64,000 nt of DNA from Acetobacter lovaniensis. Lineage in GTDB: Bacteria > Pseudomonadota > Alphaproteobacteria > Acetobacterales > Acetobacteraceae. Positions 1 through 64,000 of the stretch are shown here, one piece after another. Position 1 is the stretch's first letter. Each line of letters begins with the position of its first letter. Both the position numbers and the translations under genes were made by a program. The stretch lies in contig NZ_JACHIE010000001.1 of the NCBI RefSeq assembly GCF_014207635.1, forward strand, positions 620,001-684,000, read 5' to 3'. Below the pieces are notes generated by a model. The model saw only the letters and a list, made by a program, of their open reading frames with translations. It did not search any database and was not told the origin of the DNA.

Positions 1-1769
1 TTCTTGGCAACCAGTTGGGGCTTGGCGTCCGCCGCCTTAAGCCGACCCATGATGATAATCTGCTGTATGGCGGTCAGCACGTTGCTCCAGCAGTAGTAAA
101 TGACCAGACCCACGGGCTGCCGCGCCATGAAGAAGGTGAACAGCAGCGGAATAAACATCATCACCTTCTGCTGTGCGGGGTCCATGCTGGTGGAACTCGC
201 ACTGACCTTCTGCATGACAAACATGGTCGCACCGTAAATGATGGGCCACGCCCCAAGCGTGAGGATGGGCATGATCTGCGCCGGATCAAAGGGGATCAGA
301 CCGAACAGATTGAAGATATTGGTCGGGTCCTGAGCAGAAAGGTCCTTCACCCAGCCAATAAAGGGCGCATGTCGCATTTCAATCGTGACATACAGATCCT
401 TGTAAAGGCACCAGAACACGGGAGCCTGAATGAACAGGGGCAGGAAGCCGCCAAACAGACTTACATTTTCCTTGCGATACAGCATCATGATCTGCTGCTG
501 CATCACCACCGGATCATCCTTGTGGCGTGCCCGGATCAGGTCCACCTGCGGCTTCAGGCGGGAGGTCTTCCAGGTCATGCGCATCTGCTTGATGGTCAGC
601 GGCAGGAAGGCCACCTTCACAATAACCGTAAAGGTCAGCAGCGCCAGACCAAAGCTGCCCAGATGGCTGTTCAGCCAGTCCAGCACAAAAAACACAGGAC
701 GGGTCAGGAAGGAAAGCCACCCGAAGTCCACGGCCTTCCAGAACATGGGAATATGCAGGTCGTGTTCGTACTGCTCAAGCAGCCGCACTTCCTTGGCGCC
801 AGCAAACACATGCGCCTGAGTGGAAATGGTCTGCCCTGCCCCCACCTGCATGGGAGCCGTTGCCGTAAACCCGACCTGATACTGCGTCTGCGCAGCCTGC
901 CACGCATACGTCCCCACCACGCTGGCAGCCTGATCGGGCACAATGGCCATAAGCCAGTATTTGTCGGTAATCCCGGCCCAGCCACCTGTACCCTGATGGC
1001 TCCAGGCCACGTTTTCAGGCGGCACACCGTCATTACGGACGGATTTGTAGGACCCTTCGTTCAGGCGGCCATCAATGACCGAAATCGGGCCTTCATGCAC
1101 CAGCATACCGCCGGTTTCTTCCGGGGTGTAACCACGGTTCACACGGTAGTAGGGGTACAGGGCAATGCTCTGCCCCGTTGCATTGTGCACGCGCTGGGTG
1201 ACCGTGAACATATAGTCCTTGTCCACCCCAAGAGCGACTTCAAACGTCAGCCCCGCGCCGTTGTCCCAACTCAGGGTCAGCGGGTGTTCGCCATCAAGCT
1301 GCGTGCCGGAGGCTTTCCACAATGTGTGAGCGTTCGGCAGGGCGACCGGCACATCGGACGATGCGGCGCGCCAGCCGAAATCCACATAGTCAGCCCGCTT
1401 GGTATCCACAGGGCTGAGAACGCGTACGTCCGGACTGTTGGGCTTTACGGTCTCGCGGTACTGTTTGAGCACCAGATCATCCAGCCGGGCACCACGCAGG
1501 TTGATGCTCCCCTGAACGGACGGGGCATTAATGGCAATACGGGTATCCGGCCCATCGGGCACATCCGCCACCGCCGCACTGGCGGCCTGCGCGGTTGCTG
1601 CCTGACCCGCGCCAGCCGCAGCCGCCGAGGCTGGAGCCGTCTGGCTGGCCACATTCTGAGTTACCTGCGGAGCAGGCTGATGTGCCGGAGTCTGGGGAAA
1701 GAAGTAATCAAACCCGATAAGAACCAGAGCTGACAACAGCGTTGCCAGTATGAGACGTTTTGAATCCAT
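1..1769 (-). CDS. yidC: Membrane protein insertase YidC (3' end beyond window)
   Basis: YidC inserts membrane proteins into the inner membrane, alone or with SecYEG. 589 codons are visible and no stop is reached; the last readable residues are PQLVAK, so the gene continues past base 1, probably by very little. The N-terminus MDSKRLILATLLSALVLIGF is a Lys/Arg-started signal anchor. It is followed by an Ala/Gln/Pro-rich linker, then the large periplasmic beta-sandwich domain of Gram-negative YidC (about residues 60-350). The C-terminal multi-span insertase core follows from about residue 360, with FLPLTIKQM and a FGGFLPLFIQAPVF segment. It is the third gene of the rpmH-rnpA-yidC order, 126 bases after rnpA. 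The start is the ATG at 1769. Family assignment is firm. Confidence 0.96.
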   Translation of the reverse strand, partial: MDSKRLILATLLSALVLIGFDYFFPQTPAHQPAPQVTQNVASQTAPASAAAAGAGQAATAQAASAAVADVPDGPDTRIAINAPSVQGSINLRGARLDDLVLKQYRETVKPNSPDVRVLSPVDTKRADYVDFGWRAASSDVPVALPNAHTLWKASGTQLDGEHPLTLSWDNGAGLTFEVALGVDKDYMFTVTQRVHNATGQSIALYPYYRVNRGYTPEETGGMLVHEGPISVIDGRLNEGSYKSVRNDGVPPENVAWSHQGTGGWAGITDKYWLMAIVPDQAASVVGTYAWQAAQTQYQVGFTATAPMQVGAGQTISTQAHVFAGAKEVRLLEQYEHDLHIPMFWKAVDFGWLSFLTRPVFFVLDWLNSHLGSFGLALLTFTVIVKVAFLPLTIKQMRMTWKTSRLKPQVDLIRARHKDDPVVMQQQIMMLYRKENVSLFGGFLPLFIQAPVFWCLYKDLYVTIEMRHAPFIGWVKDLSAQDPTNIFNLFGLIPFDPAQIMPILTLGAWPIIYGATMFVMQKVSASSTSMDPAQQKVMMFIPLLFTFFMARQPVGLVIYYCWSNVLTAIQQIIIMGRLKAADAKPQLVAK

Positions 1770-1895
1770 GAGCTCTGGCCTACAGGCCCCCTGCACATAA
1801 CAAAAGTGGAAAACTCAACACCCACCCCAAGGGGCGGTCTTGAACGGCACAACCGTGTTCCAGCGCAGGATTGACAGGAATGCAAGACGGGACAT

Positions 1896-2276
1896 TCACG
1901 ACTCCCGCATACAGAGTTTCAACGCTTTCCGAAAATCGGCCACCAGTGCGTCAAAAGAGCGGTCGCGCGTGGCACCCCGCCCTATCAGCACCAGATCAAG
2001 CCCATTTAGCGGTGTATCGGCTTCCACTCTGCGCACAACCTCACGCAGCCTGCGGCGCACCCGGTTACGCACCACGGCATTCCCGACTTTTTTGGTCACC
2101 GTGAAGCCAACACGCGCAGGGTCCGAATCGGGCCGTCTGAAAAGCTGAAGGACAAGACCAGACACCGGGGCTTTTCGCCCCTTGGCCGCCATGAAGAGAA
2201 ATTCTTTTCTCTTTTTTAGCCGCATGGACGCTTGCGCCCCTGCGGCTGGCTGCTCCTGACCTTCAGACCAGTCCAT
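1896..2276 (-). CDS. rnpA: Ribonuclease P protein component
   Basis: RnpA is the protein subunit of RNase P, which matures tRNA 5' ends by helping the catalytic RNA bind pre-tRNA. The diagnostic RNA-binding segment is visible: RLKKRKEF near the N-terminus, then VGFTVTKKVGNAVVRNRVRRRLRE. The open frame extends upstream to a TTG at 2297 without a ribosome site. I use the ATG at 2276 (126 aa), but the ATG at 2225, directly before RLKKRKEF and behind an AGGGG, is also possible (109 aa). It lies directly downstream of rpmH, the usual bacterial pairing. The C-terminus (LCMRES) is close to the family's usual end. Confidence 0.93.
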   Translation of the reverse strand: MDWSEGQEQPAAGAQASMRLKKRKEFLFMAAKGRKAPVSGLVLQLFRRPDSDPARVGFTVTKKVGNAVVRNRVRRRLREVVRRVEADTPLNGLDLVLIGRGATRDRSFDALVADFRKALKLCMRES

Positions 2277-2300
2277 CAAAACCGGACTGCCGGACAACGC

Positions 2301-2435
2301 TTACGCGGAAAGACGCTTGCGGCCCTTGGAACGACGGTTTGCCAGAATACGACGGCCGCCAACGGTAGCCGAACGGGTGCGGAACCCGTGACGACGCTTG
2401 CGGACCAGCCGGGACGGTTGATAAGTGCGCTTCAT
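2301..2435 (-). CDS. rpmH: 50S ribosomal protein L34
   Basis: The 44-residue protein begins [19 protein letters not shown] and ends [11 protein letters not shown], which is the nearly invariant L34 sequence; it sits in the large subunit near the exit-tunnel side of 23S rRNA. The open frame extends further upstream to 2537, but L34 always starts at MKRT. A GGGAG ribosome site lies 6-7 bases before the ATG at 2435. The stop is four bases before the longest rnpA frame, so the two are probably co-transcribed. The upstream 100 bp also carries the start of the divergent plus-strand gene, so the promoters of the two must be close together. Confidence 0.98.
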
Positions 2436-2584
2436 GGCTGCACTCCCTTCAGTTTGAATATGCTTCGCCAGTGGCCGCAGTACGAGCCACTCTCTCTTGA
2501 AGTCGCGGCTTATAAAGTTCAGATAGAAGAACGTCAATGTGCAGCGCAGAGTCGCACGCCCATTCCCGCACGATCACCCGCATG

Positions 2585-2986
2585 ATGGAAGGCCGCATGC
2601 CGCTCTCCTCCACCCGCTTCTGGACCATTCCGGCCATTATCGGCCTGCCTGTTCTGGCCTGCCTGCTGGCTGTGGACATGGGTGCGCCGCATAGCCTCAC
2701 CCCCGCATTCGTGGGGCTTGCAGGGGCCTGTGCGGCATGGATAGCGACACGTCAGCCTGCACCCGCCCCCGCCCGGCAGGAAGACGCCTCACCCAGCCCT
2801 GCCGCAACCTTAGGGGAGAACGACCCCAAGCTGCGCCATGACATCCGTGGTATTATTTCGCCCGTTATGCTGGTTGCGGATCAACTGGCACTCAGCACCG
2901 ACCCTGCCACAAAAAAAGCGGCCGAAACCATTAATGATTCGCTGGACCGCCTGACTGCCCGCCTCAAGCAGCGCAAAACGGATTAA
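2585..2986 (+). CDS. Small membrane protein with orphan histidine-kinase-like phosphoacceptor helix
   Basis: This 133-residue protein (counted from the ATG at 2585) has two hydrophobic stretches (about residues 9-28 and 37-54), an Ala/Pro-rich linker and a C-terminal helical segment beginning LRHDIRGIISPVMLVADQL. That segment resembles the H-box of histidine-kinase DHp domains, with His85 followed by an acidic residue and an Arg, and then a second helix ending LKQRKTD. No ATP-binding (HATPase) domain follows; the gene simply stops. Upstream ATGs at 2537 and 2582 are possible starts. It is divergent from rpmH. Similar short proteins may be conserved in related bacteria, but that is recollection. 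Function is unknown; a phosphotransfer or dimerisation role is only inference. Confidence 0.7.
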   Translation: MEGRMPLSSTRFWTIPAIIGLPVLACLLAVDMGAPHSLTPAFVGLAGACAAWIATRQPAPAPARQEDASPSPAATLGENDPKLRHDIRGIISPVMLVADQLALSTDPATKKAAETINDSLDRLTARLKQRKTD

Positions 2987-2994
2987 ACGCTGCC

Positions 2995-3384
2995 TTACGG
3001 GCGTTCGATCAGTTCCACCTTGTAACCGTCCGGGTCTTCCACAAACGCGATGATGCTGGTTCCAAACTTGACTGGCCCGGCAGGTCGCACCACCTTGCCA
3101 CCCCCTGCACGAACACGCTCCACAACAGCGGCAACGTCGGCCACGCCTATGGCAAAATGCCCGAACCCAGTACCAACCTCGTACCCATCGTCCTGCCCCC
3201 AGTTATAGGTCAGTTCAATTTCCGCCTGCCCATCAGCGTTATCTACAAAGCCAATAAAAACAAGGGTGTACTTACCTTCCGGCACATCACGGCGGCGCAA
3301 CTCACGCATACCCAGCAGCGCGTAGAATGCCAGACTCTGCTCCAGATTACGAACACGCACCATGGTATGCAAAAAACTGGACAT
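2995..3384 (-). CDS. gloA: Lactoylglutathione lyase (glyoxalase I)
   Basis: Glyoxalase I converts the hemithioacetal of methylglyoxal and glutathione to S-lactoylglutathione in the cytoplasm. The 129-residue length and sequence fit the single-domain nickel/cobalt-type enzyme: FLHTMVRVRNLEQSLAFY at the N-terminus (first metal His), AEIELTYNWG (metal Glu), GFGHFAIGV (metal His) and DPDGYKVELIE (metal Glu). The ATG at 3384 follows a strong GAGGGGAGG ribosome site. It lies downstream of lpxI on the same strand with a 42-base gap, where lpxB is often found in other proteobacteria. It converges with the plus-strand gene ending at 2986. Confidence 0.95.
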   Translation of the reverse strand: MSSFLHTMVRVRNLEQSLAFYALLGMRELRRRDVPEGKYTLVFIGFVDNADGQAEIELTYNWGQDDGYEVGTGFGHFAIGVADVAAVVERVRAGGGKVVRPAGPVKFGTSIIAFVEDPDGYKVELIERP

Positions 3385-3426
3385 AACGTTCCTCCCCTCA
3401 GCTTAACAAAGAACTCTTTTACGCCG

Positions 3427-4275
3427 TTATTTTACGGAATGCAGTTCTGCCGGGTCTATGGCGATCAGGAACAAACCCAGCCTTTCGGCCTCTGCCACAC
3501 AGGCGGCGCGGTCTGTTAACAGGGTGTTCCCGGCTTCAAACGCAATCCCGCGCAAGCCTGCCGCATGCGCGTTCCGCAGGGTTGTCGGCCCTATGGTGGG
3601 CATATCGGCTCTTTTCTCCTGCCCCGGCTTGAGCAGCTTGACCAGCACACCGCCATCTCCGGGCTGGCGACACACCCCCGAGCGCGCCAGCATGGCATCC
3701 GTGCCCTCCATAGCCTCCACGGCCAGCACAACGCCGTTCTGCACCACACAGCCCTGCCCTATATCCAGTCGGCCGAGTGCCTGAGTAACGGCTACGCCGT
3801 GCCTAATATCCGCCAGAGCCTGCGCATCCGGCCTTGACTGGCCCAGCACACCGGCTTCAGCCACGGAATGGGATAAAAATTCATGTGCGCCACGCACCTG
3901 AAAACCCTCTTCCCCCAGAATACGCACAAGGGCTGCCAGCAGGCCGTCATCCCCTGCAAACAGGGCTTTACCAAGACGCGCCAGAATACGAGCCCCCTCG
4001 GTATCGGGGTAAAGGCTACGCAGAGAAGGACGGCGGATAGGGCCGATGAGCACCAGATCGGAACAGGCATGGGCACGTAACAGGCTCAACATGCGGCCCG
4101 CAGCCCCCAGACGCACACATTCATGCGGCCAGGGCGCTAGCGTGGCAGGGTCGGCAAACCCCTCAAATCCAATAATAAAAACAGGTCGGCCTGCGGCATG
4201 CGCTGCCTCTGCCACTCTGGCTGGCAGAGGGCCTCCCCCTGCCAGAATGCCAACCGCTGTTGGCGGGGCACTCAC
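3427..4275 (-). CDS. lpxI: UDP-2,3-diacylglucosamine pyrophosphatase LpxI
   Basis: LpxI hydrolyses UDP-2,3-diacylglucosamine to lipid X in lipid A synthesis; it replaces LpxH in most alphaproteobacteria. The 282-residue protein has the family's N-terminal VGILAGGGPLP motif and the C-terminal catalytic domain with GQGCVVQNGVVLAVEAMEGTD, KLLKPGQEKRADMPTIGP and IAFEAGNTLL. The ATG overlaps the lpxA stop by four bases (ATGA), so translation is probably coupled. It is the last lipid A gene in this cluster; lpxB does not follow. Confidence 0.93.
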   Translation of the reverse strand: MSAPPTAVGILAGGGPLPARVAEAAHAAGRPVFIIGFEGFADPATLAPWPHECVRLGAAGRMLSLLRAHACSDLVLIGPIRRPSLRSLYPDTEGARILARLGKALFAGDDGLLAALVRILGEEGFQVRGAHEFLSHSVAEAGVLGQSRPDAQALADIRHGVAVTQALGRLDIGQGCVVQNGVVLAVEAMEGTDAMLARSGVCRQPGDGGVLVKLLKPGQEKRADMPTIGPTTLRNAHAAGLRGIAFEAGNTLLTDRAACVAEAERLGLFLIAIDPAELHSVK

Positions 4276-5132
4276 GCGCCTTCGGTTTCCGCCTGATCAG
4301 CGGCTCCACCCCGCGCAGGGCGCACGAGCCCGCGATGGCTGGGAGCATCAATAAAATCCAGAATTTCCTGAATCCGACCATTATCTCCAAAGGTCTGACG
4401 CACATGCGCCAGTCGTGCCTGAAAGGACACATCACCACAGACTTTGGGATACAGGGTAAAAAAGGCTTTGCGCATCAACTGGATTTCGGCCGACTGCACA
4501 CCGTTACGGCGCAGCCATATCCAGTGCAGGCCAATCAGTCTGGCGCGGTTACCCAGTACACTCCCATAGGGAATAACATCGGCCTCAACACCAGCCACTC
4601 CGCCCACAAGGGCGGCATGCCCGATCCTGACAAACTGGTGGATGGCGGCAGACCCCATGACCCGCGCATCATTGCCAATCGTCACATGGCCACCCATGAC
4701 CACATTGTTGACAATGATCACACGGTCACCCAGCACACAATCATGCGCGACATGTGCATTGGCCATGATGAGCACATCCTGACCAACACGCGTAACGCCA
4801 GACCCTGTGGCCGTCCCCCGATGAATGGTCACATGCTCACGCACAACCGTGCGGGCCCCGACCTCGCACCGGGTTGGCTCACCTTTGTATTTGAGATCCT
4901 GCGGCGCCATACCCACCGTGCAGAACGGAAAGTAGCGCGAATGCGCACCCAGATGGGTATGCCCATCCACAACAACGTGGGAGATCAGTTCCACCCCGTC
5001 ATCAAGAACTGCATTTGGCCCAACAGAGCACCACGGACCAATAATCACGCCTTGCCCAAGCTTTGCCCCCGGGGCAACCAGAGCCGTTGGATGAACAAGC
5101 GTCTGCCTGGCTTCCTCTACAGCGTGCACCAC
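4272..5132 (-). CDS. lpxA: UDP-N-acetylglucosamine O-acyltransferase
   Basis: LpxA transfers a 3-hydroxyacyl chain from ACP to the 3-OH of UDP-GlcNAc, the first step of lipid A synthesis. The 286-residue protein shows the left-handed beta-helix hexapeptide pattern, the catalytic His in NAHVAHDC (equivalent to E. coli His125) and the C-terminal helical domain. Its tail (about 25 residues after FIDAPSHRG) is longer than in E. coli LpxA (262 aa). The start is a GTG at 5132, preceded by AAGGA six bases upstream; a second GTG follows at once. It lies between fabZ and lpxI, the usual order, with a 127-base gap from fabZ that holds no gene. Confidence 0.95.
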   Translation of the reverse strand: MVHAVEEARQTLVHPTALVAPGAKLGQGVIIGPWCSVGPNAVLDDGVELISHVVVDGHTHLGAHSRYFPFCTVGMAPQDLKYKGEPTRCEVGARTVVREHVTIHRGTATGSGVTRVGQDVLIMANAHVAHDCVLGDRVIIVNNVVMGGHVTIGNDARVMGSAAIHQFVRIGHAALVGGVAGVEADVIPYGSVLGNRARLIGLHWIWLRRNGVQSAEIQLMRKAFFTLYPKVCGDVSFQARLAHVRQTFGDNGRIQEILDFIDAPSHRGLVRPARGGAADQAETEGA

Positions 5133-5259
5133 TTCAGTTCCTTATATTCCGCCTGACCTGCAACACAGAAACACTGGGCCCATGCTCCAGACTGCCGGCC
5201 GGTAAAAGCGAACCGGGCTGAAGCATATCTTGAGCCAACCGGCACACCAAGCGTAAAAA

Positions 5260-5736
5260 TCAACCCATGATCATGGCGCTAAAGGTTGCTTCTGCAACCA
5301 CAACACCATCAACACGCGCTTCCCCACGGAACTTCCATACATTGGAGCGGTGCCGTTCCTTGACCACATGGATACGCAACTGGTCACCCGGTTCTACGGG
5401 GCGGCGGAACTTTGCCCCTTCGATCGTCATGAAATAGACGAGCTTGCCCTCAAAGGCTTCCCCGAGCGACAGGACAACAAGCGTTGCCGCAGTCTGGGCC
5501 ATGGCCTCCACAATAAGGACGCCGGGCATAACGGGCCGTCCGGGAAAGTGCCCCGGAAAAAACGGTTCGTTAACCGAGACATTCTTGATACCAGTCGCTT
5601 CTTCCCCCAGGACAATATCTTCCATCCTGTCGATCAGAAGGAAAGGATACCTGTGAGGAATCGCCTGCATGATACGGTTGACATCAATCCGTGCGATTGT
5701 CTTGCCGTCCTGCCGGGATTCTTGTTGTGTCTCCAC
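5260..5736 (-). CDS. fabZ: 3-hydroxyacyl-[ACP] dehydratase FabZ
   Basis: FabZ dehydrates 3-hydroxyacyl-ACP in fatty-acid elongation and competes with LpxA/LpxD for the same substrate, which is why it sits between their genes. The hot-dog-fold signature is clear: IPHRYPFLLIDRM, then the catalytic His and Glu in FFPGHFPGRPVMPGVLIVEAMAQ. I chose the GTG at 5736, which has AGGGG just upstream; a TTG at 5769 would add 11 residues but lacks a ribosome site. It is 45 bases downstream of lpxD. Confidence 0.95.
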   Translation of the reverse strand: METQQESRQDGKTIARIDVNRIMQAIPHRYPFLLIDRMEDIVLGEEATGIKNVSVNEPFFPGHFPGRPVMPGVLIVEAMAQTAATLVVLSLGEAFEGKLVYFMTIEGAKFRRPVEPGDQLRIHVVKERHRSNVWKFRGEARVDGVVVAEATFSAMIMG

Positions 5737-5781
5737 GTCCCCTAAACCACCCTCTGTACCGGACCGCAATCCGGGATAAGT

Positions 5782-6867
5782 TCATACCTTGTCTGAATCG
5801 CCCTTGGCCGACCCAGACGCTTTTTTTGCCAGCTTGCGCAGCACCGCCACGTTACGGAAAAACTCCCGGAACGGCATGGCGGGGCTACCTATGACATCTG
5901 CACCGCTCTCAACATCCGACATGACGCCACACTGCGCACCAATGCGCGCCTTGGCACCAATACGGATGTGGCCAATAAGACCGGCCTGAGCAGCAACCGT
6001 TACGTAATCTTCGAGCACCGTGGAGCCAGAAATACCAGCCTGCGACACCACAATGCAGCAACGCCCAAGCTGGGCATTATGCCCGATCTGGACCAGATTA
6101 TCGAGCCGGGACCCCGCACCGATAACCGTGTCATTAACCGAGCCGCGATCAATGGTGCTGTTGGCACCAATTTCCACGTCATGCTCGATAATGACACGAC
6201 CAAGCTGGGGCACACTCTCAAACCCCTCAGGCCCGACCGCAAACCCAAAACCTTCCTGCCCAATGCGCGCACCAGGCAGAATGGTAACACGGTCTCCCAC
6301 CAGGGCATGAGACAACGTCACCATAGAGCCAATGCGACATTCCGCACCAAGCTGTACGCCATGGTCCAAAACGGAATGAGACCCAATAATACAGCCAGCC
6401 CCAACCTGCACGTCAGGCCCGATAACCACAAAAGGCCCCACCTCCGCTGTGGGGTCTACAACAGCGGAAGAATCTACCACTGCGGAAGGGTGAACACCAC
6501 CCTTGCCAGTCTGACGTGGATGAAACAGCCGCGCAATGCGCGACCACGCCAGATACGGCGTGGCAGTTACAAGGGCTGCGGAATGTTCTGGCACCTTGTC
6601 CGCAAAAGCTGGGGCAACAATCACCAGACCAGCCTGTGTATGCTCCAGCAGGGGAGCATAACGGCGGTTATCCAGAAAACTCACCTCACGCGCGCGGGCC
6701 ACCTGCAAGGGCGCTATGCCGACATACCCCTCCTGCGGAAAACTCCCCTGTCGGGGAGGTCGCAGGTCGGCACCGGCTGCTTCTGCCAGTACCGATGCAT
6801 CAAAAGGTCCGACGCGCGTAAAAAAACGCGGATCAGCCGGGCCGGAAGACGCCCTGCAATCCACCAT
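5782..6867 (-). CDS. lpxD: UDP-3-O-(3-hydroxyacyl)glucosamine N-acyltransferase
   Basis: LpxD adds the amide-linked 3-hydroxyacyl chain to UDP-3-O-acylglucosamine, the third lipid A step. The 361-residue protein has an N-terminal uridine-binding domain, then hexapeptide repeats from about residue 120. The active-site region reads DRGSVNDTVIG, then NLVQIGHNAQLG with the catalytic His (E. coli His239). The C-terminal tail LRKLAKKASGSAKGD is Lys-rich. The ATG is two bases after the skp-like gene's stop, so the genes form a tight operon. Confidence 0.96.
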   Translation of the reverse strand: MVDCRASSGPADPRFFTRVGPFDASVLAEAAGADLRPPRQGSFPQEGYVGIAPLQVARAREVSFLDNRRYAPLLEHTQAGLVIVAPAFADKVPEHSAALVTATPYLAWSRIARLFHPRQTGKGGVHPSAVVDSSAVVDPTAEVGPFVVIGPDVQVGAGCIIGSHSVLDHGVQLGAECRIGSMVTLSHALVGDRVTILPGARIGQEGFGFAVGPEGFESVPQLGRVIIEHDVEIGANSTIDRGSVNDTVIGAGSRLDNLVQIGHNAQLGRCCIVVSQAGISGSTVLEDYVTVAAQAGLIGHIRIGAKARIGAQCGVMSDVESGADVIGSPAMPFREFFRNVAVLRKLAKKASGSAKGDSDKV

Positions 6868-6869
6868 GC

Positions 6870-7739
6870 TTATTTTTTCCCGGCAGGGGTGGCAGGAGCC
6901 GCCGGAGCTGGGCCGGACGCCACCATCTGCGGGTCCCCATCAGCCGTTGTGGGCATTTTGCCGGATTTTGCCAGTTCTTCGGGGTCTACATTGGCATCAG
7001 GAATAAAGACGCTGGGCAGAACCTTGTTCAGGTTTGCCGCCACTTCGTTCGTAATGTCCTGACCATCCACATGCAGGGCGACCTGCTCGCTATGCAGCAC
7101 CAGGTTCATGCCATGCGCAGCGGCAACTTTCTGGATGACCTGCACCAGTTCACGCTCGATCTGCCCCAGAGAAACCTGAGCCGCTTCCTGAATAATCCGG
7201 TTACGGTTACGGAAGTCACGCTGCGCCTTCATAACCTTGGCCTGAAGGCTACGTTCACGGGTCTGGATCTGGTCAGATGTCAGGGATTTGGCCTGAGCCT
7301 GCAATGTCTGCTGCTCATCGCGCCAGCCAGCCTGCTCACGCTGGAGATCCTGTGCCAGCGCATCGCGGCGGGCACCCAGAACACGTTCCACCTGCATGGC
7401 GGCAGAGGTCTGGCGCATCACGCCAGATACGCTGATCACACCGATAATGGTGGTGGGGGGAGGCGCTTCCTTGGCAATTTCAGGGGCACTGGGAATAGGC
7501 GGCAAGGGCAGAACCGGAGGCGCCTGATCGGCTGCTTCCTGACTATCAGCCGCAGGCGCGGGCAGTGCAACGGGAGCAGGAGCGGCATTACGGCTGGCAG
7601 GATGCGGGGCCTGCGCTGCAGGCTGGCTTTTGGGCACGAACCAGCCATTCCCACCTTCTGCCTGAGCAGCAGGGATGAGGGCTGCGGAAAAAGAAAGGCA
7701 AACAGCCCCCAGAAGGGCAGCTTTTGAACTGAAACGCAT
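6870..7739 (-). CDS. OmpH/Skp-family periplasmic chaperone
   Basis: Skp-type chaperones hold unfolded outer-membrane proteins in the periplasm before delivery to BamA. The 289-residue protein begins with a signal peptide (MRFSSKAALLGAVCLSFSAALIPAAQA). A Pro/Ala-rich low-complexity stretch follows (about residues 35-90), then the OmpH domain with IGVISVSGVMRQTSAAMQ and a long charged coiled coil rich in Gln and Arg. The tail (from LPSVFIP) is Pro/Ala-rich. It is longer than E. coli Skp (161 aa) because of the extra linker and tail. Two consecutive ATGs (7742, 7739) follow GAGG; the second has better spacing. Its position between bamA and lpxD is the standard one. Confidence 0.88.
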   Translation of the reverse strand: MRFSSKAALLGAVCLSFSAALIPAAQAEGGNGWFVPKSQPAAQAPHPASRNAAPAPVALPAPAADSQEAADQAPPVLPLPPIPSAPEIAKEAPPPTTIIGVISVSGVMRQTSAAMQVERVLGARRDALAQDLQREQAGWRDEQQTLQAQAKSLTSDQIQTRERSLQAKVMKAQRDFRNRNRIIQEAAQVSLGQIERELVQVIQKVAAAHGMNLVLHSEQVALHVDGQDITNEVAANLNKVLPSVFIPDANVDPEELAKSGKMPTTADGDPQMVASGPAPAAPATPAGKK

Positions 7740-7746
7740 CATTACC

Positions 7747-10197
7747 TCAGAATTGCTGGCCGAAGCCGAAGCGAAGGAGCTGTGTACGGTCATTATAGCT
7801 GCGTCTGACCGGCACACCAAGGTCAATATTCAGCAGGCCAAACGGACTTTTCCACGAAAAACCTGCACCTGCACTGACACGTGGACTCACCATGTCACCC
7901 GATACAGCCGTATAGTTTGCGCCGGCAGTCGCGGGGTTGGTGTAGAGGTGTTTCACACGCAAACCGGCCACAGACCCCATATCCACAAAGGCACGTCCAC
8001 CCACGCCCATTTCTGTCAGGAAGGGGATCGGGAAGTTCAGCTGCGCCGTAGCGTTGTACATGAACCGCCCACCGATCAGATCTTCGGAGTGATGGGCTGC
8101 ATTCCCTACGCTTCGTGGGCCTGCACCACCATCAAGGAAGCCGCGCAGGTTGTTACCACCCAGATAAAAGTTATCAATAATATCACGGCGGCCGTTGCTG
8201 CCCCAGTCCGCAAGGTAACCGGTGCCGCCACGGAATATGATTGTCCAGTTATGGCTGTTGGTCAGGTCATCAAGCGGAATGTAGTAAGCACCGTTGATCT
8301 TGCCGCGAACGTAATTTTCGTCCCCGCCAATACCGGCAAAGTCCCCACCCACCGAGACAAAATACCCACTATGCGGCTGCATGCGGTTATCACGCCGGTC
8401 ATACATGACCGTAGTGCTCAGCTGGGAAAGAAGCGACTTGCCCTTCTGCTCCTGAATATAGGGAGAGGATTCACTCCACGTATCCCCCACCCAGCGGCGG
8501 ATCAGGCTGTAGTTCCACGACTGCGAAAGATAGCGGTTATACGAATACCCCATGCGCAGGGTAATACCGTAGCGCCCTTCCGAGTAGTTCTGATACGTCT
8601 GGTAATTGTTTTCGATGAAGAAGATATCCGCACCGACAACCAGATTACGCCCGAGGAAGACCGGGTCCGTAACGGAAAGGTCCGCCTGCTTCTGGTAGTA
8701 CGAAACAGTGCCCGAGAACCCGGCATCCACCCCTGTACCCAGCAGGTTGTGCTGCTTGAGTCCGACGTTACCAATAATACCCACGTCGGTGGAGTAACCA
8801 CCACCAAGCGAGAACTCGCCCGTTGGTTTTTCCACAACGTTAACGGACACGTTGGCACGATCAGGGGAGGAACCCGGAGCGTCCTTTACCTCTACCGATT
8901 TGAAGTAGCCCAGATCCTGGACCCCTTCCTTGGCGTATTTCTTGTAGCTACTTGTGTAGGGGTCACCTTCGGCGAACGGAAGCTGCCGACGGATCACGTT
9001 ATCCTGCGTAATGGTGTTGCCGTTAACGTCGATCCGCTCAATATACCGGCGCGGGCCTTCGCTTACGTCAAAGAGCAGATTGACAATGTGCTTTTCGGGG
9101 TTGCGGGCAATGACCGGACGCACCACGGCAAAAGGATGCCCTTCCGACTGGAGCAGTTCCTCCATGTCGGTCGCATTATCCTGCACGGCCTTGCCGTCAT
9201 ACCACTGGTGCGGGAACAGCTCGACATACTTACGCAGCGACTTGGCGGGCACATGCCGCAGGCTGGAACGGATGTCCACCTTGCCCAGACGATAGCGGAT
9301 GCCCTCATCCATTGTGATGGTGATGTAGAAGGATTTACGGTCAGGCGAGAGTTCGCCCTTGATATCCTTGATCTGGAAATCAACATACCCGTTGTGCAGG
9401 TAGAACCGGCGCAGAAGCTCCCCGTCATACTTCACACGTTCCGGGTTATATTCGTCAGACGAGCCCAGAAAATGGTACCAGGCCGTTTCCTTGGAGGAAA
9501 TCGCGCCAGCCAGTTCGGCCTCGTTGTAAGCCTTGTTTCCAACAAACGCGATTTTGCGGATTTTGGTGTTCGGGCCTTCATTGATCTGGAAGATCACATC
9601 CACACGATTATGCGCAAGACGCACGATCTGGGGTGTCACCACAGCCGCAAAGCGGGACTTCTGGGCATAGACTTCCAGAATACGCTGCCGGTCATCCGCC
9701 GTTGTTTCCGCCGAGAAGACCGCACGCGGACGCAGGGAGAGCACCTTGCGCAGGTCCTCATCCTTGGCGGCATGATTGCCCTCGAACACGATCCGGTTGA
9801 CGATCGGGTTTTCCTTGAGCTTGACGAGCAGGGCATTCCCCTCGCGCCGCAAGGTCACATCCTTGAACAGCCCGGTTGCATACAGGGTCTTCAGGGAACG
9901 ATCGAGGTCATCCTGCGTAAACGGATCACCCGGACGGACAACCATGTAGGACAAGACCGTGTTGGTCTCGATACGGGTATTGCCTGAGACGCGGATCTCA
10001 TCAATCACCCCCACCGGGGCTGGCTGAGCAGCTGGCAGAGGTGCTGGAGGACTTTCGGCATCCCCCTCGGGCGATGCAACAACAGCTGCTGGTGCCTGTG
10101 TGTCCTGGTTCCGGGCGGCCATAGCCCCCCGTCCCTCAAGCAGGAAAAAAGGCAACATGCAGACAGAAACGAACAGGGCCGAACGTTTACCCGTCAA
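7747..10197 (-). CDS. bamA: Outer-membrane protein assembly factor BamA
   Basis: BamA is the essential barrel of the BAM complex, which folds and inserts outer-membrane proteins. The 816-residue protein has a signal peptide, an Ala/Pro-rich spacer, five POTRA domains (about residues 65-460; for example IDEIRVSGNTRIETNTVLSY) and a 16-strand barrel ending in the aromatic beta-signal LLRFGFGQQF. The barrel carries the RGF motif (NNLRGFLDGG). The start is a TTG at 10197 preceded by GGAGGGAGG at suitable spacing, an uncommon initiation codon. It is followed at once by the skp-like gene (stop and start about 8 bases apart). Confidence 0.97.
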   Translation of the reverse strand: MTGKRSALFVSVCMLPFFLLEGRGAMAARNQDTQAPAAVVASPEGDAESPPAPLPAAQPAPVGVIDEIRVSGNTRIETNTVLSYMVVRPGDPFTQDDLDRSLKTLYATGLFKDVTLRREGNALLVKLKENPIVNRIVFEGNHAAKDEDLRKVLSLRPRAVFSAETTADDRQRILEVYAQKSRFAAVVTPQIVRLAHNRVDVIFQINEGPNTKIRKIAFVGNKAYNEAELAGAISSKETAWYHFLGSSDEYNPERVKYDGELLRRFYLHNGYVDFQIKDIKGELSPDRKSFYITITMDEGIRYRLGKVDIRSSLRHVPAKSLRKYVELFPHQWYDGKAVQDNATDMEELLQSEGHPFAVVRPVIARNPEKHIVNLLFDVSEGPRRYIERIDVNGNTITQDNVIRRQLPFAEGDPYTSSYKKYAKEGVQDLGYFKSVEVKDAPGSSPDRANVSVNVVEKPTGEFSLGGGYSTDVGIIGNVGLKQHNLLGTGVDAGFSGTVSYYQKQADLSVTDPVFLGRNLVVGADIFFIENNYQTYQNYSEGRYGITLRMGYSYNRYLSQSWNYSLIRRWVGDTWSESSPYIQEQKGKSLLSQLSTTVMYDRRDNRMQPHSGYFVSVGGDFAGIGGDENYVRGKINGAYYIPLDDLTNSHNWTIIFRGGTGYLADWGSNGRRDIIDNFYLGGNNLRGFLDGGAGPRSVGNAAHHSEDLIGGRFMYNATAQLNFPIPFLTEMGVGGRAFVDMGSVAGLRVKHLYTNPATAGANYTAVSGDMVSPRVSAGAGFSWKSPFGLLNIDLGVPVRRSYNDRTQLLRFGFGQQF

Positions 10198-10323
10198 GAT
10201 CTGCCTCCCTCCATCGGGGTCGGTTCAGCACGGAAGCCTATCTCCCGTTCCTGTCTCGCCCGCAAGGGACGTATCCGAAATTACCCTTGTCACGCAAGCC
10301 TTCCCTTCACGCCCGGTTCACTA

Positions 10324-11433
10324 TCATCCCGCGAGCGTTGCAATCCATCTGAACAACCCGAAGCTGGACAGATCGTTGAACGTCGAAAACAAGAACAGAC
10401 CCGCCAGCACAGCAAACCCGGTCTGGAAACTAACCTCTTGCACCCGTTTGGAAACCGGACGCCCTCTTATTGCCTCTATGGCATAAAAAACCAGACGTCC
10501 ACCATCAAGAAGCGGAACGGGAAAGAGATTGATCAGACCCAGATTAACCGACAGCAGCGCCATGAAGGAAAGCAGGCTGGCAAACCCGTATTGAGCAACC
10601 TGCCCCGAGAGCTGCGCAATCTTGAGCGGACCGCCCAAATCCCGCGCGGTATGCTGCCCGCTAAAAATCTGCCACACGCCATTAAGCGTCTGCACAATGG
10701 TATTCCATGTGGCCTTAGCCCCGGCAAAGATAGCCTGCGGCAGCGGCAGGGCCTTACCAGGCTCAACCGCAAAGACCACACCCAGCAGGCCATGTGCTGG
10801 CCCGCCACGCGAATCCTGCGTGGAGCCAATGGTCAGGGGGATTTCCAGCGACTGGCCATTACGCTGCACCAGCAATGTTGTCTTCTGCCCCGGTGCCTGC
10901 GCCACTGTGGCCTGTGCGTCTTCAACCCCTGCAATATCGTGCGTGCCTATGCGCAGGATAACATCACCCTTCTGCAGGGCGGCATTTTGCGCGGCACTCC
11001 CGGGCAGGACGGAGGCAACCTCGTTCCGCACATGCGGCTGGCCAGCCGTGGCGAACAGCAGCACAAACAGCACAAAAGCCAGAATGAAGTTAAAAACCGG
11101 CCCGCCCAGAATAACGATGGCGCGTGACCATACGGATTTATCATGGAAGGTCCGCCCCGGAATCCATGCAGCTTTCTGCTCTTCTGTCGCATCCTCGGGG
11201 TCATCAAACCCGTGTGGGCGCACATATCCTCCAAGAGGAATCGGGCAGATACGCCATTCCGTCCCGCTCCGGTCACGCCATTTGAACAGGGCCGGGCCAA
11301 ACCCGAGCGAAAAGACCTCCACATGCACACCGCGCCAGCGGGCAGCGAGGTAATGCCCAAGTTCGTGAAAGGTGACCAGCACGCCCAGCACGAAAACGAA
11401 GGAAATCAGGGTGCGTAGATATTCGTGTATCAT
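10324..11433 (-). CDS. rseP: RIP site-2 metalloprotease RseP
   Basis: RseP is an intramembrane zinc protease that cleaves anti-sigma factors and cleaved signal peptides. The 369-residue protein has the zinc-binding HELGH motif in the first membrane helix (VTFHELGHYLAARW), a periplasmic PDZ domain (about residues 115-205) and the second metal ligand motif NLFPVPLLDGG near the C-terminus. Two ATGs (11436, 11433) follow TCGGAGGA; the upstream extension of the frame to 11541 overlaps dxr and is not needed. It lies between dxr and bamA, as in most alphaproteobacteria. Confidence 0.95.
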   Translation of the reverse strand: MIHEYLRTLISFVFVLGVLVTFHELGHYLAARWRGVHVEVFSLGFGPALFKWRDRSGTEWRICPIPLGGYVRPHGFDDPEDATEEQKAAWIPGRTFHDKSVWSRAIVILGGPVFNFILAFVLFVLLFATAGQPHVRNEVASVLPGSAAQNAALQKGDVILRIGTHDIAGVEDAQATVAQAPGQKTTLLVQRNGQSLEIPLTIGSTQDSRGGPAHGLLGVVFAVEPGKALPLPQAIFAGAKATWNTIVQTLNGVWQIFSGQHTARDLGGPLKIAQLSGQVAQYGFASLLSFMALLSVNLGLINLFPVPLLDGGRLVFYAIEAIRGRPVSKRVQEVSFQTGFAVLAGLFLFSTFNDLSSFGLFRWIATLAG

Positions 11434-11467
11434 CATTCCTCCGATATCGGGACTGAAGGTGGCTTTC

Positions 11468-12625
11468 TCAAGCAACCACGCTAGAAATCTGCCGGGTTGC
11501 AACGCGCCGGGCCTCTGCATCCCAATGGAGCACGGCATCAAGCGTGTCAGCCGGGGGAGCGCCGAGTGCGTTCATGGTATCCTCGACCACGCGCGCAATG
11601 TCCAGAAAACCGATCTGCTCTTTCAGGAAGGCTTCAACCGCAATCTCATTTGCTGCGGACAGAATGGCCGGAACGGCCCTGCCTGCCCGCAGGGCCTGCC
11701 GCGCCAGACGCAGGGCGGGAAAACGCACCTCGTCAGGTGCAATAAACTCCAACGTGCCAAAGGCGGCAAGGTCCAGACGGCTGGAGGTCGTGGCCATACG
11801 CCGCGGCCATGCCAATGTGTGGGCGATGGGAATGCGCATGTCAGCCGACCCCATCTGCGCAATCAGGCTGCCATCAGTGTACTGCACCATGCCGTGCACC
11901 ACGGACTGAGGGTGCACCAGCACATCTATCCGGTCTTCGGTCAGGCCGAAAATACGGGCCGCTTCAATAACCTCCAGCCCCTTGTTGAACATGGTCGCGG
12001 AATCGATGCTGATCTTGGCCCCCATGCTCCATGTCGGGTGCTTGAGTGCCTGAGCCGGTGTGGCCGCACGCATGACATCAATCGAAGCGTTGCGGAAGGG
12101 ACCGCCAGATGCGGTGAGAATTATTTTTTCAACCTGATCGGCCTGCCGGTCCGCCATGGACTGGAAAACCGCATTATGCTCGGAATCGACCGGCAGCAGC
12201 GTTGCTCCAGCATCCCGCACCGCACGGAGCATGACATCCCCCGCGCAGACCAGAGCTTCCTTGTTAGCCAGCGCAATGCTGTTGCCGTTCTTCACAGCGG
12301 CCAGGGTAGGTTCCAGCCCCGCAGCGCCGGTAATGGCCGCCATGGTCCAGTCCGCTGGCAGCCCCGCTGCTTCTATGACCGCCTTGCGGCCACAGGCGAC
12401 CTCAACACCGCTCCCGGCCAGAAGCGCCTTGAGTTCAGCATAGGCGCTCTCATCAGCCAGCACGGCCAGTTCGGCCTTCAGGCTGCGGGCCTGCTCGGCC
12501 AGCTTGGCAGCATTTTTACCACCCACAAGCGCACGCACCCGATACTGGTCACGCGCCTGCTCCAGCAGATCCACGGTAGAGCAGCCAATGCTGCCGGTAG
12601 TTCCCAGAACGGTTACGGTTCTCAT
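11468..12625 (-). CDS. dxr: 1-deoxy-D-xylulose 5-phosphate reductoisomerase
   Basis: Dxr makes 2-C-methyl-D-erythritol 4-phosphate, the committed step of the MEP isoprenoid pathway. The 385-residue protein begins MRTVTVLGTTGSIG (NADPH-binding loop), with LPVDSEHNAVFQ (metal and substrate site), TASGGPFR and the HPTWSMGAKISIDSATM segment. The start at 12625 is the Met directly before the nucleotide-binding strand; upstream in-frame codons to 12685 are spurious. It is downstream of cdsA and upstream of rseP. Cell-wall lipid carrier synthesis by uppS, two genes upstream, uses products of this pathway. Confidence 0.97.
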   Translation of the reverse strand: MRTVTVLGTTGSIGCSTVDLLEQARDQYRVRALVGGKNAAKLAEQARSLKAELAVLADESAYAELKALLAGSGVEVACGRKAVIEAAGLPADWTMAAITGAAGLEPTLAAVKNGNSIALANKEALVCAGDVMLRAVRDAGATLLPVDSEHNAVFQSMADRQADQVEKIILTASGGPFRNASIDVMRAATPAQALKHPTWSMGAKISIDSATMFNKGLEVIEAARIFGLTEDRIDVLVHPQSVVHGMVQYTDGSLIAQMGSADMRIPIAHTLAWPRRMATTSSRLDLAAFGTLEFIAPDEVRFPALRLARQALRAGRAVPAILSAANEIAVEAFLKEQIGFLDIARVVEDTMNALGAPPADTLDAVLHWDAEARRVATRQISSVVA

Positions 12626-12693
12626 GTCTTGTCTTTCCAAACCCGAAAAATAACACAGGCCCCGACCACGCAGGGCAAAAGCCAAGGACTGGA

Positions 12694-13524
12694 CTAACCA
12701 GGCATGCCAGAAACAAGGCTATAAACAAGATCGTGCAGGCCAGCGCTCCAGAAGGGTGCATCAGGCACGGTAACGGAAACGGCGGCGGCAACAGGCGCGG
12801 CCATCACCAGACCATCAAACCGGTCGAGCAGACCACCATGGCCGGGCAGCAGCGTGCCGGAATCCTTCACGCCCAGCGCCCTCTTCATAGCGCTTTCGGC
12901 CAGATCTCCAAGCTGGGCGGACACACCCAGAATGCCTCCCCAGACCAGCGCCATCTTCACGCTTCCCAGACCAGAGAGAAGCGCTATACCCCCCCCCATA
13001 AGCACAGCCCCCACAAACCCGCCCAGAGCACCTGAGCGCGTTTTGCCGGGGGAAATGCGCGGGGCCAGCTTTGGCCCGCCAATCAGGCGGCCTGCCATGT
13101 AGGCTGATGTATCACTCGCCACCACTACGGCGACAACAAACAGAACAGGCCAGATACTTCCCACCCGCAGCCACAGCAGAGCCGTACCCGCCGTGATGAT
13201 CACACACATCATGGCGCACAGCTCCGCGCCGAATACGCATGAGCCGATACTGAACAGAATAAAATAACGCCAGTGCCCGGTTGCAGCAGAAAGCCCGCCA
13301 CAGACCGCCCACAGCACATAAAGCCCGCCCCGCCAGCTCCGGACGGGGAGTTTGAGAAGGCCCGCTGCCTCAAACGCCATACCGCCCATGGCCACAAGCA
13401 CCATCAGGACATAGGCAACCCCGCCTGCCCCGATGCAGCCACCCGCAACCGCGACCATGACCATGGCAGACAGAACACGCGGCCGCAGGTCCCGCCATGC
13501 GGAGGATTGCCCGGTCGTTGTCAT
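12694..13524 (-). CDS. cdsA: Phosphatidate cytidylyltransferase
   Basis: CdsA makes CDP-diacylglycerol from phosphatidate and CTP, the branch point of phospholipid synthesis. The 276-residue protein has about seven hydrophobic helices. Its C-terminal signature includes SPGKTRSGALGGFVG and GDLAESAMKRALGVKDSG...HGGLLDRFDGL, with the conserved metal-binding Asp residues. The ATG overlaps the uppS stop by four bases (ATGA). The N-terminus before the first helix (MTTTGQSSAWRDLRPRVLS) is cytoplasmic in type. Confidence 0.95.
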   Translation of the reverse strand: MTTTGQSSAWRDLRPRVLSAMVMVAVAGGCIGAGGVAYVLMVLVAMGGMAFEAAGLLKLPVRSWRGGLYVLWAVCGGLSAATGHWRYFILFSIGSCVFGAELCAMMCVIITAGTALLWLRVGSIWPVLFVVAVVVASDTSAYMAGRLIGGPKLAPRISPGKTRSGALGGFVGAVLMGGGIALLSGLGSVKMALVWGGILGVSAQLGDLAESAMKRALGVKDSGTLLPGHGGLLDRFDGLVMAAPVAAAVSVTVPDAPFWSAGLHDLVYSLVSGMPG

Positions 13525-14261
13525 GGCGAAGCCACCGGCCGCGCACCAAAGCGCCGCTCACGGCGGGCATAAAGATCCAGCACCGTTGCAAAATGCCCTT
13601 CATTGAAGTCTGGCCAGAACACATCCAGAAAAACAAGTTCCGCATATGCGCTCTGCCAGAGCAGAAAGTTGGAAAGCCGGTATTCCCCGCTCGTACGCAC
13701 GACCACATCAGGGTCAGGCACACCAGCGGTCCACAAATGGTTGGCAAACAGGCTTTCATCAATCTGATCAGGGGTTAGCCAGCCATCGCGCACTTCCTGC
13801 GCAACACGCCGGACTGCCTGCATAATATCCCCCCGCCCCCCGTAGGACAGGGCCAGCAATAGCACCAGCCGCCCGTTATTGCGGGTCATGGCTTCGGCAC
13901 GGGCCAGTTCTTCGCGCAGGCTCGTGTCAAACCGGCTCAGATCACCAATAAACCGGAGGCAGACGCCCTCGCTATGCAGTTCCTTGACCTTGTGGCGCAG
14001 GTAGTAGCGCAAAAGGCCGGTCAGGTCCGAGACTTCCTTGGGGCCACGTGACCAGTTTTCGGATGAAAACGCATACAGGGTCAGGTAGGGCACACCACGC
14101 TGAATGGCCGCCTTGATGCACCGCGCCACGGCATCCGCCCCGGCACGATGCCCCGCCAGACGCGGCAGCCCCCGCTCACACGCCCAGCGCCCGTTGCCAT
14201 CCATGATAATGGCGACATGCGAAGGGACGACCGCTTTTCTGTCGGCTGGCAAGGAAGACAT
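13521..14261 (-). CDS. uppS: Di-trans,poly-cis-undecaprenyl diphosphate synthase
   Basis: UppS condenses isopentenyl diphosphate units onto farnesyl diphosphate to make the C55 lipid carrier for peptidoglycan and O-antigen. The 246-residue protein has the catalytic HVAIIMDGNGRWA motif, the GHRAGADAV helix and the C-terminal VRTSGEYRLSNFLLWQSAYAEL motif. It lies 63 bases downstream of frr and overlaps cdsA by four bases. Its length is typical of the family. Confidence 0.96.
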   Translation of the reverse strand: MSSLPADRKAVVPSHVAIIMDGNGRWACERGLPRLAGHRAGADAVARCIKAAIQRGVPYLTLYAFSSENWSRGPKEVSDLTGLLRYYLRHKVKELHSEGVCLRFIGDLSRFDTSLREELARAEAMTRNNGRLVLLLALSYGGRGDIMQAVRRVAQEVRDGWLTPDQIDESLFANHLWTAGVPDPDVVVRTSGEYRLSNFLLWQSAYAELVFLDVFWPDFNEGHFATVLDLYARRERRFGARPVASP

Positions 14262-14324
14262 GACAGGAAAAAATCCACCGTTTCAGTTCAGCGGGAATAA
14301 AACCGGCCCCGTTCAGGCAGGTCC

Positions 14325-14888
14325 TCAGACCTGCTTGATTTCCTTCTCTTTTTCGGCAAGCATGTCATCTACTTTTTTGACATACTGATCAGTCGTTTTC
14401 TGAATGGCGTCAGACCATGTCTTGACGTCATCCTGACTGATGTCGCCTTTCTTTTCAAAACCCTTGGCCTTGTCCATGCCATCGCGGCGCACGCCACGTA
14501 CGGCAATCTTGGCCCCTTCCGCATAACGTGCGGCAGCTTTTGCCAGTTCGTTACGGCGTTCTTCGGTCAACTGCGGAATAGGCACCCGGATGGTCTGGCC
14601 TTCACCGGCGGGGTTCAGCCCCAGCCCGGCATCGCGGATGGCGCGTTCCACGGCCCCGGCCAGAACACGGTCCCAGACCTGTACGGTAATCATGCGCGCT
14701 TCGGGTACGGCAATGGAGGCAACTTGCGTAAGCGGCACTTCCCCCCCATAGGCTTCCACCCGAACGGGTTCGAGCAGAGCAGGGCTGGCCCGGCCGGAGC
14801 GCAGGCCCGAAAAATCACGACGCAGGCTTTCCAGCGCGCTATCCATACGGCGCTTGATGTCATCAAGCAGGTCATTCAAGTCAGACAC
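14325..14888 (-). CDS. frr: Ribosome recycling factor
   Basis: RRF, with EF-G, splits post-termination ribosomes. The 187-residue length is standard. Recognisable segments are the N-terminal three-helix bundle, LRSGRASPALLEPVRVEAYGG, and LTEERRNELAKAAARYAEGAKIAVR. The C-terminus (DDMLAEKEKEIKQV) is the usual charged helix. The start is GTG at 14888, with GGGAGAAA about eight bases upstream; the next residues SDLNDLLDD fit the family start. It is 98 bases downstream of pyrH. Confidence 0.97.
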   Translation of the reverse strand: MSDLNDLLDDIKRRMDSALESLRRDFSGLRSGRASPALLEPVRVEAYGGEVPLTQVASIAVPEARMITVQVWDRVLAGAVERAIRDAGLGLNPAGEGQTIRVPIPQLTEERRNELAKAAARYAEGAKIAVRGVRRDGMDKAKGFEKKGDISQDDVKTWSDAIQKTTDQYVKKVDDMLAEKEKEIKQV

Positions 14889-14986
14889 GGCGGTTTCTCC
14901 CGTTTTGTCGCGAAGGCACTGTGCTGTCCTGCCTCCGCCCTAGTTCATTCCGCGTGCTGCCTTAACGGGCAGCGGTTTACATGGTG

Positions 14987-15724
14987 TCAGGTTGCTTCAA
15001 TAATCCGCGTAAACGCGCCCTCGCCGCGCATAACGCGACCGAACGAGCCTTCCTCGCCAATATTGAAGACAATAATCGGCAGCTTGTTCTCACGCGCCAG
15101 ACTGATGGCCGCTGCATCCATGACGCTCAACTGGTTGGAGAGCACGGTCATGTATGTCAGTTCATCATACCGCGTGGCGCTGGGGTCGTGCTTGGGGTCA
15201 GCCGAATACACGCCATCAACCTGCGTCCCTTTAAGCAGAATATCGCATTCCATTTCCGCCGCACGCAGGGCTGCCGCCGTATCCGTGGTAAAGAAGGGAT
15301 TGCCCGTACCTGCGGCAAAAATAACCACCCGCCCTTTTTCCATATGCCGGACCGCCCTGCGCCGGATATACGGCTCGGCCACGGAAGACATGTGAATGGC
15401 GGACATGACCCGTGTTGTTATCAGTTCACGTTCAAGCGCATTCTGGAGCAGCAGCGCGTTAATGACCGTTGCCAGCATACCCGCATAGTCACCCTGCGCG
15501 CGGTCCATGCCCTTGGCTGCGGCAGCCACTCCACGAAAAATGTTGCCACCACCCACAACAAGGCACACTTCCGTACCGCTGCGAACGACCTCGGCGACAT
15601 CCTTGGCAATCCGCTCGACCGTCTTCTGTTCTACCCCAAAGGCGCCCTCACCCATCAGGGCTTCACCAGACACCTTGAGCAATACACGTTTACGCCTTGG
15701 CGTTTCAGAGACAGAAGCAGTCAT
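14987..15724 (-). CDS. pyrH: UMP kinase
   Basis: PyrH phosphorylates UMP to UDP in pyrimidine synthesis. The 245-residue amino-acid-kinase-fold protein has [12 protein letters not shown] at the N-terminus, [10 protein letters not shown] as the phosphate loop, [21 protein letters not shown] in the centre, and [16 protein letters not shown] near the end. It is followed by frr, as usual, but preceded by era rather than by rpsB-tsf. A 120-base gap to era may hold a promoter. The ATG at 15724 matches the family start. Confidence 0.97.
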
Positions 15725-15844
15725 AGGCCCTCAATCATGCAAAGTCCGACAAAAAACAGACCTCCGCCACGCGCAGGCGCGCAGCGTGTAAGATCGCTCT
15801 CTCTTATCCTCCAAGGCGCACGGCCACAAGCGCCAAGCCGTGCT

Positions 15845-16744
15845 TTATGGCACGTCATCCAGCCCGATGGCGCGCAGGCGGGCCCGTTCTTCATCCCAGC
15901 CAGAACGTTCCTTGACATTCAAAAACAGGTGGCACGGGCGTTCCAGCAGGCTGGTCAGCTGCTTGCGCGCCCGCTCGCCGATCATTTTGATCTTCTGCCC
16001 GCCATTCCCAATCAGAATGGCTTTGTGTCCGGTACGGCCAACGTAAATCGTGACCTCTATCCGCACCGAACCATCGGGACGTTCCTGAAAGCTCTCGGTC
16101 TCGGCCGTGGTGCCATAGGGCACTTCCTCATGCGTCTGCATGAAAATCTGCTCACGCACCAGCTCGGCTGCAAGCAGGCGGTCGGGCAGATCGGTCAGGT
16201 CATCTTCGGGGTACAGGTATGGGCCTTCGGGCAGGCTGGCAGCCAGCTTGTCCAGCAGGTCGTCCACACCACCACCGGTACGCGCACTGACCATGAACAC
16301 ATGCTCAACGGGCAGTTTTTCGGTAATGGCCGCTGTAAGGGGCAGCAGGGCGGATGCTGGCACAAGGTCCGTTTTGTTCAGCACCAGCCACGTGGTGCGC
16401 CCAGCCTGCGCCAGACGGGTAATAATGTCCTGCACGGCTTCGGTCAGGCCTGTGCGGGCATCGACCAGCAGCAAGGTGATGTCCGCATCATCCGAGCCAG
16501 TCCAGGCAGCAGCCACCATGGCGCGGTCAAGCTTGCGGCGCGGCTTGAAGATACCGGGCGTGTCCACCAGCAGAATCTGGCTGGCCCCGCGCATGAGAAT
16601 ACCCAGCACCCTAAAGCGCGTTGTCTGCGCCTTGGGCGAGACAATGGAGAGCTTGGCGCCCGCCATACGGTTGAGCAGTGTTGATTTGCCTGCGTTTGGT
16701 GCACCCACCAGCGCAGCAAAGCCACAACGTGTTGTTTGTGTCAT
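15845..16744 (-). CDS. era: GTPase Era
   Basis: Era is a Ras-like GTPase that binds the 3' end of 16S rRNA and helps 30S assembly. The 299-residue protein starts MTQTTRCGFAALVGAPNAGKSTLL (G1). G3 is DTPG in LLVDTPGIFKP and G4 is NKTDL. The C-terminal KH domain contains KAILIGNGGQKIKMIGERAR. The ATG at 16744 lies 10 bases after the rnc stop; the longer frame to 16888 overlaps rnc and is rejected. Pairing with rnc is the common rnc-era operon. Confidence 0.97.
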   Translation of the reverse strand: MTQTTRCGFAALVGAPNAGKSTLLNRMAGAKLSIVSPKAQTTRFRVLGILMRGASQILLVDTPGIFKPRRKLDRAMVAAAWTGSDDADITLLLVDARTGLTEAVQDIITRLAQAGRTTWLVLNKTDLVPASALLPLTAAITEKLPVEHVFMVSARTGGGVDDLLDKLAASLPEGPYLYPEDDLTDLPDRLLAAELVREQIFMQTHEEVPYGTTAETESFQERPDGSVRIEVTIYVGRTGHKAILIGNGGQKIKMIGERARKQLTSLLERPCHLFLNVKERSGWDEERARLRAIGLDDVP

Positions 16745-16754
16745 GCCTGTTGCT

Positions 16755-17495
16755 TCAGCCCTGATGGCTGCCTCCAAGTTTTTCCAGCAGGGTTGCCGCG
16801 GCAGAACTTTCTGCTGCCCGCTTGCTCCCTGCGCATCCTTCCGCCGAATACCCACCAGCACTGACCCGCACCACAAACAGGGGAGCATGCGATGGACCGT
16901 CGGCCCCTATTGTTTCGTAAAACGGCAAACCCTGCCCACGCCCCAGAACCCATTCCTGCAATGCGGTTTTGGGGTCTTTGGGGGGGAGTGCCTGTGCATC
17001 GAGTATCCGCTTCCAGCAGGCACGCACAATCTTGCGTGCCGGAGCCAGCCCACCATCGAGAAAAACCGCGCCAAGCACGGCTTCCAGCCCATCGGCCACA
17101 ACATTGGCGGCGGTCTGCACTCCAGCACGGGCCTCATGCTCCGCGACGGACAGGGCGTCAGCCAGACCAAGCTGCTCGGCAATATCCGCAAGCGTTGCAC
17201 GTGAAACCAGATGCGCAAGCCGCGAGCCCAGAGCCCCTTCCTGCTCACCCGGAAACCGCTCCAGCAACAGTTCCGCCATAAGCAGACCCAGAACGCGGTC
17301 GCCTATAAACTCCAGCCGCTCGTTGGAACCAGCCCCCTTGGTTTTGTTCCGCCTGCGCCCACCCGCCTTCTGATGCGCGGCGGAACGATGGGTCAGCGCT
17401 TCCTGCAACAGGGAGGGATCGGCAAACTGGTAACCCAGACGTTCCTGCAATGCCATGGACGCCAGATATTGCGGCGTGGAGTGGCCAGCACTCAT
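16755..17495 (-). CDS. rnc: Ribonuclease III
   Basis: RNase III cuts double-stranded RNA, including rRNA precursors. The 246-residue protein has the catalytic signature NERLEFIGDRVLGLLMAEL, the second metal site in ALEAVLGAVFLDGG-type sequence (VLGAVFLDGGLAPARK) and a C-terminal dsRNA-binding domain (KTALQEWVLGRG, then ESSAAATLLEKLGG). A basic insertion, KAGGRRRNKTKGAGS, precedes the signature motif. It sits between lepB (one base gap) and era. Confidence 0.96.
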   Translation of the reverse strand: MSAGHSTPQYLASMALQERLGYQFADPSLLQEALTHRSAAHQKAGGRRRNKTKGAGSNERLEFIGDRVLGLLMAELLLERFPGEQEGALGSRLAHLVSRATLADIAEQLGLADALSVAEHEARAGVQTAANVVADGLEAVLGAVFLDGGLAPARKIVRACWKRILDAQALPPKDPKTALQEWVLGRGQGLPFYETIGADGPSHAPLFVVRVSAGGYSAEGCAGSKRAAESSAAATLLEKLGGSHQG

Positions 17496-18311
17496 TTACA
17501 TCACGCCTTTTAACAGACGGGCCCAGCGGATTTCGGCCGGCCAGTACCAGACCTGCCAGATGGGATGTGCGGCCTCAACCGAGAAGAAAATGCGCTGCGC
17601 CTTGCCGACAAGGTTTTCCATGGGCACAAAGCCAAGGTCCTTGGGGCCATCCCCCACAAAGCGGCTGTCCGCGCTGTCATCACGGTTGTCACCCATGGCA
17701 AAAAAGTAGCCGGGAGGGACTACGTATTCGGGAGTGTCGTTCTGCGGGCCATCATTGGTCAATTTCAGAATATCGTGCCGGACCACTCCCTGCCCGTCAC
17801 GCAGGGGGAGTTCCTCCGTGCAGGCCTCGCCTTCCATGGGCATGCGCGTTTCATCCCGCGCCACGTAAGCGTGCGGCTGCGTGCAGGGAACCCGCACACC
17901 ATTGAGGAAGAGCTGCCCCCCGGTGACCTGAATACGGTCCCCCGGCAGGCCGATAACCCGCTTGATGTAATCAATAGACGTATCTTTGGTAAACCGGAAC
18001 ACAGCCACATCGCCCCGATGCGGCTGCCCCGCCCAGACCCGCCCGTTAAACAGGTCGGGCGAAAACGGCAGGGAAAACCGCGAATAGCCATAGCTGTATT
18101 TGGACACCCAGATGTAGTCCCCCACCTGCAGGGTGGGGATCATGGACCCGGAGGGGATGACAAAGGATTCAAACAAAAACGTACGGACAAAAAGCACAAC
18201 GATCACGACCGTTAAAATTGTCCGCACATATTCCACCACAGCATGTCTGACGGTAACAGCGTGCTGCGCTCCAGTTGGAGAAGTCTCCGATTTACTCATG
18301 CGCTGCCCCAT
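17496..18311 (-). CDS. lepB: Signal peptidase I
   Basis: LepB removes signal peptides of exported proteins at the outer face of the inner membrane. The 271-residue protein has one hydrophobic N-terminal helix (about residues 27-46), the catalytic Ser56 in FVIPSGSMIPTLQVGDY, the catalytic Lys in DYIKRVIGLPGD, and the C-terminal MGDNRDDSADSR box. A second ATG, four codons in (18299), is an alternative start. It ends directly at the rnc start, so the two are likely co-translated. Confidence 0.96.
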   Translation of the reverse strand: MGQRMSKSETSPTGAQHAVTVRHAVVEYVRTILTVVIVVLFVRTFLFESFVIPSGSMIPTLQVGDYIWVSKYSYGYSRFSLPFSPDLFNGRVWAGQPHRGDVAVFRFTKDTSIDYIKRVIGLPGDRIQVTGGQLFLNGVRVPCTQPHAYVARDETRMPMEGEACTEELPLRDGQGVVRHDILKLTNDGPQNDTPEYVVPPGYFFAMGDNRDDSADSRFVGDGPKDLGFVPMENLVGKAQRIFFSVEAAHPIWQVWYWPAEIRWARLLKGVM

Positions 18312-18375
18312 CTGCTCCCATAATCATGCCAGAAAAATAAAATCCGCCGGATCAAGCCGTGAGCTTGGTGTGATG

Positions 18376-18783
18376 TCAACCCGCGCGGACCGAGATAAAC
18401 ACCTGTGCAAACGCATAAGGGGGTTCATCGGTCATGCTCAGCATCAGTTCAGGCCTGTGGCCTGCGGGCACAAGCTCGGCCAGCTTCCGGGCCGCGACCC
18501 CCGTTAACACCAGAACCGGCTGGCCCGATGCAAGGTTTTCCACCCCGATCTGGCTTTGCGCAACCCCGTAGGCAAAACCCGTACCCAGCGCCTTGGCGCA
18601 TGCCTCCTTGGCGGCCCAGCGTTTGGCGTAAGTGCCTATTCTGGCAGCCCCCACACGCCGCTCAGCCTTGGCACGCTCATATGGCGTAAAAACACGGTCC
18701 AGAAAACGCTCCCCAAACCGCTCCATGACCTGCTCGATCCGCCGCATGTCGCACAGGTCCACACCAGTTGCCAGCAGGGTCAT
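18376..18783 (-). CDS. acpS: Holo-[acyl-carrier-protein] synthase
   Basis: AcpS transfers phosphopantetheine from CoA to acyl carrier protein. The 135-residue protein shows the family motifs ATGVDLCDMRRIEQV (metal-binding Asp) and KRWAAKEACAKALGTG. The ATG overlaps the relA/spoT stop by four bases. In many alphaproteobacteria pdxJ precedes acpS; here relA/spoT does. A 64-base gap separates it from lepB. Confidence 0.95.
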   Translation of the reverse strand: MTLLATGVDLCDMRRIEQVMERFGERFLDRVFTPYERAKAERRVGAARIGTYAKRWAAKEACAKALGTGFAYGVAQSQIGVENLASGQPVLVLTGVAARKLAELVPAGHRPELMLSMTDEPPYAFAQVFISVRAG

Positions 18784-21116
18784 GACTTGGCCCGGTCCGC
18801 CTGCGTAATACCCGATACAGCCCGCAACCCGGCAATAACAGAGGACAGGTGGCGCAGGTCACGCACCTCCACATCCAGCAGGATTTCGGTAAAGTCGAGC
18901 TGGCGATGCACGATCTTGAGATTGACCATAGCCGCATCGCACTTGGAAATCGTATTGGTAATGGATGCCAGCACAGAACCCTCGTTTTCGGCTACAATGC
19001 TGATACGGCCAACGCGCATCTGCCCGGTTCCACCGGCACGCGCCATGGCGTCGTAATCCCAGTCCACATCCAAAAAGCGTTCGGGCGTTGCGGCAAAACT
19101 TTCCAGCGTCTGGCAGGTGCGTGTGTGCACGGTCACGCCCTTGCCTGTTGCCACCACACCCACAATGCGGTCCCCCGGCAAGGGGTGGCAGCAGGCTGCG
19201 TAATGCACGGCAACACCGGCCCCAAGCCCGACCAGCGGCACCGCCCCACCCGATGGACGGCGCATGGCAGGCGCACCGCGTGGCCGTGGCCCTGCCGTAC
19301 CCAGCACACCGGGCAGGCCAGCCAGCATGCGCGGCACACGCTGCACACGCCGCAGTTCGGGGTAGGCGGCATGCACCACATCCCGCGCGTTCAGGTTGCT
19401 GGCGCCAACCGCAACATACAGATCCTGCAAGGAACTCTGCTTGAGCGCCTTGAGCGTGGTCTCCATGATCTTTTCGGAGCCATCCACACCTTCCTGACGG
19501 AAGGCCTTGGCCAGTGCTGCGCGTCCATTATCCAGCGAAACCTGACGCTGCTGCTGAGCCACATAACGGCGGATGCGCGCACGCGCCTTGCCGGTAACGA
19601 CAAACCGCTCCCACGAAGGAGAGGGCGCGCCACCACGGGCGGTCATGATTTCGACCTGATCGCCGTTTTCCAGCTCATGCCGCAGCGGCATAAGGCGACC
19701 GTTAACCTTGGCCCCTACGCAGGTATCCCCGATCTGGCTATGCACCGCATAGGCAAAATCAACTGGCGTTGCCCCACGCGGGAGCGAGATAAGCTGCCCT
19801 TTGGGGGAAAAACAGAAAACCTGATCCTGGTAAAGTTCAAGCTTGGTGTTTTCCAAAAACTCATCGGGAGCGGATGAGGCTTCCAGAATTTCCAGCAGGT
19901 CCTGCACCCAGCGTGGGCGGCGTACGCCGCCATATCCGTCCTCGTCAGGGCTGCTGGTGCCACCTTCCTTGTACACCCAGTGGGCAGCAACGCCGTTTTC
20001 GGCCACGTCATGCATGGCCTGCGTGCGGATCTGCACTTCTATTTTCTGGTTACGGGGAGAACGCAGCGTAACCCCCGTATGCAGGCTCTGATACCCGTTG
20101 GCCTTGGGGGTGGAGATGTAGTCCTTGAACCGCCCGGCGATCATGGGGTAGGCGGCATGCACCGCGCCCAACGCCATATAACAGTCCTCGCGCGTGTTCA
20201 CGATCATGCGGAAAGCCATGATGTCGGACAACTGCTCGAACGCCACATTCCGGCGCTGCATTTTTTCCCAGATGGAATAAGGCGATTTCTCACGCCCCGA
20301 AACCTGAGCGTCCTTCAGCCCCGCTTCATGGCACAGGCGCAGCAGCTCGCGCCGCACGTCCTCAATAACATCCGCCCCCTGCCCCCGCAGGTAGTTCAGG
20401 CGCGTGCGGATGGTGGTATCGGCCTCGGGCTCAAGCTGCGCGAAGGAGAGGTTCTGGAGTTCGGTCTTGACCCGGTCCATACCAATACGCTCGGCCAGCG
20501 GCGCATAAATATCGAGCGTTTCACGCGCGATGCGCTGCCTGCGGTCCTGCCGCTCCACAAAATGGAGGGTGCGCATGTTGTGCAGGCGGTCCGCCAGCTT
20601 GACCAGAAGGACACGAATATCCTTGGACATGGCCAGCACAAGCTTGCGGAAATTCTCGGCCTGCTTGGTGCGGTCAGACTGGAGTTCCAGCCGGGTCAGC
20701 TTGGTCACGCCATCGACCAGATCAGCCACAACCGACCCGAAATCGGCCTTTAGCGTATCATACGTAACGCCGGTATCTTCGATGGTATCATGGAGCAAAG
20801 CGGTGCAGATGGACTGCACATCCAGCCTGAAGCGCGCCAGAATCATGGCAACAGCCAGAGGGTGGGTTATATAGGGATCACCATTGTCGCGCATCTGGCT
20901 CTGATGCGCCCGGTTAGCCACATCAAACGCACGACGAATGGACTGGACATCGGCCTGCGGCGCATAACTGAGCACCTTGGCAACCAGCCGCTCGCAGCCG
21001 ATCTCCCCCTCACGCCCAGGAGGGATTACAGGCACCATAGATGCCTCAACCGGGGCACCCCCCTCCCGCTCAGGGGAAGAGGTGTGAACGGGAATATCGC
21101 CGCCCGGTTGGTCCAC
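18780..21116 (-). CDS. Bifunctional (p)ppGpp synthetase/hydrolase (Rel/SpoT)
   Basis: RSH proteins make and degrade the alarmone (p)ppGpp. The 778-residue protein has an intact HD hydrolase domain (DPYITHPLAVAMIL and LLHDTIEDTGV), a synthetase domain (GREKSPYSIWEKMQRRN, DIMAFRMIVNTREDCY, RFKDYISTPKANGYQSLHT), a TGS domain (VFCFSPKGQLISLPRG), and a zinc-finger/ACT C-terminus. The hydrolase His-Asp pair is retained, so it should be bifunctional, as in other alphaproteobacteria with a single RSH. The start is GTG at 21116, just after the rpoZ stop. The gene name rsh, relA or spoT varies by author. Confidence 0.95.
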   Translation of the reverse strand: MDQPGGDIPVHTSSPEREGGAPVEASMVPVIPPGREGEIGCERLVAKVLSYAPQADVQSIRRAFDVANRAHQSQMRDNGDPYITHPLAVAMILARFRLDVQSICTALLHDTIEDTGVTYDTLKADFGSVVADLVDGVTKLTRLELQSDRTKQAENFRKLVLAMSKDIRVLLVKLADRLHNMRTLHFVERQDRRQRIARETLDIYAPLAERIGMDRVKTELQNLSFAQLEPEADTTIRTRLNYLRGQGADVIEDVRRELLRLCHEAGLKDAQVSGREKSPYSIWEKMQRRNVAFEQLSDIMAFRMIVNTREDCYMALGAVHAAYPMIAGRFKDYISTPKANGYQSLHTGVTLRSPRNQKIEVQIRTQAMHDVAENGVAAHWVYKEGGTSSPDEDGYGGVRRPRWVQDLLEILEASSAPDEFLENTKLELYQDQVFCFSPKGQLISLPRGATPVDFAYAVHSQIGDTCVGAKVNGRLMPLRHELENGDQVEIMTARGGAPSPSWERFVVTGKARARIRRYVAQQQRQVSLDNGRAALAKAFRQEGVDGSEKIMETTLKALKQSSLQDLYVAVGASNLNARDVVHAAYPELRRVQRVPRMLAGLPGVLGTAGPRPRGAPAMRRPSGGAVPLVGLGAGVAVHYAACCHPLPGDRIVGVVATGKGVTVHTRTCQTLESFAATPERFLDVDWDYDAMARAGGTGQMRVGRISIVAENEGSVLASITNTISKCDAAMVNLKIVHRQLDFTEILLDVEVRDLRHLSSVIAGLRAVSGITQADRAKS

Positions 21117-21123
21117 GCGCCTT

Positions 21124-21495
21124 TTACCGCCGTGCGCGACCGGTCAGAGCCGCTTCAATCGCACGCACGTCATCGGCGGCTTCTTCCTCGGCGGAGACTT
21201 CCTGCAGACCGAAAATGTTCTGTTCGGTCGGCACCAGATCCTGCACATCTTCTTCCACAGGTTCGGGTTCGGGCTCACGGGCCTGCGAACGGATCAGATC
21301 GTTGCGCAGAGCGGGCAGTTGCACGGTTTCATCCGCAATTTCACGCAGGGCAACGACAGGATTCTTGTCGTTGTCGCGGTCGATGGTCAGCTCCTCGCCA
21401 CGGGAGATGTTGCGGGCGCGCTGCGCGGCGTACACCACCAGTTCAAAGCGGTTTGGAACCTTTTCAACGCAGTCTTCGACGGTGACGCGGGCCAT
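21124..21495 (-). CDS. rpoZ: RNA polymerase omega subunit
   Basis: Omega assists beta' folding and is part of the (p)ppGpp binding site, which makes the rpoZ-RSH order functionally sensible. The 123-residue protein begins [30 protein letters not shown], the family hallmark. The acidic C-terminus ([13 protein letters not shown]...) is longer than in E. coli omega (91 aa), a common feature in alphaproteobacteria. GGAGG lies nine bases upstream of the ATG at 21495. RSH follows after seven bases. Confidence 0.97.
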
Positions 21496-21587
21496 TACGA
21501 AGAGCCTCCAGACAGTTCAGCACAGAAATAAGATAAAAAAGACAGAAAGGACATATTACCGCATCCACCCCCGACAGGAAAGGCTTA

Positions 21588-22103
21588 TTACCCGATCACC
21601 CGGATTTCCTGCCCTTCAACGGCCTGAAGCATCTGTTCAAGCGGCTGTCCGGTGCGTGGATGCACCCAGCCAGGCTGCACATCGCGCAGGGGGTACAGCA
21701 CAAAGGCGCGCTCATGAGCCCGTGGATGCGGCAGAACCAGCCGCTCCGCAGTCTGACACAGCGCGTCCATATCTATAATGTCCAGATCAAGTGTGCGCGC
21801 GGCATTGGGCACGGAACGCACACGGCCCTGCTGCGTTTCTATGTCTTGAAGATGATCCAGCAAGACCAGAGGAGGCAGACTCGTCACACCCAGCACAACC
21901 CCATTCACGTAAGGAGGCTGCCCCGATGGCGGCATGGGCGCGCTCTCATACCAGCGGGAAACAGCCTGCACACGCAACCCCGGCACATGGCGCAGGGCCT
22001 GCACGGCCTGTTCGCAGCTTTCCAGCGCGGATTGCCCTCCCTGAGGCAGATTTGCACCTATTGCTATTAGGACCGATCTGGTATGATTTCTCTCTTCCGC
22101 CAT
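21588..22103 (-). CDS. folK: 2-amino-4-hydroxy-6-hydroxymethyldihydropteridine pyrophosphokinase
   Basis: FolK (HPPK) pyrophosphorylates the pterin in folate synthesis. The 171-residue protein has the N-terminal LIAIGANLPQGG motif, the central YESAPMPPSGQPPYVNGVV and the ARTLDLDIIDMDA signature with metal-binding Asp residues, followed by LVLPHPRAHERAFVLYPL. The ATG at 22103 has GAGG six bases upstream and is preferred over an upstream GTG at 22115. It is 92 bases upstream of rpoZ. Confidence 0.95.
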   Translation of the reverse strand: MAEERNHTRSVLIAIGANLPQGGQSALESCEQAVQALRHVPGLRVQAVSRWYESAPMPPSGQPPYVNGVVLGVTSLPPLVLLDHLQDIETQQGRVRSVPNAARTLDLDIIDMDALCQTAERLVLPHPRAHERAFVLYPLRDVQPGWVHPRTGQPLEQMLQAVEGQEIRVIG

Positions 22104-22285
22104 CCAATGCCTCACACCTGAGTGGAATATCTTGTTTTGAACACAATTGGAGCCTCTTTTATAAGAGCGCCCCGCAAACTAACAGCCAGAGGGGCTTTCA
22201 TTACGAAGCGCATGATAAAAATTTCATTTCCGCATAATCGAAACCCAAAAGAAACAACAGTGACTGTATTTAGAGGACCATGCTC

Positions 22286-22903
22286 ATGAACCTGAAAAAA
22301 GATGAAAAAACCTGTCTTTTTATTGACGGATCAAGCCTGTATTCAACATCGCGCAGCCTTGGATTTGACGTTGACTACAAAAAACTGCTCGAATTTTTTG
22401 CAGCCAAAACGCATATAATCCGCGCCTATTATTACGCCGCCATTCTGGACACGGAGGATTACTCCCCGCTTAAGCCACTGACCGACTGGCTCTCCTATAA
22501 CGGTTATTTCCTTGTGACCAAGCCCGCGCGCGAATTTACGGATTCGACCGGCAAACGCCGCGTCAAAGGCAACATGGACATCGAAATCGCGGTGGACATG
22601 ATGGAAATGGCCCCACATATAGACCACGCCATTCTGTTCAGCGGGGATTCAGACTTCCGCCGGGTTGTCGAGGCCGTGCAGCGGCAGGGTACGCGCGTTT
22701 CCGTTGCCTCGTCCATGCGCTCTTCCCCGCCCCTGATCGGGGATGATCTGCGCAGGCAGGCCGACCAGTTCCTTGAGCTCGCCTCTCTGGGAGCCAACTT
22801 TACACGCCGCCAGACCGAATCCAGCCGCCCCCGCACCAACCCCGCACCAGTCCGCCACCCGGCTGACCAGATGAGTGAACCCGAGGATGATCCGCTGAGC
22901 TAA
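22286..22903 (+). CDS. NYN-domain (LabA/DUF88-type) protein
   Basis: NYN domains share the PIN-like ribonuclease fold. The 205-residue protein has the acidic active-site signature: CLFIDGSSLY near the N-terminus, KGNMDIEIAVDMM in the middle and AILFSGDSDFRRVVEAVQRQG. These contribute the usual three to four metal-binding Asp residues. The C-terminal 45 residues are Pro/Arg-rich and likely disordered. The ATG at 22286 has AGAGGA eight bases upstream; an ATG at 22280 is too close. It is monocistronic in appearance and divergent from folK. RNase activity is inferred from fold, and the substrate is unknown. Confidence 0.85.
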   Translation: MNLKKDEKTCLFIDGSSLYSTSRSLGFDVDYKKLLEFFAAKTHIIRAYYYAAILDTEDYSPLKPLTDWLSYNGYFLVTKPAREFTDSTGKRRVKGNMDIEIAVDMMEMAPHIDHAILFSGDSDFRRVVEAVQRQGTRVSVASSMRSSPPLIGDDLRRQADQFLELASLGANFTRRQTESSRPRTNPAPVRHPADQMSEPEDDPLS

Positions 22904-23040
22904 GTGCAATATTACAAAACAGAATTTTGCTTTATGCCCTAAAACGTATCTGTCCCTCACACGTTTGGCCTAACATTGCCCCTGTTAGGGGGCCATGGGC
23001 CTGCTACAGGCCAAACGTCAAGGTTTTCTGGAGTTAACTG

Positions 23041-23739
23041 ATGCCGACATGTTCCGAAGCCAGAAGCAAGCTGCTTTCTCTCCTGCGTGGTGTTGAGCAC
23101 TTCAACACCGAAATTTTCCCCGCGAAGGAAGCCCTGTTTGCCAGTCTGGCCAAAGGGCAGGCTCCCGGCGCGCTGTTCATTGCCTGTGCCGATAGCCGCA
23201 TCAACCCTAACCTGATCACCCAGACCGAACCGGGTGATCTGTTTATTCTGCGCAACATTGGCAACCTTGTTCCCGCATATGGGGAAATGCTGGGGGGTGT
23301 TTCCTCCGCCATTGAATATGCGGTCCTCGGGCTTGAAGTATCCTCCATTATCGTGTGCGGCCACTCCGACTGTGGCGCCATGAAAGCGCTACTCGAACCC
23401 GAAAAGAACGGGCTGGATAAAATGCCCACCGTGCGCAGCTGGCTCCGCAACGCCGAAGCCGCACGGGCCGCCACGATGAACACCCTGCATTCCGAGGATG
23501 CTGGGCCCGCTACCGTGCGCTGCCTTGCTGAACAGAACGTCCTTCTCCAGCTTGCACACCTGCGCACACATCCTGCCGTTGCAGCAGGGCTTGCGCGTAA
23601 CACGCTCTTCCTGCAGGGATGGTTCTACGACATTGGCACCGGAGAAATCTCGGTGTTGGATGAGCAGACCCGCACAACTGTTCCGATCAGTGGCATTATT
23701 GAAAAACTGCAGGAACAGACCGAGCAGGAAACTGCCTGA
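23041..23739 (+). CDS. Beta-class carbonic anhydrase
   Basis: The enzyme interconverts CO2 and bicarbonate. The 232-residue protein has the zinc ligands of plant/bacterial beta-carbonic anhydrases: Cys49 in ACADSRINP (with Asp51 and Arg53), and His108 and Cys111 in VCGHSDCGAMKALL. RNIGNLVP and the C-terminal LFLQGWFYDIGTGEISVLD segment are standard. An SD-like GGAGTT lies just upstream of the ATG. The next gene begins 17 bases after the stop, so they may be co-transcribed. Confidence 0.95.
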   Translation: MPTCSEARSKLLSLLRGVEHFNTEIFPAKEALFASLAKGQAPGALFIACADSRINPNLITQTEPGDLFILRNIGNLVPAYGEMLGGVSSAIEYAVLGLEVSSIIVCGHSDCGAMKALLEPEKNGLDKMPTVRSWLRNAEAARAATMNTLHSEDAGPATVRCLAEQNVLLQLAHLRTHPAVAAGLARNTLFLQGWFYDIGTGEISVLDEQTRTTVPISGIIEKLQEQTEQETA

Positions 23740-23755
23740 CACTTCGGTCTTCTGC

Positions 23756-24646
23756 ATGCCGGCACACCGTCTGGGCCTGATCGTTCTGGCGGGTGTCGGC
23801 CTTTTTTTGCCTGCTACTGGTTTTGCAACGCCTGCACAAACCCTGAAAATCAGCACATGGAACGTGGAATGGCTGCTGGACAGCCAGATGCAGCACGCTC
23901 CGCAAATTCCAGACGACATCCCCCATAGAACAGCGGATGACCTTGCCGCATTAGCCACCTATGCCAAACGTCTGCACCCCGACCTGATCGGCTTGCAGGA
24001 AGTCGGGGATACGGCAACACTTGCCCGTCTGTTTGGCACGCAGGATTATCAGCTTTTTCTTTCCGGGGATGACATTCCCCAGCATACCGCTCTTGCGGTG
24101 CGTCAGGGCCTGCGCGTCAAACGCAACCCGGACGTAACCGCTCTGGCACTCAGCCCCACCGCAGCACGCCACCGCCTGCGCAGTGGGCTGGATGTTACTG
24201 TAAGCACGGAGAGTGCAGATTTACGGGTTCTGATTGTTCATCTTAAAACTGGCTGCTGGGACAACCCATTATCCGAAACGCGCCATTCCTGCCCCATTCT
24301 GTTCCAGCAATTCCGCGCACTTCAGGACTGGTTGCTCCAAAGAACAAAAAATCGGGAAGCCTTTGCCATCATCGGGGATTTTAATCGCCGCATGACGCGC
24401 ACGGACCCCCTGTTCATGGCATTAAACCAGATCACACCGCTGGAACTTGTTACGGCCGGGCGCGCCAGCCCCTGCCAGAACGGCAGCAGCTTTATTGATC
24501 ACATTCTTCTTGGGGGAGACGCTTCCAAATGGGCACAGCCGGATTCCCTGCGTGTTATGGTTTTACCACAGGACGGCGCACGAACACTGAGTGATCATTG
24601 CCCCGTTTCCATAACCTTAAGAATACCACACCAGATTCCACCATAA
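23756..24646 (+). CDS. Secreted endonuclease/exonuclease/phosphatase-fold protein
   Basis: The 296-residue protein starts with a likely signal peptide (MPAHRLGLIVLAGVGLFLPATGFA) and then the EEP fold: ISTWNVEWL, LIGLQEVGD (catalytic Glu), AFAIIGDFNRRM (Asp/Asn) and the terminal TLSDHCPVSITL (Asp-His). All catalytic positions of the DNase I/sphingomyelinase superfamily are present. The substrate cannot be told from sequence: a nuclease and a phosphodiesterase are both possible. It lies 16 bases after the carbonic anhydrase and ends at the bidirectional terminator. Confidence 0.85.
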   Translation: MPAHRLGLIVLAGVGLFLPATGFATPAQTLKISTWNVEWLLDSQMQHAPQIPDDIPHRTADDLAALATYAKRLHPDLIGLQEVGDTATLARLFGTQDYQLFLSGDDIPQHTALAVRQGLRVKRNPDVTALALSPTAARHRLRSGLDVTVSTESADLRVLIVHLKTGCWDNPLSETRHSCPILFQQFRALQDWLLQRTKNREAFAIIGDFNRRMTRTDPLFMALNQITPLELVTAGRASPCQNGSSFIDHILLGGDASKWAQPDSLRVMVLPQDGARTLSDHCPVSITLRIPHQIPP

Positions 24647-24681
24647 AAAAAGCCGCTACGGAAACCGTAGCGGCTTTTTTT
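24646..24681. terminator. Bidirectional rho-independent terminator
   Basis: A perfect 10-bp stem (24652-24661 with 24665-24674, GCCGCTACGG / CCGTAGCGGC) has a three-base AAA loop. It is flanked by A7 on the left and T7 on the right, so it can stop transcription of the plus-strand EEP gene and the minus-strand helicase gene, which converge here. Confidence 0.95.
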
Positions 24682-24695
24682 GCACCTCAACACGC

Positions 24696-26006
24696 TCAGG
24701 CGTGAGCACCGGACCTGTGCGAAGACCCCGGACGTCCACCACCAGAACGACGCGGCGGGCCACCACGGCCGCCACCACCGCCACCATTGCGCGGCGGACC
24801 ACCACGACCCCGGCCACCGCCGCCGCCACCCAGAACAGGTGGACGCTGCGTGGAGAACTCGGCTTCTTCCGAATGCCACGGATGATCGCGGACGACGGGA
24901 ATGGACTTGCCAATTGTTTTTTCAATATCCTTCAGCCATGCGCGCTGTTCCGCATCGCAGAAGGAAACAGCCCAGCCATCGCGCCCGGCACGCGCCGTAC
25001 GGCCAATACGGTGCACATAGCTTTCCGGCACATTGGGCAGGTCATAGTTGAACACGTGGCTGACTTCGTCCACGTCAATCCCGCGGGCAGCAATATCCGT
25101 TGCTACCAGAACCTTGACCGAACCAGCCCGGAAGCCCTTCATGGCCCGTTCGCGTGCGCCCTGAGACTTGTTGCCATGAATGGCTTCGGCCACAACGCTG
25201 TTCTTGTTCAGGAATTCGGCAACCTTGTTGGCTTCATGCTTCATGAGCGTGAACACCACGGCACGGGCAACCTTGTCAGATTCGACCATGGTCAGCAACG
25301 CATCGCGCTTGTCGCTTGTGCCGTTTACGAACATGATGGCCTGCTGGATACGGTCCACCGTGCTGGACGGTGGCGCCACTTCCACGCGGGCCGGGTTGCT
25401 CAGCAGGGAGGCTGCCAGATCTTCAATGCTCTTTGGCATGGTGGCCGAGAACAGCAGGGTCTGCCGCTGGGCTGGAACATAGCTCATGATCCGGCGAATA
25501 TCGCGCACAAAGCCCATATCCAGCATACGGTCGGCTTCGTCCAGCACCAGAACTTCCAGCCCGGAAAGGTCAATATAACCCTGACCGATCAGGTCCAGCA
25601 GACGACCAGGTGCGGCTACAAGCACATCCACGCCACGGCGCATGGCTTCAACCTGCCGCCCCTGCCCCACACCGCCAAACACCACGGCCTGAGAAAACTT
25701 CATGTAACGCGCATAGGCTTTAAAGCTGTCGCTGATCTGGGCAACCAGTTCACGCGTGGGAGCCAGCACCAGAACGCGCGGCTGCTTGGGCGTTGCAGCC
25801 TTGGGGTTGTTGTGCAGATGCTGCAGGATCGGCAGTGCAAAAGACGCGGTCTTGCCTGTGCCCGTTTGCGCAAGACCTAACAGATCACGCCCTTCGAGCA
25901 GATGGGGAATGGAACCGGCCTGGATTGGGGTCGGTATTTCGTACCCCTGGTCCGTCAGCGCCTGCAACAGGGGTGCAGCTAGTTTCAGATCCGAAAAAGT
26001 AGTCAT
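24696..26006 (-). CDS. DEAD-box RNA helicase (RhlE-like)
   Basis: DEAD-box helicases unwind RNA in ribosome assembly or decay. The 436-residue protein has the Q motif (GYEIPTPIQAGSIP), motif I AQTGTGKTASF, Ia APTRELVAQ, II VLDEADRMLDMGF, III FSATMP, and helicase C motifs IV-VI ending HRIGRTARAGRDG. The C-terminal tail is Gly/Arg-rich (RGG-type, for example GGGGGRGRGGPPRN), typical of RhlE-like RNA-binding tails. The gene has a 489-base AT-rich upstream gap, which could be a long leader like those of cold-shock helicases, though this is only inference. Confidence 0.93.
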   Translation of the reverse strand: MTTFSDLKLAAPLLQALTDQGYEIPTPIQAGSIPHLLEGRDLLGLAQTGTGKTASFALPILQHLHNNPKAATPKQPRVLVLAPTRELVAQISDSFKAYARYMKFSQAVVFGGVGQGRQVEAMRRGVDVLVAAPGRLLDLIGQGYIDLSGLEVLVLDEADRMLDMGFVRDIRRIMSYVPAQRQTLLFSATMPKSIEDLAASLLSNPARVEVAPPSSTVDRIQQAIMFVNGTSDKRDALLTMVESDKVARAVVFTLMKHEANKVAEFLNKNSVVAEAIHGNKSQGARERAMKGFRAGSVKVLVATDIAARGIDVDEVSHVFNYDLPNVPESYVHRIGRTARAGRDGWAVSFCDAEQRAWLKDIEKTIGKSIPVVRDHPWHSEEAEFSTQRPPVLGGGGGGRGRGGPPRNGGGGGGRGGPPRRSGGGRPGSSHRSGAHA

Positions 26007-26495
26007 TTAGGGGCAACCTCTCCATGCACCTGAAAACGAGTCACGTCCGCCTTACTTTCAGTCACGCACTGCAAACCAGAATTAAAACAGAGCAGAACCG
26101 TCTCTAAGCCAGACCTTACTGACAGGTCAGCATGAATTTTATTACATTACAGACAGAATAAGAAATTTTCGGAAAAATGCATCCCGCACAGACTGTCCTG
26201 AAAGGATTATATAAAAGCAGTGCGCGTGCCCCGCAAGGGTTCCGTACCATATTGGTCCGAAAATAAGCAGCCCGCAGAACTGTCATACCATCTGCAAATC
26301 ACGATTATCAGACACCCGATATATACAGGATTCCTATCATATAACTAGTATTTTCAATATATTTTTGCGCATAGGCTCCATGCGCCGTCCGGCTTGAGGA
26401 GGAAATGAATGCACTGAATTCTAACTTATTTTTCAGGAGACTGTTAATACCTGCCCATAAATCCAGCCGCTGTACTACTCCCGCGCCAGACTACA
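26007..26495. other. Gene-free AT-rich interval between helicase gene and metW
   Basis: No convincing complete gene is visible in these 489 bases. The left part must contain the helicase promoter. The right part (about 26290-26480) is clearly AT-richer than its surroundings. It holds short inverted repeats (GCGCAT at 26367-26372 with ATGCGC at 26380-26385; GCCG/CGGC at 26384-26393), then a strong GAGGAGGA at 26396-26403 and an ATG at 26405. The frame from that ATG runs antisense into metW, so it looks like the beginning of a gene without its body. Confidence 0.6.
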
Positions 26496-27095
26496 CTAGC
26501 GCCTGCGCAGCAGAAACAGCGCCTGTTCGCCAAACAGATTGGCCAGCCGTATGGACCGCCGCCACGGAGCGCGCTCGCCATCTTCATCCACCGCCAGCCA
26601 TTTTTCCACGATATATCCATCCTGACGGCAGAGTTCGAGAAAATCCCGAATCGTACAGGGGTGGATATTGGGCGTCTCATACCACGGGGTATGCCATACG
26701 GCCGTCATGGGCATGCACCCGCCAAGCAGCAGGCGCAGCCGCAACTGCCAGTGCCCAAAATTGGGGAAGGACACAATGGCATACCGCCCTATGCGCAGCA
26801 TCTGCCGCAGGACTTCCCTTGGGCGTTCCACAGCCTGCAATGTGCGCTGGAGCACTACATAATCAAACGAATGGTCGGGATAATAGGCCAGATCGTGGTC
26901 CGCATCCCCATGCACGACGGGCAGGCCGTGGGCTACGGAGCGTGTCACCAGTTCCATGTTCAGTTCAATGCCACGGGCATCGCACCCACGTTCGCGGTAT
27001 AAATGGCCGATCAGTGTGCCATCCCCGCTCCCGATGTCGAGCACACGGGTTTTGGGTTCGATCATGTCCGCAATCAGGCGTTGGTCGAGACGCAT
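26496..27095 (-). CDS. metW: Methionine biosynthesis protein MetW
   Basis: MetW is a small class I methyltransferase-fold protein that in alphaproteobacteria is needed with MetX for homoserine acetylation. The 199-residue protein starts [12 protein letters not shown], with the SAM-type motif VLDIGSGDGTLIG, GIELNMELV, and FDYVVLQRTLQAVERP. The ATG at 27095 overlaps the metX stop by one base (TGATG), so translation is coupled. The C-terminus LFGEQALFLLRRR is the normal family end, so the gene is complete. Confidence 0.94.
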   Translation of the reverse strand: MRLDQRLIADMIEPKTRVLDIGSGDGTLIGHLYRERGCDARGIELNMELVTRSVAHGLPVVHGDADHDLAYYPDHSFDYVVLQRTLQAVERPREVLRQMLRIGRYAIVSFPNFGHWQLRLRLLLGGCMPMTAVWHTPWYETPNIHPCTIRDFLELCRQDGYIVEKWLAVDEDGERAPWRRSIRLANLFGEQALFLLRRR

Positions 27096-28270
27096 CAGAA
27101 CAACCCCGCATGTTCGGCCACACCGCACAGAAAGCCGCGCACCGTGCGGTCAAAATCCGGTTCTTCGAGCAGAAAGGCATCATGGCCTTTATCTGTTTCA
27201 ATCTCGACGAACGACACATTGGCAGCGGCCCTGTTCAGGGCGCGGGCCAGTGTACGCGCGGCCGATGTGGGGAACAGCCAGTCCGAGGAAAAGGAAACAA
27301 CGCAAAACCGGACTGCCGTGCCTGCAAAAGCCGGGGTCAGGTCCCCATCATGATCCGCGGCAATATCGAACCAGTCCATGGCCCGCGTGATGCTCAGGTA
27401 GGAGTTGGCGTCAAACCGGCGGACAAAGCTTGAACCCTGATAGCGCAGGTAGGATTCCACCTCAAAAATATCACCGAATGTAGAAACCGGGCCTTCCGGT
27501 CCCTGCCCGCCAACTGGCCCACGCCGCATGCGCCGCCCGAACTTGCGGGTCAGCACTTCTTCCGACAGATAGGTAATATGCGCCATCATACGGGCCACAG
27601 CCAGCCCCCGCGCGGGCACGACACCCGCCTCCCAGTAACGTCCGCCCCGCCAGTCCGGGTCGGCTATAATGGCCTGCCGCCCGACCTCGTTAAACGCAAT
27701 GTTCTGGGCTGAATGGAAAGGCGCTGTGGCTATGGGCATCACGGCGCGCATCATCTGGGGGTAGGTCACGGCCCATTCGAGCACCTGCATGCCCCCCATG
27801 GAACCGCCCACCACGGCAAACAGGCGCTCTATGCCCAGACTACGCACCAGCTTGTGCTGGGCGCGCACCATATCGCGGATGGTAATGGGGGGGAATGCGG
27901 TGCCCCATAACTCGCCCGGCGCTTCCTGCCCGTCGGTTCTGGGGGAGCGTGGCCCCGTGCTGCCCATGCAGCCACCCAGAACATTGGAGCAGATTACAAA
28001 AAAGCGGTTTGTATCAATCGGCTTGCCCGGCCCGACCATACGCTCCCACCAACCGGGTTTACCCGTAAGGGGGTGTGTTTCCGCCACATACTGGTCGCCG
28101 GTAAAGGCATGACAGATGAGAATGGCATTGTCTTTGTTGGCCGAAAGCTGACCATACGTACAATACGCAATATCAACAGGTGCCAGTGTTACACCACAGT
28201 CCAGTTCCACCCCTTCGGGAAAACTGGCATGCGGGTGCTCACCAACGGTAAGGGGCGTTGTGCTGTTCAT
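27095..28270 (-). CDS. metX: Homoserine O-acetyltransferase
   Basis: MetX acetylates homoserine with acetyl-CoA for methionine synthesis by direct sulfhydrylation. The 391-residue alpha/beta-hydrolase-fold protein has the nucleophile Ser in [15 protein letters not shown] and the catalytic His in [15 protein letters not shown]. The oxyanion-side segment [11 protein letters not shown] is also present. GGAGAA lies about 12 bases upstream of the ATG. The 122-base leader contains a hairpin (ACCCGG...CCGGGT) just before the start. I looked for a SAM-II-type riboswitch there and could not match its core. Confidence 0.95.
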
Positions 28271-28392
28271 GAACCCGCTGCATTCTCCAACCCGGCAAGA
28301 CCGGGTAAAAAACCGTATCAGCCCCGATTACACCGGCACTGCCAGACCAGGGTTTACCGGCCACATATATGGCAGCAGCCGGTACTGAATAG

Positions 28393-30198
28393 CTAGTGTT
28401 CCATTTTGAGCGCGGCAAGGAAGGCGCTCTGCGGGATTTCCACCTTACCGAACTGGCGCATGCGCTTTTTACCTTCTTTCTGCTTTTCCAGCAGCTTGCG
28501 CTTACGCGAGATGTCCCCGCCATAACATTTGGCCGTCACATCCTTCGATAGCGCTCCAATGGTTTCACGCGCGATAACGCGGCCACCAATGGCGGCCTGA
28601 ATAGCGATTTTGAACAACTGCCGGGGGATAAGGTCCTTCAGCCGTGCGCAAATGGAGCGACCCCGTGTTTCCGCGGCGGAACGATGGGCTATGAAGCTTA
28701 ACGCATCAACCGGCTCCTGATTAACCAGAATGGAAATGCGTACAAGATCGCCCTCTTCGTACCCATCCATCTGATAATCAAAGCTGGCATAGCCGCGTGT
28801 GAGCGACTTGAGCCTGTCATAGAAGTCAAACACCACTTCGTTCAGGGGCAGGCGGTAAACAGCCATGGCGCGGTTGCCAACATAGGTCAGGTCCACCTGC
28901 GTACCACGTCGCTCCGTACACAGGGTCAGGACTGCACCCAGATATTCGTCCGGCACCATAATGTTGGCCTTGATCCACGGTTCCTCGATTTTTTCAATCA
29001 GGGAACCATCGGGCATGTCGGCCGGGTTGTGGAGTTCTTCCATCTCCCCATTGGTGCGGTAGACCTTGTACACAACGGACGGCGCTGTGGCGATAAGGTC
29101 GAGATCGAACTCGCGGGACAGGCGTTCCTGAATGATTTCCAGATGCAGCAGGCCAAGGAAGCCGCAGCGGAAGCCGAAGCCAAGGGCTGCCGATGTTTCC
29201 GCCTCGTAGTGGAAAGACGCATCATTCAGGCGCAGCTTGGCAAGGCTGTCGCGCAGTTTTTCAAAATCATCCGAGACAATGGGGTAAAGACCGCACCACA
29301 CAACCGGAATGGAAGGCTTAAAGCCGGGCAGCGGCGTCGCGGCGGGGCGGCGGTCATCGGTAATCGTGTCACCCACATTGCAGTCGGCCACGGTTTTGAT
29401 GGCGGCGTTGATGAACCCCATCTCACCCGGACCAAGGCTTTCCACCGATGTCATGCGCGGGGCGAACACACCCACCTGATCCACCTGATGCACCGCACCA
29501 GAGGACATCATGCGCACCTTCATGCCCCGCTTCAGCCGGCCTTCCTTGATCCGCACAAGCACGATCACGCCCAGATAGGGGTCGTACCAGCTATCCACCA
29601 GCATGGCCTGCAACGGTTTTTCCGCATCCCCTACGGGGGGCGGCAGGCGGGTGACTACAGCTTCCAGAACACCTTCGATGTTCAGGCCGGTCTTGGCCGA
29701 AATCTCGACCGCATCATCGGCGGGAATGCCGATCACTTCCTCGATCTGCGCCTTCACGCGCTCAGGTTCTGCCGCAGGCAGGTCCACCTTGTTGAGCACG
29801 GGTACGATTTCGTGGTTGGCGTCTATGGCCTGATACACGTTGGCAAGGGTCTGGGCTTCCACCCCCTGGGAGGCATCCACCACCAGAAGCGAGCCTTCAC
29901 ACGCAGCCAGAGAGCGGCTGACCTCGTAAGCGAAGTCAACATGTCCGGGCGTGTCCATCAGGTTCAGCACATAGGTCTTGCCATCCTTGGCGGGATAGGC
30001 CAGCCGGACGGTCTGCGCTTTAATGGTAATGCCACGCTCCCGCTCCAGATCCATGTTATCAAGAACCTGATTGGTCATCTCACGGGCAGTCAGGGCTCCA
30101 CACGCCTGAATCAGGCGGTCGGCCAAAGTGGACTTTCCATGATCGATATGGGCGATGATGGAAAAATTGCGGATGAGCGAAAGGGGTACATCGGTCAT
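28393..30198 (-). CDS. lepA: Elongation factor 4 (LepA)
   Basis: LepA is a ribosome-associated translational GTPase. The 601-residue length is standard. It starts with [21 protein letters not shown] (G1), then [12 protein letters not shown] (G2), DTPGHVDF (G3) and NKVDLPAA (G4). The LepA-specific C-terminal domain ends [30 protein letters not shown]-like sequence, split here as [16 protein letters not shown] and [14 protein letters not shown]. It is separated by 122 bases from metX downstream. Confidence 0.98.
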
Positions 30199-30321
30199 GC
30201 TGCCCCTTTACGGTAAATAAAGAGAAAAGTCAGCCTGTTCCTCTGCCTTGGGCACCACTTTAGCACATTTTTTTAACGCAGGGGTGCTCTGCCCTGCCTG
30301 CCCCCCTCCCGGACACGCTGG

Positions 30322-32370
30322 CTAGAGGGCGCCATTCATGGTGATCTGGCCATTTTTAACAATATCGGCCAGTGTTGCGGGCCGTCCCAGCAGAAACCCC
30401 TGAGCCTCATAACACCCGGCGGCATTGAGCATGCTCAACTGCTCCGCGGTCTCGATCCCCTCCGCCATGACCGAAGTGCCAAACGCCCTGCCCAAAGCCA
30501 GAACCGCGCGCACAATCGCCTGTGTATGCTCGCTGGTCTGCATGACCCCAAAAAATGAGCGGTCAATCTTTATGCGGTCAAAAGGAAAACGGCGCAGCGT
30601 ATCCAGCGAGGAATACCCAGTGCCAAAATCATCCAGCGCCAGACTGACCCCCATATCCTTGATCTGGTGCAGCACCTGCAAAGCACGGGCCTGATCGGCA
30701 ATAAAGGTCGATTCTGTCAGTTCCAGTTCCAGCCTTTGGGGGGGCAGCCCTGTTTCTTTCAGAATATTGGCTACAATGCGGGCAATGTCCGAGTGGACAA
30801 ACTGCATGCCCGACAGGTTGACCGCAACCGTATAGGGCTGGAGCCACTGCACGGCCTCGGCACAGACGCAGCGGAGCACCCACTCCCCAATCTGCAGGAT
30901 CAGATCGCTCTCTTCGGCCAGCGGAATAAAATCATCCGGCATAATGGTGCCCTGTGTGGGATGCTCCCATCGCACCAGTGCCTCGTAGCCACGGATTTCC
31001 CCCGTGGCGACCACTCTTTGCACCTGATAGCAGATGGTTAACTGCCCGGTCTCGACCGCTTGGCGCAGGTCCGCGGAGAGCTTGCGCCGGATGCGCACTT
31101 TTTCATCCATCGAGGGTTCATAAAAACACGGATGTCGCCCCCGCTCGGCCTTGGCGCGATACATGGCCAGATCAGCATTGTTGATCAGGGTTTCCTTGTC
31201 CGCTGCATGGTCGGGCCATATGGCCACGCCCAGACTGGCGCCGGGCCGCACTTCCGTATCCTCAAACCGGATGGGCTTGAACAGGGCTTCCTCCAGCCTG
31301 TGCAAAAAACCCTTGGTCTGTTCGGTCGAGACAACACGGCACAGAGCCAGAAACTCGTCCCCTCCGGTGCGGGCAATAAACTCGCCGCTCCTGTTATTCT
31401 GCAATCCCCGCAACCGCCACCCCAGAATGCGCAGAACCTCGTCCCCCGCACTGTGGCCACGCAGGTCGTTAATTTCCTTGAATCTGTTCAGGTCGATCCC
31501 GATCAGCGCCAGCCTGCCGTTGTTCTCACGCGCCCAGTCCAGTTCACGGTCGAGACGTTGATGAAAGTTCAGCCGGTTGGGCAGGCCGGTCAACGTATCG
31601 TGCAGGGCCATCCGCCGCAGCTTTTCCACCGACTCCGCGCGTGAACTGTCATCAATCATGCCGCTGACCAGCCCACCCCCAAGGATAAGGAAAGACATGA
31701 TGGCAATGGCTGCGGCCAGAACCAGCGTATCCTCGGAGTGCTCCATGCTCTGCATGACAGAAGAGCCAGCCTGCACATGGTAGGCCGCCATGCCAATAAA
31801 ATGGACGGACAGAACCGCCAGCGCCAGCACAGCGGCCATACAGGCACTGGCCCATCGCCCGGGCCGAACCCCGGCGCGCACAGCCAGCACACACAGCACA
31901 ATGGCTGCCAGCACCGAAAGCACAAGACAGGGCACGTTCCATAATGTCTGCCCCTGCACGCGGTAAGCCAGCATGCCAGTATAATGCATGGCAACAATAG
32001 CCAGTCCGACCGTAACGCCACCCAGTTCGGGCAGAAAACGGGCAAAACGGCAGGTCGCCAGCATAAAGCCGATTGTACTGCCAAAAACGGCAATCAGCAG
32101 GGATATGCTGGTCAGCAAAGGATCAAACCGTGCGGGGGTATTCCCAACGTACCCCAACATGGCCACAAAGTGTGTACACCAGATTGCAATCCCGCCTGAA
32201 AGAGAGGTCAAAAAAAGCCACGCGTACCACTGGTTGTTTTTGGCCCGCAAAGCATGCTGGAACAAAGAGGCGGTCACTCCGGCACCAGAAATGCACAACA
32301 CGATGGCCACACAGACCAGCCCGAGGTCATGCTGGCCAATAATGCACCCTACAACCCTCATCCGACGCAT
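30322..32370 (-). CDS. MHYT-GGDEF-EAL membrane protein
   Basis: This predicted c-di-GMP turnover enzyme has 682 residues. The N-terminal MHYT module (about 10-235) has seven or so membrane helices with the repeat HFVAMLGY, AMHYTGMLAY and HFIGMAAYH, thought to bind a metal and sense a gas or redox ligand. A GGDEF domain follows (about 255-415) with intact RTGGDEFLAL, then an EAL domain (about 430-675) with intact YEALVRWEH and ALDDFGTGYSSL. Both catalytic motifs are preserved, so cyclase and phosphodiesterase activity are both possible. It stands alone, with non-coding gaps either side. Confidence 0.93.
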   Translation of the reverse strand: MRRMRVVGCIIGQHDLGLVCVAIVLCISGAGVTASLFQHALRAKNNQWYAWLFLTSLSGGIAIWCTHFVAMLGYVGNTPARFDPLLTSISLLIAVFGSTIGFMLATCRFARFLPELGGVTVGLAIVAMHYTGMLAYRVQGQTLWNVPCLVLSVLAAIVLCVLAVRAGVRPGRWASACMAAVLALAVLSVHFIGMAAYHVQAGSSVMQSMEHSEDTLVLAAAIAIMSFLILGGGLVSGMIDDSSRAESVEKLRRMALHDTLTGLPNRLNFHQRLDRELDWARENNGRLALIGIDLNRFKEINDLRGHSAGDEVLRILGWRLRGLQNNRSGEFIARTGGDEFLALCRVVSTEQTKGFLHRLEEALFKPIRFEDTEVRPGASLGVAIWPDHAADKETLINNADLAMYRAKAERGRHPCFYEPSMDEKVRIRRKLSADLRQAVETGQLTICYQVQRVVATGEIRGYEALVRWEHPTQGTIMPDDFIPLAEESDLILQIGEWVLRCVCAEAVQWLQPYTVAVNLSGMQFVHSDIARIVANILKETGLPPQRLELELTESTFIADQARALQVLHQIKDMGVSLALDDFGTGYSSLDTLRRFPFDRIKIDRSFFGVMQTSEHTQAIVRAVLALGRAFGTSVMAEGIETAEQLSMLNAAGCYEAQGFLLGRPATLADIVKNGQITMNGAL

Positions 32371-32533
32371 GCCCCAATTTTCAACACATTGAAAAAACAG
32401 TACATTTTAAAATAATCTGCTATAAAAAACCCAAAACTGACCAGCAATGCCGCCATAATCATCTTCTATGCAACATTATTCGGCACGGTCTTTTAAAAAA
32501 AACACTCCCTATACTCCTTAAAAAGAGTTTTTC

Positions 32534-33187
32534 TCAAACCGTCATCATGACAATCCTGTGCACCCACACCTTATCCTCCCGCGCGGGAGGTGCATGCACC
32601 TCGCCCCCGCGAAAAGAGCAGACGGCAGGCCCTTCCGGTCCATGCAGCATCAACCCCATAACAGGCTCACGACCGGGGCCATGCAGCAGAACCCTGTCCC
32701 CCTCCCGCAGTGGAAGTGACGGCACCACAACAACCGCCCCGCCATCACGCACAACTGGCTCCATACCATCAGTATCCACCCGCACAACATAGGCATCAGG
32801 CTCACCCCACCATTGACCGGGCGAGGCCTCATGCTCCCACACCGGGCCACAGGGCAGCCCGTACTGGTCAAACACGCCAGTCTGCTGGAGCATGGAATAC
32901 GCAAGGGTACGCAACAGTCCCCCGCCTTCGTCCGGCATGGTCGGATTCAGCCCCTCCCCTGCAACGGAGCGGGCAAAAACCGCCAGCGGCACCTGCAAAA
33001 CGTCCAGCACCCGCAAAAGCGTGGGCAGCGACGGCCAGCGCATGACACCACCCGCCCCCACCCTGCGCGAAGGATTGAGCGCCGTGGCGTCCAGCCCCGC
33101 CGCCCGTGCAAGGGCGGAAGGCGTAAACCCCCGCTCACGCGCAAGCATATCCAGCGTGTGCCAGAAGACCTGCGACTGCGCGATCAT
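32534..33187 (-). CDS. HTH / S24-fold regulator lacking catalytic Ser-Lys
   Basis: The 217-residue protein has an N-terminal helix-turn-helix region (GFTPSALARAAGLDATALNPS, residues 21-40) with a Cro/CI-type layout, and a C-terminal LexA/CI S24 peptidase fold (about 120-215; YVVRVDTDGMEPVVRDGG and VWVHRIV). In self-cleaving members the motif is DSM with Ser as nucleophile; here it reads DGM (Gly141), and the Lys expected about 40 residues later is replaced (EPVMGLML). Self-cleavage is therefore unlikely. It overlaps the 94-aa gene by four bases and lies close downstream of gcd. Confidence 0.8.
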   Translation of the reverse strand: MIAQSQVFWHTLDMLARERGFTPSALARAAGLDATALNPSRRVGAGGVMRWPSLPTLLRVLDVLQVPLAVFARSVAGEGLNPTMPDEGGGLLRTLAYSMLQQTGVFDQYGLPCGPVWEHEASPGQWWGEPDAYVVRVDTDGMEPVVRDGGAVVVVPSLPLREGDRVLLHGPGREPVMGLMLHGPEGPAVCSFRGGEVHAPPAREDKVWVHRIVMMTV

Positions 33188-33468
33188 GACCGGGGGGATG
33201 AAGTGGGTGCAGGCTTGCCCTGATGCCTGAGCACTTCCTGCGCATGGCGGGCCAGCCCTGCATCTGTTGCCACAAAGCGTGACTGTGCCGTGCGCTCAGC
33301 CAGCCCCATCCGCTCGAGCCGCTCAAGGCATGGGCCATCCATCAGGCCGCAGGGGCGGCCACATGCACCGGCAAGGTAGAGCCTGTGCAGGGCGGAGCGG
33401 CAGCATGTTTCCAGGTAAGGGTCATTCCACATTCCGTGCAGGATCACCGATCCCGCACGGAACTGCAA
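33184..33468 (-). CDS. Hypothetical protein between gcd and the S24-fold regulator
   Basis: I do not recognise this 94-residue protein. It is Cys- and Arg-rich in its first half (ETCCRSAL, GACGRPCGL, GPCLERLERMGL) and helical in its second (TDAGLARHAQEVLRHQG), where the sequence resembles a winged-helix or small helical domain only loosely. Its stop overlaps the regulator's ATG by four bases, and its start is 26 bases after the gcd stop, which argues that it is a real gene in a gcd operon. Confidence 0.6.
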   Translation of the reverse strand: MQFRAGSVILHGMWNDPYLETCCRSALHRLYLAGACGRPCGLMDGPCLERLERMGLAERTAQSRFVATDAGLARHAQEVLRHQGKPAPTSSPRS

Positions 33469-33494
33469 GGCTTACTCCGTGGTCCTGCCCGTTA

Positions 33495-35912
33495 TCAGCG
33501 GGATGCTTCGGGCAGGGCATAGGCCACAATGTAATCCCCTTCCTTCGTGCCAAAGGAGCCATGTCCGCCATCGACCGTAACAACATACTGGCGGCCATTG
33601 GCTTCATACGTCATGGGGGTGGACTGGCCACCCGCGGGCAGACGGTCCGCCCACAGGACCTTGCCGGTCGTCACATCATAGGCACGGATGTAATAATCGG
33701 CTGTGGAGGTCAGGAACGCGACCCCACCTGCGGTAATAATTGGCCCACCAAGGGAGGGAATGCCCACCTTAAAGCCAAATGGCAGGGGGGAACTATCCCG
33801 TGTTGTGCCATTCCGGTGCTGCCAGATAATGCTGTTGGTCTTCAGGTCCACCCCGGCCACATAGCCCCAGCCGGGCTGCTTGCACGGAATACCAAGGGGG
33901 GACAGGAACGGATGCAGTTCCACCCCGAACGGTGTGCCGTACTGGGGCTGCAACCCGTTCTCTCCCCCACTTGCGGCGGGGTCATGCGTGGTTGGTGGCA
34001 CAACCTGATTATCTGTCGGACGCGGCACAAGGCGGGAGACAAACGGAATGGCGATGGGGTTGGCAAACGCCACCTGCCGCACGGGGTCCACGGCCAGACC
34101 GCCCCATTCAAACATGCCCAGATTACCGGGAAAAACCAGCGTGCCCTGCACGGAAGGCGGCGTAAACGGTCCTTCGTAACGCAGTTTCTTGAACATGATG
34201 CGGCACACCATCTGGTCCAGCATGGTGGCACCCCACATATCCCCATCCGTCAGCCTGTTTTTGGGGCGGAAAGTCAGTTGAGAAAACGGCTGCGTTGCCC
34301 AGACATGGTCGCCCTGCGCGGCACCCTGCGGTACAGGCAGTTCGGGCGCTGGCACCAGCAGTTGGCCGTTACGGCGGTCGAGCACAAAAATATTGCCTGT
34401 TTTGGCCGGAGCATACAGCGCGGGAATAACCGTGCCATCTTCCTGCCTGAAGTCGATCAGGCTGGGCTGGGCCGGTACATCCATGTCCCACAGGTCGTGG
34501 TGGACCGTCTGGTAGAACCAGACCTTGTGCCCTGTCCGGGCATCCAGCGCCAGAATGCCTGATGCGTACCGCTCCTGCACATCTGTCCGTTTGCCACCCC
34601 ATATGTCGGGCGTTGCCACACCGGTAGGAATATAGATAAGTCCCAGTTTGGCATCGTAAGCCGAAACAATCCACGAATTAGGCGAATTGGGCGTGTATTC
34701 GTGACTGTCGGAGGGGAGCTGGTTCGGATCCTCATTCCCCGGATCAAACGCCCAGACCAGCTTGCCGCTATACAGGTCATACGCCCGCGTCACACCCGAG
34801 GGTTCGTGCGTGGAGTAATTATCCGTAACCGCGCCAGAGATAATAACCAGCTTGTCCGTGACCACGGGAGGTGACGTTGGCTCATAAAACCCGAGGACGC
34901 GCATAGGCATGCCTTCGGTCAGGTCCACAACGCCCTTATTGCCGAAGGCTGGGCATACCTGACCCGTTTTTGCATCCAGCGCCACCAGCCGCCCGTCATT
35001 GACGGGCAGAAAAATACGCTCCGCACAGGAGGCTGACGTTGCCGCACCATCCAGCACCTCTGCACCGTCTGCTGCGCGGGGGGGCGTGAGCGCATAGGAC
35101 ACACCACGGCAGGTCAGATGCTGGAATGTCGGGTTAACCACCAGCTTGGGGTCAAACCGCCAGACCTGCCTGCCAGTCGCCGCATCCAGCGCGAACACGA
35201 CCTGATGGGGTGAGCACAGGTAGAGCGTGTTGCCAACCTTGATCGGCGTTGTCTCATCCGTCACTTCCACCGGATCATCCGGTCCGCGCAGGTCGTGGGT
35301 TCTAAAGGTCCAGGCAACCTTGAGCTTATCCACATTGCCCGTTGTTATCTGATTGAGGGGGGAATAGCGGTCCCCCGCCTGCGTGCGCCCATAGGCGGGC
35401 CAGTCCTGCGCCGGTACAGCGGCCACCTCACCCGGAAGCTGCACACCCGCATGGATAGCCTGCGCACGGGGGAGCACACCCGTTACATCCTGCGGGTCCT
35501 GCGTAAGCGCATAGCCATAGACACCCAACCCGGCCACAATAACCGCCAGCAGGGGAACACGGTTCCAGATGGATGCTGGCTGCAACGCCCCTGCTACAAA
35601 AGGCAGCAGCAGCCACACTCCCAGCGGTAGAATAACATCCCCTCTGGGTGCCAGTGCCCAGAAGTCAAACCCCGCTTCGGTGACGGACCAGACAAGTGTG
35701 CCCGCAGCAACGGCCGCATAAAGCCACAATGCCTCGCGCCGCTGCATCCAGAGCAGCCCTCCGGTTACCACAAGAGCCAGACCGCATACCGCGTAAAAAG
35801 CGGAACCACCCAGAACGGCCAGCCAGCCGCCTCCCCCCGCCAGAACAAAACCAAGCACAACGCAGAACAGCGCCGTGATTTTTGACAGACTATGGGAACG
35901 GCCGCCTTGCAT
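33495..35912 (-). CDS. gcd: Membrane-bound PQQ-dependent glucose dehydrogenase
   Basis: The enzyme oxidises D-glucose to glucono-1,5-lactone in the periplasm and passes electrons to ubiquinone. The 805-residue protein has five N-terminal membrane helices (about residues 10-135), then the eight-bladed propeller. The first blade region reads AYGRTQAGDRYSPLNQI. Further motifs match E. coli Gcd: LYLCSPHQVVFALDAATG, TCRGVSY and HDLWDMDVPAQPSLIDF. Quinate/shikimate dehydrogenases share this architecture, so the substrate is the most likely rather than proven. The ATG at 35912 has AAGGAG ten bases upstream; a longer frame begins at 35945. It is the first gene of a probable three-gene unit. Confidence 0.87.
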   Translation of the reverse strand: MQGGRSHSLSKITALFCVVLGFVLAGGGGWLAVLGGSAFYAVCGLALVVTGGLLWMQRREALWLYAAVAAGTLVWSVTEAGFDFWALAPRGDVILPLGVWLLLPFVAGALQPASIWNRVPLLAVIVAGLGVYGYALTQDPQDVTGVLPRAQAIHAGVQLPGEVAAVPAQDWPAYGRTQAGDRYSPLNQITTGNVDKLKVAWTFRTHDLRGPDDPVEVTDETTPIKVGNTLYLCSPHQVVFALDAATGRQVWRFDPKLVVNPTFQHLTCRGVSYALTPPRAADGAEVLDGAATSASCAERIFLPVNDGRLVALDAKTGQVCPAFGNKGVVDLTEGMPMRVLGFYEPTSPPVVTDKLVIISGAVTDNYSTHEPSGVTRAYDLYSGKLVWAFDPGNEDPNQLPSDSHEYTPNSPNSWIVSAYDAKLGLIYIPTGVATPDIWGGKRTDVQERYASGILALDARTGHKVWFYQTVHHDLWDMDVPAQPSLIDFRQEDGTVIPALYAPAKTGNIFVLDRRNGQLLVPAPELPVPQGAAQGDHVWATQPFSQLTFRPKNRLTDGDMWGATMLDQMVCRIMFKKLRYEGPFTPPSVQGTLVFPGNLGMFEWGGLAVDPVRQVAFANPIAIPFVSRLVPRPTDNQVVPPTTHDPAASGGENGLQPQYGTPFGVELHPFLSPLGIPCKQPGWGYVAGVDLKTNSIIWQHRNGTTRDSSPLPFGFKVGIPSLGGPIITAGGVAFLTSTADYYIRAYDVTTGKVLWADRLPAGGQSTPMTYEANGRQYVVTVDGGHGSFGTKEGDYIVAYALPEASR

Positions 35913-36051
35913 GACCGGCATTCTCCTTGCGTTGCAGAACACCATTTTACTGGAGTGAAACGGTTATTCAGAGTTGATCAATGTTATTTACGAAGAAATC
36001 TATCATATTATAATCGAAAAATGAATAAATTTTCATTTCAGGATAAGTCAC

Positions 36052-36083
36052 AAAAAAAACGCGACCCCCATTCGAGGGTCGCG
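36052..36083 (-). terminator. Rho-independent terminator of glnA
   Basis: Read on the minus strand, an 8-bp stem (CGCGACCC / GGGTCGCG; 36060-36067 with 36076-36083) is followed by a run of eight T (plus-strand A8 at 36052-36059). It lies about 40 bases downstream of the glnA stop. Confidence 0.92.
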
Positions 36084-36123
36084 CCTTTTAGTCATCCATT
36101 CCTCAGCCCCGAGGGGCCAGAGA

Positions 36124-37569
36124 TTAGACGGAGTAGTACATTTCGAACTCAATCGGGTGCGGTGTGTGCTCGAAACGGTACACATCATTCCATTTCAGGG
36201 TGATGTAGCTTTCAATCTGGTCTTTGGTGAACACGCCACCAGCCAGCAGGAACTCGTGGTCAGCGGCCAGAGCTTCCAGCGCTTCACGCAGGGAGCCAGC
36301 AACTGTCGGGATCTGCTTCAGTTCTTCGGGCGGCAGGTCGTACAGGTCCTTGTCCATGGCATCGCCAGGGTGGATCTTGTTCTTGATACCATCCAGACCC
36401 GCCATCAGCATTGCGGAGAATGCCAGATAAGGGTTGGCCGTGGGGTCGGGGAAGCGCACTTCAACGCGCTTGGCCTTCGGGCTGGTTGCGTACGGAATAC
36501 GGCAAGAAGCAGAGCGGTTGCGGGCAGAATATGCCAGCAGTACGGGTGCTTCAAAGCCCGGAATCAGACGCTTGTAGGAGTTGGTGGACGGATTGGTGAA
36601 GGCGTTCAGCGCCTTGGCATGCTTGATGATACCGCCGATGTAGTACAGCGCCGTATCGGACAGGTCCGCATAGCCATTACCAGCAAAGGTGGACTTGCCG
36701 TCTTTCCAGATGGACTGGTGGACATGCATGCCCGAGCCGTTATCGCCAAAGATCGGCTTCGGCATGAACGTGGCGGTCTTGCCATAGGAGTGCGCCACGT
36801 TGTGCACACAGTATTTGTAAATCTGCATGAAGTCGGCGGAGCGGACCAGCGTTTCAAACTTGGTGCCAAGTTCGTGCTGGGACTGCGCAACCTCATGGTG
36901 GTGCTTTTCAATGGCCAGACCCATTTCGCCCATGGTTGCCAGCATTTCAGCGCGCAGGTCGCTTTCGCTGTCAACGGGAGCAACGGGGAAGTAACCACCC
37001 TTTACACCGGGGCGATGGCCCATGTTGCCTTCTGGGTAGTCCTTGAGGGACGCATCAGGCCCTTCGATGCTGTCAAGCTGGTAGGTGCCGTAGTTGGGGC
37101 CCGTGCCGAACTGGACGTTATCGAAAATGAAGAACTCGGCTTCGGGGCCAAAGAAGGCCGTGTCACCCAGACCGGAGGACTTCAGGTACTGCTCGGCCAG
37201 CTTGGCGGTGGAGCGCGGGTCGCGGTTATAGGGCTGCCCGGTGGACGGCTCGATAATATCGCAGAACAGAATAAGCTGCGGACGGGCGGAAAAGGGGTCC
37301 ATAACAGCCGATGTGGGATCGGGCAGCAGAACCATGTCGCTTTCGTTAATGGCTTTCCAGCCTGCAATGGAAGACCCGTCGAACATAAAGCCGTCGGTAA
37401 AGCTGTCTTCCTCAATGGTGCTGACGTGCTGGCACGTGTGCTGCCATTTGCCGTGCGTGTCCGTAAACCGCAGGTCAACCAGTTCGACCGAATGTTCCTG
37501 AATCAGGTCAAAAACCTTGGCAATTGCAGCAGCCTTGCTGTCGCCCGCCGAAGCTGTTTTCTTCACCAT
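36124..37569 (-). CDS. glnA: Glutamine synthetase, type I
   Basis: GlnA makes glutamine from glutamate, ammonia and ATP. The 481-residue protein is slightly longer than most type I enzymes because of an N-terminal [13 protein letters not shown] extension. Core motifs are [60 protein letters not shown] and the adenylylation site DLYDLPPEE, where Tyr would be modified by GlnE. It follows glnB by about 100 bases with two short hairpins between them, so the two may share a transcript. Confidence 0.97.
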
Positions 37570-37672
37570 GCTCTCTTCACCTAAAAAGCCTGTTTATGTT
37601 CCGCACCCTGCGGAAACATGCCGTGGAATTGTGGAGCCCGCCTTGCCCGAGCCTGCTGACATACAGCAGGGA
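37570..37672 (-). other. glnB-glnA intergenic hairpins
   Basis: Read on the minus strand, the gap has a hairpin directly after glnB (CCTGCTG / CAGCAGG, five-base loop) and another before glnA (TGTTTCCGC / GCGGAACA). Neither has a T run, so they look like processing or partial-termination structures rather than full terminators. AGGTGAAG precedes the glnA ATG. Confidence 0.5.
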
Positions 37673-38020
<348 letters not shown>

Positions 38021-38252
38021 TCAACACACCGTTGCTGGACCCGCGTGGGGGCCTGTACTCTCTTGTTCTTTTGCCTGACCCGTTACAAACCTCAGGCACC
38101 AGACCCGAACACACTTGCACGGCTTGACCCGTCGGGCAATCGGGTAGATGCGGATTTGTATCGGTAAAGCATTAAACAGAAATTTCATCCCGACCGTTTT
38201 CGCTCCGCCTCCTTCTTTCTTCTTTTCCGCCTGCCGGGCAAGGGAATTTGTA

Positions 38253-39413
38253 ATGACAAAAGTTTTTAACAGGCAGTTTGCCGATCTTCCTGTTACAATT
38301 TTTACGGTCATGTCCGCGCTGGCCCGCCAGCATGACGCCATTAACCTCGGGCAGGGTTTTCCTGACCAGGAAGGCCCGCAGGACATGATTCGCCTTGCAG
38401 CCGATGCCCTGCTTGACGGACAGAACCAGTATGCACCCCTGACAGGACTGCCCGAACTGCGCGCAGCCGTGGCGCAGGCCAACCTGCGCTTTCAGGGCAT
38501 TGCGGTCGATGCCGATTCGGAAGTCGTGGTCACATCCGGCGCAACGGAAGCACTGGCGGCATCCCTTATGGCCCTGATCGAGCCGGGGGATGAGGTAGTG
38601 CTGATGGAACCATTATACGACACCTACCTGCCCGTGATCCGCCAGTTGGGCGGCGTGCCGCGCATTGTGCGGCTACAGGCACCAGACTGGGCTTTGCCCC
38701 GGCAGGCGCTGGCCGATGCTTTTTCCGCCCGCACCAAGGCAATTATCCTCAACTCCCCCATGAACCCGACCGGCAAGGTGTTCACGGCAGACGAACTGGC
38801 CTTTATTGCCACGCTGGTACAGCAGCACGATACGTTCGCCATCTGCGATGAGGTTTACGAACATCTGGTGTTCAACACCCCGCACATCTCGCTCATGTCC
38901 CTGCCCGGCATGCGTGAGCGCTGCGTGCGTATTGGAAGTGCAGGCAAGAGTTTTTCCCTGACCGGCTGGAAGGTAGGTTACATCACGGCACCCGCCCCAC
39001 TGGCTACCGTTATTGCCAAGGCACACCAGAACCTTGTGTTTGCCACCCCGCCCAACCTGCAACGCGCCGTGGCATTCGGGCTGAACAAGGACACAGCCTA
39101 TTTTACCACCCTTGCGCAGGACATGGCCACGCAGGGCACAATCCTTGCTTCCGGCCTGCAACGTCTGGGTTTTGGTGTGCTGCCTTATCAGGGGAGCTAC
39201 TTTATCATGGCCGACATTACCCCGCTGGCCAACGGGCAGGACGATGTGGCCTTTAGCCGCATGCTTACGGAGCAGGCGCGTGTCACCACCATTCCCGCTT
39301 CCGCATTTTACGCAGCCGAACCGCCCCGCAACCTGATCCGCTTTGCCTTTTGCAAACGTCCCGAAGTGCTTATAGAGGCGCTGAACCGCATGGAGGCGTG
39401 GAAAAACCGGTAA
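38253..39413 (+). CDS. Class I/II pyridoxal-phosphate aminotransferase
   Basis: The 386-residue fold-type I aminotransferase has INLGQGFPDQEGP (substrate-binding), TSGATEALAASLMA (PLP phosphate), NSPMNPTGKVFTADEL, AICDEVYEHLVF and the PLP Lys in GSAGKSFSLTGWKVGY. The closest well-known relatives are methionine/kynurenine aminotransferases of the YbdL/KAT type, but specificity cannot be fixed. The ATG at 38253 follows an AAGGGAA. The stop codon lies in the loop of its own terminator hairpin. It is divergent from glnB and upstream of tRNA-His. Confidence 0.9.
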   Translation: MTKVFNRQFADLPVTIFTVMSALARQHDAINLGQGFPDQEGPQDMIRLAADALLDGQNQYAPLTGLPELRAAVAQANLRFQGIAVDADSEVVVTSGATEALAASLMALIEPGDEVVLMEPLYDTYLPVIRQLGGVPRIVRLQAPDWALPRQALADAFSARTKAIILNSPMNPTGKVFTADELAFIATLVQQHDTFAICDEVYEHLVFNTPHISLMSLPGMRERCVRIGSAGKSFSLTGWKVGYITAPAPLATVIAKAHQNLVFATPPNLQRAVAFGLNKDTAYFTTLAQDMATQGTILASGLQRLGFGVLPYQGSYFIMADITPLANGQDDVAFSRMLTEQARVTTIPASAFYAAEPPRNLIRFAFCKRPEVLIEALNRMEAWKNR

Positions 39414-39424
39414 AACGGTTTTTT
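39402..39424 (+). terminator. Rho-independent terminator overlapping the aminotransferase stop
   Basis: AAAAACCG (39402-39409) pairs perfectly with CGGTTTTT (39416-39423), and the loop GTAAAA contains the TAA stop. A T run follows on the plus strand. The position means the last codons of the gene form the upstream arm. Confidence 0.75.
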
Positions 39425-39490
39425 CCACCAATTCCGCAATTATCCAATTGACGGACCACACTCTTTTCTCTAAACGTCCGCTTGCTGTGC

Positions 39491-39567
39491 GGCGGACGTA
39501 GCTCAGCTGGTAGAGCGCCGGTTTGTGGTACCGGTGGTCGCGGGTTCAAGTCCCGTCGTTCGCCCCA
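39491..39567 (+). tRNA. tRNA-His (GUG)
   Basis: A complete cloverleaf is present. The acceptor arm GCGGACG pairs with CGTTCGC, the anticodon stem CCGGT with ACCGG, and the T arm carries GGGTTCAAGTCCC. The anticodon GTG is at 39525-39527. The extra G at 39491 opposite C73 is the G-1 identity base of tRNA-His, and CCA is encoded at 39565-39567. Confidence 0.98.
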
Positions 39568-39799
39568 GCATATTCCCTTTTAAAATCAGGTTTTCCAAAC
39601 CCACCAGTCCCTAGATTGCCATAGCGGCAGCACAGCCGTGGCATGTGGGGCAATACTGCTGCAAGCTCGCAGCAAGTATAAACACGCGGGCTCCACCAGC
39701 CCCCTCCTCCACAAAAAAATGCAGGCTACCGGCTGGTTCAGGCCAGAATCCCGGTTTGGTGTATTTTCCAACACCGTGGCAATGGCATAAAACCACAGA

Positions 39800-40243
39800 A
39801 TGCAAAGCACGTTGCCCCCCATAAGCCTGCTCGCCCTGATCATGCTTCCGGCCTGCACTGCCCCCGTGGCTCCACCCAACACGCCACCGGCTGAGGCCGC
39901 ATTGTACCGGGCCAAACAGACTTGTCTGGACACCTACCAGACCCGTCCCGGACAGGTTGCCAAGGATAACATGAGCAAGCTGATGACCTGTCTGGCCAGA
40001 GCCACCCAGAAATACGGGCAGCAGGCTTACGGCCCCTATGCTCCCATTTACATGGATGGTGCCTCAAAAGGGGTTGAGGCCGCCCGGCACCTGCGTGATG
40101 GCATTTACACCCCCGATCAGTTCGGGAGTGAGATCGGGCTTATTCAGGAGCAGGAAAACTCGGCCATTGCGCAACAGAAGGCACAGATGTCCACTCCCAT
40201 GGACCCTATTTTGCAGCCGGTTCCAGCCGCACCTGGCCGTTAA
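39800..40243 (+). CDS. Small lipoprotein of unknown function
   Basis: The 147-residue protein begins with a lipoprotein signal (MQSTLPPISLLALIMLPAC) whose LPAC lipobox gives Cys19 as the likely lipidated residue. A Pro/Ala spacer follows, then a helical region with conserved-looking Cys residues (KQTCLDTYQTRP and KLMTCLARATQKYGQQ). The C-terminus is Gln-rich and ends in a Pro/Ala tail. I do not recognise a family. It lies 232 bases downstream of tRNA-His and 270 bases upstream of icd, so it is probably its own transcript. Confidence 0.75.
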   Translation: MQSTLPPISLLALIMLPACTAPVAPPNTPPAEAALYRAKQTCLDTYQTRPGQVAKDNMSKLMTCLARATQKYGQQAYGPYAPIYMDGASKGVEAARHLRDGIYTPDQFGSEIGLIQEQENSAIAQQKAQMSTPMDPILQPVPAAPGR

Positions 40244-40430
40244 GTCACGCCCGACCACAGAGCCTGAATCTTCCGCACCCCACCACCTGCGGACCTGACC
40301 AGATTGTGATGAACAGGGCCAATCCGGCACAAAAACGGCCTGCTTCCGCCAGATATACGCTTGAAACCCGGCTCTCCTGTCCCGAATGTGAAGTGCGAGA
40401 CAGTTTACGGCTGTGGCAAGGTGCTCAATC

Positions 40431-40455
40431 CATACAGTGTATGACAGTCATACAG
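40431..40455. promoter_or_regulatory. Palindrome and repeat upstream of icd
   Basis: CATACAGTGTATG (40431-40443) is a perfect 6-bp inverted repeat around one base, and CATACAG recurs at 40449-40455. It lies 59 bases before the icd start and could be an operator, but no regulator site is recognised. Confidence 0.35.
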
Positions 40456-40513
40456 ATTGCGCAGCATTTGTGAGAACGAACAAGAAAACCATGTCGGAAA
40501 TGGATTGGTAATC

Positions 40514-41734
40514 ATGGCTAAAATCAAGGTCAAAAACCCGGTTGTAGAAATGGACGGGGATGAAATGACCCGCATTATCTGGCACTTCATCCGCGAGCGG
40601 CTGATCCTGCCTTATCTGGATATTGACCTCAAATACTACGATCTGGGCATTGAACACCGCGACGCCACGAATGATCAGGTCACCATTGACGCCGCCGAAG
40701 CCACAAAGCGCTACGGCGTTGCGGTCAAGTGCGCCACCATCACACCGGACGAAGCCCGGGTGAAGGAATTTGGCCTGAAAAAAATGTATCGCTCCCCCAA
40801 TGGCACCATCCGGAACATTCTGGACGGCACCATTTTCCGCGAGCCCATCATCTGCTCCAACGTGCCCCGTCTGGTGCCTCACTGGACAAAGCCGATCGTG
40901 ATTGGCCGCCATGCCTACGGAGACATCTACCGCGCTGTGGAAACAAAAATTCCCGGCCCCGGCAAGGTCACGCTGAACTATGTGCCAGATAACGGGGGGG
41001 AGCCCATTACGCTGGATGTGCATGACTTCAAGGGCCCCGGTGTAACGCTGGGCATGCACAACACCCGCGCATCCATTGAAGGGTTTGCCCGGGCCTCCCT
41101 CTCCTACGGGCGCGACCGCGGGCTGCCGGTTTACCTGTCCACCAAGAACACCATTCTCAAAGCCTATGACGGCATGTTCAAGGACGTGTTTGCCGAGGTG
41201 TATGAAAACGAGTTCAAGGCTGAATTTGAAAAACTGGGCCTGACCTACGAACACCGCCTGATTGATGACATGGTGGCCTGCGCCCTCAAATGGCCCGGCG
41301 GCTATGTGTGGGCCTGCAAGAACTACGATGGCGATGTGGAAAGCGACATTGTAGCACAAGGCTTTGGCAGCTTGGGCCTGATGACATCCGTCCTGCTCAG
41401 CCCCTCTGGCGATGTGGTGGAAGCCGAAGCCGCCCACGGCACGGTGACCCGCCATTACCGCGAACACCAGAAGGGCAACCCCACCAGCACCAACCCCATC
41501 GCTTCCATTTTTGCATGGACTCGCGGGCTGGCCTATCGCGGCCGGTTTGATAACACTCCGGACGTGGTGCACTTTGCCAACACACTGGAAAAAGTGTGCA
41601 TTGATACGGTGGAAGCCGGGCAGATGACCAAGGACCTTGCTCAGCTTGTTGGCAAAAACGCCCAGTGGCTCAACACTCAGGACTTCCTGGATGTGCTGGA
41701 CGCACGGCTGAAAAAAGAACTGGCCAAGGCCTGA
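40514..41734 (+). CDS. icd: NADP-dependent isocitrate dehydrogenase
   Basis: Icd oxidises isocitrate to 2-oxoglutarate. The 406-residue protein is of the eukaryote-like NADP type common in alphaproteobacteria: [20 protein letters not shown] at the N-terminus, [20 protein letters not shown] (substrate site), [15 protein letters not shown], and [12 protein letters not shown] with the metal-binding Asp residues. The nucleotide region is [17 protein letters not shown]. The ATG at 40514 is the family start. A strong terminator follows 11 bases after the stop. Confidence 0.97.
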
Positions 41735-41744
41735 ACCCGGACTG

Positions 41745-41773
41745 GCAGGCCCGCACATGCGGGCCTGCTTTTT
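41745..41773 (+). terminator. Rho-independent terminator of icd
   Basis: A perfect 10-bp stem (GCAGGCCCGC 41745-41754 / GCGGGCCTGC 41759-41768) with an ACAT loop is followed by five T. It closes the icd transcription unit. Confidence 0.95.
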
Positions 41774-41908
41774 ATACCCCCACCAGTACGCACCGCAGAG
41801 CCTGCCAAATATGCTCCGAACCATGCCTTTTGCCATTGCGTCCAAACCGACGCTGACGCAAAACAGGGCTTTGAATCTTAGCATAACCTTAAGAGCAGGA
41901 CCCTGCGC

Positions 41909-42928
41909 ATGTCAGTCATCCCCGCAGAAACAGACGTAGCCATTATAGGGGCAGGCCCGGCCGGGCTGTTTGCCGCTTTCCAATGCGCCATGCTGCGCCT
42001 GCGCTGTGTGCTCATTGATGTTCTGCCCGAAGTGGGCGGCCAGTGCGCGGCCCTTTACCCCGAAAAACCGATTTACGACATTCCCGCCTGCCCCGCCGTG
42101 GAAGGGGCCGAACTGATTGCCAATCTGGAACGCCAGATTGCCCCGTTTGATATTCCCCGCCTGCTCAGGCACCGGGTCGAGGGGCTGAGCGGCCAGCGCG
42201 GGGACTTCTCGCTCACCACGGACAAGGGCGCTCATCTGCACGCCAAGGCCGTGATTATTGCCGCCGGTGCTGGCGCTTTTGGCCCCAACCGCCCCCCGCT
42301 GGATGGCCTTGGCGCATATGAGGAAAGTGGCGCGGTGCAATACTATGTGCGCCGCAAGGCAGACTTCCAGAACAAGCGCATCGTGATTGCTGGCGGCGGG
42401 GATTCCGCGCTGGACTGGGCGCTCTCCCTCAAGGACACGGCTGCAAAACTTTATCTGGTACACCGGCGCGACCGCTTCCGTGGCGCACCGGAAAGCCTGC
42501 GCCAGCTTGATGAAGCCGTAGCCGCCGGGCAGATTGAAAAAGTGGTGCCCTACCAGCTCCACGGCCTGCAAGGCGCCAATGGTGCGCTGACCGGCGTGGA
42601 TGTGATTGACATGGACGGCGCCACCCGCACGCTGGAAGCCGATGTGCTGCTGCCCTTCTTTGGTCTGGCAACCGACCTTGGCCCTGTTGCCCGCTGGGGA
42701 ATGGATACCCAGCGTTCCACCATTCCCGTTACCCCCTCCAGTTGCGAAACAAGCCTTGCTGGCATTTTTGCCATTGGGGATGTGGCAACCTACCCCGGCA
42801 AGCTCAAGCTGATCCTGCAGGGCTTTAGCGAGGCCGCCATGGCTGCCCACGCCATTCACCCCATTATTTACCCCGAGCAGGCCCTGCACTTTGAATATTC
42901 GACCAGCAAGGGCGTTCCCGCCGCGTAA
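41909..42928 (+). CDS. Ferredoxin/flavodoxin-NADP+ reductase, thioredoxin-reductase-like
   Basis: The 339-residue flavoprotein has the FAD Rossmann motif VAIIGAGPAGLFAAFQ, the NADPH motif IVIAGGGDSALDWALSL, and the C-terminal FAD motif GIFAIGDVATYPGKLKLI. It lacks the redox-active CxxC of thioredoxin reductase: EVGGQCAALYPEKPIYDIP, a hallmark of the TrxR-type ferredoxin-NADP reductase family, is present instead. It is divided from icd by a terminator and from the dadA-type gene by 141 bases. Confidence 0.92.
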   Translation: MSVIPAETDVAIIGAGPAGLFAAFQCAMLRLRCVLIDVLPEVGGQCAALYPEKPIYDIPACPAVEGAELIANLERQIAPFDIPRLLRHRVEGLSGQRGDFSLTTDKGAHLHAKAVIIAAGAGAFGPNRPPLDGLGAYEESGAVQYYVRRKADFQNKRIVIAGGGDSALDWALSLKDTAAKLYLVHRRDRFRGAPESLRQLDEAVAAGQIEKVVPYQLHGLQGANGALTGVDVIDMDGATRTLEADVLLPFFGLATDLGPVARWGMDTQRSTIPVTPSSCETSLAGIFAIGDVATYPGKLKLILQGFSEAAMAAHAIHPIIYPEQALHFEYSTSKGVPAA

Positions 42929-43069
42929 TCTGCGCCGTTCGACCTGCCGGGCCGCCTGCCATAATGCCACCGCCTTTGCCGGGTACGGGGGTAAAGGCAG
43001 GGTGTCCCGCAGGCCCCGTTTCCATACTGGCGGGAGAGTTCTCTCCCATCCTCTTATAAGGATGCAGCC

Positions 43070-44326
43070 GTGAAAATCATTATCCTTGGCGCAGGCGTGG
43101 TTGGTGTGACCTCCGCTTGGTACCTGAACGCTCTGGGGCATGACGTCACCGTTATAGACCGCCAGCCTGCCCCAGCCCTGGAAACATCCTTTGCCAATGC
43201 GGGTCAGGTTTCGCCCGGTTATTCCTCCCCCTGGGCCGCACCCGGCCTGCCCTGGCAGGCCATGACATGGATGCTGCACCCCCGCCATAGCCCGCTGGTC
43301 ATTCGCAAACGGCTGGACATGGCCATGCTGCGCTGGTTGCGGCAACTGCTTAAGAACTGCAACGCGCAGTCTTACGCACTCAACAAGGCCCGCATGCTCC
43401 GCGTGGCCGAATACAGCCGCGATTGCCTCGACGCCCTGCGCGAGGAAACCGGCATGACCTTTGATGACCGGCAGCAAGGGCTGATCCAGCTTTTCCGGAC
43501 TGACCAGCAGATCAGCAAAAGCCAGCGCGACATGCGCCTGCTGGCCGAAAGCGGAATACCCCACCAGTTACTTGGCGTGGACGATATTCTGGACCACGAG
43601 CCGGGGTTACGCCATGCGGCCCATCTGCTCAAAGGCGGACTGTTCCTCCCCAATGACCAGTCGGGAGATGCACATATCTTTACCCAAAGGCTTGCCCGCA
43701 TGGCCGAAGCCAAGGGGGTGCGCTTTCTTTACAACACCATCATCAAGGGGCTGGACGCCACGGCAGGCACGGTTGTTTCCGTCAGGACCAGTGCAGGGCA
43801 CCTGAGCGCAGATGCCTATGTGATGGCTCTGGGCAGCTACAGCGCCCGCCTGCTACGCCCACTTGGGCTACACCTGCCGATATACCCCGTTAAAGGTTAT
43901 TCGCTGACCCTCCCCCTGACGGATGAGAGCCATGCCCCGGTTTCTACGGTGAATGATGCGTTCTACAAAGTATCCATCACGCGTCTGGGCAACCGGATAC
44001 GGGTGGGCGGCACGGCGGAACTGACCGGATATAACCTCAAGCTCAGCCCCGACCGGCGGGAAACACTGGAACTCTCTTTTTCCGAACTGTATGGCGGGGG
44101 CGACCTGAGTGCCGCCACATACTGGACCGGCCTGCGCCCCTGCACGCCCGATGGCACGCCCATTATTGGCCCGGCCACGCCTTTTGGTAATCTATGGCTC
44201 AACACTGGCCACGGCACATTAGGCTGGACCATGGCCTGCGGCTCCGGTCGCCTGATTGCAGACATGATTGATGGCCGCAAAACCGATATTCCCGCACTGG
44301 ATCTGGCCTTAACCCGCTACGGTTAA
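43070..44326 (+). CDS. dadA: D-amino-acid dehydrogenase (DadA-type)
   Basis: DadA deaminates D-amino acids to 2-oxo acids with transfer of electrons to the respiratory chain. The 418-residue protein has the FAD motif IIILGAGVVGVTSAWYL, the DadA-type segment TSFANAGQVSPGYSSPWAAPG, and the C-terminal GLRPCTPDGTPIIGP and LNTGHGTLGWTMACGSG. The start is GTG at 43070, with TAAGGA seven bases upstream. No alanine racemase (dadX) lies nearby. The strong terminator at 44355-44388 closes the unit. Confidence 0.92.
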   Translation: MKIIILGAGVVGVTSAWYLNALGHDVTVIDRQPAPALETSFANAGQVSPGYSSPWAAPGLPWQAMTWMLHPRHSPLVIRKRLDMAMLRWLRQLLKNCNAQSYALNKARMLRVAEYSRDCLDALREETGMTFDDRQQGLIQLFRTDQQISKSQRDMRLLAESGIPHQLLGVDDILDHEPGLRHAAHLLKGGLFLPNDQSGDAHIFTQRLARMAEAKGVRFLYNTIIKGLDATAGTVVSVRTSAGHLSADAYVMALGSYSARLLRPLGLHLPIYPVKGYSLTLPLTDESHAPVSTVNDAFYKVSITRLGNRIRVGGTAELTGYNLKLSPDRRETLELSFSELYGGGDLSAATYWTGLRPCTPDGTPIIGPATPFGNLWLNTGHGTLGWTMACGSGRLIADMIDGRKTDIPALDLALTRYG

Positions 44327-44354
44327 GCGGTGGCTACAAACCAGCAGGCACAAT

Positions 44355-44393
44355 AAAAGGGCCGGAGAATTTCTTCTCCGGCCCTTTTATTTT
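44355..44393. terminator. Strong terminator between dadA and the Ala/Lys-rich protein gene
   Basis: A perfect 15-bp stem (AAAAGGGCCGGAGAA 44355-44369 / TTCTCCGGCCCTTTT 44374-44388) with a TTTC loop is followed by ATTTT. The A/T symmetry means it can serve both the plus-strand dadA and the minus-strand small gene that converges on it. Confidence 0.92.
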
Positions 44394-44460
44394 AAGGCTC
44401 TTATGCCTCCACATCACCGGCGGGCTGGCTTACGCCACCCCACCGCTAGATATGGTTGAC

Positions 44461-44724
44461 TTACTGAGCGGATTCAGCAGCCGGAGCAGCGTCACCTTTG
44501 GCGCCTTTTTTGGCGTGGTGCTTGCTGCCATGCTTACCAGCATGCTTGGCATGCTTGTCGGCTTTTTTGCCTTCTTCAGCAGCAGCAGGAGCTGCGGCTT
44601 CAGGAGCAGCAGGAGCGGCAGCAGCCGGAGCGGCAGGAGCAGCAGCTTCCTGAGCGAAAGAAGGAACAGCAGCGCCCATCAGAGCGACTGTGGAAAGAGC
44701 GGCGAGCAGACGACGAGAAATCAT
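44461..44724 (-). CDS. Small exported Ala/Pro/Lys/His-rich protein
   Basis: The 87-residue protein has a clear signal peptide (MISRRLLAALSTVALMGAAVPSFA), then two low-complexity parts: an Ala/Pro/Glu-rich stretch (residues 25-51), and a Lys/His-rich one (KKADKHAKHAGKHGSKHHAKKGAKG, written here as a residue pattern 53-75). No fold is recognised. The His/Lys cluster could bind metal or a polyanion, but this is only inference. It is alone on the minus strand, with a 367-base gap upstream. Confidence 0.7.
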   Translation of the reverse strand: MISRRLLAALSTVALMGAAVPSFAQEAAAPAAPAAAAPAAPEAAAPAAAEEGKKADKHAKHAGKHGSKHHAKKGAKGDAAPAAESAQ

Positions 44725-45091
44725 TTCTTAAATCTCCAATACAACCGGTCAGAATTCCTTTGGCTTTACTGCACCATCCCGTGCAAAAAACCTCCAGCCG
44801 GTTTCTGGGTTCATGCATATCACGGCATAGACAGGCCGTCTGCGTTTAAAATTTGCGCAACGTTTTCACTTATTATGAGTTTAACGCACTAATGCCATAG
44901 TTTTGCCACATTTTAGGAATTCTCAACAAAAAAACAGCCTGAAATAGGCAGTTTTCCTTGATTTTAGAAAGACGTACCTAGTTTTCATGCCTGTAATGCG
45001 CTCGAAAAAAATAATCCTTGCCACAGAGTAACCTTAGTTTGCCTATGCCCACAAAAAACAAGGGCCACGCTTGCGCGTGGCCCCTGGTTAC
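44725..45091. other. AT-rich gene-free interval with a possible minus-strand RNA
   Basis: No protein gene is visible. The left end has the promoter of the small exported protein. At 44931-44955 AAAACaGCCT pairs with AGGCaGTTTT around a GAAAT loop, with one A-A mismatch. Read on the minus strand this hairpin is followed by seven T, so it looks like a second terminator about 100 bases after the typA terminator. It could end a small RNA made from this gap or be a backup typA terminator. Confidence 0.45.
45053..45083 (-). terminator. Rho-independent terminator of typA
   Basis: On the minus strand, GGGCCACGC (from 45083-45075) pairs with GCGTGGCCC (45070-45062) with a four-base loop, followed by TTG and then six T (plus-strand A6 at 45053-45058). 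It begins nine bases after the typA stop. Confidence 0.92.
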
Positions 45092-46912
45092 TCAGCCTTC
45101 GCGGCTTTTGGACCGCTTTTTACGCTCATTCGGATCAAGGTAACGCTTACGCAGACGAATGGCTGAAGGGGTCACTTCCACCAGTTCATCATCTTCAATG
45201 TAAGCAATAGCCTGTTCCAAAGACATGCGACGCGGCGGGGTCAGCATCAGGGCATCGTCCTTGCCGGATGCGCGCATGTTGGTCAGCTTCTTTTCACGAA
45301 CCGGGTTAACTTCCAGATCGTTTTCACGCGAATGCTCACCAATGATCATGCCGACGTAAACTTTTTCGCCAGCGTCCACAAACAGTGTGCCACGTTCTTG
45401 CAGGGAGAACAGGGAATACGTTGTGGTGTTGCCATCTTCAGCCGAGATCAGCGACCCATTGCGACGCCCTTCAATGGTGCCAGCATACGGCTGATACCCG
45501 AAGAACAGGCGGTTCATGATACCTGTGCCACGCGTGTCGGTCAGGAATTCGCCGTGGTAGCCGATCAGCCCGCGTGAGGGGATGATGAAGGTCAGACGCA
45601 CCTTGTCCCCACCGGAGGGACGCATATCCTGCATCTGGCCTTTGCGCAGAGACATCTTCTCCACGACCACGCCGGAATAGGGTTCGTCCACGTCAATGGT
45701 GACTTCTTCGTACGGTTCTTCACGTTCACCGGTTTCTTCGTTCGTGCGGAACAGCACGCGCGGACGACCGATGGTCAGTTCAAACCCTTCACGGCGCATG
45801 GTTTCGATCAGCACACCAAGCTGAAGTTCACCACGGCCAGCCACTTCAAACGCTTCGCTTTCGGGGCTGTCGGTCACGCGAATGGCAATATTGCTTTCGG
45901 TTTCCTTGAACAGACGGTCACGAATCTGGCGGGACGTCACCTTCTTGCCTTCACGGCCACCCAGAGGGCCATCGTTCAGGCGGAAGGTCATGGACAGGGT
46001 CGGCGGGTCAACCGGAATGGCGTGCAGCGGTTCGGTCACTTCGGGGGCGGCAATCGTGTCCGGAATGGTGGCTTCGGACAGACCGGCCACAGCCACGATG
46101 TCCCCTGCTTCCACTTCCTCAACCGCAACGCGTTCAAGGCCACGGAAGGAGAGCAGCTTGGTCAGGCGGCCTGTTTCAACCACGGAACCGTCCGCACGCA
46201 GCACCTTGACCGGCATGTTCATGCGGGCACGGCCCTGTTCGACACGACCGGTGAGCACACGCCCGAGGAAGTTGTCGTTTTCAAGGATTGTGGCCGTCAT
46301 GGCGAACGGCTTTTCCTTGTCCAGCACGGGAGCAGGCACATGCTTGATAATCAGGTCGAACATGGGGCTGAGGTCCTTGCGGGCCCCTTCCAGTTCCAGA
46401 TCGGCCCAGCCCTGACGGCCAGAGGCGTACAGCATGGGGAAGTCGAGCTGTTCGTCATTCGCACCAAGGGCTGCGAACAGGTCGAACACTTCGTTATGCA
46501 CTTCGTCGGGGCGGGCGTCGCCACGGTCGATCTTGTTCACGACCACGATCGGCCTGAGCCCACGGGCCAGAGCCTTGCCCACAACGAACTTGGTCTGGGG
46601 CAGAGCGCCTTCCGCAGAGTCGACCAGCACAACCGCGCCGTCCACCATGCTCAGAATACGTTCCACTTCCCCGCCGAAGTCGGCGTGTCCGGGGGTGTCG
46701 ATAATGTTGATGCGGGTATTTTTCCACACAACAGACGTGCATTTCGCCAGAATGGTAATACCACGCTCACGTTCCAGATCATTGCTGTCCATGGCGCGTT
46801 CAGCAACGTGCTGATGCTCGTGGAAAGAGCCAGACTGTTTCAGCAGTTCGTCAACGAGAGTGGTCTTGCCATGATCGACGTGTGCAATGATGGCGATATT
46901 GCGGATATCCAT
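45092..46912 (-). CDS. typA: Ribosome-associated GTPase TypA/BipA
   Basis: TypA is a translational GTPase involved in 50S assembly and stress adaptation. The 606-residue length is standard. It starts RNIAIIAHVDHGKTTLVDELL (G1), with RERGITILAKCTSV (G2), DTPGHADFGGEVER (G3) and NKIDRGDARP (G4). The C-terminal family domain has the SRGLIGYHGEFLTDTRGTG motif. The end is a basic tail (RKRYLDPNERKKRSKSREG). The gene is monocistronic in appearance, with a clear terminator. Confidence 0.97.
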   Translation of the reverse strand: MDIRNIAIIAHVDHGKTTLVDELLKQSGSFHEHQHVAERAMDSNDLERERGITILAKCTSVVWKNTRINIIDTPGHADFGGEVERILSMVDGAVVLVDSAEGALPQTKFVVGKALARGLRPIVVVNKIDRGDARPDEVHNEVFDLFAALGANDEQLDFPMLYASGRQGWADLELEGARKDLSPMFDLIIKHVPAPVLDKEKPFAMTATILENDNFLGRVLTGRVEQGRARMNMPVKVLRADGSVVETGRLTKLLSFRGLERVAVEEVEAGDIVAVAGLSEATIPDTIAAPEVTEPLHAIPVDPPTLSMTFRLNDGPLGGREGKKVTSRQIRDRLFKETESNIAIRVTDSPESEAFEVAGRGELQLGVLIETMRREGFELTIGRPRVLFRTNEETGEREEPYEEVTIDVDEPYSGVVVEKMSLRKGQMQDMRPSGGDKVRLTFIIPSRGLIGYHGEFLTDTRGTGIMNRLFFGYQPYAGTIEGRRNGSLISAEDGNTTTYSLFSLQERGTLFVDAGEKVYVGMIIGEHSRENDLEVNPVREKKLTNMRASGKDDALMLTPPRRMSLEQAIAYIEDDELVEVTPSAIRLRKRYLDPNERKKRSKSREG

Positions 46913-47207
46913 GAAGTCGGCCTGATTGCTCCTGCGCGCCTTACCGCCTCCTCCGTGCTTGGAAGGGCGGTCAGCGATCGCTGTGGTGTTTGCGTGGCCG
47001 CACAGATAGCCCTCCCCGCACCATAATGCACGTAAAATTCTTATGTCTGTCCCACATGGGGGTTGACCTGAGCCCTGCGTGCGTCAGAACCAGAGCGCCA
47101 CAGCACAGGTCCAATGCCGCGCCCCAACGGGCTCACCCCCTGTTGCGACTCCGCCGGGCCTTTGATTTATGTCATGCCCCGATACCGCCAACACCATGAA
47201 GGACCGC

Positions 47208-48365
47208 ATGCCGGACCACGTATCCCCTTCAAATCCGCGCATCCAGTTCCGGCCTACAGCCACCCTGACATTTATGGGCCTTGTTTTTGGGTTGGTCATG
47301 GGTCTGGGCGCTCCCCTTTTTACGCTCGATCTGGCGGATCGGGGCTATGGCGCGAGCATGGTGGCCGCCAACAGCATGATGCAGGCACTGGGCGCCCTGG
47401 GCATTGCGCCCTTCATGCCGCGTCTGGCCACATATCTTGGACCACGGCGGGCCATTTTTCTGGCCCTTATGGGTGCTGGAATGACACTTCTGCTCTTCCC
47501 GCTGGGTCACTCCATCTGGCCGTGGTTCCCTCTGCGTGTCCTGCTCGGGGCCTTTTGCGAGGTCATTCTCGTTCTGTCCGAAAGCTGGCTGAACCAGATC
47601 ACGGACAACCATGCGCGGGGCCGTGTCATGGGGCTTTACAACACGCTGCTTTTTGTCGGCATTGCCATGGGTCCCGCCCTGCTCAGCCTGACTGGCAGAC
47701 AGGGGAACCTGCCCTTTTTTGGCACTGCCGCCCTCCTGCTGCTGGCCGCAACCCTAACACAGGCCCCATGGATGGTAGTCCCACCCCCTGCGGCCCCAAC
47801 ACGGCACCGGCTCTGGCGTTATCTGGCGCTGGCCCCCATTGCCATTACCGCCACATTGCTGATTGCCATGCTGGATGCCGCAGCCACGTCCTTTCTGGCG
47901 CTCTATGCCATCCAGTCTGGCTGGAGCGAACGGGCGGCCACCCTGCTGCTGAGCGTCATGCTGCTGGGGGCAACGGTCATGCAGGTGCCCATTGGCTGGA
48001 TTGGAGACAGAACCAACCGGCGGGCCTTACAGATCATTCTGGCATTGCTGGCCTGTGGTGGCGCGTTGCTCTGGCCTTTGGTCATGCACCAGCCTGTTCT
48101 TGCCTACCCGCTCATGTTTGTGTGGGACGGAGCATTTGCCAGCCTGTATTCCGTTGCCATGGCCGCCGCAGGCAACCGCTACCGCGATGGAGACCTGATA
48201 GCCATATACGCCCTGTGCTCGCTGGCATGGGGGCTGGGCAGCTTTACCGGCCCGGCCATAAGTGCGGCGGCCATGCAGGCCAGCCCCCACGGGCTTGCCC
48301 TTTTTGCCGCCACCTTATGCGGCCTGTTCGCCCTGCTGCCCCTGATTTTGAAAAAGAGCGTGTAA
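47208..48365 (+). CDS. Major facilitator superfamily transporter (YcaD-like)
   Basis: The 385-residue protein has about 12 hydrophobic segments, with the MFS loop 2-3 (RLATYLGPRRAIFLALMG) and a second-half copy (GWIGDRTNRRALQIILALL). The overall pattern, including ESWLNQITDNHARGRVMGLYNT, is close to the YcaD/MFS subfamily. The substrate is unknown. The frame is open from an ATG at 47169; I chose 47208, with AAGGA four bases upstream. An overlapping frame in the same region is rich in Cys, His and Pro and is not coding. Confidence 0.87.
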   Translation: MPDHVSPSNPRIQFRPTATLTFMGLVFGLVMGLGAPLFTLDLADRGYGASMVAANSMMQALGALGIAPFMPRLATYLGPRRAIFLALMGAGMTLLLFPLGHSIWPWFPLRVLLGAFCEVILVLSESWLNQITDNHARGRVMGLYNTLLFVGIAMGPALLSLTGRQGNLPFFGTAALLLLAATLTQAPWMVVPPPAAPTRHRLWRYLALAPIAITATLLIAMLDAAATSFLALYAIQSGWSERAATLLLSVMLLGATVMQVPIGWIGDRTNRRALQIILALLACGGALLWPLVMHQPVLAYPLMFVWDGAFASLYSVAMAAAGNRYRDGDLIAIYALCSLAWGLGSFTGPAISAAAMQASPHGLALFAATLCGLFALLPLILKKSV

Positions 48366-48770
48366 CATGCTCCCAACCGGTGACGCAGGACCGTTTGTGT
48401 GTGCAGGCAACAGCTTAACCTGACAGGGGAGAAGCAGTCCTTTAATCCTGCGCTCCAAAAGAGCAGATGTCCTTGGTGAAGGTGGGACTGTCGGTGGACG
48501 CCGCCATCAATACAGTTCCCCAACCACCCGCAACACCGCGGCCTCTCCGGTTGCGCAATCTCACCTGATGTCGGTCACCGCGCCTGCTGCTTTCAAGTCA
48601 CATCGACACAGATGACCTCAAAACATAACCCGTTATCAAAACATATCACCAGATTCTCAAGATCAGCGGAGCATTGTCGGGCGTAACTACAATAATCAAT
48701 GTATCGTATCCGAATTTCTTTCAGCCATCTACTTTCCGAATATCCACTCTTTTCCCATGACTGGCTTTTA
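48366..48770. other. Gene-free interval between MFS gene and SMP-30 gene
   Basis: I see no complete gene in these 405 bases, where the two flanking genes converge. On the minus strand a short open frame at about 48447-48590 reads AASTDSPTFTKDICSFGAQD before its stop, which could be a decayed 3' end, but nothing supports it further. There is no clear terminator. Confidence 0.4.
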
Positions 48771-50003
48771 TCAGGCTGGACCAGCCCCCTGGGTATTCAC
48801 CTGAAGGCTGTAAAGAGCCCCCCCTGCGCACATGAACAGCCAGTCCCTCTTGGGGCCACCAAAGGTCAGGTTGGAAACACCATGAGGCAGGCGGATGCGC
48901 CCGATCAAATGCCCTTCGGGGTTGAAGATGAACACTCCGCACAGGCCCAGTGGCCCGCTTACGCCACACCAGAGATTGCCATAAATATCGGCCCTCAGCC
49001 CGTCAGGGATCATCTGGACCCCTTCAAAACGCATATTGGTGAACAGCCTTGGGTTGGAAAGGGGGAGTTCCTGTCTGTGCAGGTCGAACTCATGCACGGC
49101 CAGATCCCCATCATGCCCGCCTGCCCCATTCTGCCGCCCTGAGGAAATAACATACAGATGCGAAAAATCGGGCGAAAAACATAACCCGTTGGGGTTGGGC
49201 AACTGGTCCTGCGTTAACACGACATCAATCCGCCCCGAAGGATCAACCCGGAACGTGTGATCGGGCTGCCTGTGCATGCCACCTATGGCACCGATCAGTT
49301 CCTCGCCCACCCGCCAGCGAATACGCCCATCGGGGTTGGCCTCCCCCCCGGCGGCGTCGGCGTGGCCTTCTGCAAGACTGTCTCCATACCCCGGATCCGT
49401 AAACCAGATGCTGCCATCGGGGTGGGCAATTACATCATTGGGGGAACTCAGGGGTTTGCTCTCAAAATGATCGGCCACCACATGCACCGACCCATCATGC
49501 TCCCAGCGCACAACACGGCGTAAAAAATGCTCGCAGGAAATCTGGCGACCCTGATAGTCAAACGTATTGCCATTGGAATGGTAGGATTCCGGACGGAAAA
49601 GCGTAACCTCGCCTGTCTCCCACAGGTAACGGTACTGCTGGCTGGTAACGGTATCGCTAAACAGCAGGTATCGCCCCTCGGCCGACCATGCCGGGCCTTC
49701 CAACCACACCCCGCCATTCCACACACGATGGATGGTCGCATGACCACTGATCAGATCGCGGAAAGAGCGGTCTATCACCATCACATCGGGGTCCGGCGCA
49801 TAGGACGGAGGCGCTTCCGGCCCCCATTGCCGGGGCGGCTGGGTGGTGACATCAGGCGGGAAGGCGGTTACCGCCGCACCCGCACTGGTGGCCAGCGCCT
49901 GCCGGGGGCCGCTCAGGCGTGGCAGCAGCAGACCGGCTGACAGGCCGGACAACCCCTTGAGCACATGCCGCCTGACCAACCTGTTCCGTAATGAGGTTAC
50001 CAT
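48771..50003 (-). CDS. Exported SMP-30/gluconolactonase-family protein
   Basis: These six-bladed propellers hydrolyse lactones such as glucono-1,5-lactone. The 410-residue protein has a twin-arginine signal (VRRHVLKGLSGLSAGLLLP). The propeller has the entry metal Glu in WLEGPAWSAEGRYLLFSD, the central SSPNDVIAHPDGSIWFTDPGYG (metal Asn and Asp), PNGLCFSPDFSHLYVISSG and the final DGLRADIYGNLWCGV. Export and fold suit hydrolysis of the lactone made by gcd, though the two genes are 13 kb apart. The ATG at 50003 follows AGGGGAC; the frame opens at 50045. Confidence 0.88.
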   Translation of the reverse strand: MVTSLRNRLVRRHVLKGLSGLSAGLLLPRLSGPRQALATSAGAAVTAFPPDVTTQPPRQWGPEAPPSYAPDPDVMVIDRSFRDLISGHATIHRVWNGGVWLEGPAWSAEGRYLLFSDTVTSQQYRYLWETGEVTLFRPESYHSNGNTFDYQGRQISCEHFLRRVVRWEHDGSVHVVADHFESKPLSSPNDVIAHPDGSIWFTDPGYGDSLAEGHADAAGGEANPDGRIRWRVGEELIGAIGGMHRQPDHTFRVDPSGRIDVVLTQDQLPNPNGLCFSPDFSHLYVISSGRQNGAGGHDGDLAVHEFDLHRQELPLSNPRLFTNMRFEGVQMIPDGLRADIYGNLWCGVSGPLGLCGVFIFNPEGHLIGRIRLPHGVSNLTFGGPKRDWLFMCAGGALYSLQVNTQGAGPA

Positions 50004-50131
50004 CTGAGAGTCCCCTGCGCCTTGCCCTGCCAGCAGGCCGCCCATACGGCCTGCGCCCGGCTCGACCTCCCGCCATACCCTGCAACGGGGGGGCTGTCAC
50101 CTCCGGCAGGCTCCAGTTCAACGCATAGCGC

Positions 50132-51592
50132 TCAGGGAATTCTGGCAACCCTGATCAGGTTGGTGGAACCACTCACCCCAAAAGGCACACCTGCGGCAAT
50201 CACCACCGAATCCCCCGGAGCGCCAATCTGTGCGCGGGCCACAACAGCCAGAGCCTCTTCCACCATCCGTTCTACCGTGGTGGATGCCGTGTGCGGCGGG
50301 CTGACAAACGCCCGCACACCCCACACAAGAGCCAGCCGCCGCGCGGCCTGCGCCGTGGGCGTAACCCCCAGCACCGGGCAGGTCGGGCGTTCACGCGCAA
50401 TGCGCAGGGCCGTGGCCCCCCTGTGCGTATAGGCCACAATGGCGGGAGAGCGCAGAGTGGCTGCAACCTGCTGGGTGGCGCTGGCTATGGCGTCGGCTAC
50501 ATAATCTTCCGGGGCAAGACGGGCTGCGGCCATGTGGGCCTGCCAGCCTGCATCCTGCTCCACCCGCCACAGAATACGGTTCATGATCCGCACCGCCTCG
50601 CGCGGGTATTGCCCCGCCGCCGACTCCGCCGAGAGCATGACTGCATCAGCCCCGTCAAACACCGCTGCCGCCACGTCCGACGCTTCGGCCCGTGTGGGGG
50701 TTGGTGCGGTTATCATGCTTTCCAGCATCTGGGTGGCCACCACCACCGGTTTACCCAGCCTGCGGGCCTCGCGGATAATCCGTTTCTGAATAAGGGGGAC
50801 ACTCTCTGGCGGCAGTTCCACCCCCAGATCACCGCGTGCCACCATAACCGCATCACTCAGGGCCAGAATGGCGGACAGGTTTTCCACCGCCTGAGGTTTT
50901 TCCAGCTTGGCCAGCAATGCAGCCCGCTCGCCCACAAGGCTGCGGGCCTGCACCAGATCTTCCGGCCGTTGCACAAATGAGAGGGCCACATAATCCACCC
51001 CCAGTTCCAGCGCATAGGCCAGATCCACCTTGTCCTTTTCCGTCAGGGCCGGAATGGGCAGCGCCACATCGGGCACGTTCACCCCTTTATGGTCGGAGAG
51101 CGGGCCACCAATTTCCACCCGCGTTGCCAGCCAGTCCGGCCCGGCCTGCTCCACCACCACGGCCAGTTTGCCATCATCCATCAGCAGACGGCTGCCCGGT
51201 GTGGCCACCTTGATAATTTCGGGGTGGGGGAGTTGCACGCGCGTGGCGTCCCCCAGCGTGTCGGACAGATCAAACCTGAAAGGCGCACCCGGCACCAGTT
51301 CGACCTTAGCATCCCTAAAGCGTCCGACCCGCAGCTTTGGCCCCTGCATGTCGGCCAGAATACCAATAGGGCGGCCCAGTTCGGCCTCAACCTGCCTTAC
51401 AAAAGCATGGCGGCTGGCATGATCGGCGTGGGTGCCGTGGGAGAAGTTGAAGCGGAACACATCCGCCCCTGCCAGAGCAAGGTCACGGATGGTTGCGTAA
51501 TCGGATGAGGCTGGACCAAGTGTTGCAACAATTTTGGTGCGACAGGCCACTGCCTCTGTTTTTTTACTATCCGGCATTGTGACAAGAGACAT
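50132..51592 (-). CDS. pyk: Pyruvate kinase
   Basis: Pyk converts phosphoenolpyruvate and ADP to pyruvate and ATP. The 486-residue protein has TKIVATLGPASSDYATI, FRFNFSHGTHADH, AKLEKPQAVENL (catalytic Lys), VMVARGDLGVELPPE (metal) and the PTRAEASDVAAAVFDGADAVMLSAESAAGQYP region. The C-terminal allosteric domain is complete. The ATG at 51592 has AAGGAGAA nine bases upstream. The gene sits between an SH3-domain protein (upstream) and the SMP-30 protein. Confidence 0.97.
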   Translation of the reverse strand: MSLVTMPDSKKTEAVACRTKIVATLGPASSDYATIRDLALAGADVFRFNFSHGTHADHASRHAFVRQVEAELGRPIGILADMQGPKLRVGRFRDAKVELVPGAPFRFDLSDTLGDATRVQLPHPEIIKVATPGSRLLMDDGKLAVVVEQAGPDWLATRVEIGGPLSDHKGVNVPDVALPIPALTEKDKVDLAYALELGVDYVALSFVQRPEDLVQARSLVGERAALLAKLEKPQAVENLSAILALSDAVMVARGDLGVELPPESVPLIQKRIIREARRLGKPVVVATQMLESMITAPTPTRAEASDVAAAVFDGADAVMLSAESAAGQYPREAVRIMNRILWRVEQDAGWQAHMAAARLAPEDYVADAIASATQQVAATLRSPAIVAYTHRGATALRIARERPTCPVLGVTPTAQAARRLALVWGVRAFVSPPHTASTTVERMVEEALAVVARAQIGAPGDSVVIAAGVPFGVSGSTNLIRVARIP

Positions 51593-51627
51593 AAAGCAGC
51601 TTCTCCTTAACACTCCGCCGGAAAAGT

Positions 51628-52635
51628 TCAGGAGGGGCTGATCACGTCCTCAGCATCCACACCCCAGATGGCCCGGCGGGGCACCCATCCGTTATACTGC
51701 TTGACCGAAACCTTGCACCAGGCCGACCCAGCCGCACACTCCCGGACCGAGCCAACCGTACCCGGCCGCAGCACGGCCACTATGGCGGCATCCTCACTGG
51801 CGCCTGCACGCATGAACACCACACCGGACAGTTTTGCCGCATCCTGCGCCGTACCAACACTGGCGACGACCCGAGCATCCATATGCCCCGAAGGCAAGGC
51901 CTTTTCGCCATCCTTACCGGCCTGTGCGGGCACGGGTGTTTCGTCCCCCGGAGGTTCACCGGGGATCAGAAAATCTCGCCCACCCGCCAGTGTGGCCTGC
52001 TGCATCCAGCCTTTTTGCCCGGTGGGATCTTCCACCAGACGCCAGACATCAAACTCCCGTTCCACCCGCACCGGCATACCCCGGCGATGATAGACCCACA
52101 GAATGGGAAAACGCTGCCCCGGCCCTGCCCGCATGTTCACTTCATCCGAGCGCAGGGCGGCATAACGTGGCAGCGGCAGGCCGGTTACACTCCCTTTTGC
52201 GGGGTCGTTCTGCACACCAGCATCGGGTGCCCCCATGTCGGGCGTACCGGGTGCGGGAGCAGCAGCAGCAGCAGCACCAGCGGCAACCGTTGCGGCCGCA
52301 GCCCCTGTGGCAGCCGCCACAACATGGTGGTGCGCAGGGGTATGGTGCGCTAGCCTGGCCTTCGCGCTTGCGGCCTCATGCTTTTTGGAGTGCGCGCCTT
52401 TTTTACCGCTCCGCGTGGCGGCGGTCTCATGTTTGCCTCTGGTTCTGCCGCTCCCGGCCTTGTGCGCGGCTGTGGCCTGTGGGGCCGTCAGGGCGTGTTT
52501 ATGGTGTTTGTGGAGCGGAGGCGCCACACCATCGGCCGCAACACCGGCAGACGCCGTGATGCCAGAAAAAGCCACCATGCAGCCCGTCACGCAGGCAAGC
52601 AGGCGAAACCGGAAAAAGGAGCGAGTGCACATCAT
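51628..52635 (-). CDS. Exported protein with two bacterial SH3 domains
   Basis: The 335-residue protein has an N-terminal hydrophobic signal, then a His/Lys/Ala-rich low-complexity stretch (about residues 40-110; HKHHKHAL and AHHTPAHHHVV), then an Ala run. Two SH3-like domains follow: about 157-218 (SDEVNMRAGPGQRFPI and VWRLVEDPTGQKGWM) and about 265-325 (VVFMRAGASEDAAIVAVL and WCKVSVKQYNGWVPRRAIW). Such domains bind cell-wall or other ligands in the periplasm; the partner is unknown. Two ATGs (52635, 52632) follow CAGGGA. It is 35 bases upstream of pyk. Confidence 0.85.
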   Translation of the reverse strand: MMCTRSFFRFRLLACVTGCMVAFSGITASAGVAADGVAPPLHKHHKHALTAPQATAAHKAGSGRTRGKHETAATRSGKKGAHSKKHEAASAKARLAHHTPAHHHVVAAATGAAAATVAAGAAAAAAPAPGTPDMGAPDAGVQNDPAKGSVTGLPLPRYAALRSDEVNMRAGPGQRFPILWVYHRRGMPVRVEREFDVWRLVEDPTGQKGWMQQATLAGGRDFLIPGEPPGDETPVPAQAGKDGEKALPSGHMDARVVASVGTAQDAAKLSGVVFMRAGASEDAAIVAVLRPGTVGSVRECAAGSAWCKVSVKQYNGWVPRRAIWGVDAEDVISPS

Positions 52636-52769
52636 GGCTGCATCCCTGCCAAGAGAGTGACGCGGGGGCAAGAGGCCGCACACACTTCGCACGTGACTTT
52701 ACGTTTCACAGCAGGACAGACTTGCGTCACAACCCTGTTCAAACCTGCCTTTGCATGCACGTTCATCCG

Positions 52770-53165
52770 TTAAAATACGAGTTGTCTGGCCTGACCAGCC
52801 CGGTCAAAAAAACTCGGCAGCCCTACGGTTTCAACCCCTTCCAGCAGGTCCTGTGCATTCAGCCCCTGTGTTTTTACGCCGGAGTCGCACACCATAAGGG
52901 TCACTCCCATATCCACCACCGCCTCACGCAGGTCATCCAGCCCGGCAACACCCGCATGCGCCCGCATACGCGCGCCTTCGGCTCCATCCAGCCCGTTCCA
53001 CTCCCCGCAAAAGGCGCAGACCCCAGCCCCCATGCCAAACAGCAGAACGTTCTGCCCCATGGCCGCAGCCGTGGCCGCCAGCATGTAAGCCGCGTGAATA
53101 CGCTCGTATCGGGCCTCCACAACCAGCAAGGCCAGATCGCAGGGGGGAGTATGCGCCTCAGCCAT
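52770..53165 (-). CDS. DsrE-family-like protein
   Basis: The 131-residue protein has a Rossmann-like layout: LALLVVEARYERIHAAYMLAATAAAMGQNVLLFGMGAGV, where the length exceeds one motif, followed by a long helix and LREAVVDMGVTLMVCDSGVK with a Cys in the position of the DsrE-type sulfur-carrier Cys. The tail is VGLPSFFDRAGQARQLVF. The ATG at 53165 lies inside the moeB end (8-base overlap) with GGAGGG seven bases upstream, so it is translationally coupled to moeB. A role in sulfur transfer is inferred from the family and the neighbour. Confidence 0.72.
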   Translation of the reverse strand: MAEAHTPPCDLALLVVEARYERIHAAYMLAATAAAMGQNVLLFGMGAGVCAFCGEWNGLDGAEGARMRAHAGVAGLDDLREAVVDMGVTLMVCDSGVKTQGLNAQDLLEGVETVGLPSFFDRAGQARQLVF

Positions 53166-53931
53166 GACCATGCCCTCCGCCACAGACCGTGCAGGCCGGG
53201 TCAGCAGTCAGGGTCATGGTTGTAAACCTCATGCGCAGGGCATCCCACATCAGCAGTTCCCCGGCCCCAGTGTTGCCCAGACCCAGTATCTGCTTGAGCA
53301 CCTGCGTTGCCTGCAATGTGCCCATAACACCTGTTACCGCGCCAAATACACCGGCATCACCACAGCTCAGGCCGGATGCCTGCCCGTCTGTTGCAGGGTA
53401 CAGGCAGTTATAGCACCCGCCCCCTGTGGTGGGGCTGAATGTGGCCAACTGCCCTTCAAACCGCTGCACGGCGGCAGAGACCAGCACCTTGCCAGCCTGT
53501 ACGCACGCCGCGTTGACCGCGTAGCGGGTGGCAAAGTTGTCGCACCCATCGCACACGAGGTCATACCGGGTGACAAGATCGTGGGCATTACTGGCATTGA
53601 GCCGCATATCCCATGCCTCCACCACAATCTCGGGGTTCAGGGCGGCCAGCTGCTCACGCGCCGTATCCACCTTCTTGCGCCCCACGCCACGCGTGGTGTG
53701 CAGTACCTGCCGCTGAAGGTTGGACAGTTCGACCACATCATCATCCACCAGACCGATTCGGCCCACGCCTGCGGCAGCCAGATACAAAGCCGCTGGCGCA
53801 CCCAGCCCACCGGCCCCCACCACAAGCACGGAGGCGTTTTTTAACGCGACCTGCCCCGTACCGCCGACCTCGGGCAGAAGAATGTGGCGGGAATAGCGCT
53901 GGATTTCATTTTCGCTGAGGTCAAGCTGCAT
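53158..53931 (-). CDS. moeB: MoeB/ThiF-type adenylyltransferase
   Basis: MoeB or ThiF adenylates the C-terminal Gly of a ubiquitin-like sulfur carrier (MoaD or ThiS). The 257-residue protein has RYSRHILLPEVGGTGQ, the nucleotide loop VLVVGAGGLGAPAALYLAAAG, DDVVELSNLQRQVLH, and the zinc-binding CxxC pairs (GCYNCLYP and CTVCGGGHGHG). No rhodanese domain follows. ThiF cannot be excluded, and no moaD or thiS gene is nearby. The DsrE-like gene overlaps its 3' end. Confidence 0.88.
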   Translation of the reverse strand: MQLDLSENEIQRYSRHILLPEVGGTGQVALKNASVLVVGAGGLGAPAALYLAAAGVGRIGLVDDDVVELSNLQRQVLHTTRGVGRKKVDTAREQLAALNPEIVVEAWDMRLNASNAHDLVTRYDLVCDGCDNFATRYAVNAACVQAGKVLVSAAVQRFEGQLATFSPTTGGGCYNCLYPATDGQASGLSCGDAGVFGAVTGVMGTLQATQVLKQILGLGNTGAGELLMWDALRMRFTTMTLTADPACTVCGGGHGHG

Positions 53932-53960
53932 GGGTCTTCTGTATCCGCTCCTGAGTAGTC

Positions 53961-53999
53961 TGGGGCATATGCTCCCCCATATGCGTTATGGATGCCCCA
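53961..53999. promoter_or_regulatory. Nested inverted repeats in the moeB / DUF2939 divergent region
   Basis: An inner repeat GCATATG (53965-53971) / CATATGC (53978-53984) has a six-base CTCCCC spacer. An outer pair TGGGGCAT (53961-53968) / ATGCCCCA (53992-53999) shares its left half. The site lies 30 bases upstream of moeB and 120 upstream of the DUF2939 gene, in the only gap between two divergent genes. Either a dual operator or a structured leader would fit. Confidence 0.4.
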
Positions 54000-54122
54000 A
54001 AAACTGAGCAACAAAGGTCACATTTTTGTAATAACATAGGGAACCACACGCATTATTATCTGGTTAGAAGACGGTATCTGGTTTATAAGAATTGCATCAA
54101 ACGCATATGAGGAATGTGTAGC

Positions 54123-54743
54123 ATGACAACCTTCACCCAGCCCGGACCCGCAGTCCGGCCAGCCAGTCTGCCCCGCCGCCAGACCGCGCGCCGGGTGTGT
54201 GTTGCCACGGCGGCTGCATCGTTTGGCCTGTATCTGGCCTCCCCTTTTGTCACGTTGTGGTCTGTCGCCTCCGACCTGCAACGCCACGATGCCGTAGCCC
54301 TGGGCCGGATGATCAACTGGGGCGCGCTTGATGCCTCACTCAAACGGCAGACACTGGCTGGCCTGCACCTGAACATCCAGCCCGCAGCGGATGAACTGCC
54401 TGATTTCGGGTCGTCCTTTGCCACGACAGCCGTATCCAACGCAGTGGATACCACGGTCACGCAGGCCAACCTTGGCACATTGCTGGATGAGGCCCTGCCC
54501 AGTTCCGCGCCCTCGGCGCAGTCCGGTACGCCGTCCTTTGCATCTCTGGCCACGCGGGCTTCGGTCCATTTCAACCGCCTGAACCAGTTTGTTATGGAAC
54601 TCCCCCTGCCCGGCCATGAGCACGAAACACCCCTGCGCGTGGAATTGCGTATTCAGGGCTGGAAGTGGAAAATTACCAACGTGGAATTGCCCGTACGACG
54701 CGCTCCCATCATGCAGGCATCGGCTACGCCTTCCAACACCTGA
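54123..54743 (+). CDS. DUF2939-type membrane-anchored protein
   Basis: The 206-residue protein has a basic N-terminus (RRQTARRVCVATAAASFG) and one membrane segment (LYLASPFVTLWSVASDL), then a region with the DUF2939 layout: DAVALGRMINWGALDASLKRQ and LRIQGWKWKITNVELP at the end. The function of this family is unknown. The ATG at 54123 has GAGGA nine bases upstream. It is divergent from moeB and ends at a bidirectional terminator. Confidence 0.82.
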   Translation: MTTFTQPGPAVRPASLPRRQTARRVCVATAAASFGLYLASPFVTLWSVASDLQRHDAVALGRMINWGALDASLKRQTLAGLHLNIQPAADELPDFGSSFATTAVSNAVDTTVTQANLGTLLDEALPSSAPSAQSGTPSFASLATRASVHFNRLNQFVMELPLPGHEHETPLRVELRIQGWKWKITNVELPVRRAPIMQASATPSNT

Positions 54744-54764
54744 AAACAGGCGGAGCGGAACCCA

Positions 54765-54804
54765 CAAAAAAAGCCAGTCCTCCCTTGCGGCGGACTGGCT
54801 TTTT
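54765..54804. terminator. Bidirectional terminator between DUF2939 and DUF3126 genes
   Basis: AGCCAGTCC (54772-54780) pairs with GGACTGGCT (54792-54800) with an 11-base loop. Seven A precede and five T follow, so both converging genes are served. Confidence 0.92.
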
Positions 54805-54818
54805 GCTGTCGCTACAGT

Positions 54819-55055
54819 TCAGGCGCGGGGCAGGTCTTCTTCCAGCACCACCATATTTATGGCGTAGCTGACATCGCCATCTTCATCATCACGATGGACG
54901 GTGCCGATAACTTCACCCTTTACGGCCAGTTCGACCGACATACCTGCACGCGGGGCCGGGTTTACAGTCAGTTCAGGCGAACCCAGCAGGCGGCGCAGCG
55001 CGCTCTGGAGGCGGGTGATCTCTGAAGCAGAAAGAGAAGCGCTCATGTCATTCAT
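54819..55055 (-). CDS. DUF3126 family protein
   Basis: The 78-residue protein has the pattern of the alphaproteobacterial DUF3126 family: ASEITRLQSALRRLLGSPELTVNP, AELAVKGEVIGTVHRDDEDGDVSYA-type sequence (VELAVKGEVIGTVHRDDEDG), and the short NMVVLEEDL end. The function is unknown. Either ATG (55055 or 55046) could start it; AAGGA lies 4 or 9 bases upstream respectively. It converges with the DUF2939 gene. Confidence 0.82.
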   Translation of the reverse strand: MNDMSASLSASEITRLQSALRRLLGSPELTVNPAPRAGMSVELAVKGEVIGTVHRDDEDGDVSYAINMVVLEEDLPRA

Positions 55056-55289
55056 TCCTTAGTCGAGCCAAATCACGCATCAGGAAAAACAGGGCACGGG
55101 GCGTATCCGATCATCCCGCCAAAGGTGAACGACCATAAACCCGGCGTGCGCGCCTTCCGATCTGTTCCGCACCCTATAGGCCATCCCGCTCGGGCGGGGC
55201 AACCTTTGGCAGATGTGCCACGCCCTTGCCATGCCCGCGCCACTTTCCACCATGCAACTGTCTCTCTCATCAAGGGAGATACCTACATC

Positions 55290-55808
55290 GTGCGAGCACT
55301 GCGCCCTCTTTTGTCCGCTCTGCTGATCAGCCTGTCCGCCGGGCTGTGTGTTATGGCCACGCAGGACAGGCCCCTGCCACCGACCATACAGAGCGACAGA
55401 ACAGATCATGTGCTGTACATGGCAACGCATGATGGCGTGGCCCAGACTGCAACAGCGCTCTCCCGCCCCCATGGGTGGGACGATGTGATGCAGGCTCTGG
55501 CACAGGGCAGGCCGGAAGCCGCCCGCATTGTGGCAACCGTTCTGCCACAGACCGACGCCCGTACGGCCCGGTCACTGGAGCACACGCTGCAACGCCTGCT
55601 CCCCCGCCAGCCTGCAATGGTACTGAGCGCGACCGAGCCCAATGCGGCCGCAACTGGCAGTACCAGAAACATCTGCTCGCCCACGGGCATGTCCACCACA
55701 TGGCGCAGACAGGCCGAACAGGCCGTGACCACAGTTCATGACATCCGTCTGGCTACGCGCGCGCAGACCTGCCTGCATACACTCCAGCACCGGGCTCCGT
55801 CCGCCTGA
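55290..55808 (+). CDS. Hypothetical exported protein
   Basis: The open frame extends to 55125, but the sequence before about 55285 is unlike protein. A GTG at 55290, 11 bases after AAGGGAG, gives a 172-residue protein whose N-terminus (RALRPLLSALLISLSAGLCVMA) is a good signal peptide. The rest is Ala/Thr/Arg-rich and mostly helical in appearance, with Cys in NICSPTG and QTCLHTL. I recognise no family. It sits alone between the DUF3126 gene and the barrel gene. Confidence 0.6.
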   Translation: MRALRPLLSALLISLSAGLCVMATQDRPLPPTIQSDRTDHVLYMATHDGVAQTATALSRPHGWDDVMQALAQGRPEAARIVATVLPQTDARTARSLEHTLQRLLPRQPAMVLSATEPNAAATGSTRNICSPTGMSTTWRRQAEQAVTTVHDIRLATRAQTCLHTLQHRAPSA

Positions 55809-55814
55809 GTTGCA

Positions 55815-55985
55815 TTTTTTCAAACATTTTTGAAAAACACAGATTTGTTAACCAGATTTTTTTAATTTTTATCGAAAAATAGCGCTGCATTCCGTATAAG
55901 CAATGCAGCACACGCAAATGCGATATGACATGAGCGCATTTATAGCAATAATGGGAATATAAGTAATTCATTATTTGAATGAATT
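55815..55985. repeat. Cluster of four inverted repeats upstream of the outer-membrane barrel gene
   Basis: Four perfect inverted repeats occur in 170 AT-rich bases: TTTTTCAAA/TTTGAAAAA (55816-55837), GCTGCATT/AATGCAGC (55884-55909), AAATGCG/CGCATTT (55916-55941) and AATTCATT/AATGAATT (55965-55985). The last lies about 40 bases before the barrel ATG. They could be parts of a structured leader, operators, or a small RNA. Confidence 0.5.
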
Positions 55986-56024
55986 GCCGGACCTAATAAA
56001 AATAACAAGAAGTGACCTCGGCCC

Positions 56025-57884
56025 ATGACCGTAATCACCCGCCACACCGCTCCAAAACCGACCAGCACCGCACACCCCCCCGTGTCCGGCCTGCGCGGTT
56101 ACACGCCTTCCCTGGCGCTGCGTACCGGGCTTCTGGCCTCTGGCTCGGCCCTGCTCTGCCTATGGGCAGCCCCCATCCGGGCCGAAACCGCGCCTAATGC
56201 GGCATATCTCCATATGCCGCACACACAGCCGGACACGCAGCCAGACGCAACGGCTGCCACCACCACCGTTACTGCCCCTGCGCATGTTACGGGGGCACGC
56301 ATTGTGACGATTACCCCTCCTGCATCCCAGCCCCCCCAGTCCAGTTTTTGGGATAACAGCCGACTGCTCCCTCCCCTGACCAGCCGCCCCGAAGCCTACG
56401 GCCAGCCCCAGTCGCTTGAACTCAAGCCCCTGCCAACAGCCCTGCTGCATCAGGGACCGTGGGGCGTATTCAACACCAATACCGGGGCAGCCGCAGGCTT
56501 TGGCACCGTAGGGTATTATGCCGTCTCCCGCTGGGCGGAAGACTGGTCGAGCCTGCGCGACAAACGCAACCGGCTGGACCCTATGGATGTGCTCAAATAC
56601 ATTCCGTTCAACACGGAAGGCGATATTTACCTGTCACTGAGCGGCAACTTCCGGCAACACAATTTTTATGACCAGCGCGCAGGATTTGGCTCGACCAAAA
56701 AAGAGCCCTCCTACCGCAACAACTTCCGCTGGAATACGGGCGCGGACCTGCATCTGGGCGAACATGTCCGCCTGTATGGGGAGTTGATGAGCGGTCAGGC
56801 GGCGGGGGTCAATTACTATGGCTACGCCGGGGGCCGCTGGCGCAGCAGGCTGGATGTGCAACAGGCCTTTGTGGAAGTGCGCGGCAAGGTGCTTAACGCC
56901 ACCGTGGGCGGCATGGCTGGACGCATGACCTTTCTGGATGCACCACCCTACTTTACCGCAGGGAGCGTGTACCCTTCCCTGCCCTATTCATGGAATGGTC
57001 TGCGCGGCTATGCGTTCTGGAAAAACTTCCGCATAGACGGGTTTTACCTGACCCTGACCAACACTGCGCCTTCGGCCATGTTCCACGATCAGGTCGGATG
57101 GAACTCGCGTCTGTTCGGAGCCTATACATCCTACGCGGTGCCCAGCTTCAAGTTCCTGGGGCGCAACAGTCAGGTGTTTGTGGATACTTTCTATCTGGGG
57201 TTCATTCTCTCCAAGAGTGCCCTGCCCACTCTGGAAGGTGGCTCCATTGCGGGCTCCACCCACCGCGATACGCCGGGCACACGCATATGGGGCAATGCAG
57301 GCCCGCTGGAGTTTTCGGTTGGCGCCATGTGGCAGGGGGGTGAGTTCCGCGCGGCCAAAAACGGACCAACGCGCCCTGTTTCCGCCTATGCCATTGATGC
57401 CACGCTCTCCTGGCGGTTTGCAAAATGGCCCGGCCATCCTGCCATTGGCATACAGGTGGACAGTGTCTCAGGCGGGAATATGCACAAAGACCAGAACAGT
57501 TCCTGGGGCAGCTTTTTGTCCCCCTACGTGCCCAGCGCCTACTACCTGGATATGAGCACCTATATCGGTCAGTCCAACCTGATCGACGTAGGCCCCATTG
57601 CCACCATTGCCCCCACGCCCAACACCACCTTGCTGCTCAAGGTGCCCGCCGTGTGGCGTAACAGCCGACAGGATGCCATTTATGCCAGCGGCACCGCCTT
57701 TTACGCCTATCGCCCGCACGGGGCCTACACAGCCACCATGCCACAGGCCAGCTTTACCTGGCGGGCCACACGCCACATTACGCTTGGCATTGACGGAGAA
57801 TACATTTTTGCCTCGCACACCATGACCAATGCCGGAGCCACATCTGGCGCCTTTGTACAAAGCAACATTGAACTGACCTTCTGA
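56025..57884 (+). CDS. Outer-membrane barrel protein, alginate-export type
   Basis: The 619-residue protein has a long basic N-terminus, then a signal region (LALRTGLLASGSALLCLWAAPIRA) and a Thr/Pro-rich linker (about residues 60-110). The remainder is a beta-barrel with alternating aromatic strands (for example GDIYLSLSGNFRQHNFY and LGEHVRLYGELMSGQ) resembling AlgE-like alginate-export porins. It ends in the BamA-recognised aromatic SNIELTF. In acetic acid bacteria such porins could admit organic anions or sugars; the substrate is unknown. The OPT transporter follows after 168 bases. Confidence 0.82.
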   Translation: MTVITRHTAPKPTSTAHPPVSGLRGYTPSLALRTGLLASGSALLCLWAAPIRAETAPNAAYLHMPHTQPDTQPDATAATTTVTAPAHVTGARIVTITPPASQPPQSSFWDNSRLLPPLTSRPEAYGQPQSLELKPLPTALLHQGPWGVFNTNTGAAAGFGTVGYYAVSRWAEDWSSLRDKRNRLDPMDVLKYIPFNTEGDIYLSLSGNFRQHNFYDQRAGFGSTKKEPSYRNNFRWNTGADLHLGEHVRLYGELMSGQAAGVNYYGYAGGRWRSRLDVQQAFVEVRGKVLNATVGGMAGRMTFLDAPPYFTAGSVYPSLPYSWNGLRGYAFWKNFRIDGFYLTLTNTAPSAMFHDQVGWNSRLFGAYTSYAVPSFKFLGRNSQVFVDTFYLGFILSKSALPTLEGGSIAGSTHRDTPGTRIWGNAGPLEFSVGAMWQGGEFRAAKNGPTRPVSAYAIDATLSWRFAKWPGHPAIGIQVDSVSGGNMHKDQNSSWGSFLSPYVPSAYYLDMSTYIGQSNLIDVGPIATIAPTPNTTLLLKVPAVWRNSRQDAIYASGTAFYAYRPHGAYTATMPQASFTWRATRHITLGIDGEYIFASHTMTNAGATSGAFVQSNIELTF

Positions 57885-57934
57885 CCCGCTTTGGGGCAGA
57901 CAAATCCCGGTGAGCATCGTATGTGCACAAAAGA

Positions 57935-57968
57935 GCGGAGGATTGCGGCCTGCCCGCAAATCCTCCGC
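57935..57968. other. Large hairpin between barrel and OPT genes
   Basis: GCGGAGGATT (57935-57944) pairs with AATCCTCCGC (57959-57968), extended inside by GCGG/CCGC with one bulged A. No T run follows, so it is not a classical terminator. It may be a transcript-stabilising or rho-related structure. Confidence 0.5.
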
Positions 57969-58052
57969 CCTTGGACCGTACGCGAGGGAACGCCAGACCA
58001 CCCGCATGATGGATGGCGCAACCTCCATGACCCTCCGGGAGAGACAGGACGC

Positions 58053-60011
58053 ATGGCCAGCCCGAACCCCCAACGGGAACTCACACTCCGTGGTCTACTG
58101 CTTGGTGCGCTTATTACCGTCGTATTTACCGCATCCAATGTGTATCTGGGCCTGCGGATCGGGCTGACATTTGCCTCATCCATACCCGCTGCGGTTATTT
58201 CCATGGCCGTGCTGCGCCTTATGGGCGGGGGCACCCTGCTGGAAAACAACATGGTGCAAAGCCAGGCTTCGGCCGCGGGCACGCTGTCCTGCGTGTTTGC
58301 GACCTTTCCGGGGCTGATTATTGCCGGGTTCTGGACGCATTTTCCCTTCTGGCAGACGGCGGGGCTGTCCTTTGCTGGCGGGGTGCTGGGGGTACTGTTC
58401 ACCATCCCGCTCCGGCGCGCGCTGGTGACACAAAGCAGCCTGCCCTACCCCGAAGGTGTGGCCGCGGCCGAAATCCTGCGCGCAGGGGCGGACAGGAGCA
58501 ACCAGCGCGGCCTGCAGGCATTGATCAGCGGCGGGGTCATGGCCTCTGTTTTTTCGTTTTGCAGTGGCGGCCTGCGCCTGCTGGGCGATGGGCTTAACCT
58601 GACCGCAAGTGCGGGCAGTGCCGTCTTCCAGCTCAGTGCCGCGTTTTCCCCCGCCCTGATCGGGGCGGGGTATCTGGTTGGCCTGAGCGGGGGCATGGCC
58701 ATGCTAACAGGCTGCATACTGGCATGGGGCGTGGGTGTGCCCTGGCTGACCAGCCTGTTACCCAACCCCGCGCACCTGCCCCCCGCCCAGTTTGCGCAGG
58801 ACATATGGCTGCACAAGGTCCGCTTTGTGGGGGCTGGCGCCATTGCCATTGCCTCCCTCTGGACCCTGATCGAGCTCATGCCCCCCGTGCTGCGGGGCAT
58901 ACGCACCATGCTGCAACGCACAACGGGCCAGACCGCCACAACAGACAAGGACCTTTCCGCCCGCACCATGGGGGGGCTTATGGTGGGAGCCATGCTGTTG
59001 CTGGCTGGTTTTTTTGCCGCCTTTCTGGCCCCCGTGGCACACGGGTTCTGGCCCATTGTTGGCGTGGCTGTGGTGTTCTGCGTTGTCTTCGGCTTTGTCA
59101 TGGCCGCAGCCTGCGGGTACATGGCGGGTATTGTGGGGTCATCCTCCTCCCCCATTTCAGGCATTATCATTATTGGCGCAGTCTTGTGCGCGCTAATGAT
59201 TCTGGCACTTGAGGCTCTGGGCCTGACACCTGACGCCATGATGGCGGATGGCCAGAAACTGGCCACAGCGTTTACCATCCTGCTCCTGTCGGCCATTACC
59301 GCCACCATCGCCATTTCCAACGACAACCTGCAAGACCTCAAGACCGGCCAGCTTGTGGGGGCCAGCCCGTGGAAGCAGGAAGTCGCACTTATAGCGGGTT
59401 GCCTTGTTGGGGCTGCGGTTATCCCGCCCGTTCTCAACCTGCTGTATCAGGCATACGGGTTTACCGGCGCCATGCCCCGCCCCGGCATGGACCCCGCCCA
59501 TGCCCTGTCTGCCCCCCAACCTGCCCTGATTACCCTGATTGCCAAAGGCATTTTTACCCATTCACTGGACTGGACCATGCTTTGCGTTGGCATGGGGCTG
59601 GGGGTGGGGCTGGTCGTGCTGGATCTTGGCCTGCGCCGCCGGGGGCAGGCTCTGCCGCCGCTGGGGGTAGCCGTGGGCCTGTACCTGCCAGCCTCCGTCA
59701 GTCTGACACTGGCCTGCGGGGCCATACTGGGGTGGGTGCTCAAGCGGATCAGCCGTAACCGACAGGCCACCAGCACCACGGGCCAGAGCAGCCCGGAAGG
59801 TGGTTCCACCGGCACCATGCTGGCATCGGGCTTTATTGTGGGGGAAAGCCTGACCGGGGTGTTACTGGCTGTTCTTTCCGGCGCTACTGGGCGGGATAAT
59901 GCTTTTTCCCTCGCCGCCTTTGTGCCCCAGAACGTACCCGCCATTCTGGGCACACTGGGTTTTGGCGCATTGTGCTGGGCTTTTGCGCGCAAAACACTCC
60001 GCACGCCCTGA
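58053..60011 (+). CDS. OPT-family oligopeptide transporter
   Basis: OPT proteins import peptides or metal chelates. The 652-residue protein has about 14-16 hydrophobic segments. Signature segments are TASNVYLGLRIGLTFASSIPAAV, with ENNMVQSQASAAGTL and PYPEGVAAAEIL typical of the prokaryotic OPT group (TIGR00733 type), ISNDNLQDLKTGQLVGASPWKQE, and the final VPQNVPAILGTLGFG. The ATG at 58053 lies behind an AGGA; the frame is open from 57891, but that region holds a hairpin and is unlikely to be translated. The substrate is unknown. Confidence 0.9.
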   Translation: MASPNPQRELTLRGLLLGALITVVFTASNVYLGLRIGLTFASSIPAAVISMAVLRLMGGGTLLENNMVQSQASAAGTLSCVFATFPGLIIAGFWTHFPFWQTAGLSFAGGVLGVLFTIPLRRALVTQSSLPYPEGVAAAEILRAGADRSNQRGLQALISGGVMASVFSFCSGGLRLLGDGLNLTASAGSAVFQLSAAFSPALIGAGYLVGLSGGMAMLTGCILAWGVGVPWLTSLLPNPAHLPPAQFAQDIWLHKVRFVGAGAIAIASLWTLIELMPPVLRGIRTMLQRTTGQTATTDKDLSARTMGGLMVGAMLLLAGFFAAFLAPVAHGFWPIVGVAVVFCVVFGFVMAAACGYMAGIVGSSSSPISGIIIIGAVLCALMILALEALGLTPDAMMADGQKLATAFTILLLSAITATIAISNDNLQDLKTGQLVGASPWKQEVALIAGCLVGAAVIPPVLNLLYQAYGFTGAMPRPGMDPAHALSAPQPALITLIAKGIFTHSLDWTMLCVGMGLGVGLVVLDLGLRRRGQALPPLGVAVGLYLPASVSLTLACGAILGWVLKRISRNRQATSTTGQSSPEGGSTGTMLASGFIVGESLTGVLLAVLSGATGRDNAFSLAAFVPQNVPAILGTLGFGALCWAFARKTLRTP

Positions 60012-60043
60012 ACTCCCTGCCAGACGGCCAGCCCATAAGGCTG

Positions 60044-60853
60044 TCAGTGCTGTAAAAGCACCGGCACACGGGGGTTGGCCAGAATATAGTCGGTCACACT
60101 GCCCATAAGCCGACTATAGACCATGTTATGCTGGTACCCTCCGAGCACCAGCATGTCGGCACGGAAGGTTCCGGCCATGTCCAGCAGGGTTTCTCCCACA
60201 TTGCGGCTCTCCGCAACTGGCTGCTGGGTTACGCTTACGCCGGGCAGAATATCCAGCGGCAGCGGATCGGTGGCGGATACGGCCACCTCAACCGCCTCGG
60301 CCGCCCCCACAAAGGAGCGGGCGGCAAAAAACGCGCGGCGGCAGGCGGGGGTGTCTTTCCATGCCATGAACATGCGGTCCCCGCTGGTCTGCTCCCAGAA
60401 TGGGGGCACAAACAGAACGGGGCGGCCGGATTCAAAAATAGCGGCACGGGTGGCTACATGCTTTTGGGCGCTGTCCCGGTTATCGGGGAAGCCCAGAATC
60501 AGCAGGTCGGCGTCCTTGCCGTAACCTGCAATAATGCGGTCCACCGTAATTTCGGGGTCCAGCCAGTTAACCTCCACCTTGCCCAGCCGGTCTGCGGGAG
60601 TGCCATATTCCTGCGCCAGCCACTGCTGGAAGCGGGTATGCAGGGCATCGGCCCATTCGCGCTGTCTGGCCCGCAGGGTCTGGGCCTGTGTATCGGAAAA
60701 CCCCATGCGCCCCAGAATCTGCTCCGGAGGCTCCCGCGCAGCCAGCACATCAATCCGCTGCATCCCCCGGATACGGGTGAGCACCTGTGCCGCCATGCCC
60801 AGCAAAACCTCCGTCTGGTCCAGTTGGCTGAGAATAACAAGGCACCGTTGCAT
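60044..60853 (-). CDS. Universal stress protein (UspA family)
   Basis: The 269-residue protein carries the Usp fold; the C-terminal half has the ATP-binding pattern LVLGGYQHNMVYSRLMGSVTDY near its end, with the Gly-x2-Gly-x9-Gly-Ser/Thr-like spacing. Size suggests two Usp-like domains, of which the first (MQRCLVILSQLDQTEVLL) is degenerate. The ATG at 60853 follows GGGAG. It converges with the OPT gene. Confidence 0.85.
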   Translation of the reverse strand: MQRCLVILSQLDQTEVLLGMAAQVLTRIRGMQRIDVLAAREPPEQILGRMGFSDTQAQTLRARQREWADALHTRFQQWLAQEYGTPADRLGKVEVNWLDPEITVDRIIAGYGKDADLLILGFPDNRDSAQKHVATRAAIFESGRPVLFVPPFWEQTSGDRMFMAWKDTPACRRAFFAARSFVGAAEAVEVAVSATDPLPLDILPGVSVTQQPVAESRNVGETLLDMAGTFRADMLVLGGYQHNMVYSRLMGSVTDYILANPRVPVLLQH

Positions 60854-60984
60854 GCACTCTCCCTCTCGCACACCATAAACTATGGGTCTGACTGTGACAC
60901 ACCTGCCCTCTCTCTGGAAGGTGAAGAAAAAACAGGCCCCTGCCCCTCGCATTCAGCGGCAAAGCTGGGCAAAACTGCCCCACC

Positions 60985-61812
60985 ATGCGCCATACGCGCC
61001 AGAGCAGAGGAAAGAGCAGAACAGTGTTGCTAAACGTGAGCGAGCGCGGCCCCGAGCACCCAACGCCCGAAAAAACCCTGCCGGTTGTGCTGCTGCATGG
61101 TCTGTTTGGCCGGGCGCGCAATCTGGGTTTTGTGCAGCGCAAGCTGGCCACAACCCGGCGTACGCTGGCCATGGACCTGCGCAACCACGGTAACAGCCCC
61201 CACGGCCCCATGAGCTACCCCACCATGGCGCAGGATGTGCTGGACACAATGGAGCACCTCCACGCCAGCCCCGCCATTATGCTCGGTCACTCCATGGGGG
61301 GCAAAACCGCCATGATGGCAGCCCTGACCCACCCAACCGCCATACGCGCCCTGATTGTGGTGGACATAGCGCCCGCACAGGGCGGGTTTGACCGGCTGGA
61401 CCTGCCCGACACTCTGGACAGGCTGCAATTCCCCCCATATCTGGACCTGCGCGGCGCCAACGATCTGCTGCGCCCCTATATTGCGAGTGATGCGGTACGC
61501 CAGCTTATGGCGCAGAACATACGGCTGGGGGATAACCCCGGCTGGGCCATCGGCCTGCCCGATATTCTGGCCGCCATGCCCGACATTATGGGCTGGCCCC
61601 ACCTTGCCCCGGACTTACGCTATGAAGGGCCAACCCTGTTCATTCGCGGGGAAAACTCTCCCTATATCAGCCCGGATAACGAGCCGGCCATGCGGACACT
61701 TTTTCCTAACCACCGGCTGGAGAGCATTCGTGGTGCGGGTCACTGGGTCCATGCCGATGCCCCCCAGCGCTTTACCGAACTGGTGGAAGAGTTTCTGGCC
61801 AATATTCCCTGA
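60985..61812 (+). CDS. Alpha/beta hydrolase (YbfF-like esterase)
   Basis: The 275-residue hydrolase has PVVLLHGLFGRARNLGF (oxyanion), DLRNHGNSPHGPMSY, the nucleophile elbow MLGHSMGGKTAMMAAL and the catalytic His near the end (GAGHWVHADAPQRF). The YbfF esterase group has this exact pattern. A GTG at 61024 is a possible later start, since the first 13 residues are Arg-rich and no ribosome site precedes the ATG. The physiological ester is unknown. It is divergent from the Usp gene. Confidence 0.88.
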   Translation: MRHTRQSRGKSRTVLLNVSERGPEHPTPEKTLPVVLLHGLFGRARNLGFVQRKLATTRRTLAMDLRNHGNSPHGPMSYPTMAQDVLDTMEHLHASPAIMLGHSMGGKTAMMAALTHPTAIRALIVVDIAPAQGGFDRLDLPDTLDRLQFPPYLDLRGANDLLRPYIASDAVRQLMAQNIRLGDNPGWAIGLPDILAAMPDIMGWPHLAPDLRYEGPTLFIRGENSPYISPDNEPAMRTLFPNHRLESIRGAGHWVHADAPQRFTELVEEFLANIP

Positions 61813-61837
61813 AGCCCCGCACGCGCGGGATAGGCTC

Positions 61838-63490
61838 TTACGCCAGAGTAACCGGCAGGCCAGCCATATCCTGCGCAACGGCCTCGGCCATGCGGATACC
61901 GTCCATGGCGGCGGAGAGGATCCCCCCGGCATACCCTGCCCCTTCCCCCGCAGGGTACAGGCCGGGTGTATTGACGGACTGACCATCCTCCCCCCGTGGC
62001 ACGCGGATAGGGGAGGACGTCCGGGTTTCCACCCCGGTCATGACCGCATCATCCATGGCAAAGCCGCGTAGTTTGCGCTCGAACCGGGGCAGGGCCTCTC
62101 GCAGGGCCTCCACCACAAAATCCGGCAGGCAGGTGGACAGGTCCGCTGGTGTTACTCCCGGTTTGTAGGAGGGCACCACATCCCCCAGCGCGGTGGATGG
62201 ACGACCGGCCAGAAAATCCCCCACACGCTGGGCAGGGGCGCGATAATCCCCACCCCCGGCCAGAAATGCCTGCCGCTCCCAGTGGCGCTGGTAGGCAATG
62301 CCTGCCAGCGGGTCATCCGGGTAGTCCTCACCGGGGCGCAGTTCCACCACCATGCCCGAATTGGCGTTCCGTTCGGCACGGGAATACTGGCTCATGCCGT
62401 TGGTAACGACCTGCCCTTCCTCCGATGTTGCCGCCACGACCGTACCGCCGGGGCACATGCAGAAGGAATACACACCCCGCCCATTGGCTGCGTGGTGGAC
62501 CAGCCTGTACTCGGCCGCCCCCAACTGCTCGTTGCCTGCGCTGGGGCCAAACTGGGCCGTATCAATAACCGATTGCGGGTGCTCGATCCGCACCCCCATG
62601 GAAAAGGGTTTGGCCTGCATGCTCACACCCTGTTTTTGCAGCATGGCAAACGTATCGCGCGCACTGTGGCCCACGGCGAGCACAACATGGTCTGCTGCAA
62701 TAACCTCCCCGCTGGAAAGGCGCACCCCTTCCACCTTGCGGGTGGATGCGTTGAGCAGCAGGTCATCCACTCTGGCCCCGAAACGGTATTCCCCACCGGC
62801 CTGCTCCACTTCCTGACGGATATGCTCCACCATGGACACCAGCCGGAACGTGCCAATATGAGGGTGCGCCAGATACAGGATATCCTCCGGAGCACCGGCT
62901 TTTACAAACTCCTCCAGCACCTTGCGGCCCAGAAAGCGCGGGTCGCGCACCTGACTGTAGAGTTTACCGTCGGAAAAAGTACCGGCCCCGCCCTCACCAA
63001 ACTGGACGTTGCTCTCCGGGGTCAGCACGGAGCGACGCCACAGGGCAAACGTGTCCACCGTGCGTTCACGCACAACCTTGCCACGCTCCAGCAGCAGGGG
63101 CCGCAACCCCATGCGGGCCAGAATCAGGGCGGCCATAAACCCGCATGGCCCGGCGCCGATAATAATGGGGCGTTTATACCCTTCTGCCGCGGCAAGGGCT
63201 GCGCCATTGGTAATGGGCGCATGCCAGGCCATGTCCGGCGCGGGTTGGACATGGATGTTGCCGGGGTGCGCAATCCGGTAACGGGCCAGCACATCTGCCT
63301 CGTCCCGCACGGCGCAATCCAGCGTGTACACAAGCCATATGGCAGAACGGCGGCGTGCGTCATGCCCGCGCTTGAACACGGTGTAGTGTTCCAGCGCATC
63401 CGCACCAATGCCCAACCGCTCACAGATCGCCTGCCGGAGTGCCTCGGGCGGGTGGTCCAGCGGTAGCCGCAGTTCAGTCAGACGGAGCAT
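61838..63490 (-). CDS. FAD-dependent dehydrogenase of the COG2509 type
   Basis: The 550-residue flavoprotein has a small N-terminal domain with GIGADALEHYTVFKRGHDARRR, then a FAD Rossmann fold (RPIIIGAGPCGFMAALILARMGLRPLLLERG begins at about residue 110), and QFGEGGAGTFSDGKLYSQ. The C-terminus has VNTPGLYPAGEGAGYAGGILSAAMDGIRMAEAV. This combination marks the COG2509 group, whose substrate is unknown. It converges with the hydrolase gene across a 25-base gap containing a small CCCGC/GCGGG hairpin. Confidence 0.88.
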   Translation of the reverse strand: MLRLTELRLPLDHPPEALRQAICERLGIGADALEHYTVFKRGHDARRRSAIWLVYTLDCAVRDEADVLARYRIAHPGNIHVQPAPDMAWHAPITNGAALAAAEGYKRPIIIGAGPCGFMAALILARMGLRPLLLERGKVVRERTVDTFALWRRSVLTPESNVQFGEGGAGTFSDGKLYSQVRDPRFLGRKVLEEFVKAGAPEDILYLAHPHIGTFRLVSMVEHIRQEVEQAGGEYRFGARVDDLLLNASTRKVEGVRLSSGEVIAADHVVLAVGHSARDTFAMLQKQGVSMQAKPFSMGVRIEHPQSVIDTAQFGPSAGNEQLGAAEYRLVHHAANGRGVYSFCMCPGGTVVAATSEEGQVVTNGMSQYSRAERNANSGMVVELRPGEDYPDDPLAGIAYQRHWERQAFLAGGGDYRAPAQRVGDFLAGRPSTALGDVVPSYKPGVTPADLSTCLPDFVVEALREALPRFERKLRGFAMDDAVMTGVETRTSSPIRVPRGEDGQSVNTPGLYPAGEGAGYAGGILSAAMDGIRMAEAVAQDMAGLPVTLA

Positions 63491-63715
63491 GGGGCGTGTT
63501 CATCCAGTATAGTTGCAAATGGGGCAAAACGATCCTCTGGCTCCTTCCCTATTCTGGAACGGCTTGGGCGTGCAACGCCTGCCGTGCAATCGGTGGAGGA
63601 TATTCCACTTCCATTCTGCGGCAACCCACCCTAGATAAAGTGGCAACCCTGAAATAGCGCCATCCTACGGCCATTTGTGTGAATGAAAGCAGCCAGAGCC
63701 ATGCCAGCCCCAGAC

Positions 63716-64000
63716 ATGCCGACGCATGACCATACGGACCATTCGGGCTGCACAGGCCATACCGCCCCTTCGCCCTGCACACATGAGCATGAGCATGAGC
63801 ATGAGCATGAGCATGAGCATGAGCATGAGCATGAGCATGAAGGTAACGGGGCGGCCTGCACGCACAAGCACGGATTTGGCCACCACCACGTGCACACGCC
63901 TACCTCCTTTGGTACGGCTTTTGCCGTAGGAATTGCCGTTAACTCGCTTTATCTGGTGGCGGAGGCGATATGGGGTGTTTATGCCCATTCGCTCTCGCTC
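63716..64000 (+). CDS. CDF-family metal transporter (5' part; runs off the right edge)
   Basis: 95 codons are visible. The N-terminus is His-rich (MPTHDHTDHSGC), followed by ten HE dipeptides from the CATGAG repeat and a second His cluster (THKHGFGHHHVHT). The first membrane helix then reads FGTAFAVGIAVNSLYLVAEAIWG, with AHSLSL at the edge; this is the start of a cation-diffusion facilitator (CzcD/ZitB type) that exports Zn2+ or similar ions. In-frame ATGs at 63701 and 63683 are alternative starts; none has a clear ribosome site. Confidence 0.85.
   Translation, partial: MPTHDHTDHSGCTGHTAPSPCTHEHEHEHEHEHEHEHEHEHEGNGAACTHKHGFGHHHVHTPTSFGTAFAVGIAVNSLYLVAEAIWGVYAHSLSL
63782..63841 (+). repeat. 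Hexanucleotide tandem repeat encoding (His-Glu)10
   Basis: CATGAG is repeated nine times without change, followed by CATGAA. The unit is six bases, so gain or loss of units changes the length of the His-Glu tract but keeps the reading frame of the transporter. Confidence 0.97.

Follow-up and report, generated by a model that had tools for sequence, protein, structure and literature searches.

The S24-type regulator gene of a 64,000-nt stretch of the Acetobacter lovaniensis genome (hereafter, the window) can be placed in a series of related loci that carry, or have lost, phage particle genes. On balance, we consider it rather probable from comparative sequence analysis that its product began as the repressor of a domesticated podovirus-like cassette and was orphaned when this cassette was lost, and that the protein now works as a non-cleavable regulator, most likely acting on a palindrome upstream of a CHAP-domain gene. 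What appeared as an S24 protein with a dead catalytic dyad beside a glucose dehydrogenase gene thus becomes the last member of a traceable series, in which particle genes accompany an intact switch, then the genes are lost while the switch stays intact, and then the switch becomes uncuttable.

The S24 regulator and its small neighbor

The three genes of the locus, namely gcd, a small open reading frame (ORF) and the HTH/S24 gene, are real and all lie on the minus strand (Table 1). The gcd product belongs to the TIGR03074 family (1085.6 bits; cut-off, 832.65), and the HTH/S24 ORF overlaps the preceding small ORF by 4 nt, as originally predicted.

Table 1. Features of the locus, with positions in the window (Gly141 and Gly178 codons counted from the S24 start at 33187)
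Feature	Position	Strand	Basis
HTH + S24-fold regulator, 217 aa	32534..33187	-	ORF; AlphaFold2, Foldseek
Gly178 codon, catalytic Lys column (MAK -> VMG)	32654..32656	-	189-orthologue alignment
Gly141 codon, catalytic Ser column (DSM -> DGM)	32765..32767	-	189-orthologue alignment
Leu100-Gln101, column pair of presumed Ala-Gly cleavage site	32885..32890	-	orthologue alignment
p94, probably 82 aa from ATG 33432, winged-helix-like	33184..33432	-	conservation, AlphaFold2, Foldseek
Promoter-like CTTGCA-N17-TGATCC directly before p94 ATG	33441..33469	-	sequence element
gcd, membrane-bound PQQ glucose dehydrogenase, 816 aa	33495..35945	-	TIGR03074

The window S24 protein scores below the Pfam S24 threshold (21.3 bits; cut-off, 23.3), NCBIfam holds no family for it or for p94, and a phmmer search against PDB sequences gave no match even at E 10. 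Its S24 fold is therefore predicted from a structural model (AlphaFold2; pLDDT 88, pTM 0.59), which Foldseek matched to lambda CI, LexA and UmuD (best match 3bdn, E 9e-7) and in which an HTH is joined to the S24 fold. Because the HTH is conserved, the protein probably still binds DNA. The original prediction that the Ser/Lys dyad is missing was borne out by the alignment of 189 orthologues, which places Gly141 and Gly178 at the catalytic columns. Since the protein lacks Ser, Lys and Ala-Gly alike, the proposed loss of self-cleavage is supported, and it should no longer cut itself.

This loss extends well beyond the window. S24 matches were found in 46 of 49 Acetobacter genomes and in 116 of 150 genomes of the family. 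Among the 45 scorable Acetobacter orthologues, the catalytic Ser is kept in 3 and lost in 42, and neither the catalytic Lys nor Ala-Gly is kept in any (a fragment in G175 was left unscored and the G093 sequence is partial). Ala-Gly is present in all 120 dyad-intact orthologues and in 1 of 67 scorable dyad-broken ones; one dyad-broken class member, L097, retains both Ser and Ala-Gly.

The small ORF had been delimited as 33184-33468, encoding 94 aa from a TTG located 26 bases past gcd. Conservation, however, starts at an ATG or GTG before the motif W-x-x-PYLETCCR, and TTG 33468 falls inside the promoter-like CTTGCA-N17-TGATCC, in its -35 box. The gene, which we call p94, probably starts at ATG 33432, 62 nt past gcd, and would encode about 82 aa. 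Of 44 Acetobacter upstream regions examined, 24 match a strict expression for this element at 35-42 nt before the start and 20 do not; among shuffles, 0.5% match. The p94 residues C10, C11, C35 and H16 are invariant among 48 aligned sequences, and its AlphaFold2 model (pLDDT 84) predicts helices and a wing, with MarR-like Foldseek matches that reach a probability of 0.99, though with E no better than 0.1.

A T7-like virion cassette between p94 and S24 in relatives

In many other Acetobacteraceae, a T7-like virion operon of ~12 kb sits between p94 and S24. This cassette comprises genes for portal (PF12236), scaffold (PF05396), capsid (PF19821), tail tubes, fibre and TerL, and the six flanking genes scanned at three loci are host genes. 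No integrase or replication gene was recognised among nine cassette genes of one genome or among the six flanking genes of the three loci. As in gene transfer agents (GTAs), phage structural and packaging genes are fixed at a host locus in these relatives. In 37 of 80 named p94 loci, TerL is convergent with p94 (36 of them with all detected genes in cassette order); 35 loci have S24 without TerL and 8 have neither.

The presence of the cassette goes together with an intact S24 dyad. Of 150 family genomes, 31 have the capsid gene, and each of these also has a dyad-intact S24; none of 49 Acetobacter genomes has the capsid gene. The genomes compared are of unequal completeness. Likewise, 43 of 189 S24 loci contain cassette genes, and all 43 are dyad-intact; this count covers the fetched stretch only, so that the capsid genomes G036, G112 and G120 fall outside it, while one of the 43 loci (G087) has no capsid match. 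An intermediate form also exists, as the G124 locus is a deletion form of the locus in its congener G044. On an S24 tree of 186 of the 189 rows, dyad loss takes four changes, two of them forced by supported branches. Cassette loss and dyad loss therefore do not represent many independent events, and a test on phylogenetically independent pairs found two pairs, too few for significance.

A different order of events, which we regard as possible though clearly less probable than the orphaned-repressor reading, is that S24, together with the adjoining cassette gene gene1, has long served alphaproteobacterial hosts as a regulator of cell-envelope genes, that the cassette was captured beside it later, came under its control and was then lost, and that the Acetobacter form is a variant that no longer needs cleavage rather than an orphan. 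Long S24 matches above 110 bits occur in 53 of 190 class genomes, the window genome included. Of the 30 best S24 matches in the class, which are no random draw, 14 are dyad-intact loci with no cassette gene seen within roughly 1.4 kb, so S24 may always have had another role. In 45 family loci gene1 adjoins S24 without other cassette genes (in G120, the capsid lies on another contig), and the motif upstream of CHAP described below is family-wide. Against this order stand the best PHROG match of a dyad-intact orthologue, the phage transcriptional repressor family phrog_4 (E 3.5e-26), and the arrangement of the genes: S24 is divergent to the virion operon in other Acetobacteraceae and in other Alphaproteobacteria, and this layout and the conserved cassette gene order recur in distant families.

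A candidate operator upstream of a CHAP-domain gene

Outside the window, the palindrome TAGGA-N6-TCCTA occurs beside S24 and also upstream of an unlinked CHAP-domain gene. The consensus was written once the first sites had been seen, and it was this pattern, derived beside S24, that led to the CHAP locus. Allowing up to two mismatches, the palindrome is present in 57 of 73 S24-gene1 regions, partly the source set of the motif (reversed control, 7/73), and, in the class set, in 23 of the 30 regions that precede S24 (control, 11/30). Upstream of CHAP, it is present in 66 of 80 genomes with S24 (control, 14/80) and in 10 of 30 without (control, 6/30), a difference with a Fisher value of 3.3e-6 when genomes are treated as independent of phylogeny. 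These 110 genomes are the 30 best matches and 80 that we chose, out of 146 with a match, with one CHAP copy each; three CHAP loci without the strict anchor were placed by a looser anchor or by the match start. Because the motif is conserved and co-occurs with S24, CHAP, a gene for a cell-wall enzyme, is a likely target of S24, and a more likely one than glucose use.

Other searches delimit this signal. A stricter operator pattern applied genome-wide to 49 Acetobacter genomes gave 55 matches, below the reversed control (75); 12 of 30 fetched matches cluster at one homologous locus, and the conservation there is the only striking feature. Upstream of p94 in Acetobacter, the best motif scores lie inside the shuffled range. 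A CHAP site with zero or one mismatch is present in 4 of 30 S24-less genomes, and two nearly complete S24-less genomes (G118 and G029) keep a one-mismatch site. Two of the four, G012 and G074, are 86-87% complete and could hide an unseen S24.

The co-occurrence could also reflect the shared ancestry of genomes losing both elements, the palindrome being bound by another regulator and S24 having another target in Acetobacter. We hold this to be a minority possibility. It would fit the small size of many S24-less genomes (17 of the 30 examined are below 3 Mb), the uncorrected phylogeny behind the Fisher value, and the four S24-less genomes with a retained site, even if two of these are incomplete. 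On the other hand, the same dyad geometry is found beside S24 itself, and the CHAP locus was reached from there.

The p94-S24 pair and gcd

The idea that all three genes stay together held for two of them. The p94-S24 pair, on the same strand with match edges within ~80 nt, is present in 46 of 46 Acetobacter genomes with S24. Among the matches listed, gcd lies within 200 nt of the pair (66-200 nt) in 15 of these 46 genomes, and 22 have it no more than about 3 kb away; in the remaining ones the gcd match is elsewhere or the contig ends (e.g., G189). As for p94 being a partner of S24, the constant pairing in Acetobacter speaks for it, but the partnership is not obligate: 23 of 150 family genomes have p94 without S24, and 28 of 150 have S24 without p94.

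The original prediction further proposed a repressor that may sense a ligand tied to glucose oxidation, with the small Cys-rich protein as a possible partner. Besides the genomes with close gcd, the three invariant Cys of p94, which could bind metal or sense redox, would agree with this model, which we nonetheless judge very improbable. In most genomes, among the matches listed, gcd is not adjacent, and the pair has its own promoter-like element, found also in species without adjacent gcd. TAGGA-N6-TCCTA was not found upstream of gcd or p94 (best, three mismatches), nor at zero or one mismatch anywhere in the window. Finally, dyad loss is clade-wide and not linked to gcd, as the absence of Lys from all 45 scorable Acetobacter orthologues illustrates. 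The glucose tie is unsupported. The linkage, promoter and operator evidence led us to reject a gcd operon; gcd is a neighbor in a subset of species and not evidently part of the p94-S24 unit.

S24 is under purifying selection. Across 12 Acetobacter pairs, dN/dS is 0.07-0.31 for the gene and 0.04-0.18 for its HTH part, and 17 of the first 51 residues are invariant in 31 sequences, which makes it most unlikely that S24 is a pseudogene-to-be decaying under relaxed selection, despite split matches in G160 and G175 and the lack of any match in 34 of the 150 genomes of the family and in 3 of the 49 from Acetobacter.

A proposed history of the locus

In the orphaned-repressor reading, S24 would descend from a self-cleaving CI/LexA-type repressor divergent to a T7-like virion operon. 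Synteny and the intermediate form in a relative suggest that the operon between p94 and S24 was deleted in Acetobacter ancestry, which would have made p94 and S24 neighbors, with the 4-base overlap of the window. The protein would then have shed its cleavage site, Ser and Lys, losses that are themselves observed. It most likely still acts on TAGGA-N6-TCCTA, mainly upstream of the unlinked gene for a CHAP-domain (peptidoglycan-hydrolase-type) protein, as a regulator presumably no longer freed by RecA-stimulated self-cleavage.

A broader version is more speculative, and we put it forward only tentatively. Alphaproteobacteria may possess a T7/HTVC010P-like particle system that is old and domesticated, such as a GTA of podovirus type or something similar, whose self-cleaving S24 switch would also control a host CHAP lysin via the palindrome. 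In acetic acid bacteria the particle genes would have disappeared and the repressor would have been fixed in a non-cleavable state, while the lysin branch of the regulon was retained; the window would then show a decommissioned switch. The analysis draws attention to a T7-like cassette with a fixed place in the host genome, both in Roseomonas-like Acetobacteraceae and in other alphaproteobacterial families, and names a candidate operator and host target gene for S24, open to experiment in vinegar bacteria. In a literature search with subscription journals and preprints mostly outside its coverage, no listed title or abstract dealt with the p94-S24 locus, the Acetobacteraceae-conserved T7-like cassette or the S24 regulator.

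Comparison with known systems

The window protein has the HTH + S24 architecture and fold of lambda CI, LexA and UmuD; the dyad-intact orthologues keep Ala-Gly, Ser and Lys, whereas all three are gone in the window protein. A LexA-type protein without auto-cleavage, serving other processes, has been reported in Synechocystis (PMC13416735). That protein is a cyanobacterial LexA orthologue, whereas the S24 family of the window adjoins a virion cassette in relatives. Francisella FddR, likewise an S24 protein, has been interpreted as a phage repressor that was co-opted and that acts on its own gene and on divergent genes via a palindrome (PMC13148647). According to that description FddR belongs to a DNA-damage response, whereas the window protein has none of the cleavage elements and no longer has a divergent partner.

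Like the cassette, the GTAs RcGTA, CcGTA, BaGTA and FpGTA are phage-derived head, tail and terminase clusters at host loci. The cassette of the relatives is T7/HTVC010P-like, whereas RcGTA and CcGTA belong to a different type, and BaGTA also differs. The portal and terminase of BaGTA have been called lambda-like (PMC2697382). Among the matches listed, the nearest annotated phage relatives are EXVC031P for the capsid (44%) and MEP301 (34%) and HTVC010P (32%) for tail tube B, and for the capsid a faecal phage record without annotation, MT838907, comes closer (51%). EXVC031P and HTVC010P are Pelagibacter phages and MEP301 is a Methylophilales phage, with genomes of about 34-35 kb, compared with a structural cassette of ~12 kb.

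The p94-S24 pair and gcd

In the window, gcd (encoding a membrane PQQ glucose dehydrogenase) lies beside the genes for p94, a small Cys-rich protein, and S24, a regulator with an HTH and an S24 fold of the CI/LexA type. p94 had been read as a 94-aa protein from the TTG codon at 33468, but it is conserved only from ATG 33432, its probable start. Directly before that ATG is the promoter-like sequence CTTGCA-N17-TGATCC, within which the TTG falls. A strict expression for this sequence matched 24/44 Acetobacter upstream regions, 35-42 nt before the start, versus 0.5% of shuffles. The predicted fold of p94 is a winged-helix-like domain (pLDDT 84), with MarR-like Foldseek matches of high probability and weak E-values. 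Its motif W-x-x-PYLETCCRxxLHR...GRP...D-x-PCL is almost invariant; the three invariant Cys make a metal or redox site possible.

Coordinates of features in the window and in related loci
Feature	Position	Strand	Remarks
gcd	33495-35945	minus	above NCBIfam cut-off for membrane PQQ dehydrogenase subfamily
p94	33184-33432	minus	82 aa, conservation beginning only at ATG 33432
HTH/S24 ORF	32534-33187	minus	four-base overlap with p94
MHYT-GGDEF-EAL protein	30322-32370	minus	same strand as S24, downstream of it
CHAP gene (L319)	G000:C12:72406-73056		window genome, outside the window
CHAP-upstream palindrome	G000:C12:73208-73224		window genome, outside the window
gene1	L062:3385-3888		small conserved protein, no Pfam or PHROG match
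gcd of genome G152	G152:C1:228733-232016		adjoins p94; match split in two, perhaps through interruption of the gene

With a p94 96% identical to that of the A. fabarum locus, the window genome belongs to an Acetobacter close to A. fabarum. Matches to S24 were found in 46/49 genus and 116/150 family genomes, and to p94 in 46/49 and 111/150, both being missing from the same three Acetobacter genomes. Across the 150 family genomes, 88 had both, 23 p94 alone and 28 S24 alone. In the 46 Acetobacter genomes with both, p94 and S24 always lie on one strand and at most about 80 nt apart. Among the matches listed, gcd is within 200 nt of the pair in only 15/46 and within about 3 kb in 22/46.

Loss of self-cleavage residues in S24

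The S24 protein scored under the Pfam cut-off, and its AlphaFold2 model (31 sequences, pLDDT 88) matched lambda CI, LexA and UmuD structurally. Aligning S24 from 189 genomes (46 from the genus, 113 others from the family and 30 best class hits) confirmed the predicted lack of the catalytic Ser-Lys dyad: both residues are kept in 0/46 Acetobacter orthologues (one a fragment), 92/113 from the rest of the family and 28/30 in the class sample. Among the 69 dyad-broken proteins none has the Lys and eight have the Ser, three of these in the genus. Ala-Gly occupies the presumed scissile bond in 120/120 dyad-intact proteins, in 1/67 broken ones that could be scored (L097, from the class sample, with Ser retained) and in 0/45 scorable Acetobacter proteins. 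Acetobacter S24 has thus lost its self-cleavage apparatus as a whole, and more than two residues. The S24 tree groups Acetobacter together, and four changes of the dyad label are required on it, at least two of them forced by well-supported branches. The dN/dS values of 0.07-0.31 (12 pairs; 0.04-0.18 for the HTH part) speak against decay of the gene.

A virion cassette between p94 and S24 in relatives

Many Acetobacteraceae outside the acetic acid bacteria have about 12 kb between p94 and S24, occupied by an operon that is conserved gene by gene across four genomes, mostly at 45-77% identity. The order of this cassette, annotated on one genome, is gene1, gene2, portal, T7-type scaffold, capsid, tail tube A, tail tube B, fibre and TerL; gene1 and gene2 had no family match in one genome's cassette. 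S24 is divergent to the cassette and p94 convergent. The cassette is bordered by host genes in the one genome examined: DHO dehydrogenase and DUF952 at one end, lysylphosphatidylglycerol synthase and lysyl-tRNA synthetase at the other. Four Acetobacteraceae loci (L059, L060, L062, L075) and three from other families (L206-L208) carry this T7/HTVC010P-like virion operon, about 12 kb long, at a fixed host locus, with a dyad-intact S24 next to it. The operon may encode a podovirus-type gene transfer agent or some other particle that has been domesticated. Among the matches listed, the nearest annotated phages are those of Pelagibacter, Methylophilales and Vibrio, at 29-44% for the capsid and about 30-34% for tail tube B.

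TerL adjoins p94 at 37 of 80 named p94 loci (Roseomonas-like genera, Acetobacter, Gluconacetobacter and others), S24 without TerL at 35 and neither at eight; in 36 of the 37 all detected genes follow the T7 order. The capsid gene occurs in 31/150 family genomes, all 31 with dyad-intact S24, and in 0/49 Acetobacter genomes. Cassette genes adjoin S24 at 14 of the 30 class loci (best class hits), and the complete order is present in 3/7 class regions of 18 kb. Second, more distant capsid copies (28-51%) in genomes G044, G047 and G059 are perhaps ordinary prophages. Gene1 also lies divergent to S24 at loci with no other cassette gene in view.

Proposed order of losses

Locus classes were scored on the fetched S24 stretch only, "neither" requiring at least 1 kb visible upstream; G036 and G112 (scored neither) and G120 (scored gene1 only) have a capsid gene elsewhere. 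All 43 loci with cassette genes are dyad-intact, as are 44 of the 45 with gene1 only, so that the dyad is kept in 87/88 tree rows with either. Loci with neither comprise 12 intact and 16 broken in the family, 0 and 45 in the genus, and 14 and 2 in the class. Cassette-free dyad-intact regulators exist, as in Plastoroseomonas hellenica, where p94 adjoins S24, and the G124 locus is a deletion form of that of its congener G044. The simplest order suggested by these loci is that the cassette was lost first and the dyad later; they form a consistent series, but with so few losses they give no statistical proof.

An operator-like palindrome upstream of a CHAP gene

A motif search of the S24-gene1 intervals of 73 genomes returned the half-palindrome TTTTCCTATT. 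The strict pattern derived from it had 55 matches in 49 Acetobacter genomes, fewer than the reversed control (75), and one homologous locus accounted for 12 of the 30 matches fetched in Acetobacter. There, a CHAP-domain protein (PF05257), its N-terminus signal-like by eye, is preceded by a near-perfect palindrome (ATAGGAATTAATTCCTAT and variants) some 135-200 nt before its likely start; the palindrome is conserved even at loci whose flanking sequence aligns poorly (L293, L294). CHAP was matched in 146 family genomes, and in 110 of these we searched the region upstream of the orthologue for TAGGA-N6-TCCTA. At up to two mismatches it was present in 66/80 genomes with S24 versus 10/30 without (reversed control 14/80 and 6/30; Fisher 3.3e-6, without phylogenetic correction), and at up to one mismatch in 30/80 versus 4/30. 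At up to two mismatches it also occurred in 57/73 S24-gene1 regions (control 7), which are partly the training set, and in 23/30 class regions (control 11). No such site lies near gcd or p94, nor, at 0-1 mismatch, anywhere in the window.

A proposed orphaned repressor and known parallels

Together, these comparisons suggest that the window S24 was left behind when the particle cassette that it repressed was lost, and that it can no longer be cleaved, its landmark neighbour p94 being retained. Its descent and the loss of cleavage are well supported. S24 probably still acts on the gene for a cell-wall enzyme, a present target inferred from the CHAP-upstream site. Parallels are FddR of Francisella, an S24 protein described as a phage repressor that was co-opted (PMC13148647), and Synechocystis LexA, which reportedly does not cleave itself (PMC13416735).
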